From: Planctomycetaceae bacterium
GTDB lineage: Bacteria > Planctomycetota > Planctomycetia > Planctomycetales > Planctomycetaceae
Direction: 5' to 3'
DNA length: 38,631 nt
Assembly: GCA_947476295.1 (NCBI GenBank)
Contig: CANJQC010000044.1
Span: 1-38,631 of the forward strand
The first letter of the stretch is position 1. Each line of letters opens with the position of its first letter. Positions 1-38,631 of this stretch are shown here, one piece after another. Under the pieces are notes generated by a model. The model saw nothing but the letters and a program-made list of their open reading frames with translations, did no database searches and was not told the origin of the DNA. The translations under genes and the position numbers were made by a program.

Positions 1-954
1 AAGAACCGACTCGGATTCGCTCAGTGGCTCGTGGATCGTCGTTCCCCACTGACAGCTCGCGTAGCTGTGAATCAAACATGGCAGGCGATCTTCGGGACGG
101 GTCTGGTTGAGACGTCCGAAGACTTTGGCACACGAACACCGGTGCCGGAATATCGGGATTTGCTGGACTGGCTGGCGGTGGACTTTATGGAACACGGCTG
201 GAGTCGCAAACATTTGATTCGCACAATTCTGTCGAGCGCAACGTATCAACAGTCCTCACTGGCATCTCCCGACCTGCTTGAACGTGATCCGACCAATCGC
301 CTGCTGGCGCGCGGGCCGCGTTTCCGAGCGGATTCAGAGGTCGTCCGCGACATCGCATTAACGGCTTCGGGATTGATCACGCATAGAATCGGCGGGCCGG
401 GAATCATCCCGCCTGTGCCGCAGAATGTTCTCGACTACAACTTCACGTATCCCGCTTACTGGACGCCGGCAACAGGTCCGGAACGATACCGCCGCAGCGT
501 TTATGGATTCCGAAAGCGATCAATGCCCGATCCGGTGATGTCGAACTTCGACGCACCAAATGGCGATTTTTCGTGTGCTCGGCGCGTTCGGTCGAACACT
601 CCGCTGGCTGCATTGACGGGACTGAATGAAATAGTCTTCGTCGAAGCCGCACGCGCTCTGGCGCTGCGCGTTCTGAACGAAGCCGCCACTGATGACGCAT
701 CCCGAGCCGCGTATGCATTTCTGCTCTGCACATCGCGTCAGCCAACGAACTCTGAACGCAATGAAGTTCTCGACCTGTTGAAGTCGCAGCGGCAGCGATT
801 GGCGGACGGCTGGCTGAATCCTCGCGAAGTGACAACAGGTGATCCGGCAAAACTTCCGGCACTCCTTGGTGAGACGACACCTCGGGACGCCGCTGCATGG
901 ACTTTGGTGGCGCGCGTGCTGCTGAATCTGGATGAGACGCTGTCAAAGTACTGA
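1..954 (+). CDS. DUF1553 (PSD1) domain protein, C-terminal part
   Basis: The frame is open from base 1, so this is the 3' end of a longer gene whose start lies outside the window. The residues before the first GTG at 31 (NRLGFAQWLVDRRSPLTARV) are the conserved entry to DUF1553, and the domain continues through ARVAVNQTWQAIFGTGLV, LLDWLAVDF and the Arg/Ser-rich TILSSATYQQSS segment. In planctomycetes DUF1553 normally follows a DUF1549 domain, often with a cytochrome-c-like domain, in large exported proteins. Their function is not settled; roles in sulfated or complex polysaccharide use have been suggested from gene neighbourhoods. The visible part has no catalytic motif I can name. It ends 108 bases before glgC and has no obvious link to it. 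Confidence 0.9.
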   Translation, partial: KNRLGFAQWLVDRRSPLTARVAVNQTWQAIFGTGLVETSEDFGTRTPVPEYRDLLDWLAVDFMEHGWSRKHLIRTILSSATYQQSSLASPDLLERDPTNRLLARGPRFRADSEVVRDIALTASGLITHRIGGPGIIPPVPQNVLDYNFTYPAYWTPATGPERYRRSVYGFRKRSMPDPVMSNFDAPNGDFSCARRVRSNTPLAALTGLNEIVFVEAARALALRVLNEAATDDASRAAYAFLLCTSRQPTNSERNEVLDLLKSQRQRLADGWLNPREVTTGDPAKLPALLGETTPRDAAAWTLVARVLLNLDETLSKY

Positions 955-1062
955 GACGCGTGTTTCTCGTGATTCGATACGTCCCACAGAATCACGGTCG
1001 GAGACTTGCAGGAGACTGGCAGAATTCGCGACACTCCACCAGCCTGAAGGAGGACCGCGACA

Positions 1063-2286
1063 ATGCAAAATGTGCTGGCAGTGGTGCTGGCCGGTGGGAA
1101 GGGATCCCGGCTGGAGCCATTAACGCGGGACCGCACTAAACCGGCGGTACCATTTGGCGGATGTTTCCGCATCATCGATTTTTCGCTTTCGAACTGCCTG
1201 AACAGCGGCATTCGAAAAATTTTGGTGGTCACGCAGTATAAAGCGGCCAGTCTGGAACGTCATATCGAGCTGGGATGGCATTTTCTGCCAGCAGAGCTGG
1301 GCGAATTTGTGAATGTACGGCCTCCGGAACAGCGAATTGATGAGAACTGGTATCTGGGCACTGCCGACGCGATCTATCAAAATATTTATACCATCGAAAA
1401 GGTGCAGCCGAAGTACATCGTCGTGCTGAGTGGTGATCATGTTTATCGGATGGACTATTCGCTTTTCGTGCGCGAACATATCGCGTCAAAGGCAGATGCC
1501 AGTGTCGCCTGCCTGTCGGTGCCGCTCGAAGATGGTCGACGTTTCGGTGTGATGCAGATCGATAACAATCGGCGGATCGTGAAGTTTCGTGAGAAACCGC
1601 TGGACCCGGATCCGATTCCTGGTCATCCGGATCTGTGCCTGGCGTCCATGGGGATCTATGTGTTCAACACCGATTTTCTGTTCGACAGGCTTTGCCGTGA
1701 TGCAAACGATCCGTCCAGCCATCGCGATTTTGGAAAGGACATCATTCCGTCGATCATTGATTCGTCGTGTATCATGGCGTGGCCCTTTCATAATGATGAA
1801 ACCGGTCAGTCCGCTTACTGGCGCGATGTGGGGACGCTGGATTCGTATTACGAAGCCAACATGGATCTGATTTCTGTACAGCCGGAACTCAATCTGTACG
1901 ACGCGAACTGGCCGATTCGCACATGGCAACCGCCTCTGCCGCCGCCGAAGTTTGTATTCAATGATCACGACCACAGTCCGCCGCGAGTGGGCAGTGCCGT
2001 TGACAGTCTTGTTTGTTCGGGAACGATCATTTCTGGTGGCACGGTGGAACGTTGTGTGTTGTCACCGCTTGTGCGGGTGCGCAGTTTTGCAACTGTTCGG
2101 GATTCGATTCTGTTCGAGGGCGTCGATATCGGGCGGAACTGCCGGATTCAACGAGCGATTATTGACAAGGGCGTACAGATTCCCGATGGTGTTTCGATCG
2201 GCGTCGATCGCGCGGCCGATCTGGCTCGCGGTTTGACAATTTCTGAGGGAGGGGTTGTAGCGGTTGCCCGGAGTGTCCGCTTCTGA
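1063..2286 (+). CDS. glgC: Glucose-1-phosphate adenylyltransferase (ADP-glucose pyrophosphorylase)
   Basis: Makes ADP-glucose and pyrophosphate from glucose-1-phosphate and ATP, the committed step of bacterial glycogen synthesis in the cytoplasm. The 407-residue product has the nucleotidyltransferase signature at its N-terminus (LAGGKGSRLEPLT), then LGTADAIYQN, the metal-binding VLSGDHVYRMDY and the substrate loop FREKP. The C-terminal third carries the left-handed beta-helix hexapeptide pattern (SGTIISGGTVERCVLSP and onward). Length is close to the usual 400-430 residues. A strong ribosome binding site AAGGAGG at 1047-1053 fixes the ATG at 1063. No other glycogen gene is next to it in this window. 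The end at SVRF looks complete. Confidence 0.96.
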   Translation: MQNVLAVVLAGGKGSRLEPLTRDRTKPAVPFGGCFRIIDFSLSNCLNSGIRKILVVTQYKAASLERHIELGWHFLPAELGEFVNVRPPEQRIDENWYLGTADAIYQNIYTIEKVQPKYIVVLSGDHVYRMDYSLFVREHIASKADASVACLSVPLEDGRRFGVMQIDNNRRIVKFREKPLDPDPIPGHPDLCLASMGIYVFNTDFLFDRLCRDANDPSSHRDFGKDIIPSIIDSSCIMAWPFHNDETGQSAYWRDVGTLDSYYEANMDLISVQPELNLYDANWPIRTWQPPLPPPKFVFNDHDHSPPRVGSAVDSLVCSGTIISGGTVERCVLSPLVRVRSFATVRDSILFEGVDIGRNCRIQRAIIDKGVQIPDGVSIGVDRAADLARGLTISEGGVVAVARSVRF

Positions 2287-2517
2287 AAACGGCGTAACGA
2301 AGTCCATCATTTTGGCGAGCGGTGCAGCTTCAGCCCGGCGGTACTTTGCGAGTCCGTTAATTTGAAGGTGTCGCTGGTGTTTTTTTTGCTGCTGATCGCA
2401 TATCCGCCTGAAGACTGTTGAAACTGCCTGCAGAAAGTTATGCTGTAGCGCTGTGAAAACCTGTTCGCATCCTGTTTACCCAATCCACGTCAGTGGCGGC
2501 GCCGGAAAGCCTCCTTC

Positions 2518-3003
2518 ATGTCAGACTTTGAAGAACGATTGCAAAGAGCCATTCAGCGCGGCCAACAGATTCGCATGGCCGAAAATAAGTCAGCCGATGC
2601 CGATGCCGCGACCGAAGAAGAACTGCGTACGACGCATTCGCAGCTTCGCAGTGATTTGACGGAACACATCGAAGGGTGTCTGCAGAAGCTGCGCGATCAC
2701 TTCCCGGGCTTCGACTACAGCACCGTGCTGAACGAGAAAGGCTGGGGCGCTCGAATCACACGCGACGACATCAAATTGGGGCGCGGCACCGCCAAGAACG
2801 AATACAGCCGCCTGGAAGTCCTTGTCCGCCCCTTTTCGGATATGCATATTTTAGAGATTGCGACCAAAGGCACACTCCGCAACCGTGAATCACTCAATCG
2901 CAGCAATTACCGATTTCTGAAGGATGCCGCGCTGCCGGATCTCAAGCAGATCGTCGATGGGATCGTACTGGAGTTCGCCGAACAGTTCTCAGCGAATGCG
3001 TAG
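2518..3003 (+). CDS. Conserved hypothetical protein, 161 aa
   Basis: I do not recognise a characterised family. The product is soluble and charged, with no signal peptide or membrane segment. The first 60 residues are rich in Glu, Gln and Arg and likely helical. The second half (DHFPGFDYSTVLNEKGWGAR, then SRLEVLVRPFSDMHILEIATKGTLRNRES) has alternating hydrophobic residues consistent with an alpha/beta fold, and ends in a helix with LKQIVDGIVLEFAEQF. Codon use and the sharp ends look like a real gene. The tRNA-Ser gene follows 87 bases downstream on the same strand. Function unknown; nothing around it suggests one. Confidence 0.75.
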   Translation: MSDFEERLQRAIQRGQQIRMAENKSADADAATEEELRTTHSQLRSDLTEHIEGCLQKLRDHFPGFDYSTVLNEKGWGARITRDDIKLGRGTAKNEYSRLEVLVRPFSDMHILEIATKGTLRNRESLNRSNYRFLKDAALPDLKQIVDGIVLEFAEQFSANA

Positions 3004-3090
3004 CCGCTATTCCTGACAAATGGCAGGAGTCGGGCTGAACTTGCGTCTAAACGCGAACCGATTATCATGTGTCACTGTCGATGAACGCAG

Positions 3091-3179
3091 GGAGAGATGG
3101 CAGAGTGGCCGAATGCGCATCATTGCTAATGATGTGATTCCAGAAATGGGGTCCGGGGGTTCGAATCCCCCTCTCTCCG
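3091..3179 (+). tRNA. tRNA-Ser (anticodon GCU)
   Basis: A complete class II tRNA of 89 nt. The acceptor stem GGAGAGA (3091-3097) pairs with TCTCTCC (3172-3178), with discriminator G at 3179. The anticodon stem CATCA (3118-3122) pairs with TGATG (3130-3134), and the loop TTGCTAA holds GCT at 3125-3127, so it reads AGC and AGU codons. The long variable arm (about 3135-3154) folds as ATTCC against GGGGT with wobble pairs, as expected for tRNA-Ser. The T arm is GGGGG-TTCGAAT-CCCCC (3155-3171). CCA is not encoded. Confidence 0.97.
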
Positions 3180-3201
3180 CTCAGAACTTCAAGAGTAATT
3201 C

Positions 3202-3257
3202 AGCCCGGTGCGATCGGAGTATGCCAAGGCAACTCGTTCGATTCCGGGCTTTTTTTT
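3202..3257 (+). terminator. Intrinsic terminator after tRNA-Ser
   Basis: AGCCCGG (3202-3208) pairs with CCGGGCT (3244-3250), followed by a run of eight T (3250-3257). The enclosed 35 bases can extend the stem (AGT with ACT, and TGCC with GGCA). It starts 22 bases after the mature tRNA 3' end, so it probably ends the tRNA transcript and separates it from the thioesterase gene. Confidence 0.8.
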
Positions 3258-3369
3258 GCGCCGAACGCGGACTGCTTATCCATCTTTCAGCGCAGGGCCA
3301 TTTGTTAACGATCCGATAACGATAAGTCGGACCGATCGAAATACAGAAAGCTTTGCGGCAGGTTCAATC

Positions 3370-3777
3370 ATGATTAACCAGCATACGACTGAAATCCGCG
3401 TGCGTTACAGCGAAACCGACGCAATGGGGTTTCTGCATCACTCGAATTATCTTAGTTACTTTGAAGTCGGTCGCATGGAGTTGTTTCGGGCTCAAGGGGG
3501 CAGTTATCGGCGGATGGAGGAACTGGGACTTTACTTCGTAGTTGCAAGAATTGACGTGCGGTATCGTCGACCGGCTCGATATGACGATCAACTTTCGCTC
3601 AAAACTGAGATTTCACGTGTCACACCTGCGAAGCTGGAACATCATTATTGTCTGATGCGGGAAAATGAGGTTTTGGCTGAGGCAGACTCCGTAATTGCCT
3701 GCGTTAATGGAGCGGGCGAGGTCCAACGAATCCCGGATGACCTCGTGGGAATGACAACTTTCAAAGATCAAAATTGA
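3370..3777 (+). CDS. Acyl-CoA thioesterase, YbgC/FadM-like hotdog fold
   Basis: Probably hydrolyses acyl-CoA thioesters in the cytoplasm. The 135-residue product opens with the family signature VRYSETDAMGFLHHSNYLSY, in which Asp17 is the expected catalytic acid and the following His and Asn lie in the 4-hydroxybenzoyl-CoA thioesterase active-site loop. The rest (FEVGRMELFR, then IDVRYRRPARYDD) matches the hotdog helix and dimer strands. Length equals the usual 130-140 residues. The frame is open further upstream to 3208, but that part crosses the tRNA terminator and has no family similarity, so ATG 3370 is chosen. It stands alone here; in proteobacteria ybgC is linked to tol-pal, which is not seen. 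Confidence 0.92.
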   Translation: MINQHTTEIRVRYSETDAMGFLHHSNYLSYFEVGRMELFRAQGGSYRRMEELGLYFVVARIDVRYRRPARYDDQLSLKTEISRVTPAKLEHHYCLMRENEVLAEADSVIACVNGAGEVQRIPDDLVGMTTFKDQN

Positions 3778-3794
3778 AAAAATAGGCAGGTTGT

Positions 3795-3823
3795 TTGACA
3801 GATTCCTGTCAGGAAAGATAGGG
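3795..3823 (+). promoter_or_regulatory. Candidate promoter with palindrome, upstream of Cys-rich gene
   Basis: TTGACA at 3795-3800 is a consensus -35 box; 16 bases later GATAGG (3817-3822) is a weak -10. The inverted repeat TGACAG-ATTC-CTGTCA (3796-3811) overlaps the -35 box and could be an operator. The transcript would have a leader of about 110 bases before the ATG at 3938. Prediction from sequence only. Confidence 0.35.
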
Positions 3824-3937
3824 TGTTGCAGAGTTTGAAGAGGTTACCGCAACCTGGACGCGTGTTTTAGGGGGATTTGCGGGAGTCGCCGTGCATCGAA
3901 ATGTGCGGCATCAAGTTGATTTACAGAGGATAGAATA

Positions 3938-4363
3938 ATGCGACATCTTGGAATCCTGTTCGCGTTGGCCGCAATGCTGCTCGCCAACACTGCTGAAGCT
4001 GGCCGACACAACTGCTGTCGTCCGGTAAAATGCAAGAGCCACAATCATTGTGGTTCTCATCACCAGAACCGCCATTGTGGTGTTAAGAATGACTGCGGCA
4101 ACTCATGCCAGACATGCAGCACACCAGCACCAAGCTGCAACACATGCTGCGCTGCAGCGCCAAGCTGCAACTCATGTACTGCTTGCAGCGCTCCAGTTTC
4201 AAGCTGTGGCGGTTGTAACTCATGCGGCAGCAGCACAGGTTGTGGCACAGGCGGATGCGGCGTCGCCGCTCCAGCCCAGTCCGCTCCGGCTCCAGCAGCT
4301 CCAGCGGTTGAAGAAGCTCCGGCTCCTCCAGCACCAGCCGCTCCACCAGCTCCTGCTGCGTGA
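3938..4363 (+). CDS. Cys-rich secreted protein with Pro/Ala-rich tail
   Basis: A 141-residue exported protein of unknown function. Residues 1-21 are a clear Sec signal peptide with cleavage after AEA. The mature part begins with a Cys/His segment (NCCRPVKCKSHNHCGSHH), continues with repeated SCNTC, SCNSC and GCNSCG units, and ends in about 30 residues of mostly Pro and Ala. I count 19 cysteines after the signal peptide. An AGAGGA site at 3925-3930 supports the ATG. The layout (signal peptide, Cys/His core, Pro/Ala tail) is shared with the gene at 18328. Disulfide cross-linking in the envelope or metal binding are both possible. The repetitive composition leaves homology unclear. Confidence 0.85.
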   Translation: MRHLGILFALAAMLLANTAEAGRHNCCRPVKCKSHNHCGSHHQNRHCGVKNDCGNSCQTCSTPAPSCNTCCAAAPSCNSCTACSAPVSSCGGCNSCGSSTGCGTGGCGVAAPAQSAPAPAAPAVEEAPAPPAPAAPPAPAA

Positions 4364-4558
4364 TCGACTGATAAATAATGATCGCGCAGGTCAGCAACAT
4401 CGGCTCAGCTGATCGTCTTGTTGACACCCTGAATTGACGACAGCGGCAGCAATGCCGCTGTTTTCGCGCGCTGAAGCCGAGTGACGTGACTGCTGTCGAA
4501 GGCCGGCCTTGGTATGCTTGAAATCCTGAGATCGGATGGTTCCAGTCAAACGGTTGTC

Positions 4559-4586
4559 TTGACAATTGTCGTCGCAACGGTAATGC
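4559..4586 (+). promoter_or_regulatory. Candidate marR-family promoter with overlapping operator
   Basis: TTGACA (4559-4564) and TAATGC (4581-4586) are spaced by 16 bases. The perfect 10-base palindrome GACAATTGTC (4561-4570) overlaps the -35 box, a position suited to autorepression by the MarR protein encoded directly downstream. With the -10 box ending at 4586 and the ATG at 4594, transcription would begin at or next to the start codon, giving a leaderless mRNA. Prediction only. Confidence 0.45.
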
Positions 4587-4593
4587 TCTCGGC

Positions 4594-5091
4594 ATGGCGA
4601 TTTCATCTGTACCACCGCCTTCACGGAAACCTAGGTTCGATTCACCGGAGCAGGAAGCTTTTCTGAACCTGTGGCGAACCTACGATTGCCTCAAAGCTCT
4701 GGAAGAGGAGTTGTTCGCGAGATTTCAGTTATCGGCTCAACAGTACAATGCCCTCCGGCTGCTTCGGTCCGTCTATCCGGCATCCATCCAGACGCTGGCG
4801 TTGGGGAAGCTTCTGATCTCCCGAAGCCCCGACACGACACGAATGCTGGATCGACTCGAGCAAAGGCAACTGATTATTCGCGAGCGTCGCATTGAAAATC
4901 GGCGAGTGGTGGAGGTTGCGATCACGAAACAAGGACACGATCTTCTTGATGAAATGGCATCCGACGTTCAGGCCATGCACGAGCGACAGTTGGGGCATTT
5001 GAATCGAACTGATCAACAGGAACTTACGGCATTGCTGAAACGAGTTCGAGAACCTCACGAGGATGCCAGTTGTGGCTGGCTGGATGAGTAA
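4594..5091 (+). CDS. MarR-family transcriptional regulator
   Basis: A 165-residue winged-helix DNA-binding protein of the MarR family, which usually acts as a dimer and is released from DNA by small ligands or oxidation. Residues about 20-45 form the first dimer helix (EAFLNLWRTYDCLKALEEELF). The helix-turn-helix spans about 45-85 (LSAQQYNALRLLR, then LALGKLLISRSPDTTRMLDRLE), followed by the wing (RERRIENRRVVEVAITKQGHDLL) and C-terminal helices. No ribosome binding site precedes the ATG, which fits the predicted leaderless transcript. There is a single Cys near the C-terminus, so OhrR-type redox sensing at the N-terminus is not supported. Its target may be itself or neighbouring genes; this cannot be decided here. 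Confidence 0.93.
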   Translation: MAISSVPPPSRKPRFDSPEQEAFLNLWRTYDCLKALEEELFARFQLSAQQYNALRLLRSVYPASIQTLALGKLLISRSPDTTRMLDRLEQRQLIIRERRIENRRVVEVAITKQGHDLLDEMASDVQAMHERQLGHLNRTDQQELTALLKRVREPHEDASCGWLDE

Positions 5092-5200
5092 GCGAACGGA
5101 TGTTCACATTGATGTTGTTTCTCACTAGGAACCGCAGTGCTTGTTCTTCAATGACGGAAACAACGATCAACGACCCAAAATTCGGCGGAGGAAACAAATC

Positions 5201-7411
5201 ATGAAAACGTCACTTCTCACATTCCTCAGTTTGTGCATCCTCAGTCCAGCCGCCTTGGGCGACGACTGGCCTCACTGGCGAGGCCCGCACAACGACGGGC
5301 AGTCCTCTGAGACTGACCTTCCCGATTCTTGGTCGCCAAAGGGTGAAAACCTTTTGTGGCGGAAGGAAGAATTCGCTTCGCGGTCGTCACCGGTCGTGAT
5401 GAATGGGCGTGTCTACGCTGTCTGTCGGTCGTTTCCTGAGACCACTCAGGAAGGCGAGAAAACAGTGTGTCTTGACGCGAAAACCGGCGAACTGATCTGG
5501 GAGAGCATTCACAATATCTTTTTGACTGATGCTCCGGCCGAAAGGGTCGGCTGGTCGAGCGTTGTCGGCGATCCGACATCCGATACGGTGTTCGTCCTTG
5601 GACTCGGGAGTGTGTTTCAATGTCTTGATGGCAAGACAGGCAAGACGCTCTGGGAACACTCGATGAGCGAAGAGTACGGGATGCTCTCAACGTACGGTGG
5701 TCGCACAAATTTTCCGGTGGTGTTTGAGGACATAGTCATCATCAGCGGGGTCCTGACCGGATGGGGTGAGACTGCGGTTCCGGCGTACCGTCTGATCGCA
5801 TTCGATAAAAAGACGGGAGTGGCGCAGTGGCTGAAGAGCACAAAGCTGCGGCCGGAAGATACGACCTACAGCACTCCAGTCTTCACTTACTTCAATGGTC
5901 AGGCCGCGATGATTGTCGGCGCAGGCGACGGGGCGATCTATGCACTCCAGCCGCGTACTGGAAAGACAATCTGGAAGTATCAGGCTTCGACGCGCGGGCT
6001 GAATACAACGTCTGTCGTTGATGAAAACGGAATCGTATATTCCAGTCACGCCGAAAAGAACGCGACCGACACCAAGACGCTCGGTGCGATTTTCGCGTTC
6101 GACGGAAACACGGAAGGTGATATTTCGGAAGACAAATTGCTTTGGAAAGTACCAGGGAAAGCGGTTGGGCGAAATGCTCCCGTCAAGCTTGGTGGCCGGA
6201 TTTATTTTGTAGACGACGGGGCCTCTCTGGTCATTGTTGATGCGAAAACGGGCGAACTGATTGGTCCGAAAAAGCGCAACGGAACGGTCGAGCAGTTGAA
6301 GCTTGGACGAACCATGTTCGGCAGTCCCGTCGCCGGAGACGGCAAGATTTATGTTGCTGAGAGCTCAGGCCGGTTCCACGTGCTGAAACCCAACGACAAG
6401 GGCGTGGAAAAGGTAAGTGAAGTTCGGCTTGCGTCGGACGAACTTGTTTTTGGTTCCCCTGTGATTTCAAACGGCAGGATCTATCTGCCCACCATTGATG
6501 CTCTGTACTGTATTGGCAAGCCGGATGCGGCCACCGTCAGGACGTCAACGCTGAAGCCAGCTGTAGAGACCTCAGTAGACAAAGACCAAGTTGTTGCACA
6601 AATCATGCTGACACCCGTTGAATTAATGCTGATCCCTGGCCAGAAAGCCAACCTGCAGGTGAAAGGTTACAACAAGAACGGGCAATTCGTGCAGTCAATG
6701 AAGGATGCTGAAATCAGTGTCGCAGGCGGCGGAACGATCGGAAAAGATCATGTCTACACAGCGCCTGCTTCGGGACTGGCAGCTGTTGTTCTGACCGCAA
6801 AGTCGGGCGAGATGACGGCGACCGCACGGATTCGCGTGATCCCGATGTTGCCGTGGAAGTTTGATTTCTCGGACGAGAAAGTTCCGCCGGTCTGGATCGG
6901 TGCGGACTATCGCCACAAGCCAGCTCCGCTGGATGGCGGAAAGGGTCTCGTCAAAATCAGCACGATTCCAAAAGGGACGCGGAGCCAGGCATGGCTGGGC
7001 TGGACGAATCTGCATGACTACACGATTCAGGCGGACTTCAAGGCAAGCGAAAAGAATGGACGCCTCCCGGATCTGGGCCTGATCAACCAGCGATATACGC
7101 TCGACATGCAGGGTTCTCAGCATCTTCAGATTCGATCTTGGACCGCGAGGGCAGAATTGCGTTTCGCAAAGACGATCGACTTCAAGTGGTCCGCTGACAC
7201 TTGGTACGCGATGAAGTTTCAGAGCGAAACAAAGGACGGCAAGGCCATCCTGCGTGGCAAGGTCTGGCCGCGCGCCGAGACGGAACCTAAGGACTGGCAA
7301 ATTGAAGCAGCAGATGCGACTCCGAATCTGAACGGAAGCCCTGGACTGTTCGGCAACTCCACAGACGCGGAATTCTTCATTGACAATGTGCAAGTGACGG
7401 CAAACAAATAG
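5201..7411 (+). CDS. Exported PQQ-type beta-propeller protein with Ig-like and C-terminal sandwich domains
   Basis: A 736-residue exported protein. Residues 1-20 are a signal peptide (cleavage near LGDD), and DWPHWRGPHNDGQS is the typical start of planctomycete PQQ-like propellers. Residues about 25-450 carry repeated blade motifs (AKTGELIWE, GKTGKTLWE, DKKTGVAQWL, PRTGKTIWK). About 480-560 is a bacterial Ig-like segment (LTPVELMLIPGQKANLQVKG). The last 170 residues look like a concanavalin-type beta sandwich (YTIQADFKASEKNG, then FFIDNVQV). Residues for true PQQ dehydrogenase catalysis are not evident, so a scaffold or binding role as in BamB-like proteins is as likely. The start at 5201 follows GGAGGAAAC; the frame is open to 5141 without a better start. 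It pairs with the related next gene. Confidence 0.9.
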   Translation: MKTSLLTFLSLCILSPAALGDDWPHWRGPHNDGQSSETDLPDSWSPKGENLLWRKEEFASRSSPVVMNGRVYAVCRSFPETTQEGEKTVCLDAKTGELIWESIHNIFLTDAPAERVGWSSVVGDPTSDTVFVLGLGSVFQCLDGKTGKTLWEHSMSEEYGMLSTYGGRTNFPVVFEDIVIISGVLTGWGETAVPAYRLIAFDKKTGVAQWLKSTKLRPEDTTYSTPVFTYFNGQAAMIVGAGDGAIYALQPRTGKTIWKYQASTRGLNTTSVVDENGIVYSSHAEKNATDTKTLGAIFAFDGNTEGDISEDKLLWKVPGKAVGRNAPVKLGGRIYFVDDGASLVIVDAKTGELIGPKKRNGTVEQLKLGRTMFGSPVAGDGKIYVAESSGRFHVLKPNDKGVEKVSEVRLASDELVFGSPVISNGRIYLPTIDALYCIGKPDAATVRTSTLKPAVETSVDKDQVVAQIMLTPVELMLIPGQKANLQVKGYNKNGQFVQSMKDAEISVAGGGTIGKDHVYTAPASGLAAVVLTAKSGEMTATARIRVIPMLPWKFDFSDEKVPPVWIGADYRHKPAPLDGGKGLVKISTIPKGTRSQAWLGWTNLHDYTIQADFKASEKNGRLPDLGLINQRYTLDMQGSQHLQIRSWTARAELRFAKTIDFKWSADTWYAMKFQSETKDGKAILRGKVWPRAETEPKDWQIEAADATPNLNGSPGLFGNSTDAEFFIDNVQVTANK

Positions 7412-7559
7412 ACGACTCTCGGCCACAGCAGGGGTATCGACCAGCAGGTTGGTCAGTGAAAACCATTTCTTCATGGCCACCCGAGGTCGAGGCTCATGGG
7501 GCCTGCAATTTATACAAACTACAAAAGTCAACAACTTCCTCAATAAGGATTTTCTGATC

Positions 7560-9218
7560 ATGTTGAAACTGAAGGATCAATTTGTGGCAGGGTTGTGTCT
7601 TGCTGCAACAACAATCTGGCTTGGAAGCAGTCTTCCGGCGGAAGACCCGACGGCATTCGTTGTCAGTGCGATTTCTAAAATGAAGGTCGGCCCCCACGAC
7701 TGGCCTCAGTGGGGCGGCAGCACATCCCGCAATAACACGCCGGATGGCAAAAACATTCCTGTCAGCTGGAATGTCGATACCGGTGAAAACATCCGCTGGT
7801 CGATGCCGCTGGGCTCAGAAACCTATGGAAATGCCGTGGTTGCCAACGGCAAAGTGTACGTCGGCACAAACAACGGAAACGGCTATATCAAGCGATATCC
7901 AAGTACAGTCGATCTGGGGTGCTTTATCTGCTTCGACGAGAAAGATGGAAAGTTCCTGTGGCAGCATTCCAGTGAGAAGTTATCAACTGGTCGAGTCAAT
8001 GACTGGCCGGATCAGGGGATCTGCAGTTCACCTTTCGTCGATGGCGATCGCGCATGGTATGTGAGCAGCCGCGGGGTTGTCGTGTGTCTGGATACTGAAG
8101 GGTTCCACGACGGCGAAAATGACAGTCCCTACGTTGGAGAGAAAGTCACGGACAAAGACGAAGCAGACGTTGTCTGGGAACTGGACATGATGAAGGAACT
8201 CAAAGTTTTTCAACACAACATGTGCAGTTGTTCGATTACCGGCGTCGGCGATCTGTTGTTTGTGAATACCGCGAATGGTGTCGATGAAGGACATTTCGCG
8301 ATTCCGGAAGAAGAAGCACCGAGCTTCATCTGTGTGAACCGCAACTCCGGTGAAGTTCTGTGGACCGACAACTCACCGGGTGCAAACGTTCTTCACGGCC
8401 AGTGGTCGTCCCCGGCGTATGGAGTTTTTGACGGCGTCGCTCAGGTTCTGTTTGCCGGCGGTGACGGTTATCTCTATAGTTTTTCCGCAGAAGGAAAAGA
8501 CGGAAAATCCGAGCTGCTGTGGAAATTCGACTGCAATCCCAAGAACACCCTGTACACGCTCACGCGTGCCACGCGAAACCATCTGATCGCGATCCCTGTC
8601 GTGTACGACGGCTTGGTGTATATTGCCGTTGGCGAAGACCCGGAACACGGCGATGGCCAGGGCCATCTGTGGTGCATCGATCCGACAAAGCGTGGCGATG
8701 TCAGCCCCACGATCGTGTACAACTCGAAAGACCCAAAAACGCCGATTGCACTCAAACGACTTCAGGCTCTGGATGAAAAGGCGGGGGACTTTGAACGTGG
8801 GAATCCCAATTCCGCAGCGGTCTGGCACTACATCGGCGAAGATCCGAAAGTGTTTGAAACGACAATGCATCGCACGATGGGGACTGTCGCCATCAAGAAT
8901 GACCTCTTGTATGTGCTCGACTTTGGCGGACTCTTTCATTGTGTCGATGCAAAAACCGGCAAGGGGCATTGGACTTATGACATGTTTGCAGAATCATGGG
9001 GTTCGCCGCTGATCGTCGAAGACCATGTCTACATCGGTGACACCGACGGAGACATCTGCATCTTTAAGCTCTCACCTGAAATGGAACTCCTGAGTCAAGT
9101 CAGCATGGAATCATCTGTAGTCGCGACCCCTATCATCGCCAACAACACCATGTTCATTGCGATCCGCAATCGCATTTTTGCAATTCAGGAAGGCGCGAAG
9201 AGCAAGCCTGCGAAGTAG
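7560..9218 (+). CDS. Exported PQQ-type beta-propeller protein
   Basis: A 552-residue protein with a signal peptide (LCLAATTIWLGSSLPAED), then DWPQWGGSTSRNNTPDGKNI, the same opening as its upstream neighbour. Propeller blades recur through the sequence (FDEKDGKFLWQ, VNRNSGEVLWTD, WCIDPTKRGDV, VDAKTGKGHWTYD). Unlike the neighbour it ends with the propeller and has no Ig or sandwich domain. A Cys pair at HNMCSCSITGVGD could form a disulfide. The ATG at 7560 follows AAGGA at a longer spacing; the frame stays open to 7449, but the hydrophobic signal segment begins at 7560. Likely periplasmic or surface located. Substrate unknown. Confidence 0.9.
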   Translation: MLKLKDQFVAGLCLAATTIWLGSSLPAEDPTAFVVSAISKMKVGPHDWPQWGGSTSRNNTPDGKNIPVSWNVDTGENIRWSMPLGSETYGNAVVANGKVYVGTNNGNGYIKRYPSTVDLGCFICFDEKDGKFLWQHSSEKLSTGRVNDWPDQGICSSPFVDGDRAWYVSSRGVVVCLDTEGFHDGENDSPYVGEKVTDKDEADVVWELDMMKELKVFQHNMCSCSITGVGDLLFVNTANGVDEGHFAIPEEEAPSFICVNRNSGEVLWTDNSPGANVLHGQWSSPAYGVFDGVAQVLFAGGDGYLYSFSAEGKDGKSELLWKFDCNPKNTLYTLTRATRNHLIAIPVVYDGLVYIAVGEDPEHGDGQGHLWCIDPTKRGDVSPTIVYNSKDPKTPIALKRLQALDEKAGDFERGNPNSAAVWHYIGEDPKVFETTMHRTMGTVAIKNDLLYVLDFGGLFHCVDAKTGKGHWTYDMFAESWGSPLIVEDHVYIGDTDGDICIFKLSPEMELLSQVSMESSVVATPIIANNTMFIAIRNRIFAIQEGAKSKPAK

Positions 9219-9382
9219 AAAAACGCCTAGCTTCGCAGGGGACACGCCGCTTGTGCAGTTGGCGAACTCTGTGGTTGATCGATATAACATCTGTATCAAA
9301 GGCGTCATGCGAACACTGGTATCGTGCTCGTTTTGGTGTCTGGCCGTTCCGGAAGCTGGCATTTCCTCAAAGTACATCGAGT

Positions 9383-10882
9383 ATGCTCAGTATCAAGCAG
9401 CGCGTTCGAGACGTTCAGGTTCGTCTGCAGCGGCAGTGGCTTTGGCAATGTATTTCGGCGGGATTGCTGGCCGGTGGCGCCATCGGAACTTCAGCCGCCC
9501 TGATCCGTATTTTGGCTCACGGATTTTATTCATGGATGTGGGTTGCTGCCGCCGTGCTCGCACCGGTGATCGTTGCGGGGTGTGTGGCGATTGTCAGATC
9601 CAGCTCCTTGCAGCTTGCAGCCCGCACGATTGACATCAAATGCGGACTCAAGGATCGGACGCAGACTGCCCTGCAGTTTCTGGCATCAACGGCCGACGAT
9701 TCTGCGCTGCGACGTCTGCAGATTGAAGACGCCGAAAATCATTTACAGTCTGTCGATCCGGTTCTGATTGCTCCGATCCGTGCGCCGAGATCATGGGGCT
9801 GGGGAATTTTGATGGCCGTGATGGCCTTCGTGTTGTCCTTCTTCGCCGGTCAGCCGGAACGAGTTTACGCCGCAACGGAGATCAACACGGTCGTCTCTTC
9901 GCAGGCAGACCGCGTTGCGAGTGGCCTTGAGGAACTGCAACAGTTTCAGCATGAACAAAAAGATCCGGAGCTCGAAAAGGTCCTGAAAGAACTCGCTCGC
10001 CAGGTCACAGCACTCAAAACGCCCGGCCTTGATCCCAAAGAAGCTCTCGCCAAGCTGTCAGAAATGGAAGCCGCCTTGCAGGAAATGCAGCAACAGGTGG
10101 CGGAGTCATCTGTGGAAGCCCAGTTGCAGGAGGTGGGCGAAGCACTGTCGCTTGCAGAAGCGATGGCCGCAGCCGGACAGGCTTTGGCCGAAGGTGAAAT
10201 GGAAAAGGCTGCCGAAGAACTCAACAAACTCGAAATGCCCGATCTGGATCGCAAGACTGAAAAGGCAATCGGCGAAAAACTTGAACAGATTCAGAATAGC
10301 AAGTGCGAAGGCAGCCAGAAACAGAGCCTGAAAGAATCTCTCAGGAAAGCATCTGAAGGCATGAGTTCCGGCAACAAAAGCAAGTTTCAGGACGGCATGA
10401 AAGGTTTGGCGGGCGAATGCAGAAAACAAGGGCAGAAGACGAAACTGTCTGACCTGCTCAGGAAGCAGTGCCAGTCCCTGAGTGATTGCAAAAGCGAATG
10501 CGAAAGCGAATGTCGCTCACAAGCTCAGTCGAATAAGAAGGGCGGACAGAAAGCCGGTAAAGGCAGCGTGGATTTGACGGGTGATAAAACAGGCAAACAA
10601 AAGACCGGCAGCGAAATGAATCTGAAAGGGGAAAACTCCGGCATCGGCGACTCGGACGTCGAAACCGAAAAAGGACCGGAACAGGAACAGGAAGCCGTCC
10701 GTCAGTATCGTCAGAATGTGGATAAGTACGAAGCGTTGAGCGAATCGGTGCTGGAATCCGAATCCATTCCGCTCGGCCACCGACAAACCATTCGTCGCTA
10801 CTTCGAAATGATTCGCCCCAGCGCGGGAGAAACCAATACGGTGAATGCCCAGACGGACGCAAAACCAGTTATTCCGCACTAA
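9383..10882 (+). CDS. Membrane protein with long coiled-coil domain
   Basis: A 499-residue protein, not of a family I can name with certainty. Two membrane helices lie at about residues 23-45 and 50-72, and a third at about 135-155 ([18 protein letters not shown]). From about residue 170 to 370 it is almost entirely Glu, Gln, Lys, Leu and Ala with heptad character ([32 protein letters not shown]). A Ser/Lys/Cys-rich low-complexity linker follows, then a conserved-looking end ([18 protein letters not shown]). Proteins with this ending occur in planctomycetes, as I recall near MoxR/BatA-type genes, but none is present here. The ATG at 9383 is preferred because upstream codons look non-coding. 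The gene ends 49 bases before the decarboxylase. Confidence 0.8.
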
Positions 10883-10931
10883 ACTTCGCGCTTCACAGCA
10901 CTTTTTCTATTCACAGACTTCAGGATCAGCG

Positions 10932-11879
10932 ATGTCTTCAGCTCTTGTTACTGGTGGAGCCGGGTTTCTGGGCAGTCACCTCTGCGATCGATTGATCGAA
11001 CGTGGTGATGATGTGATCTGCGTGGACAATTTTTTTACCGGGTCAAAGGAAAACGTCCGGCATCTGCTCGGGCATCCTCGCTTTGAACTCATCCGGCACG
11101 ACATTGTGCATCCGCTGTACTTAGAAGCCGAGCGCATCTTCAATCTGGCGTGTCCGGCGTCGCCTGAGGCCTATCAGTTTAATCCCATCAAGACAATCAA
11201 GACCTCCACCGTTGGCATGGTCAACATCATGGGACTGGCCAAACGTTGCGGCGCGCGAGTTCTTCATGCTTCGACATCGGAAGTTTACGGCGACCCGCAG
11301 GTGCATCCTCAGACAGAAGATTATTGGGGCCATGTCAATCCGATCGGGCCTCGCAGTTGCTATGACGAAGGGAAACGCATCGCGGAATCGTTGATGGTGA
11401 ATTATCACGAAGCGCACGGCACAGAGATTCGCATTATTCGTATCTTTAACACGTATGGTCCACGGATGGCACCGGATGACGGGCGAGTTGTCTCAAACTT
11501 TATCATGCAGGCGCTGAAAGGCGAAGACATCACGGTGTACGGGGATGGCCTGCAGACACGATCATTCTGCTTCTGCGATGACCTAATTGCGGGCATGATG
11601 AAGCTCATGGATCAGGACGATCACACCGGGCCGGTAAACATCGGAAATCCCGTGGAAAATACGATGCTGGAATTAGCCCACGCTGTAATCAAGGCTACCG
11701 GCAGCAGGTCAAAAATTGTCCATCGTCCGCTGCCTAAAGACGACCCAAAAAAACGCTGTCCCGATATCACACGGGCAAGAAATTGGCTCGGCTGGGAACC
11801 GCAGGTGGCATTAGCCGACGGTCTGCTGAAGACGATTGAGTGGTACAAGGGAAAAATCGCAATGACGAAATCCAACTGA
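10932..11879 (+). CDS. uxs: UDP-glucuronate decarboxylase (UDP-xylose synthase)
   Basis: Converts UDP-glucuronate to UDP-xylose with bound NAD+, a precursor step for extracellular polysaccharide. The 315-residue product is an extended SDR: the Rossmann motif GGAGFLG is at 8-14, VDNFFTG follows, and [12 protein letters not shown] is typical of this enzyme. The active-site YDEGK has Tyr144 and Lys148, with [10 protein letters not shown] before it and [10 protein letters not shown] after it. AGGA about ten bases upstream supports the ATG at 10932. The stop codon lies inside the first copy of the heptamer repeat that separates it from the 4-epimerase gene, which uses the same substrate. Confidence 0.94.
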
Positions 11880-11943
11880 CAACTGACAACTGACAACTGA
11901 CAACTGACAACTGACAACTGACAACTGACAACTGACAACTGAC
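11874..11943 (+). repeat. Heptanucleotide tandem repeat AACTGAC, 10 perfect copies
   Basis: Ten uninterrupted copies of AACTGAC fill nearly the whole gap between the two nucleotide-sugar genes. The first copy supplies the TGA stop of the decarboxylase, and the last ends six bases before the 4-epimerase ATG. As the unit is seven bases, TGA appears in every forward frame. The perfect copies suggest recent slippage or selection. Confidence 0.98.
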
Positions 11944-11949
11944 ACTAAC

Positions 11950-12954
11950 ATGAAGACCATCCTCGTCACTGGTGTGGCCGGTTTTATCGGCATGCAGACA
12001 GCCGCCCGGTTGCTCGATCGCGGAGACACCGTCATCGGATTTGACAATCTGAACGACTATTATGCGCCGCAGCTAAAACTGGACCGACTTGCTCAGCTGA
12101 CGGGACGTTCCGGCTTTCACTTTGAAAAGCTGGCGCTGGAAGATCGAGAAGGAATGGGGAAACTGTTCGAATCGCACAAATTCGACAGCGTAATTCACCT
12201 GGCGGCTCAAGCCGGAGTTCGCTATTCGCTCACCAATCCCCATGCCTATGTGGATGCGAATCTGGTTGGGTTCATGAACATTCTGGAATGTTGCCGACAT
12301 CAGCACGTCGGCCATCTGACCTATGCGTCCTCAAGTTCCGTGTATGGGGCAAATCGGAAGATACCGTTTTCAGTGGATGATCGAGTGGATCATCCGGTAA
12401 GCCTGTATGCCGCGACAAAAAAAGCCAATGAACTGATGGCGCATGCCTATAGCCATCTGTATGGAATTCCGACGACGGGGCTGAGATTCTTCACGGTCTA
12501 CGGCCCCTGGGGAAGACCGGACATGGCCATATGGATTTTCACCAAAGCCATTCTGAGCGGCCAGCCAATCGATGTCTTCAACCACGGGAAGATGAAACGT
12601 GATTTCACGTTTGTAGCTGATATTGTCGAAGGCGTGATTCGGACCAATGACACGATCCCGACCGCTCAGCCGGTTACGGCCGCTGCTGACGATTCGCAAA
12701 CGTCCGCACCGTACCGCGTTTACAACATCGGCAACAATCAACCGATCGAACTCATGCACCTGATTGAGACGCTCGAGAAGTCGCTTGGTCGCAAAGCGAA
12801 GAAAAATATGCTCCCCATGCAACCGGGTGACGTTCCGGCCACATTCGCTGACATCGATGCGCTTCAACGCGACGTCGGTTTCCGGCCCAGCACACCGATC
12901 GAAGAAGGCGTGCAGAAATTCGTAGATTGGTACAGGCAGTACCACAACTGCTGA
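11950..12954 (+). CDS. UDP-glucuronate 4-epimerase
   Basis: Interconverts UDP-glucuronate and UDP-galacturonate, feeding acidic surface polysaccharide. The 334-residue extended SDR has GVAGFIG at 8-14, FDNLNDYYAP (characteristic of the CapI/LpsL type), HLAAQAGVRYS, the SSSSVYG strand, and the catalytic Tyr153 and Lys157 in YAATKKANE. The VYGPWGRPDMA motif separates this group from GalE. There is no recognisable ribosome binding site, because the space where it should lie is heptamer repeat. Expression may depend on coupling to the upstream decarboxylase, 70 bases away. Family assignment is firm; exact substrate is inferred from motifs. Confidence 0.92.
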   Translation: MKTILVTGVAGFIGMQTAARLLDRGDTVIGFDNLNDYYAPQLKLDRLAQLTGRSGFHFEKLALEDREGMGKLFESHKFDSVIHLAAQAGVRYSLTNPHAYVDANLVGFMNILECCRHQHVGHLTYASSSSVYGANRKIPFSVDDRVDHPVSLYAATKKANELMAHAYSHLYGIPTTGLRFFTVYGPWGRPDMAIWIFTKAILSGQPIDVFNHGKMKRDFTFVADIVEGVIRTNDTIPTAQPVTAAADDSQTSAPYRVYNIGNNQPIELMHLIETLEKSLGRKAKKNMLPMQPGDVPATFADIDALQRDVGFRPSTPIEEGVQKFVDWYRQYHNC

Positions 12955-13557
12955 TCGGGTCAACGAAACAACAACCCCATTTTCCGGTGATTCAGCAGGG
13001 GCGTTGAAAATACGATCTTGTACTCGGAGTGCTGACGCCCTGCCGCTCGCTAGGAAAACTGAGTTCGCGGCCAATAACGGCCAGACGAACTCTGCTTTTC
13101 CAAGTCGAAACAACCATGCCGCCGCCTTCGCCCGGCGACGAGTATCATCGGCCCTTTGCGGCACAATCTCTGCAGCCAGTTTTTTCTGAGAATTCACGGC
13201 AAGCTGCTCACCGGATTCATGAATGATGAGTTCCGGACGCTGCAGTTCTGCAATCAAAACCGGCACGATCTCTGAACGCATTCGCTCGACATGTCGCTAT
13301 ACGAGCGGCAGAGCGTCGGCCTCGATCAGGCAGGCAAGATCTGCGATGGCGTTTGGTGAATCCTGCAACAGAGTTGCAGTAAATCAGTCGAGCCTGCAAA
13401 ATTGCTGACTTTCGGCAGCACTCGAAATTATCCTGGGAACGGCAGAAACTGCCGCAATTGGTTGCAGCGGGCCTTTTCTATTCTGTCAGAACCTGCTGGA
13501 CTGGCAAATCCAGGTATTCCGGGGATTCGATGCGAAATACAGTGCGTCTACTGTTAG
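12955..13557. other. Gene-free stretch, possible decayed coding DNA
   Basis: No convincing gene. A minus-strand frame is open through much of this stretch and on into the 4-epimerase, but its composition is not protein-like in any family I recognise. At 13031-13055 a segment resembling the GAGCGGCAGGGCG core of planctomycete dispersed repeats is present on the minus strand. The rest holds nothing I can identify. Confidence 0.5.
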
Positions 13558-13684
13558 CCAGGAGTCTGTCCCTATACCCGAAAACCGTGAGCCGCAAGGC
13601 GCTAGCCGCGGGTAATTCACCTGCAAGAACCGGCGGTTGGCGCCTTGCCGCTCACAAAAACAGCGTATTCAGACAGACGCTTGG
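13558..13684. repeat. Large imperfect palindrome of a dispersed REP-like repeat
   Basis: The left arm (13558-13613) and right arm (13629-13684), 56 bases each, are inverted copies around a 15-base centre. Shared blocks, read outward-in from both ends, are CCAGGAGTCTGTC / CCAAGCGTCTGTC, then a TATAC / ATACG block, then GTGAGC-GCAAGGCGC and GCCGC-GGT / ACCGCCGGT. Single arms of the same family occur at 29951-30004 and, shorter, at 23042-23071. The core GCGGC-AAGGCGCTA-GCCGC can form its own hairpin, as REP elements do. Confidence 0.85.
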
Positions 13685-13779
13685 ACAATTTCGTCCGGTC
13701 TGGCCATTGTTACGAATCGGAGTTTACCGCCCACATGCGCCAGGCACTGCGACAATCTCGCAAACCTGAGCGAAGCCGC

Positions 13780-15594
13780 ATGAAAACAGCCGTCTCGACA
13801 CTGCTTGTTCTCGTTTGCGCGCTCGTGGTTTCGGGCTGCGCGTCGATGGGACTCAGTGACGTGCTCTTTTCAGAAGCGAAGTCTTCGCTCGAGGGGCCTT
13901 CCACGATTCGCTCGCAGAATTCTGCAGCGTCCAATGAAATGCAGCAAAACGCATCAAATTCCGTTGCTGCCGACTATAGTCCATTGCAAGCTTCAGCGCC
14001 CTCAACAGATTTGACCACAGATGGTGGTGTTACCGGGACCGGAGTCGTTCCGGTTTACGCAAGCGGGCATTCATTTGTGCAGCGCCGAGCGCGACTGAGA
14101 AAACCCATTCCATTGCCGGACGGCGATGAAACCCATCCCGCGATCGTCAGCAAACAACCGTTCGATGGTAATAACTCTTCTCAGACGCCGATACTGCAGC
14201 CTGCAGGACGCAGCGTGGCAAACAAAAAAATAGCAGCCAGCGGTCAGAGTCCTTGGCTACAGCCGGATGTTACATCCGCTGCCGATTCCGTTACCAAACA
14301 AGCGATCGGCCTGAGTTTTAATAACGCCGGATGGAAGGGGATTCCGGATAACGATGCTGAACGTGGTTTCGTGTCGAACTCGGCAGCTGCTCGTCCAGTC
14401 GATTCCGCTGCAATTGATGACGGTTGGAATGAAGAGTCGAGTCAGTCTTCAGAACAGAATGCAGCGACTGGCAGTGAACGCACGACCGGGCAGCCGAGCG
14501 ACGAATCAGGTACTGATTCGATCCCTGAAGAACCCCAGACGGCTTCTGGAACCCAAGCGACACCTGATGAGAATTCAACAGACGACGCAGCGGCAGGCAG
14601 CAGCACGGCAACCGCTAAGGAACCCACGGTGCTCGACCGTTTGCGAGGACGACTGTACATTCCCCGGCGCGAGGAAGCCGGGCTGGAACGCAGTCGCAAG
14701 ACGACGCGCCGCTGGACTGATCCTTTCGGCCTGCTGCGAGAACGCGAAGCGGAAACTGTCGATCCCGCTCTCGGAGCCACGATGCCTTTGCCATCTGAGT
14801 CTGCGGCACCTAGCACAGAGCTCCGTGAGACGACCGAGGCATCGCAAAGCAGCGAGGCTCTGCTGGCACCAATGATCGCACAGCTTGAACAGGAGTTGGC
14901 TCAATGGCCAATGTTGCCCAATCACAAACCGCGTAATGAAGTTGACTGGCTGCGTCGCCAAACGGATCTTCGAATACTGTATCTGATCGCCGGACGGTCC
15001 GCCGAATCGATCCGTGTAATCGAATCACTTCCGGAAAAAGAACAGGAATTTTGGCAGGCCATGATGCTGGCGATGGAATCGTATCGCCGCAGTGACGACT
15101 CCACCACACGCGCGGAACAGCTGACGGAGACGCTGGAGTACGTTCGCACGGCATCACGACAACTGCAGCCACTGTCCACAATGAAAATTCGACGGCTGAA
15201 CTTCTGCAATCGCATCGACGGCTTCGGCGTGTTCAGCGTGTTTCCAAATTCCGATTTCAACGCAGGCCAGCCTCTGCTGCTGTACGCGGAAATTGAGAAC
15301 TACAAATCGGAAGTTACATCCGACGGTCAGTACAGATCAGAGTTTTCGGCGATGATCGAGTTCCTTCGGGAAGGCGAAACGGAACCAATCACTTCACGGA
15401 CCATTCGCCTGCCGGAGATTCAGGATCTGTGTTCCACAGAACGGACCGACTACTTCCAGAGCTACGAACTGACGATACCGTCGTTGTCGCCTGGCAAATA
15501 CACGTTGCGCCTTCGCATCCGTGACCAGCTCAGCCTGCAAACAGCCACGACCGACCTTCCGTTTGACATCCGCCCGCTCGGCAGCCAGCAATAG
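13780..15594 (+). CDS. Putative lipoprotein, 604 aa, with conserved C-terminal domain
   Basis: An exported protein of unknown function. MKTAVSTLLVLVCALVVSGC is a type II signal peptide with the lipobox Cys at residue 20. Residues about 30-330 are low complexity, rich in Ser, Ala, Gln, Thr and Pro, and probably disordered. From about 370 the protein becomes ordered: helices around QLEQELAQWPMLPNHKPRNE and WLRRQTDLRILYLIAGR, then a beta-rich C-terminus (DGFGVFSVFPNSDFNAGQP, LLLYAEIENYKSE, LTIPSLSPGKYTLRLRIRD) resembling an Ig or FN3 fold. The frame is open from 13645, but that part overlaps the palindromic repeat, so ATG 13780 at the signal peptide is chosen. It probably sits in the cell envelope, anchored by lipid. 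Confidence 0.85.
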   Translation: MKTAVSTLLVLVCALVVSGCASMGLSDVLFSEAKSSLEGPSTIRSQNSAASNEMQQNASNSVAADYSPLQASAPSTDLTTDGGVTGTGVVPVYASGHSFVQRRARLRKPIPLPDGDETHPAIVSKQPFDGNNSSQTPILQPAGRSVANKKIAASGQSPWLQPDVTSAADSVTKQAIGLSFNNAGWKGIPDNDAERGFVSNSAAARPVDSAAIDDGWNEESSQSSEQNAATGSERTTGQPSDESGTDSIPEEPQTASGTQATPDENSTDDAAAGSSTATAKEPTVLDRLRGRLYIPRREEAGLERSRKTTRRWTDPFGLLREREAETVDPALGATMPLPSESAAPSTELRETTEASQSSEALLAPMIAQLEQELAQWPMLPNHKPRNEVDWLRRQTDLRILYLIAGRSAESIRVIESLPEKEQEFWQAMMLAMESYRRSDDSTTRAEQLTETLEYVRTASRQLQPLSTMKIRRLNFCNRIDGFGVFSVFPNSDFNAGQPLLLYAEIENYKSEVTSDGQYRSEFSAMIEFLREGETEPITSRTIRLPEIQDLCSTERTDYFQSYELTIPSLSPGKYTLRLRIRDQLSLQTATTDLPFDIRPLGSQQ

Positions 15595-15673
15595 ATCGAA
15601 GGCTGACTCGTCATTAAGTCATTGATACTTCATAGCTGACGCTTCGGGTCAGTGTGGTGCAGCAGCCAAAGTC

Positions 15674-16255
15674 TTAATGATGGCCGCGTGAAGTATTCCG
15701 CTGTTTCAGAAACACCTCTAGCGCGCGGCGATTCGACAGGAACGCCATGCTGTTGAGTTCGCGTTTCCTAGGATTACAGAAATGCCAGTCAGCAATCTCA
15801 CCGTCCGCCGCGTGGATGGCATCGAAGGAAACAACTTCAACGACAAAAAACATGTCAGTGACGGGAAGTATGAAGCCGTGATAGTTGTACTCGTTTGGGA
15901 ATGAGGCCAAGTAGCGATGCGACGTTACTTCTAACTGCACTTCCTCCAGGACTTCGCGATGTAAAGCCTGTTCGGCGGTTTCGCCGGGATCAATGAATCC
16001 GCCGGGCAAGCCGTACAGACCTTTGCCGGGATCTTTCGCCCGGACCAGCAGCAGAACCTGTCCGTCCGGATCAGTTGCAATCGCCCCGACGGCAGACACC
16101 GGACCGAAAAAGTGGGTGAACTCACACGTCGCACAGACAAACGGATGCTTGCCGGGTTTTTTCGCCGGGCTGCCGCAACGAGGACAAAATTTCCACGCCT
16201 TGCGAATCGGTTGCGGTTTCTTTGGCGGACCAGCATCTGGTTTGCGGAGCGTCAT
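15674..16255 (-). CDS. Nudix hydrolase with N-terminal zinc ribbon
   Basis: A pyrophosphohydrolase of the Nudix superfamily, 193 residues. Cys24, Cys27, Cys41 and Cys44 (FCPRCG, CATCE) form a zinc ribbon, as in NudC/NADH pyrophosphatase-like enzymes. The Nudix box starts at Gly86 (GGFIDPGETAEQALHREVLEE) with the metal-binding REVLEE intact; the usual Gly after the box is replaced. Residues 50-75 supply the first beta strands. It is the last gene of a minus-strand operon: its ATG overlaps the esterase stop as TAATG. The substrate could be NADH or a nucleotide sugar; the sequence does not decide this. A weak CTGAC-GTCAG hairpin lies downstream at 15638-15654. Confidence 0.9.
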   Translation of the reverse strand: MTLRKPDAGPPKKPQPIRKAWKFCPRCGSPAKKPGKHPFVCATCEFTHFFGPVSAVGAIATDPDGQVLLLVRAKDPGKGLYGLPGGFIDPGETAEQALHREVLEEVQLEVTSHRYLASFPNEYNYHGFILPVTDMFFVVEVVSFDAIHAADGEIADWHFCNPRKRELNSMAFLSNRRALEVFLKQRNTSRGHH

Positions 16256-16989
16256 TAAATAAGTTCCAGGCGTTCTGACAATTTTTGCAAGACGTTTATC
16301 GGAATCGTGTGGCCACCATGAAACTGGACGAAATCCACCTCAAAGCCAGCGTCAGTGAGCATTTTCGATAACTCTGTCGCCGCACCGAAGGGAAGAATTG
16401 GGTCTTCAATACCATGCGATTGCAGAACGCCGCAGTGGGGATGCGCAGCCGCCAGTCGCTTCCATTCTTCGCGACACAGCAATGTGCCTGAGAAGAGTGC
16501 CAGCAACGCAGGCTTGAATCCAGTGGATAGCGTCAGGTGCGTGCTGATCATCGCACCCTGTGAGAAGCCGCCGAGCACAATTGTGTCTTCCACCGCGTTG
16601 TAGGTCGTTCGCATTTCCTGCAACGCCGCAGCCAGCAATGATGTCGCAGTGGGCATTCCGGGCGGACTGATTCGCGTGAGTGCAGAATAGTCCTGCGTCT
16701 GATTAATCTCCGCGAGTTGTGCCATGTTGATCGGCCACCACGCACGGCCTCCCGGCATTCCCATCGGCTCCAGATCGATCGGCGCTTCCGGGAATACGAA
16801 GCGAAACTTTGCAGCAATAATCTCACTTTCGCCCATCAGCATCGCGCCGACATCGACAAGATCATCACCGGATGCTCCAAATCCATGATTCAGAATCACG
16901 AGACCACTCTTGGCTTCATCGAGCGCATCGGATTGAATTACGCTGCATTTCAATGAGCCAAACGTTCGCACGGATTTGAACAGTTTCAC
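16255..16989 (-). CDS. Carboxylesterase/phospholipase-type alpha/beta hydrolase
   Basis: A 244-residue alpha/beta hydrolase of the phospholipase/carboxylesterase (YpfH-like) group. [17 protein letters not shown] gives the oxyanion-hole region, GGFSQGAM contains the nucleophile Ser143, [12 protein letters not shown] gives Asp196 and FHGGHTIP gives His227, so the triad is complete. Length matches the family (about 200-240). The start is taken as GTG at 16989, which overlaps the metF stop in GTGA; the longer frame to 17103 lies inside metF and has no family similarity. Its own stop overlaps the Nudix start. Translational coupling with both neighbours is likely. Natural substrate unknown. Confidence 0.9.
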
Positions 16990-17870
16990 GTTGATGCTTT
17001 CTGCTGCAGTTGCATAACATCCAGGATCCGCTGGCATGCGTCGGATTTGTTCAGGGCGTAGAAATGTATTCCTGGGACTCCAGCGGAACGCAGTTCTTCG
17101 CATTGCTGAATTGCGTGTTCAACTCCAATTTCAAACTGAGCCTGCGGGTCATCTTTCACAGCTTCTAGGCGAGTTGCCAGCGCGACGGGAAAGACCGTAC
17201 CACACATCGACGTGATGCGTTTAATTCTCGCGAAGTCGGTGATCGGCATGATACCGGGAACGATTGGAATCCGAATGCCAAGCTCTTCACACCGATCCCG
17301 GAACGCGAAAAAATTGTCGTTCACGAAGAATAACTGAGTGAACACGGCATCCGCTCCTGCATCGACCTTGCGTTTCAGATGATTGAGGTCGATGTCCATG
17401 TTTGGCGCTTCCTGATGCTTCTCAGGATAACCAGCGACACCGATGCCTAGGTCGGGATGTTTATCGCGAATGAGTTCGACGAGTTCATTGGCGTTGCTGA
17501 GTCCACCTTCAATAGTTTTGAACGCTTCCTGCCCGGCAGGTGGATCACCTCGCAGTGCCATCACGTTCTGAATGCCTTCGGCGACCGCCTGATCAAGCCA
17601 ACTGAGAAGTTCTTCCCGTGTCGAACCGACGCATGTGAAGTGCGTCATTGCGGTGCAGAGAAAGTCCAATTGGATTTCCCGGCACCATTGCAAAGTCCGA
17701 TCTCGCGTCGATCCGCCTGCCCCGTAAGTACACGATACAAATGACGGATTGTATGCGACCAGAGTCTGCAGATTCTTCCGCAAGGCGGCATCACCATCCG
17801 CAGTTTTCGGCGGGAAAATTTCGATGGACAGTACAAACTGCTGAGTCTTAAACAGAAGAGGAAGGCGCAT
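16986..17870 (-). CDS. metF: Methylenetetrahydrofolate reductase
   Basis: Reduces 5,10-methylene-THF to 5-methyl-THF with FAD, supplying the methyl group for methionine synthesis. The roughly 294-residue product begins [11 protein letters not shown] with the active-site Glu, followed by [16 protein letters not shown], then [18 protein letters not shown], and [14 protein letters not shown], all classic MetF blocks. PIVPGIMPI and the C-terminal helix are intact. ATG 17870 is preferred over an upstream GTG at 17888; neither has a strong ribosome binding site. It is first in an operon with the esterase and Nudix genes, an unusual set of partners. The upstream region contains a TATAAT box about 110 bases away. 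Confidence 0.95.
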
Positions 17871-17888
17871 GTGGATAGGTCTCAGCAC

Positions 17889-18327
17889 AATTCTTACTCA
17901 GTGCAGGAAAAATGGATGAACGTCATGATCTCGGAACTCAGCCGTACTTGGAGCGAAATCGTACCGAGTGTTCTCAGCAGGATTATAGTCTGTTCTGTGC
18001 TGTAGTCCGTGTTTCGCAGGGTTTTGATCGGTAAAGTGCAGTCTTGAGGCGTTGATGTGCATTTTCCGGCGGTTTTGATTCGGGAAATCGGTCAACTCGC
18101 GTCGTCCGCGAAGTCAGCATCACGATCAAGGTCAAGTGTCTTTTACGCAGAACGCATTCCTAGGGCGTTCGGGAAAACTGGTGGATTGAGTTCAACCTGA
18201 TGGACTGTGTTTCGAAGTTGGTGTTTGAATCGTCGAAGAAGTTGCCTCGTTGGTTCCATGTTGTAGGTTCCCGTGACCCGACGTTTGTGTCGATGCAAGA
18301 CAGGTCCTTTCGAATGGGAGTCCAGAT
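17889..18327. other. Intergenic region with metF leader and promoter
   Basis: This divergent gap lies between metF (minus) and a Cys-rich gene (plus). On the minus strand a TATAAT hexamer is at 17982-17987, which would give metF a leader of about 95-105 bases. That leader can form a bulged stem around CTCGGTAC and GTACGGCTGAG, near 17929-17965. It does not match the SAM, SAH or THF riboswitch consensus sequences I know. A GGGAG near 18318 is the likely ribosome binding site of the plus-strand gene. The remainder shows nothing. Confidence 0.45.
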
Positions 18328-18681
18328 ATGTTGCAGAAGTTAATGCTGAGTACAGTTGCGTGTTCCATAATTCTCGTTTTCAGCTCCGATGTCGCCAGCG
18401 CACGCGGCAACGATTGCTGCTGTCAGGGCGAACGAGTCAAGGTTCACAAGGTTCGCTGCCCCAAGCCAAAATGCGTGAAGCCACATCGGCATCACTGCTG
18501 TGCCGCGCCTGCGTCTTCGTGCTCATCCTGCTCAGGTGGATGCGGCCACGTTTCAGATACTCACCATGTGTCCCCAGTCGCTGATCCTGGCCCAGCCACA
18601 TCACACTCTGACGCGGCTCCTGTCGAACAAGCCCCAGGCGCTGCAGTCCCCTCCCCATCAGCGGCTGATGCTCCGAAATAG
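18328..18681 (+). CDS. Cys-rich secreted protein with Pro/Ala-rich tail
   Basis: A 117-residue exported protein of unknown function. The signal peptide covers residues 1-25, with cleavage after ASA. The mature core holds ten cysteines mixed with His and Lys (NDCCCQGERVKVHKVRCP, KCVKPHRHHCC, SCSSCSGGCGH). A tail rich in Ala, Pro and Ser closes the protein. The layout is the same as in the gene at 3938, though the two align only loosely. GGGAG lies about ten bases before the ATG, and a clear terminator follows 30 bases after the stop, so it is a single-gene transcript. Metal binding or disulfide cross-linking in the envelope is possible. Confidence 0.82.
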   Translation: MLQKLMLSTVACSIILVFSSDVASARGNDCCCQGERVKVHKVRCPKPKCVKPHRHHCCAAPASSCSSCSGGCGHVSDTHHVSPVADPGPATSHSDAAPVEQAPGAAVPSPSAADAPK

Positions 18682-18710
18682 TCATTCACTGAAATCCATT
18701 TAAACTCAAT

Positions 18711-18742
18711 AAGCTCGATGGATTTTCCCGTCGAGCTTTTTT
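18711..18742 (+). terminator. Intrinsic terminator between convergent genes
   Basis: AAGCTCGA (18711-18718) pairs with TCGAGCTT (18731-18738) around a 12-base loop and runs into six T (18737-18742). It ends transcription of the Cys-rich gene and lies 19 bases beyond the end of the convergent peptidase gene, for which it may also act. Confidence 0.9.
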
Positions 18743-18760
18743 CGTTGCAGCGAAATCGTA

Positions 18761-19798
18761 CTACGGAATCCAAGGATTCCAGGAGGCATAGTACATCGCC
18801 TGTGGCACGCTGGCCTGAAGAATCTGGTCGGAGATAGTTTTGGGCTGTGACGATTCGGCTCCGAGCAGCAGATCAACGAGGCCCGGCGTTGATCGGTATT
18901 CAAAAGCATCGTACGCTTCCAGCTTCAGCGACTGCACAAGATCATCGACAGCGTCTTCGACATATCCAATCCCGTCCACCAGATGCTCCTCTATGGCCTG
19001 ATTGGCCGTGTAGATTTGTCCGGTAGCGAGTTTCCGGACCGCTGCATCGTCGAGTTCCACACGGTTGTCAGCAATCACAGAAACGAAACGCCCGAAGGCG
19101 TCCTCCATGATGGCTCCCCAGACTGTTTTTTCCTGATCTGTCATATCGCGGAATGGATTGAGCGTATCCTTCAGCGGGCCGGTGACAAGCGGTTCGGATT
19201 TCACGCCGAACTTCTGCGCAAGTTCTGTGGCGTTGTAACGCGGGATGATCACTCCGATGGATCCGGTCCATGTCGTGGGTTCCACATAGATGCGACCCCG
19301 TTCGCCGATTCCCATTGCGATGTAATAACCTCCCGACGCCGCAATGCGTTTCATCGCGACGTTGACGGGTTTGGCTTTGGCCAGTTTCTGAATCTCGCGA
19401 TACAACTGATGACTGTCGGCGACAAATCCGCCGGGACTGTCAATTACCAACAGCACACCGAGGACCGAAGAGTCGTCTTGCGCCTGCTTAAGTTCTCTCA
19501 GCCAGCGACCTGTGAACGGCGGGCTTATCGTGCCTTCAAAATTGATCACCGCGATGCGATCGCGCGCGCCGGCTGTCCCGTGCAAATGCTGCTCACGAAT
19601 TCCCGACTGTCGATACGCAAACGGTTGCCACACGTACCACACGTTGAGTAGCAGTGACACTGCCAGCAGGCCGATGAAGAATCGCCGGACCCACGGAGAA
19701 TAAAGCATTCGAATCGTCGCGCGATCACAGTGAAATACAATGTGGCACGCATCAGTGCCTGTAGCATTGCTCGAAGGGGATTGGGGCGGAGATGTCAT
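18761..19798 (-). CDS. sppA: Signal peptide peptidase SppA-like S49 serine peptidase
   Basis: A membrane-anchored peptidase of 345 residues that degrades cleaved signal peptides or membrane-protein fragments. One transmembrane helix spans about 36-58 (VRRFFIGLLAVSLLLNVWYV), with the protease domain outside. Ser155 in RIAASGGYYIAMG is the nucleophile and Lys210 in GPLKDTLNPFR the general base, the Ser-Lys dyad of the single-domain (Bacillus-type) SppA. VLLVIDSPGGFVADS and TGSIGVI are the expected substrate-groove blocks. Length agrees with the short SppA form. ATG 19798 is used, but ATG 19708, just before the membrane helix, is also possible. Confidence 0.92.
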   Translation of the reverse strand: MTSPPQSPSSNATGTDACHIVFHCDRATIRMLYSPWVRRFFIGLLAVSLLLNVWYVWQPFAYRQSGIREQHLHGTAGARDRIAVINFEGTISPPFTGRWLRELKQAQDDSSVLGVLLVIDSPGGFVADSHQLYREIQKLAKAKPVNVAMKRIAASGGYYIAMGIGERGRIYVEPTTWTGSIGVIIPRYNATELAQKFGVKSEPLVTGPLKDTLNPFRDMTDQEKTVWGAIMEDAFGRFVSVIADNRVELDDAAVRKLATGQIYTANQAIEEHLVDGIGYVEDAVDDLVQSLKLEAYDAFEYRSTPGLVDLLLGAESSQPKTISDQILQASVPQAMYYASWNPWIP

Positions 19799-20024
19799 GA
19801 TGGAGTTCGTGGTCAGGAGGCTGGACTAATGATTCTGAAACCGTACGCGCAATTTTAGACGCAGTCTCGACTGACGCCAAAGCCTTCAAACCCCGGAAAA
19901 ATCGGCATTATCAGAAAAGTCTCCGCAATCGTTAAAGATCAACATCCAAATCTTCCGATGGAGTCGATACGTAGTGTCAGCATGCAGATCTCTGGCATTC
20001 ATCCAGCACTGTCAAGTCACCGGA

Positions 20025-20999
20025 ATGATCAAAATGTTCCATCGTGTCGCGGGTCCGGGTTTACTCATCTTTTTGTGTCTTACGGGCTGCTGCCTTAGCG
20101 GTCATCAAGACTGCCGCTGTCACCAGCATGGGCACGAGCATCGCCATTCAGGAAATCTCAACGCTGTCTGTGGCGAACCGGAGGCATGTACATGCACGAC
20201 TCCGCTTTATTCGGGCGATCGGAATTACTACCGCAATTGCCGCAAACACAACCGTCAGAGGCCAATGCATCGCATTGCAACGGCGTTCCGTCGTTCGTCA
20301 CCGCAGTGGATGTCTGGTCCGCATACGAGTGGATGCGAGTGCGGATCGTCTGGCTGTGAAATGAATATTGACCAACCTGAAATGTGGGAACAGAATGCGC
20401 ATTTTCAGCCAGCTTGGGGTGATCAACAAACGTGCGGCTGCGATTCATGTGCGACGTCTGTGACTGACAGCTGGTCCACGGGCGGCTGGTATTCAGAAAC
20501 CCCAGAACAGGGTTTTTCAGGATGCGGCTGCGGAGAACAACATTCTCCGTACGGATCAATGTCTGTTCCAGAGGAGAATGGGCAATTCCAATACTCCGCT
20601 GAAGGGCCCGATATGGGCTTTCCGACAGATGACCAGACCAACAATGTTCCTCGTGCATTTCCGCCTTCGTCTCGTGATGCAACGCCCCCAACGCTAGGTT
20701 CCCAAAACAGTGATTCTGCGACGCCAATTCCGGTGCCTGAATTACACCGGGAAGCAGTGCCGATGCCCCAGGACATGACGCCAATGGATTCTCCCATGGA
20801 GTTTCCGAAAAACTCGCCAGACGGATTTGATCCGCTGGAGAAAGATGCGGCTCCTGCCGCCGACAACATCCTAGATCCGGTCAACTACGAGTTGCCACGA
20901 CTGCCACCAATTCCGGAAAGAGACTATATGTCCGGCAAGCACAAGGTGCCGCAGCAGGTGCGACCGATCACGACAAGTTCGCAGCCATTTCAAAGATAG
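20025..20999 (+). CDS. Cys/His-rich putative lipoprotein, 324 aa
   Basis: An exported protein of unknown function. The N-terminus (GPGLLIFLCLTGCCLSG) is a lipoprotein signal with lipobox LTGC, so the mature protein would begin at Cys22. Immediately after come clustered Cys and His (DCRCHQHGHEHRHSG), then ACTCT, CECGSSGC, TCGCDSC and CGCGEQH pairs spread over about 200 residues. The last 130 residues are rich in Pro, Asp, Ser and Met and look disordered. The His/Cys run next to the lipid anchor could bind metal. The ATG at 20025 is chosen over GTG 19974 because it places the signal peptide at the N-terminus. No paralog with clear alignment is in the window, but the Cys-rich exported type recurs at 3938 and 18328. 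Confidence 0.78.
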   Translation: MIKMFHRVAGPGLLIFLCLTGCCLSGHQDCRCHQHGHEHRHSGNLNAVCGEPEACTCTTPLYSGDRNYYRNCRKHNRQRPMHRIATAFRRSSPQWMSGPHTSGCECGSSGCEMNIDQPEMWEQNAHFQPAWGDQQTCGCDSCATSVTDSWSTGGWYSETPEQGFSGCGCGEQHSPYGSMSVPEENGQFQYSAEGPDMGFPTDDQTNNVPRAFPPSSRDATPPTLGSQNSDSATPIPVPELHREAVPMPQDMTPMDSPMEFPKNSPDGFDPLEKDAAPAADNILDPVNYELPRLPPIPERDYMSGKHKVPQQVRPITTSSQPFQR

Positions 21000-21450
21000 C
21001 AGGCTGATAACCCTGCAATCGAATGAAAGCACGGATGCTCACGATCCGGCATGATCGTCTTTGTAGGCACAGTCATGTTTTTTTTGCCACGACCGACGGA
21101 CAGATCGCTGCTTTGGGAGAATTTGCCGGACAGCGATTTTGGGCAAGGACGATAAGACTTTCCAGAACTCGCAAGTCTGCGCCTTCAGGAAAGTTACTTC
21201 GATGAATGCCCGCGTCTTTTTGCTCGTACTGGTCACCGCAGCCTTTATGGCCGTCTGGGATGCCGATCGTCCCGCCGCAACTCAGCCTGCCATGACAAGT
21301 AAACAGAAGCAAATGAACGATGTGCAGCCAAATCAGGGTGCAGTCGCCACTTCGGCAACTGTTACGAGAGTGGCATTGATCCTAGCGCCAAAGGTCTTAC
21401 AGTCCGAAACTTGGCAGGCAATCAGTGGCAATGGCGACGCATGCCTGCAG
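21000..21450. other. Gene-free stretch, possible short plus-strand ORF
   Basis: No convincing gene. A plus-strand frame starts at ATG 21202 with a signal-peptide-like opening (MNARVFLLVLVTAAFMAVW) but then runs antisense through the Minf_1886 gene to 21909, so it is doubtful as a whole. No terminator or repeat stands out. A weak GCAGG/CCTGC hairpin lies just after the lipoprotein stop near 21000. Confidence 0.4.
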
Positions 21451-21843
21451 TCACGACTGTTTACTAAACGCCGCACTGGTGTCCAGTGTGTAGTCTTCGC
21501 GGAAGACCTTGTCGAAGTCATAGATGCCAAAGAAGTCGTTGAGGTGATCGTGAGGTGTCCGGCGCATTTCGCCGGATTCGATCATTTCGAAGACAATATT
21601 ACCGAAGTCTGCGGTAGATGTTACGCCCCAATTCCTAAAGACGGCGATGCTGAGCATTCCAAAATGCTGCAATGCCAGTTTACGCAGCCCGTCCAGAAGC
21701 TCCGGCCCGCTGATGTGGCCAGAGACCTCAGATCTCCGATCGCGGCCCAATTGTTCCTGTGTAAACCGCAACGCGGAGTATACAAACTTGAATGCGTTTG
21801 GGTGGTAGGTACTGGACCGGGTATGGCTGGCGGTGGAGCCCAT
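21451..21843 (-). CDS. Minf_1886 family protein
   Basis: A 130-residue protein of the Minf_1886 family, common in Planctomycetota and Verrucomicrobia and without known function. Family blocks are clear: YHPNAFKFVYSALRFTQEQL, HISGPELLDGLRKLALQHFG, NWGVTSTADFGNIVFEMIE and YDFDKVFREDY. The usual N-terminus before YHPNAF is replaced by a short Ser/Thr-rich stretch, and no better start exists upstream because a TGA lies 33 bases before the ATG. A longer plus-strand frame covers the same DNA but has no family similarity; the minus strand is clearly the coding one. Confidence 0.88.
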   Translation of the reverse strand: MGSTASHTRSSTYHPNAFKFVYSALRFTQEQLGRDRRSEVSGHISGPELLDGLRKLALQHFGMLSIAVFRNWGVTSTADFGNIVFEMIESGEMRRTPHDHLNDFFGIYDFDKVFREDYTLDTSAAFSKQS

Positions 21844-21938
21844 TCGAAACGTCCTGAAAGGCGAGGGTGCCGAAAATCATCGTTTCTTAACAGTTGCGAG
21901 CCATTCTAAATGATTTGCTTCCCGGATAAAAGAGCCGC

Positions 21939-22853
21939 TTACAAATTTTCATCACCATCGACATCATCCGGCTGTAGGGTTTTTCCGCCTCGTGAAATGA
22001 CGGTGACTATATCGTTTTCTGCGGTCATAACACGTCGGCCGTCCTGAAAGACGACGACGAGTTTGCGGGCAAGCAGTTCCTGCGAGATGACTCGGCCCTG
22101 ACCATTCTTCGTAACCACCATGGCGCCAATGGGGGGCAGTTCCCGGCGATGCTGTTCATAGGTGTCGTATTCATATCGCAGGCAGCATTTAAGACGACCG
22201 CAGCGACCGGAGATCTTATTTGGGTCCAGCGTTGCCTTTTGCAGTTTCGCCATTTTCATGGAAACAGCGGGCATTTCCTGCAGGTGCGTGTTGCAGCAGA
22301 GTGGTTTTCCACAGTCGCCGTAATCGGCCAGCAGCTTGGCTTCGTCGCGAATGCCGATTTGCCGCATTTCAATCCGCATATTGAATTCTCGCGCCATGCC
22401 TTTGACAAGCTCACGAAAATCGATGCGGCCTTCGGACAAGTAGTACAAAATCAATCGCTCGCCACCAAAAATCTGTTCGATATCAATCAGCTGCATCTTG
22501 ACGCGTCGTTCAGAAATCATCGCAGCGGCCTGCGTGAAATACTGTTTTTCGCGCTCAGCGGTTTCAGATCGCGTGCGGCGATCTTCACTGGTCGCAATGC
22601 GCAGGATGCGTCCGGAATTCGATCGCGTGTTCCCAAGGTACTCGCCCGTGCGTTCGGTCGCCGGGCACAGCACTGTACCCCATTCAACGCCGCGTTCAGA
22701 ACGCACGACCACTTCTTCACTGCGTCGAAACACAGTCCCGCGGCGGGCTTCAAAATCGCCCAGCAGTCGCATCGCCCCGTACCGGACTACAAAACGCTGC
22801 GTTTGTTGTTCGTGAATGGTGTCTTCCACAGATTTCCCTGCCTGACGTCTCAA
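21939..22853 (-). CDS. PSP1 domain protein, RicT/YaaT-like
   Basis: A 304-residue protein with the PSP1 C-terminal domain. In Bacillus RicT (YaaT) acts with RicA and RicF in a Fe-S complex that supports RNase Y-dependent mRNA processing; here only RicT is present. VVRYGAMRLLGDFEA begins the domain, LIDIEQIFGGERLILYYLSEGRIDFREL is its most conserved block, and the Cys motifs GDCGKPLCC and GRCGRLKCCLRYEY match the expected cluster ligands. The C-terminal 50 residues look like a small beta barrel (GAMVVTKNGQGRVISQEL). The start is uncertain: TTG 22853 has GGGAG very close, while GTG 22829 has AGGGA at a better distance. Confidence 0.9.
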   Translation of the reverse strand: MRRQAGKSVEDTIHEQQTQRFVVRYGAMRLLGDFEARRGTVFRRSEEVVVRSERGVEWGTVLCPATERTGEYLGNTRSNSGRILRIATSEDRRTRSETAEREKQYFTQAAAMISERRVKMQLIDIEQIFGGERLILYYLSEGRIDFRELVKGMAREFNMRIEMRQIGIRDEAKLLADYGDCGKPLCCNTHLQEMPAVSMKMAKLQKATLDPNKISGRCGRLKCCLRYEYDTYEQHRRELPPIGAMVVTKNGQGRVISQELLARKLVVVFQDGRRVMTAENDIVTVISRGGKTLQPDDVDGDENL

Positions 22854-22993
22854 AATCTCCCAACGACGACGGACTATAGTGTGCCAGACCGGAATTCAAA
22901 AGCGAGGCGAGAATTCTTCACGTAATGCCGCACACCAGAAAACATTCGCTGTTTTATGCTCGCGCCGTGCGCACATCATTGTGGCTCGACACT

Positions 22994-23017
22994 CCGTGGC
23001 GAGAATTCCCGCCACGG
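22994..23017. repeat. Perfect hairpin, 8-base stem
   Basis: CCGTGGCG (22994-23001) and CGCCACGG (23010-23017) pair perfectly around an 8-base loop. No T run follows. It lies 25 bases before a copy of the dispersed REP-like repeat and probably belongs to the same repeat-rich patch. Confidence 0.6.
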
Positions 23018-23041
23018 CGCGTAGGGCACATTAAGCATGTT

Positions 23042-23071
23042 CTTGTGAGCGGCACGGCGCTAGCCGACAGG
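23042..23071 (+). repeat. Short copy of dispersed REP-like repeat
   Basis: GTGAGCGGCACGGCGCTAGC here matches the core of the arms at 13558-13684 (GTGAGC-GCAAGGCGCTAGCC) and the complement of 29951-30004. The core GCGGC...GCCG can fold as a hairpin. The outer CCAGGAGTCTGTC block of the full element is absent. Confidence 0.65.
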
Positions 23072-23118
23072 CACTTGACGGTACAAAGATCAAAGCCAAG
23101 GCATCTCGACATAAGGCC

Positions 23119-23335
23119 ATGAGCTACGACCGCATGCTGGCCGAAGAGAAACGTCTGCAGGCGGAAATTGATGAACTACCGAAGCTGCGGCTCGTGAAGC
23201 GGAAGGAAAGCCGCCTGCGAAGACTGATCCGCTGGACGCAGTGACTGATCCCAAAGCCCAGCGGAACTTCACCGATCCTGAATCAAAGATCATGAAGACG
23301 TCGAACAAAAGCTGGGATCAATGCGGCAATGCTCC
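23119..23335 (+). pseudogene. IS1182-like transposase remnant
   Basis: MSYDRMLAEEKRLQAEIDEL begins at ATG 23119, a phrase from the linker region of IS1182-type DDE transposases. After an internal deletion and a frameshift the family motif continues as DPKAQRNFTDPESKIMKTS in the frame of 23241, then stops resembling a transposase near 23335. Both catalytic ends are missing, so it cannot be active. It fuses in frame to unrelated sequence from a glycosyltransferase, which shows that at least one deletion joined the two. Confidence 0.75.
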
Positions 23336-23459
23336 GGAAAAACCACGCCTGAAGGGCCGCAAAGTCCAATCCCCGCTGCCGACCTCATGTGAGCGGCTCG
23401 ACCGCAATCCGCAGGCCGAAGAAAAACTTTTTCTCAACTCAATTTCAGCGACGTTTGAT

Positions 23460-23725
23460 GACAGGTATCAGGACAGACTCCCAGCGTGCGTTCCGTTCAG
23501 TCTGATCGGTGCCATTTCAGTGTACTGGTTCGCGAGCCAGCTTTACGGACGAACCAGTGGCATCGTGGCGATGTGTTTGTGGTGTATCTCACCGAATATG
23601 CTGGGCAACGCAGCCATCATCACTCCGGATTTAGTTGGTGGCGCACTGGCGATCTCGGCGGCGTTTGCGTTTTGGAGGTGGGTGCGTTCTCCTGTGTGGA
23701 GTCGGTCGCTGGTGGCGGGTGATCT
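23460..23725 (+). pseudogene. Glycosyltransferase family 39-like membrane protein remnant
   Basis: In the same open frame as the end of the transposase remnant, residues such as VPFSLIGAISVYWFASQLYG, MCLWCISPNMLGNAAII and FAFWRWVRSPVWSR resemble two or three transmembrane segments of a PMT/ArnT-type (GT39) glycosyltransferase. Only about 85 residues remain of a protein normally over 450. There is no start, no N-terminal catalytic Asp loop and no C-terminus, so this is a gene fragment rather than a small gene. Confidence 0.65.
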
Positions 23726-23816
23726 TGTGCTGGAGGGGCAGGAGGACGAAGAAGGAAGAAAAATCCCGCCTCGGAGAGTCGGGGCACGTTGAGGAATTCC
23801 GACACGGGGTGACGGG

Positions 23817-23957
23817 CAACGCCGTGAAGGATTTGAAAATGTCAGAACTGGGGAACGCCCCCTCATCCGGCCTGTCGGCCACCTTCTCGCCTTCCCAGTG
23901 GAGAAGGGACTCCGCGATCCCCTTGAAAGACGCTGCGATAAATCCTTCACGGCGTTG
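23817..23957. repeat. MITE-like element with 18-base perfect inverted ends
   Basis: CAACGCCGTGAAGGATTT (23817-23834) and its exact complement (23940-23957) bound a 141-base element with no coding capacity. The interior has the phrase CCCTCATCCGGCCTGTCGGC, seen in dispersed repeats of many bacteria. No target-site duplication is obvious. It may be a non-autonomous mobile element or a large RNA hairpin. Confidence 0.6.
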
Positions 23958-24359
23958 GCTGACCGGGAACATTGTGGGGCAGTTGCTGCTGATCGGCGTG
24001 CTGGTCAGCCGATTCCGAGAAGGGCATCTCCGTCAACTTAACACTATGCGAATACTCTCGCAGCGGCAATTTCTGCTTGCCCTATGTTCCTTTCCCACCA
24101 CTTCGAGCTTTTGCCTGCGGTTCCGCTTCTGCTCTGACCGAGTAAGCTGCATCCAGCCTCGACCTGTGATTCTTCTCTTTCAAGCTCGCAGAATCCCGCT
24201 GCGGGACGCTGGCACTCGACGCAGTTGAATCCAAACCCTTCGTCACCTACGCTGCGGGCCTGACGATGTGTCGATGTCGCTTATGATGCGGGTTGTCCCT
24301 CGTTTTTCACCTCGTAAAGGATAGTCCGATTTCGAATCATTCGAACCGGCAGGTGCTTC
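23958..24359. other. Gene-free stretch upstream of dcd
   Basis: No gene recognised. A plus-strand frame from 23635 runs through here (to 24228) but begins inside the glycosyltransferase remnant in another frame and crosses the inverted-end element. The last 50 bases before 24360 include CGGCAGGTG, a usable ribosome binding site for dcd. Confidence 0.5.
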
Positions 24360-24929
24360 ATGATTCTGAGCGGCAGCGAAATTAAAGCTCGACTGGGCGG
24401 GGACATCGGGATTGAGCCGTTCAATGAGGATCAGCTGAATCCCAACAGCTACAACCTGCGGCTTCACACGGAACTGCTGGTGTACGAAGAAATCGTACTC
24501 GACATGAAGCGATCCAATCGCTATCGCCGGATCACAATTCCCCCCGAAGGACTGGTTTTGGAACCCAATCAGATGTATCTCGGGCGCACCGTTGAATACA
24601 CCGAAACACGGAACCTGGTGCCGATGCTGGAAGGACGATCGTCGATCGGACGGCTGGGGATGTTTGTTCACATTACGGCGGGATTCGGTGACGTCGGTTT
24701 TTGCGGATTCTGGACACTGGAAATGCTGGCAGTGCAGCCTGTTCGAATTTATGCCGGAGTTCAAGTCTGCCAGATCTTCTACCACACAGTGGAAGGCGCG
24801 ATCACCGACTACGCAACCGGCAAGTATCAACGCAACTCCGACATTCAGCCCAGTCTGCTGTATCGCGAATTGTCAGCCCGCGATGAACGCCAGCGCACGC
24901 TGGATTTCGGACACAATGATAAGCCGTAA
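24360..24929 (+). CDS. dcd: dCTP deaminase
   Basis: Deaminates dCTP to dUTP (or to dUMP in the bifunctional form), supplying thymidylate precursors. The 189-residue product has the family opening (MILSGSEIKARL), QLNPNSYNLRL, the signature EGRSSIGRLGMFVHITAGF, and FCGFWTLEM containing the catalytic Glu. Length matches the trimeric dUTPase-fold enzymes (about 175-195). Between the bifunctional and monofunctional types I cannot decide from motif alone. AGG lies eight bases before the ATG. The stop is followed by an inverted repeat that separates it from gatA. Confidence 0.95.
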   Translation: MILSGSEIKARLGGDIGIEPFNEDQLNPNSYNLRLHTELLVYEEIVLDMKRSNRYRRITIPPEGLVLEPNQMYLGRTVEYTETRNLVPMLEGRSSIGRLGMFVHITAGFGDVGFCGFWTLEMLAVQPVRIYAGVQVCQIFYHTVEGAITDYATGKYQRNSDIQPSLLYRELSARDERQRTLDFGHNDKP

Positions 24930-24932
24930 CAC

Positions 24933-24988
24933 GAGTCTCCAGGCTTGTGATGATTTTTTGTTCGTTGAACGAATGAGTCTGGAGACTC
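24933..24988. repeat. Inverted repeat between dcd and gatA
   Basis: GAGTCTCCAG (24933-24942) and CTGGAGACTC (24979-24988) are exact complements around a 36-base loop with a six-T run (24954-24959). The right half is itself nearly palindromic (GAGTCT-GG-AGACTC). It could attenuate transcription between the two genes, or be a dispersed repeat. Confidence 0.7.
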
Positions 24989-25016
24989 CTTCTACGAAAC
25001 GCAGCGCTGCTCCACG

Positions 25017-26471
25017 ATGAACCGCCCTTCCACTCGTGACCTTATTAGTCAGTTGAACTCCGGCGCGCTCACCGCACGGCAGCTCACTGAGACGCACCTC
25101 GATCGCATTGCCACGTTGAACGGCAGACTAAATGCGTTTGTCTCCGTCGATCCTGACGGTGCATTACAGCAGGCAGATGACATTGATCGACGAAGACAGA
25201 CGGGCGAACCTGTTGGACGTCTGGCGGGACTGCCGATCGGCATTAAGGACAATATTTGCCAGAAGGATCTTCCGACAACGTGTGGAAGTCGCATGCTTCA
25301 GAATTTTCGCCCGCCCTATGATGCGCACGTCGTAGAACGGCTGAGGGCGGAAGATGCAGTGATTCTCGGCAAGCTGAATCCGGATGAATTTGCCATGGGA
25401 TCATCGACGGAAACGTCCATCTTCGGGCCGACTCGCAATCCCTGGGATCAGACTCGATCCGCCGGCGGCTCCAGCGGTGGATCGGCCGTTGCAGTGGCCG
25501 CAGGTTTGGTGAACCTGGCACTGGGGTCGGACACGGGCGGTTCAATTCGGCAGCCTGCCAGCTTTTGTGGCGTGGTTGGAATGAAGCCAACATATGGTCG
25601 AGTTTCCAGATACGGACTGATCGCCTACGCCAGTTCTCTGGACCAGATCGGGCCGCTGGCCGGTGATGTTTATGGTACCTCGCTGTTGCTTGAATGTATC
25701 GCGGGACATGATCGCCGGGACTCGACATCGCTGGATGTCGAGACGCCTGCATGGACGACGACTCTTGATCAGCCACTCAAAGGACTCCGGATCGGGATTG
25801 CAGATGAATATTTTTCCCAGGGACTTGATGGTGAAGTTGAACAGCGCGTGCGTGACGCATTGAAGGCCTTCGAATCCGCAGGAGCAACAGTTCATTCCGT
25901 ATCTTTGCCGCATTCAAAGTATGCCGTCGCTGCGTATTATCTGATCGCGTGTAGCGAAGCATCCAGCAATCTTGCGAGGTTCGACGGAATTCATTATGGA
26001 CATCGCGCTGAAAAGTTCGGCGATCTGGCGGACTTATATTGCCAAAGTCGCGGCGAAGGTTTCGGCTCGGAAGTCAAACGCCGCATCATGCTGGGGACGT
26101 ATGCGTTGTCGGCAGGTTACTACGATGCCTACTATCTGAAGGCGCTCAAAGTTCGTCGCCGCATTGCGGACGATTTCGCTGCTGCGTTCAAAATAGTGGA
26201 CGTCATCGCAGGCCCTGTAGCACCGACACCAGCGTTCCGACTTGGTGAAAAACTCAATGATCCGCTCGCAATGTACCTTGGAGACATTTACACGATCAGC
26301 ACAAATCTGGCGGGCCTGCCGGGGATCTCAGTGCCCTGTGGATTGACTGCCGGCAAGTTACCTGTCGGCCTGCAACTTCAGGCCCCGGCACTCAACGAAA
26401 CTCGCCTTCTGCAAGTCGCTCATCAATTTCAGCAACTGACGGCATGGCATCTGGAAACGCCGAAGATATAA
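25017..26471 (+). CDS. gatA: Asp-tRNA(Asn)/Glu-tRNA(Gln) amidotransferase subunit A
   Basis: The amidase subunit of GatCAB, which releases ammonia from glutamine to convert mischarged Glu-tRNA(Gln) or Asp-tRNA(Asn). The 484-residue product has the amidase-signature triad: Lys77 in GLPIGIKDN, cis-Ser152 in [14 protein letters not shown] and Ser176 in [35 protein letters not shown] is the classical GatA block, and the C-terminal [13 protein letters not shown] is intact. Length is the usual 480-490. gatB and gatC are not in the window. No ribosome binding site is obvious before ATG 25017; the frame and family N-terminus (residues about 1-20) support this start. Confidence 0.96.
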
Positions 26472-26691
26472 ATTGTTTTTCCCCTGCCGCAACAGCTCGT
26501 CGTACCACACGGTTTCCTCCTGTTCAAAAAACAAGCATGATTCGGCGGTACGGATCGCATTGAACGTGGATTTGAGGAATACCGACCAATCGAGAATCCT
26601 TCCCTGTGAACCAATGGCGATTCGTTGTAAGTTTTTTCGTGGCTGTTCCTGCGGTTCATGCTTGACACAGAGGCTTGGGACAATTCAGCCC

Positions 26692-27468
26692 TCACCACGC
26701 CGAGACAATGAAATCCGGCGAACAATATGCCGGCTGCTCGACGATTCTCTTTCGCCCGAACACCGTTCTCACAGCAGCGACCGGCAGTTGAATCCCGATG
26801 GCCGCAGGTGGTCTTACATGGATCGAATCAATTGGTGGCGTGCGGTCGAATGCGGCGAAGTATTTCCTGAACGCGGATTCGCGAAAATCCGGCACAACAT
26901 GGATTGGGTCAAGGCCGTACCATTTCGGTTCGGGTTCGACAAACTGAATTCCAAATTCAGTGGCCAATTGTCGTGTTATCTCATCCAGCGCCAGGGATCG
27001 TTCAAGAATGGTTGCCCGCGAAAGCGTACAGCCGGGGAAGAGGATCGTCCGAGCGATCAGGAATCGCAGTTTCCCTACCTGTGTGAGTGACGCCAGAGGC
27101 AATCCGGTGATCACGATTCTTGCATCGGATCGCCAAGCCAGAACCTGACTGATACACTGACGGACGGATGCCGCGATCTGATCCGGTTCAAAAAGATAGA
27201 CGATATCATTGCCCACATCCGTGATCAGGACCAGCGGTGGATTCGCAGAGTCCTGCGGCAAGTGATCCCACAATCCACAGTCGCAGATTGCCGGTAACTG
27301 ACGAAACCAGAATGCGCTGGTTTTGACATAAGACCGTCCCATCCCCAGCGCGACGTTCAGATTGATGGGATCGGCGGTAACAAGTCGGAGCGAGTCGATC
27401 AGAGATCGCCACCCCAGCACCAGATTGCTGGCTCCCAGCAGCACTACGTCTTGTGTATTTATGGTCAA
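26692..27468 (-). CDS. SGNH/GDSL-like hydrolase family protein
   Basis: A 258-residue protein with the block pattern of SGNH hydrolases: VVLLGASNLVLGW (block I, with Ala in place of the usual Asp, Ser kept), GMGRSYV (block II region), LITDVGNDIVYLF (block III with Asn), and DPIHVVPDF (block V Asp and His). It could be an esterase or acetylhydrolase; the substrate is unknown. The start codon is TTG at 27468, which overlaps the stop of the upstream TPR protein in TTGA, so the pair is probably translationally coupled. No signal peptide, so it is likely cytoplasmic. Confidence 0.8.
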   Translation of the reverse strand: MTINTQDVVLLGASNLVLGWRSLIDSLRLVTADPINLNVALGMGRSYVKTSAFWFRQLPAICDCGLWDHLPQDSANPPLVLITDVGNDIVYLFEPDQIAASVRQCISQVLAWRSDARIVITGLPLASLTQVGKLRFLIARTILFPGCTLSRATILERSLALDEITRQLATEFGIQFVEPEPKWYGLDPIHVVPDFRESAFRKYFAAFDRTPPIDSIHVRPPAAIGIQLPVAAVRTVFGRKRIVEQPAYCSPDFIVSAW

Positions 27469-29897
27469 TGGACACTCGTGAAAACAGTGATCAAATCATC
27501 CGCAATGGTGGCATTGACAGCGTGAGTGGCGGGATTCAAGGAATCAAAAGAAATGAGTCGCCGGCCTTCCTTGATCAGAAAATCTGTGTCCATGAACGGT
27601 TCGTAGCTGATATCCTGCCAGCGAATTTTTCCATGGGCATCAATCACGAATGTTCCGTGCAGCGCAGCTTTTTCGAAGTCGTCGTAACAACGATACTCCC
27701 GGAAGATTTTCATCTCCGGATCGGCCACCAGTGGAAACGGAAACTCGTTTTCCAGACTCTCACAGGCACGCTTCAGATTGATTTGCTCATCTGTGCTGAT
27801 CGCGATGACTTCGAAACCCGCCGCACGAATGTCGCCAGACTTCTTCGCAATCGCCTGCAATTGCTCCGCACAGTGCAGGCAACCGTAACCCAGATAGAAG
27901 ACCACGATGACCGGACTGCCCTGATAGTCGCTCAGCGAACGGGGCTTTCCATCTGAATCCGGCAGTGCCCATTCAGGAGCATCGCGCGGAGACCATCGAA
28001 ACGGTCCCAGCGAATCCAGATTTGGCCGCGTGCCAATATCAGCGGGCACGTCATGCGGAAGTCGCCAGTCGGCTGGATATCCGAATTCGGCGGCCATCGG
28101 TGCCAGCCGCATTATCGGTGCGACATCGAGATCGACCGTGGATGAAACCTTCCGAAGCTGCTCAAACACCGACTTCGCTTCGTCTTTCCTGCCCGCTGCG
28201 TACATCGCTTCAATCTGACTGCCCAGCGCCCGAACTTCACCTGGATTGGATTTTACATTCTCCTCTGCCTTCTTTAACGCATCATCAGTCCTGCCCGCTC
28301 GAAGCATGGCGGCAATCAGATCATCGCTGGAGACACTGGCCTTTGTGAACAGGTCGAGCGCTCGTTCATTCTCGCCTTTTTGAGCGGCGATGCGACCGTC
28401 AATTTCGAGCGTGGCTTTTTCAAAGCCTTCAATCCTTCCCTTGAACTTGCTCTCAGCGTCTTTCTTTGCCTTCTCAATCGCCGCGTCATCAGACTTCGCT
28501 TCACGAGCCTTCGTTTCCGCCTGAGTGACAGCCGTCGCTTGTTTCTGTTTTTCTTCTTCAAGCAGCTTCTGCAGACGATCTCGATAAACAGCAGCGCTGG
28601 TGTCGTCTCCGGTGGCCGTGAGTGCTGAACCGACAGCTCGATCGCGACTTAGGTCTGCATCCGCATCACCAGTATCTTCCAGCCATGTCGTGCCGTTCAA
28701 TGCGGCCAGCGTTTCGTACATTTCGAAACTCCGCAGCACATTGATGAGCCGATCGCGTCCGTACTTAAAGCTACCGGATTTCTCGAGCGAATTGTATTTC
28801 GGATGGCGAGGCAGGCTGAGCATGTTTCGCGCGAGTGCCTCAGCATTGTGGGCACGCCCGATCGAGATCATGTTGCGAATACACCATTCGTTGTTGTGCG
28901 CAAAGTTGTGGATCTGATCAGGAAGAACTCGGTCACGCATCATGTGAAAATGATCGACGCGGGCCGACGCTTCCTGCTGATACACGGCGTCATGATAGCG
29001 GTGCAGCTTCGAATAGATATGCCCCGGCATGTGCCACATGTGAGCAATCGAAGGGGCAGCCAGGCCAGCTATTGCAGCGGATTTCAGAGCCAACTCAGGC
29101 TTCTTGCTGTCCCACAGGTGAATCCGATAATGATGCACGGGATGCAGAGGTTCGATATCCAGTACCTGCTGTATCATGGCATCGATGCTCAGATGCGACG
29201 CCATCTGGAGGCCGTCGCGTTTTCCGGACCAGAAATACTCACACAGAAATGCCTTCGTTTCAATGTCATCAGGGAACGCGATCAGAATTTCTTCTAGGTC
29301 ACCGACGTACTTGTCGGCTCGCTCCTTCTTCTGTTCGTCGTTGTCTGCTTTGGCATTGATGAACCGATCAAACGTTTCAATCAGCATCTGTTCCCGCTTT
29401 TCCACTTTGTCTTTCCGCTTCACGGCTTCAGCGATGAATCCTTTCGCGCGCTTGTCGTTACTGCGGTTTGACATGGCCATGCCCCAATAGGCCGTCGCGC
29501 AGTCAGGATCCAACATGGCGGCTTGTCGAAACGAGCGTTCTGATTCAAAGTACCAGAACCCATGCAACTGGGCCACACCCTGCTCAATGAACTTTCGTGC
29601 TTCGGCCTTCGATGTCGTCACAGGGAATTTCACGACGCCGCACCCGTTCATCAGCCAAGCTGCCTGACGCGGCCCTTCATTGAACACCTCACCGTGGACG
29701 GAATGCCCTTCTTTTATTGCATCATCGGAGGGTTTGGTTTCCGCTGGACTTTCTGGTTCGACGACCGGCGTTGCTGTCTCTTGGCCAGTGGCATTCCGAA
29801 TTGATCCAGACGAGGTCATTTCAAGCAGTACGATGGCCGCGAAGATTGAGTGTGACAGGCGTTGTGTGAAGCAAAAGCCCATGCCGGGACCAATCAT
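27465..29897 (-). CDS. TPR protein with C-terminal thioredoxin/peroxiredoxin-like domain
   Basis: An 810-residue protein. A hydrophobic N-terminus (LSHSIFAAIVLLEM) suggests export or membrane attachment. Residues about 85-560 are TPR-like helical repeats (FWYFESERSFRQAAMLDPDCATAYWGMAMS, HMWHMPGHIYSKLHRYHDAV) with a charged coiled-coil insert (EEEKQKQATAVTQAETK). From about 635 an AhpC/TSA-type fold follows, with FYLGYGCLHCAEQL; Cys673 and Cys676 form a CxxC pair. The open frame extends to 30017, but its first 40 codons translate the dispersed repeat at 29951-30004, so ATG 29897 (or 29882) is taken. It lies in a minus-strand run with an oxidoreductase and an SGNH hydrolase. The partner it reduces is unknown. 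Confidence 0.87.
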   Translation of the reverse strand: MIGPGMGFCFTQRLSHSIFAAIVLLEMTSSGSIRNATGQETATPVVEPESPAETKPSDDAIKEGHSVHGEVFNEGPRQAAWLMNGCGVVKFPVTTSKAEARKFIEQGVAQLHGFWYFESERSFRQAAMLDPDCATAYWGMAMSNRSNDKRAKGFIAEAVKRKDKVEKREQMLIETFDRFINAKADNDEQKKERADKYVGDLEEILIAFPDDIETKAFLCEYFWSGKRDGLQMASHLSIDAMIQQVLDIEPLHPVHHYRIHLWDSKKPELALKSAAIAGLAAPSIAHMWHMPGHIYSKLHRYHDAVYQQEASARVDHFHMMRDRVLPDQIHNFAHNNEWCIRNMISIGRAHNAEALARNMLSLPRHPKYNSLEKSGSFKYGRDRLINVLRSFEMYETLAALNGTTWLEDTGDADADLSRDRAVGSALTATGDDTSAAVYRDRLQKLLEEEKQKQATAVTQAETKAREAKSDDAAIEKAKKDAESKFKGRIEGFEKATLEIDGRIAAQKGENERALDLFTKASVSSDDLIAAMLRAGRTDDALKKAEENVKSNPGEVRALGSQIEAMYAAGRKDEAKSVFEQLRKVSSTVDLDVAPIMRLAPMAAEFGYPADWRLPHDVPADIGTRPNLDSLGPFRWSPRDAPEWALPDSDGKPRSLSDYQGSPVIVVFYLGYGCLHCAEQLQAIAKKSGDIRAAGFEVIAISTDEQINLKRACESLENEFPFPLVADPEMKIFREYRCYDDFEKAALHGTFVIDAHGKIRWQDISYEPFMDTDFLIKEGRRLISFDSLNPATHAVNATIADDLITVFTSVH

Positions 29898-29950
29898 TGT
29901 GAGCGGTACGTCGCCAAGCCGATGTACATTGCAGAAATACCTGAAAAAAT

Positions 29951-30004
29951 GGCGGCTACCGCCTTGCCGCTCACAAGAGCTGCGGTATTGAGACAGACTC
30001 CTGG
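29951..30004 (-). repeat. Single arm of dispersed REP-like repeat
   Basis: Read on the minus strand, this copy starts CCAGGAGTCTGTC and contains TTGTGAGCGGCAAGGCGG and TAGCCGCC. It aligns over its whole length with the right arm at 13629-13684 with one or two small gaps. It fills most of the gap between the Gfo/Idh/MocA gene and the true start of the TPR gene. Confidence 0.85.
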
Positions 30005-30013
30005 CCGATCCGC

Positions 30014-31327
30014 TCAAACAAACGGCGTCCTGCCGGGGACGGCTACTGGCGGTACGGGATTATCGGTCCATTCATAGGCTTTCGGACGGAGGTCTTCTTT
30101 TGAATTCAGTACCGCGTCCCAGGTGAGACGCTGGCCAGTGTAGCCTGCCATCCGTCCGGCGATCGCCAACATCGTACTCTTGCACATGTAGTCGCCATTG
30201 TTGATCGGGTGACCACTGCGAATACTGGCGAACAATTCGTTGTGCTCGATCTGATACATGTCACCATCCGGGCCGTCATACTTCCAGATCACATTGCCAG
30301 CATGGTCCTCAATCTTGTGACTCATCACATTGACACGGCCCTTCGTGCCAAAAATATAGTCTTCGACTTCATTCTCACAGTTTGGCCAGTGACGGCAACG
30401 CGCGAATGCCTTGACTCCACTCGGCCAGGTATAAACGATGTCAAAATGGTCAAAAATGTTGCCGTATTTTTCATCGGTGCGAACCTGACGACCGCCCGAA
30501 CCACTGATTGACTCCGGCACTTCATCGTTCATCGCCCACATCATCTTGTCCAAGCTATGGATGTGCTGTTCGACGTTAAAGTCACCGGAAAGCCATGTGT
30601 AGTAGTACCAGTTGCGAATCTGGTACTCCATTTCGCTGTCGCATTTGTCTCGCGTGCGACGCGGATCCCACACGCCGCTCGACATGTAACTGCACTGCAT
30701 CGTAACAATGTCACCGATCGCGCCGTTCCTGATTTGTTCAAACGTAGCCCGCTTGCCTGGGTGATAACGCCAGCACAGACCCGACACGAGAGCCAGTCCT
30801 TTGGTCTTGGCCATCTCAGACGATTCCATCACTGACCGCACACCCGGTGCATCGACGGCGACTGGTTTTTCGCAGAACACATGTTTACCGGCCTCCACAG
30901 CAGCACGCAGATGCTGTGGTCGAAAATGTGGCGTTTCGGCCAGCAGCACCACGTCAGACTTTTCAATCACTCGCAGATAATTATCGAAGCCTGAGTAACA
31001 GGTGTCATCGGAAACTGTCACTCGGGGCGTCACGCCGTCCTTATTGAACATGCGTGTCAAAGATCGACGGCCACGTTCAGCTGAGTCTGCAAAGATATCT
31101 CCGATCGCAACAAGTTCCGTGCCGGGATCAGCATTCAGAGCCTGCTCAGCCGCCCCAGTGCCTCGCCCGCCGCAACCGACAAGTCCCACCTTAAGCAGAT
31201 CGCTGCCTGCCGCGAAGGCGCCGGCATGGAGCGGCATTGAAATGGCAGTCAAAGTTGCGCAACCAACTGCCGTTGCGGCCAAAAAATTGCGTCGGGACGG
31301 TTCGGTCAGTGACGGAGTGGTTTGCAT
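30014..31327 (-). CDS. Gfo/Idh/MocA family oxidoreductase, TAT-exported
   Basis: A 437-residue NAD(P)-dependent sugar-type oxidoreductase. The N-terminus SRRNFLAATAVGCATLTA is a twin-arginine signal with a hydrophobic core, so it probably crosses the membrane folded. The Rossmann motif VGLVGCGGRGTG, the family motif VFCEKPVAVD (catalytic Lys) and the C-terminal substrate domain (AMNDEVPESISGSGGRQ and onward) are present. Planctomycetes have many such exported paralogs; the substrates of most are unknown. ATG 31327 is preceded by AGGTGG. The stop lies about 116 bases from the TPR gene start, a gap filled by the repeat. Confidence 0.92.
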   Translation of the reverse strand: MQTTPSLTEPSRRNFLAATAVGCATLTAISMPLHAGAFAAGSDLLKVGLVGCGGRGTGAAEQALNADPGTELVAIGDIFADSAERGRRSLTRMFNKDGVTPRVTVSDDTCYSGFDNYLRVIEKSDVVLLAETPHFRPQHLRAAVEAGKHVFCEKPVAVDAPGVRSVMESSEMAKTKGLALVSGLCWRYHPGKRATFEQIRNGAIGDIVTMQCSYMSSGVWDPRRTRDKCDSEMEYQIRNWYYYTWLSGDFNVEQHIHSLDKMMWAMNDEVPESISGSGGRQVRTDEKYGNIFDHFDIVYTWPSGVKAFARCRHWPNCENEVEDYIFGTKGRVNVMSHKIEDHAGNVIWKYDGPDGDMYQIEHNELFASIRSGHPINNGDYMCKSTMLAIAGRMAGYTGQRLTWDAVLNSKEDLRPKAYEWTDNPVPPVAVPGRTPFV

Positions 31328-31637
31328 AATGAGCCACCTAGGAAAATTAGGCAGGAGTTTTAGACGGCGGGCAGTCGCTGTGCGAAAACGTGAACAACCG
31401 CTGTTAAACGTCTCATTCAACCAGCAACAGCAGACCAAGGTCTACAGGGTGACCTGAGAACCGCTTCAGGTCAAGGCAGCAGGCCAACTTCATCGTTGTT
31501 TGTACTTTGCGCTGGGAAAAATGACATATCTGTTATTGCAGGGGCCTGCCGTTTCACCAGTCATCGGCGACCGCGTGGAAACTGGACCGATCGTTAGATA
31601 AGCGTGCGAGATTCGTTCATCGCCCATGGAGCCTGAC
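31328..31637. other. Intergenic stretch between kinase and oxidoreductase genes
   Basis: No gene recognised. On the minus strand it should hold the promoter of the oxidoreductase and the 3' end of the kinase transcript. No terminator hairpin with a T run and no clear promoter pair could be found by eye. Confidence 0.4.
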
Positions 31638-33149
31638 TTACCGGGTCACAGCACCGATGTCTTCAAAATGCATGCGGATATCTCGGAGCGTTACAGGTGG
31701 GAACATGGTAGTACCAAAACGCGTGGACACGACTTTCTTTTTCACAGTTTCGGAGTCTTCCGACGCGAAGACAGCAAGACAGGGGACTTTTTGTGATCGC
31801 GCGTAGGCCTGGACCCGAGGGAAAACCTCCAGCACTTCGTCAGTGTTGCGGTCGGCTAGAAAAAGGATACCGTCCGGCGGGCTCGATTTGAGTATCGTCA
31901 GAGCCCTTTCCGGGGACTGCACAAACGCAACATCAAAACCCTTGCTGACAAAATACTGCTTCACCTTCGCACAGCGTTTTTTTATCGTATCAACCACGAG
32001 CATCCTGAAATCCGGCTTAAGTTCAATTGTGATCGGTCGTTTTTCACCAGGCGGATCTTCGACTGTCTGACCGAGCTCCAACATGACAGCGCGGAGATCT
32101 AGGAGCACCTCAGTCGCTGTCTGATACCTCGCGGACGGGCTGACTTCCAGTAGGCGACCACAGATACGAGCAACCGACCTGGGCAAGTTGGTCTGCAAGA
32201 CTTCAACCGGGCGGGTATTAGAATAGCGACTCAGCAGCAGTTTCTCCTGACGGTCTTTCGTGCGCGACCATGGGCCTTCGCCGGTGAGCAGTTCATAGTA
32301 GATCGCGCCGGCAAAAAACAGATCGCTGCGAGGATCATTACGTGGTGCATTTGTGCCGCGCTCGAGCGACGCGTATTCCAGAGCCCGTTGCACGTCGTCG
32401 CTGGTTCCCGCCTGGCTGGCGGATGCTGCTCCGGCCAGTCCGAAGTCTACCAATTTTGCCACGCCGGTACTGCTCATCAACACGTTCGTCAACTTTAGAT
32501 CACGATGCGACGCACCCATTTTTAAAGCGTATTCCAGCCCTTGGCAGATGTGCAGCAGGCACCTTGTTGCTTCGGGCACCGAGAGCTTGCGTCGGATCTT
32601 CATGAAGTCGCGCAGGTTGCCGCCCTCCACAAACTCCATCGTGAAGTAGTGAAATCGTCCCTCGTTGCCAATATCATAAATAGGCACGATATTGGGATGC
32701 GAGAACCGCTGGCAAATATGAGCTTCCCGTTCGAAACTGGCGACTGTTCTGGGATCATCGGCCCAGCGTTCGCGAAGCAGCTTCAGAGCCACGACACGAT
32801 TGTCGTCCAGCGAGGCCGCGCGAAACACCCGCGCGAAACTTCCTGAGGCGTTGCGATACAGCAACTTGTACTTTCCCAGCACAAGTCCCTCCGTTTCGCC
32901 TTTCAGGATGCGACCGGTCTGAAGCGGCGTGAGCAGTAGCCGACGTTCCAGCAGTTGCAGCATCGATTCCACCGTGTTCGCATCTTCCACCTGCCCATCC
33001 ACAGTATTCCACTGCGTCGGCGACAGTAGCCGCGACGTCAGAAGAAAGGACTTGAGTCCGTCTTTGGACTTAATCTGCGGCATGGCCCGTTCGTCGTTCG
33101 ATTTACGAGTGCGGAATTCTGCAGCAGACAGTGTTGCAGGTTGAATCAT
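31638..33149 (-). CDS. Ser/Thr protein kinase with C-terminal degenerate receiver domain
   Basis: A 503-residue fusion. Residues about 25-95 form the helical N-terminal segment typical of planctomycete kinases (FLLTSRLLSPTQW, LLERRLLLTPLQTG). The kinase domain follows: a glycine-loop region (NASGSFARVFRA), Lys123 in VALKLL, HRDLKLTN with Asp217 and Asn222, and DFG with Asp235, so it is probably catalytically active. From about 380 to 500 the sequence has receiver-like strands and helices (RMLVVDT, PDGILFLAD, CLAVFASED), but the phospho-acceptor position holds Leu and the usual Lys-Pro near the end reads FPPVT. No membrane helix. The start could be ATG 33083 or GTG 33209 instead. Confidence 0.9.
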   Translation of the reverse strand: MIQPATLSAAEFRTRKSNDERAMPQIKSKDGLKSFLLTSRLLSPTQWNTVDGQVEDANTVESMLQLLERRLLLTPLQTGRILKGETEGLVLGKYKLLYRNASGSFARVFRAASLDDNRVVALKLLRERWADDPRTVASFEREAHICQRFSHPNIVPIYDIGNEGRFHYFTMEFVEGGNLRDFMKIRRKLSVPEATRCLLHICQGLEYALKMGASHRDLKLTNVLMSSTGVAKLVDFGLAGAASASQAGTSDDVQRALEYASLERGTNAPRNDPRSDLFFAGAIYYELLTGEGPWSRTKDRQEKLLLSRYSNTRPVEVLQTNLPRSVARICGRLLEVSPSARYQTATEVLLDLRAVMLELGQTVEDPPGEKRPITIELKPDFRMLVVDTIKKRCAKVKQYFVSKGFDVAFVQSPERALTILKSSPPDGILFLADRNTDEVLEVFPRVQAYARSQKVPCLAVFASEDSETVKKKVVSTRFGTTMFPPVTLRDIRMHFEDIGAVTR

Positions 33150-33209
33150 CTTGGGTGCCCCGGAAACGATCTGCGGACGCAGAACTGAGGAAATCAGCAC
33201 TGAGATCAC

Positions 33210-33624
33210 TACTCAATGCAAAATCGATTCCGTTCGTCAGGAATTCCCTGACATATGGGATGCTGTCAAATCCTACCACGTTCCGATGCCATGACAACGC
33301 AATGCGCGAGGAAACTTTACACGGAAGCGGCAGGCGTCGTTCCAGTATGAATCCACGAAGGAAAAACGCCAGAGACTGTACATATTATTTTGCACTTTAG
33401 CGGCTCAACGAATCACTACGACTGCGTTAAACGGATTGGCTGCCAAATGTTCATGGGTGGGTTCGGCGGGCGCTACATTTTTTCCTGACTTTTGGACTCC
33501 TCGCTTTTGGAACTACTGGATTTCGCCGTGATGCCGGTATTCTGTCGGACACTGTCGTCCCCGCCCGAAAATCGCGCTCTGGGGTGAACGAGACGTGGGC
33601 TGCGGTTCATTTGTCGATGAACCT
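33210..33624. other. Intergenic stretch upstream of kinase gene
   Basis: No gene recognised. The hairpin GGTTCAT-TTGTCG-ATGAACC (33604-33623) lies directly beyond the stop of the large surface protein and could mark its transcript end, but it has no T run. The middle part holds the presumed kinase promoter, which I cannot place. Confidence 0.4.
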
Positions 33625-36600
33625 CTAAATCGTATCCAGAATCTTGCCGATGTTGCTGAAGATGACGAAGTCCGCGTCATTTGGCACAACATCTTTGGTG
33701 ACTGCGAGGCTCGCGGCCGCGGCTGGTCCAGTTGTCGTCAGCGTCAGTGAGGTGTTTGATTGGATGGAAGCGACAATGTAAGCGCGGCCGCTGCCGATCA
33801 CAATCGATTGTCCAACGGCCAGTTCCGTCGTGAATAGTGTGTTAGTTCCCGTGATCACTGCACTGTTCAAAGTAATGGCGACCGTGCCGGTGATTGGTGT
33901 GTTTGCCGGATTGAATGCAGACAGCGGCGCTTCTGAAAGCGCCGTTGAATTGTAGAGCGTATTCAGCTGAGGGTGGACGTTTGGCAGATTGCTGATCTGT
34001 GTCGCCACCGTGACGCCATCGCCAATGACACGTCCAAAGACCGTGTATTTTCCGGGATCAAACCCGGCTCCATTGTTCGACGTATTGACAAACCATTGAC
34101 TTGTTCCGCTGTTGAACTGACCTCCACCCAGGAGTGCCATCGACAGTGTTCCGCTGACATTCGAATTTGCCGCGTTGAATTCATTCTGAACCGGAATCGT
34201 GGTGATGACAGAACTGATCTGACCATTGGAGACCTTAAATCCGCCACCTTGTACGAACTTGGCGCTTCCGGAGTTGGTTCGATGGGCGAACATGTTCTGA
34301 TAGGCACCGGATTCCACGTAGCTCAGGAAATTTGCCACGGTCAGCGGTGCTTCGGTATCCAGCAGCTCGACATCGTACGCTCCCTGGTTCGTGGCAAAAT
34401 GGACGACTGTCCCGATGGCCAGGTGGGCACGTACGGCGGTGTCAGCTGAATTCGCCCCGGAGCTCGCTTTCAGCACCAGCCGGTTTTCGCCATGATTCGT
34501 TGCTGTGTGCAGCAAAGTGACATTAACAGTGTAACTTCCGTCAACTCCGGCTGTGGCAGTTCCATTGTCGAACACGCCGTTGCCGTCACTGTCTACGGTA
34601 ATTGATGCTCCGGCAGTCGTGATGCCAGTCACTTGCGTGACCGAATTACGCGTAATGATCGTCCCGTTGGACTGCACCGAATCATCGGCCGTCGCGATGG
34701 CCGTCAGTGCCATTGAATCTGCATCGGTGACGGTGACCTGAGCCACTCCAGTCGCTGCTCCCGGTGCAGTCGCTTCGATCCGAGCGACAAGGTTCTGATC
34801 CTGCACACTGCCGTTCACGATTGTAAACGTCACCGGCACGCTCGCCGCCCCGGCCGGAATGGTGACGCTCGCAGGCCCCGTCAGGATGTTACTCGTTTCG
34901 TACGACAATGAAACCAAAATCGGGACGCTGGATACGAAGCTTGTTGTCACCGTTCCGGCAAGAGTCCCGGACGCTTCGCTCACAGTTGCTGCGGCAGAGG
35001 TCACGGACAACACGGCATTCTCGTTGTCGGTAACAGCGACCGTTGCTGTGCCGCTGGTAAAGCCAGTTGCTGAAGTGGTTACAATCACTGACGCAGTCCC
35101 ATCGACGATCGTATTTTCAATCGCAGCGCCTCCGAACGTCACGGACGCTGCATTGGCGGGTATGATGACCGTAGCGGGCACGGTCAGCCGAGTCGGCGTG
35201 CCGGAAAGAAGTGTGACCGTCAGCGGTTGAGTGATATCAGCCGTATTGCGAACGACTGTGTAAGTTACGGCAGTCGCACCGGCACCTTCAGATACAGTCG
35301 TCTGGTTTGCGGTCACAGTAAGGGCTGCGACTTCGTTGTCGGTCACAGTGAGGGTTGTCGTAACATTGGCAAATCCAGTGGCGGCAGCCGTAATGGTCAC
35401 CGTTGCCGAGCCGTCTGCGACAGTGTTATCTATCGCCGCAATCGGCGCTGTCACGGATGTGCTGCCCACAGGAATCGTGACCGTCGCGGGCACCGTGGCT
35501 TTCGATGTGTTGGAAGACGTCAGCGTTACGATCTGAGCTGCAGTCGTTGGACCAGTGCGTGTCACAGTCAGTGTTGATGCTGCGGTGCCTGCGTTCTCTG
35601 AGACTGTCGCCGGACTCACCGAAAGCGTCAGCGTCGGAACTGCTGCCGCGAGTAGAGCATTGGCGCGAGCAATAGCGCCGGTCGTGGAATCTGTGATGCG
35701 GGAAGAAATCAATGAGGCATCAAAGTACTTCGCCTTCTGGCTATGCTTTGCCACGTGACGCGCTGATGTATCCGAGTCAATATTTGCGGCATCATGTCCC
35801 GCGCCACCAGCCACAACCAATCTGCCGTCAAAGTTGCTGCCTCCAAGCACTTGTACGGTATCGTTGCCGCGTCGCAATGCAATCCGAGCAGATTTTCCGA
35901 CGTTGCTGGAATTCACATACACGACATCATTGCCCGCTCCGGTCTCTACCCACAGCCGCCCATGCAAAGTAGAATTCTGAAGCACGACATTGTCGTCACC
36001 ACGCCCCGTATGAATGGCTGTCACGCCGTTCACCGTTGTGCTCTGAACCACTACGCTGTCAGCGCTGTCGCCGGTACTGACGTCCAATCGACCATGGACA
36101 TTAGAATTGCTGATGCTGGCAAGGGTCGATTCCGCTCCGCTAATCGCAAGATTGCCGCTGATCGTCGCTCCATCGACAACGATCGAGGTTACGCCATTGT
36201 CACCATTCAACGTCAGATTACCATGCAGGGTTCCACCAAGAACACGCAGCGTATCCGCTCCGTCACCACCTGAAAGAGAAACATTTCCCGTCAAAGTAAT
36301 CCCAACACCAATTGTCACAACATCATCACCGCCGCCGAGCGAACCCGTCAAACTGCCTTGTAGCGCCGTCACACCCGTCGCGAGCGTGAAGTCTGTCGTC
36401 CCCTGATTGATAGTCGTTCCATTCAAACCTCGAACGACAACTGATCCGTTGTCCACAACGACTTCAACTTGGTTGGCAGCAGTGTCCCCCGTAAACTGCG
36501 CATTAGCCCCATTCAGCGAGATTTGCACATTCCCCGTCAACAGCGTTCGCAATTCCAACTGTTCCGACAGATCGTATGGACGCGGCAAACGACTGCGTGA

Positions 36601-36651
36601 ATTAGACTTACGGCAACAGATCAGACTCTTCAAGTATTCCCGAATCAGCAT
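33625..36651 (-). CDS. Large surface protein: beta-solenoid, Calx-beta domains and cyclophilin-type PPIase
   Basis: A 1008-residue secreted protein. The N-terminus lacks a classical signal peptide but has the planctomycete motif SEQLELRTLLTG at about 29-40, the LExRxLL(S/T) type found on large exported proteins of this phylum. Residues about 95-290 are nine tandem repeats of about 22 residues (TLHGNLTLNG, NVHGRLDVSTG, TLHGRLWVETGAGND), with Asp/Gly turns suggesting a parallel beta-solenoid. Three Calx-beta-like domains of about 100 residues follow at 341-640. About 760-905 is a cyclophilin fold (VELLDTEAPLTVANFLSYVE, FAHRTNSGSAKFVQGG, GTSQWFVNTS) with the catalytic Arg kept. Probably a cell-surface or matrix protein; the PPIase may help fold or anchor it. 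Confidence 0.88.
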   Translation of the reverse strand: MLIREYLKSLICCRKSNSRSRLPRPYDLSEQLELRTLLTGNVQISLNGANAQFTGDTAANQVEVVVDNGSVVVRGLNGTTINQGTTDFTLATGVTALQGSLTGSLGGGDDVVTIGVGITLTGNVSLSGGDGADTLRVLGGTLHGNLTLNGDNGVTSIVVDGATISGNLAISGAESTLASISNSNVHGRLDVSTGDSADSVVVQSTTVNGVTAIHTGRGDDNVVLQNSTLHGRLWVETGAGNDVVYVNSSNVGKSARIALRRGNDTVQVLGGSNFDGRLVVAGGAGHDAANIDSDTSARHVAKHSQKAKYFDASLISSRITDSTTGAIARANALLAAAVPTLTLSVSPATVSENAGTAASTLTVTRTGPTTAAQIVTLTSSNTSKATVPATVTIPVGSTSVTAPIAAIDNTVADGSATVTITAAATGFANVTTTLTVTDNEVAALTVTANQTTVSEGAGATAVTYTVVRNTADITQPLTVTLLSGTPTRLTVPATVIIPANAASVTFGGAAIENTIVDGTASVIVTTSATGFTSGTATVAVTDNENAVLSVTSAAATVSEASGTLAGTVTTSFVSSVPILVSLSYETSNILTGPASVTIPAGAASVPVTFTIVNGSVQDQNLVARIEATAPGAATGVAQVTVTDADSMALTAIATADDSVQSNGTIITRNSVTQVTGITTAGASITVDSDGNGVFDNGTATAGVDGSYTVNVTLLHTATNHGENRLVLKASSGANSADTAVRAHLAIGTVVHFATNQGAYDVELLDTEAPLTVANFLSYVESGAYQNMFAHRTNSGSAKFVQGGGFKVSNGQISSVITTIPVQNEFNAANSNVSGTLSMALLGGGQFNSGTSQWFVNTSNNGAGFDPGKYTVFGRVIGDGVTVATQISNLPNVHPQLNTLYNSTALSEAPLSAFNPANTPITGTVAITLNSAVITGTNTLFTTELAVGQSIVIGSGRAYIVASIQSNTSLTLTTTGPAAAASLAVTKDVVPNDADFVIFSNIGKILDTI

Positions 36652-37457
36652 TTTTGTGCCTCAGTGAGTTTCCCAGGCGATGTGAGTATAAGTCCAGGGC
36701 GTCAACGCATGACGCTCCAGACTGCGTAATCTAACGCAGTCAGCGGTACAGCAAACCAACTAACAGGCCATAGATCAAGACTTTTCTCGATCGGTAAAAG
36801 TCATTACGCCGTATTGTGCGGCTCCGCAATCTGAAAATGCAGGCTGCAACTAGGACGCCGTCTACAGCGAGTTGATGCCTTTCGGCAACACCCATCGAGA
36901 TCATCAGGAATCACCCAGCGCGGCTTCGCTTCGCTCAGTCGCAACTAGGTGTTCAAGTAAGCCGCTGTCGCGGCGGGGTTGCGTGGGAGTCCATCGTATC
37001 GGGAAGCTGTCTGCACGAAATCACGGCAAAATCACAGCAGCACAAAATCAGACACGTGCGACAAAAGTCGCTTTGTTGGAATTTGGTTTTGGTGACGAAC
37101 GCGAAATTTTTTGCTTTGGAGCGATGGTGTAATTTTTCAGGCGACTAGGAAGCTGCTGGAAGCGACTAGGCGGCCATATGACGTCGCAAAACACTGGGCA
37201 GACTGCCTTGCCACCTTTCGTCAGTTTTGCAATGAGTGAGCGCACGCTCGCCGCTCGCAGGAGATTCCGCGCAGCGAAAGAGAGAACACTAATCAGCACT
37301 GATCGCCACTAATCCGAACTTGAACGGCTCCAAAATGAGCTTTGAGCGGTAGAAGACTGGGATTTGGGCAAAGAACGGAAGCTATCAAATTACATGTGTA
37401 GCCAGAAAATATCAAGATTTTCCTAGACTCTGTTTTTCCTGCCGCTACAAATCCGTC
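36652..37457. other. Gene-free stretch with low-level repeats
   Basis: No gene recognised. Three imperfect tandem decamers of the type CACTAATC-- lie at 37287-37316 (CACTAATCAG, CACTGATCGC, CACTAATCCG). GCGACTAGG occurs twice, at about 37141 and 37162. The rest is probably degraded sequence flanking the transposase remnant. Confidence 0.5.
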
Positions 37458-37691
37458 ATGAGCAAGCCAGACAAACGCCCCGTGCATGTTGCGGAAATCA
37501 AAAAAACGTATAAAGGCAAGGTCCACGTTTCGACGTACCTCCGCCGGACGTTTCGCGAAGATGGCAAGGTCAAGCATGAGACCGTCGCCAACATCTTCGA
37601 TCTGCCGGACGATCTGCTCGCCGACGAAGTGTTCCCCGGCAACACGGCAGACCCGAAAGCATTATCTTCTACGACGCGACGAGGTCTTTAG
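37458..37691 (+). pseudogene. IS1634-like transposase remnant with internal deletion
   Basis: A 77-codon frame. Residues 14-50 (VHVSTYLRRTFREDGKVKHE, TVANIFDLPDDLL) match the N-terminus of IS1634-type transposases. They are joined directly to EVFPGNTADPKAL, which in full transposases lies well inside the protein near the catalytic core. So most of the N-terminal half and the whole C-terminal half are gone, and the product cannot transpose. The frame continues a few residues into flanking DNA and stops. Confidence 0.8.
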
Positions 37692-37698
37692 GAACTGT

Positions 37699-38319
37699 TT
37701 ATCGGCTCTCAAGCGATACTTCCGTTGGCGTTTCAGTTTCATTTCGCGGCACCGCTTTAATCCAATGCCCCACAACGTAAAACGCCAGCGGATTCAAGGT
37801 GATCGAGAGCAAGGCACCCGCCACAATCAGGTTCAGTCCATCTTCCGGCAATAAGTTCAAGCTGATGCCGAGGCCAGCCAAAATGAACGAGAATTCTCCA
37901 ATCTGGGCCAGTGCCGCCGAGACAGTTAGAGCGGTCCTGAGCGGACGCCCGAGCCACAATACAATTCCCAGCGCTACGCACGACTTGCCGATCATGATAA
38001 TGGCGACGACCAACAGGACCTAGAGTGGCTGTCGGAACAAGACTGCGGGATCGAGCATCATACCGACCGATACAAAGAAGAGCGCCGAAAACGTGTCTTG
38101 CAACGGCCGTAATTCTTCTGCAGCGCGGTGGCTCAGATCGGACTCGTGAATTACCACCCCGGCAAAGAATGCTCCGAGCGCAAACGAGACACCAAACACC
38201 TCAGCTGAGACAAACGCAATTCCCAACGAGAGTGCTATGACGCACAAGGTAAACAGTTCACGGGAACCCGTGGTTTCGATTCGCCTGAGTATCCAGGGGA
38301 AGAGACGTTTTGAATTGGG
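37699..38319 (-). pseudogene. YbaL/KefB-type cation:proton antiporter fragment with in-frame stop
   Basis: The minus-strand frame encodes transmembrane segments of a CPA2 antiporter: RELFTLCVIALSLGIAFVSA, FGVSFALGAFFAGVVIHES, LFFVSVGMML and, after the stop, RTALTVSAALAQIGEFSFIL. A TAG at 38020-38022 interrupts one frame between RQPL and VLLVVAIIM; no bases are gained or lost there, so it is a single nonsense change. The 5' half of the gene (normally about 200 residues) is missing: similarity begins near 38310 and other sequence lies upstream. Membrane transport by this copy is unlikely. Stop-codon readthrough cannot be excluded but would still lack the N-terminus. Confidence 0.85.
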
Positions 38320-38320
38320 C

Positions 38321-38631
38321 TTAGGCGGTTTGTCGCTTTGAGGCGAGCGTTGTGCCCAGATTTTCACTGACCCAAGTTCTCATCTGTTTCACAGACACGC
38401 GAGCAAAGTCGGTTCTGTATCTTCTGAGCCATTCGATTTCTTCCGACTTCTGCAGCACCCGCTCCGCCTGAGTCTCCCGACTTCGCAACAGAATTCCAGC
38501 GACGACGCGCAAAGGTGACTTGTACTGGCCAACTCGAATAAAGGATGATTGCTCCACTGTTGCGATCCTTTCGCCTTGTGTGAAAACTAGACGGTTTGAT
38601 ACCGGGGAGCGCAACAGATTTCCATTTTCCC
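38321..38631 (-). CDS. Hypothetical protein, partial
   Basis: A frame open from the window edge to a TAA at 38321, about 103 codons. I recognise no family. The last 60 residues are charged and helical (QAERVLQKSEEIEWLRRYRT, VSVKQMRTWVSENLG). The frame could begin at TTG 38614 or outside the window. It ends exactly where similarity to the antiporter begins, so it may be the 3' end of an inserted element or of a gene fused at the deletion point. It may not be a gene. Confidence 0.35.
   Translation of the reverse strand, partial: ENGNLLRSPVSNRLVFTQGERIATVEQSSFIRVGQYKSPLRVVAGILLRSRETQAERVLQKSEEIEWLRRYRTDFARVSVKQMRTWVSENLGTTLASKRQTA

Follow-up and report, generated by a model that had tools for sequence, protein, structure and literature searches.

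A REP pair of the class-3-like RAYT kind in a Planctomycetaceae genome and transposase genes bracketed by the same repeat in related planctomycetes

The window analysed here, a stretch of 38,631 nucleotides from a Planctomycetaceae bacterium (GenBank assembly GCA_947476295.1, contig CANJQC010000044.1), contains a large palindrome. On one side of it is an epimerase gene (11950-12954), on the other an open frame that probably starts at 13735 or 13780, two positions that share one frame and are both matched in two congeners. The palindrome has the geometry given in the preliminary description, with two 56-base arms (13558-13613 and 13629-13684) facing each other around a 15-base centre (13614-13628). 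It is composed of two inverted copies of a 27-base REP of the GTGAGCGGCAAGGCGCTAGCCGCCGGT type, here called REP-A, and carries a 13-base block at each outer end (Table 1). At hairpin positions 6 and 23 the left unit carries C and G, the reverse of the G and C of the commonest form. In the predicted single-strand DNA fold of the palindrome 41 of the 56 arm positions are paired, and the fold energy of -33.3 kcal/mol compares with a shuffle mean of -18.1 (sd 2.8, z -5.49); 0 of 200 shuffles folded as well. A scan of the window at Rfam gathering scores returned one tRNA only, the palindrome being without match. Tandem CAACTGA heptamers, which could vary in length, occupy positions 11873-11949, immediately 5' of the epimerase ATG at 11950.

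Table 1. Repeat features located in the window (coordinates are those of the whole stretch)
Feature	Position	Strand	Basis
REP pair (BIME/REPIN), extended outer arms, short-spacer type	13558..13684		Fold z -5.5; orthologous locus shorter by about 122 nt in G081 and G147
Left REP-A unit GTGAGCCGCAAGGCGCTAGCCGCGGGT	13587..13613	+	1 mismatch in 22-base core
Right REP-A unit, inverted	13629..13655	-	2 mismatches in 22-base core
Left outer block CCAGGAGTCTGTC	13558..13570	+	Long-form copies in G000, G147 and G081 carry similar blocks at either end
Right outer block, minus-strand reading CCAAGCGTCTGTC	13672..13684	-	Sequence; outer-block comparison
Single REP-A unit	23042..23071	+	Core 23046-23067
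Second, decayed REP pair, long-spacer type	29900..30004		Left REP 29900-29921 (+), right core 29952-29973 (-), outer block 29992-30004 (-)
REP-B copy GAGCGGYDGGGCGTCAGCCCTCCGDGT	13022..13048	-	Second REP family search

The 22-base core of REP-A, TGAGCGGCAAGGCGCTAGCCGC, was found at 44 places with at most three mismatches in the 5.99 Mb assembly (252 contigs), compared with 0 for the reversed-pattern control, which bears out the dispersed family that had been proposed from at least three loci in 38 kb. Four of these 44 copies lie in the window (13588 +, 13633 -, 23046 + and 29952 -). The third of them corresponds to the arm core that had been noticed there, and is indeed a single REP-A unit, with neither partner nor outer block in the 121 bases around it. 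The sequence at 29951-30004 had been described as an arm standing alone; it is preceded by a decayed left REP and a conserved long spacer, and is therefore the right half of a second pair. This second pair, within 29900-30017, lies in the 5'-terminal part of a long open frame (27465-30017, minus strand, TTG start), whose true start is probably further inside than the TTG.

REP-A pairs at most 100 bp apart were in +/- order in 10 out of 10 cases in this genome, with start-to-start distances of 45 bp (two pairs), 53-55 bp (six) and 90 bp (two). The two 90-bp pairs, on contigs C30 and C227, are near-identical and close to contig ends, and may represent one element at a contig overlap. Two main spacer types are found, a short one, as in the palindrome, and a long one, as in the second pair. 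With a short palindrome, many dispersed copies and inverted pairs at regular spacing, REP-A is a member of the REP/BIME group.

In related genomes REP-A is associated with a transposase gene. A Y1 gene is located between a plus and a minus copy of the core in genome G070, and likewise in G132. The two proteins are 63% identical; they are weak members of the Pfam Y1_Tnp family (24 and 33 bits, cut-off 23) and fall far under the NCBI RAYT model NF047646 (18.4 and 13.5 bits, cut-off 80). A search with the G070 protein found relatives in at least 79 of 150 genomes of the family. The close clade was defined as 12 near full-length loci with 56-100% identity, excluding a few fragments from G097, G103, G083 and G015 that reach a similar identity across 19-36 residues. 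REP-A cores (at most five mismatches) were present within 300 bp on both sides of 11 of the 12 clade loci, the exception being L131, while among 40 other Y1 loci used as control (11 from the window's own genome and 29 from REP-rich relatives) none had REP-A on both sides and two had it on one side within 500 bp. A cognate RAYT flanked by the same REP, a hallmark of REP/BIME systems, is thus found in the relatives. The clade protein was modelled with a pLDDT of 87.9, and its best 30 PDB matches were all titled transposases, mostly IS608, ISDra2 and IS200; the RAYT-REP complex 4er8 came at rank 19 (TM 0.56, rmsd 3.2), with TM-scores by query length of approximately 0.5-0.56. The earlier proposal of a BIME-like unit moved by a Y1 (RAYT) transposase elsewhere in the genome therefore holds as to the kind of system, and not as to the place, since the matching clade was found in other genomes only.

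The structure of the repeat was examined in 94 distinct 28-mers from 59 loci (out of 140 loci of relatives), which were picked solely by the loop decamer GGCGCTAGCC. Covariation in this set supports a hairpin whose lower stem pairs 5-7 with 22-24 and whose upper stem pairs 10-13 with 18-21 (three of the upper pairs are fixed by the decamer selection), with a bulge of two bases (8-9) between the stems and a GCTA loop. Pair 10-21 is standard in 66 of the 94 sequences (shuffled mean 37.3, z 7.7), with C-G, G-C, T-A and A-T all represented and an A-G mismatch (the AA form) in 21, and pair 6-23 is standard in 81 (shuffled mean 49.1, z 7.2), as G-C and C-G. The lower-stem pairs 7-22 (z 1.1) and 5-24 (z 2.2) are nearly invariant and contribute little, and eight slid pairings taken as comparison gave z values from -2.8 to 2.6. 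Single REP units are predicted to fold into the same hairpin shape, with an energy modestly better than that of shuffles (z -0.8 to -1.5). The E. coli enzyme is described as requiring the bulge of its hairpin (PMC8266576), which makes the bulge of REP-A a reasonable candidate for a recognition feature. Conservation extends from the base before TGA to CGGT and then stops, in 64 distinct copies from clade loci that had been pre-filtered for T[GACT]AGC. For the foot itself we preferred counts made without this filter, and these gave GTGA in 30, CTGA in 6 and TTGA in 5 of 53 distinct clade-locus copies. The GT[AG]G tetranucleotide that marks the 5' foot of GTAG REPs is absent from REP-A.

REP-A cores are present in 69 of the 150 family genomes, in numbers ranging from 0 to 383 copies, the reversed control reaching at most 3 per genome. 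In a phylum sample of 294 genomes, 277 of them outside the family, a single outside genome had five or more copies (G416, with 10); the others had at most three, a number also obtained with the reversed control. Within this sample REP-A is therefore patchy and largely confined to one planctomycete family. All 12 genomes with the close RAYT clade contain REP-A (1 to 262 copies), and ten or more copies are present in 10 of these 12 compared with 30 of the other 138 (Mann-Whitney p = 2.9e-6, a statistic that ignores kinship). These 30 genomes, in which a close clade member was not found, carry what appear to be orphan families.

At the orthologous intergenic locus of the two congeners G081 and G147, approximately 122 nt are missing (13560-13681, the ends being uncertain by a few bases) while both flanks align; a second two-row alignment placed some pieces of the gap differently. 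A target duplication is not visible at this one site, as compared with divergent relatives. A gain in the lineage of the window would be a simpler reading than a loss in two congeners. This polymorphism also bears on the view that the palindrome is retained for a host function, such as transcription end, mRNA 3' stability or nucleoid binding, and spreads passively. Its position between the epimerase gene and the open frame and its strong predicted hairpin would suit such a role, which nevertheless appears very improbable for an element that is absent from the same place in two congeners, has no Rfam match at gathering score and varies so widely in copy number across the genomes of one family.

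A contig scan with the alignment of the 12 clade proteins yielded 349 relatives, of which 80 were kept, including loci from Fuerstiella, Botrimarina, Neorhodopirellula, Rubripirellula, Rhodopirellula, Blastopirellula and Alienimonas (R. baltica, referred to below, is a planctomycete). Two loci were dropped for short flanks. Among the 78 others, inverted arms with a score of at least 12 surround 62 genes, compared with 3 of 78 control windows, which were drawn at random with no fixed seed. Many of the more distant genes are bracketed by another type of arm, for example AACCCGACGCGTAAGCGAGG (L163-L230; Rhodopirellula and relatives among others). Protein similarity and arm similarity were correlated in a Mantel test on the 58 of 78 loci with an arm score of at least 15 (rho 0.56, matched in 0 of 2000 permutations; rho 0.47 among pairs more than 40% apart), the sequences in this test, as in the others, sharing descent and hence not being independent. 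REP and transposase diverge together.

The residues N85, H86, H88, W125, Y146 and Q151 are invariant in 28 of 28 aligned proteins, and an N-terminal block, WLPGD.RG, is conserved. The HUH motif, the W, the Y----Q and the extended N-terminal conservation by which class 3 TnpA-Y1 proteins are defined (PMC6006769) are thus all present. Compared with the motifs tabulated in the same source for class 3 (NHVH, W[TA] and YV[VI][AENY]EQ), the first motif is mostly NHVH and also NHCH, NHLH, NHIH or NHMH, the W is followed by T, S or A, and the Y motif ends mostly in EAQ, where the table has EQ. Because the proteins fit in their HUH, W and Y----Q motifs while the Q mostly follows EA rather than E, they are here called class-3-like. 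As to the foot of the flanking structures, the CnGA given in that source is represented by CTGA in 6 of the 53 copies, GTGA accounting for 30, and the arms of distant relatives often contain CCCGA at a deduced foot position.

A member of the close clade was not found in the assembly of the window (G000), where the best tblastn hit had 29% identity and a profile search returned one locus, the REP-B RAYT described below. None of the 11 Y1 genes of this genome has REP-A at up to five mismatches in its 1.5 kb flanks (in three cases the contig ends early on one side, leaving 834, 668 and 199 bases). The clade was not found either in G147 and G081, where the extended, long form of the pair is also seen; two relatives at a greater distance (45 and 41%) do occur in G081, with other repeats around them. 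Genome G128, of the same genus, does possess the close clade, and among the matches listed for it the REP part is covered and the outer blocks are not. In the genome under study REP-A looks orphaned and is probably inactive. The extended form may stem from a RAYT that has been lost or that is carried by another replicon, or from an unknown outer-block transposase; it is also possible that a RAYT was missed through a gap in the assembly, which consists of 252 contigs.

The same genome contains a second REP family, REP-B (GAGCGGYDGGGCGTCAGCCCTCCGDGT), with 79 copies at up to three mismatches (control 0), whose neighbouring pairs within 250 bp are in +/- order in 17 out of 17 cases. A RAYT-like gene (C111:11909-12388) lies among REP-B repeats, with inverted pairs around it (L294, positions 10500-14000 of C111), so that a REP family with a RAYT-like gene exists beside the apparently orphan REP-A. 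Positions 12955-13440 of the window, approximately 486 bp that contain a REP-B copy, are missing from G081 or cannot be aligned there, in a stretch bounded by the same neighbours. The presence of the REP-B RAYT, together with the likeness of REP-A and REP-B in sequence and predicted hairpin shape, could suggest that REP-A is or was moved across families by this or another RAYT of its own genome. We hold this to be unlikely, given that REP and RAYT co-diverge, and that none of the six RAYT-like loci of G000, G147 and G081 has REP-A or outer-block arms, while five are clearly bracketed by inverted arms of a different repeat type and the sixth has no clear arms. One of the six has, approximately 540 bp upstream, a weak REP-A-like match that resembles REP-B.

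The outer 13-base block, which is found in at least 3 of 18 genomes of the genus among the matches listed, is present at either end of the long-form copies of G000, G147 and G081, some copies being without a recognisable end. It had been regarded as part of the repeat, a view at odds with the conservation around the matching transposase genes, which ends at the 27-base REP. The pair does have terminal inverted repeats, one of the marks of a MITE of a DDE insertion sequence, and the 122-bp unit could be a MITE whose 13-base blocks serve a DDE transposase as recognition sites for its movement, with the REPs as passengers. Three observations speak for this alternative: the blocks stand outside the REPs at both ends of the unit in three genomes, the REPs beside RAYT genes are without them, and searches of those three genomes gave no member of the close RAYT clade. 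The parental insertion sequence ending in CCAGGAGTCTGTC that had been suggested is, however, unsupported so far. By pattern search in its own genome, no IS with these ends was recovered; the block had 15 matches with at most one mismatch, 8 of them beside REP-A and 7 away from it, compared with 8 in the reversed control, and only one of these 7 had a facing second copy in the flank examined (at most three mismatches), itself with three mismatches. Given also that no target duplication is visible at the one site compared with divergent relatives, and that REP cores occur in many genomes of the family, a MITE origin appears unlikely. L037, one of the seven matches away from REP-A, has the look of a degenerate copy of the family.

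Another small element is often found inserted at CTAG in REP loops. In five stretches (L295-L299) an insert whose inverted ends are of the type CGGTCTGTTGATTTAA interrupts the loop of a REP at CTAG or close to it. At up to one mismatch this end occurs 22 times in G000, 73 times in G147 and 9 times in G081 (control 0). Thirty loci (L301-L330) contained 48 ends at up to three mismatches, 20 of them directly after CTAG; in this count both ends of one element are taken separately and some may be due to chance. For the 35 ends that have a partner end, mostly at 109-129 bp, CTAG is present on both sides in 10 and the same four bases in 14. The CTAG target is one that we take to resemble that of the IS5 family. 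Some copies of the element carry other REP-like palindromes. The insertion of IS elements into REPs has been described for other bacteria (PMC1525189).

The palindrome at 13558-13684 is a true REP pair and belongs to the class-3-like RAYT kind, which is known but thinly described. Our main reading, to which we assign a probability of roughly 0.8, is that it is a non-autonomous REP pair (BIME/REPIN) of this type, and that such pairs were spread by a RAYT, or by a relative of it that has since been lost or is on another replicon. The 27-base REP would, as single-stranded DNA, form the hairpin with its NTGA foot (mostly GTGA), lower stem, two-base bulge, upper stem and GCTA loop. Its cognate transposase would be the class-3-like Y1 HUH RAYT found between REP-A copies in related planctomycetes, which is presumed to bind and cleave the hairpin. 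This RAYT, or the lost or displaced relative, would have copied or moved REP pairs via single-stranded intermediates, and the pairs would enter intergenic DNA without target duplication.

A more far-reaching scenario, which we put forward tentatively and consider possible rather than probable, is that a third, distinct RAYT-REP lineage (class 3) exists in the planctomycetes, every transposase clade of it evolving together with a non-GTAG hairpin of its own. Within the genus of the window one pair might then have acquired 13-base inverted caps and turned into an independent mobile unit of 122 bp, one that survives its transposase, while the GCTAGC loop might serve as the landing pad for the second small element carrying further REPs. 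Many loci are now available, with defined transposase-repeat pairs and a hairpin that two covarying base pairs support, so that it becomes directly testable how a repeat lacking a GTAG guide is recognised; the apparent orphan families allow a test of the lifetime of REP populations after transposase loss.

Of the systems described, the one that most directly compares is that of the class 3 TnpA-Y1 or REPtron-like loci (Quentin et al. 2018, PMC6006769), described there from 24 sequences, with flanking structures called atypical and weaker and an origin and behaviour said to need more experiments. The two share a Y1 protein with NHxH, W and Y----Q motifs, a similar size (about 158 amino acids here, 155 profile positions there), main hosts that include the Planctomycetes, flanking hairpins whose foot is not GT[AG]G and a high copy number. 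They differ in the Y motif, here mostly Y...EAQ instead of YV[VI][AENY]EQ, and in the foot, most commonly GTGA here and CnGA there; covariation, co-divergence and an extended 122-bp pair, reported here, were not found in the text of that paper. With the RAYT-REP/BIME systems set out by Nunvar et al. (2010, PMC2817692) our loci have in common a RAYT gene between inverted REPs, and REPs that are dispersed and often in inverted pairs; unlike those, REP-A has no GT(A/G)G head and the protein is far from NCBI RAYT model NF047646. A REP-A sequence was not found in the text of the literature on tyrosine transposases and planctomycetes, figures and supplements aside, nor a REP-A-like one in that of the study of GTAG REPs and TIR-associated tyrosine transposases (Di Nocera et al. 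2013, PMC3733652), with the same reservation. The text of the latter does describe two situations similar to ours: several REP families together with many Y1 genes in R. baltica, and, in two pseudomonads, inverted repeats that are degenerate REPs joined to other hairpins.
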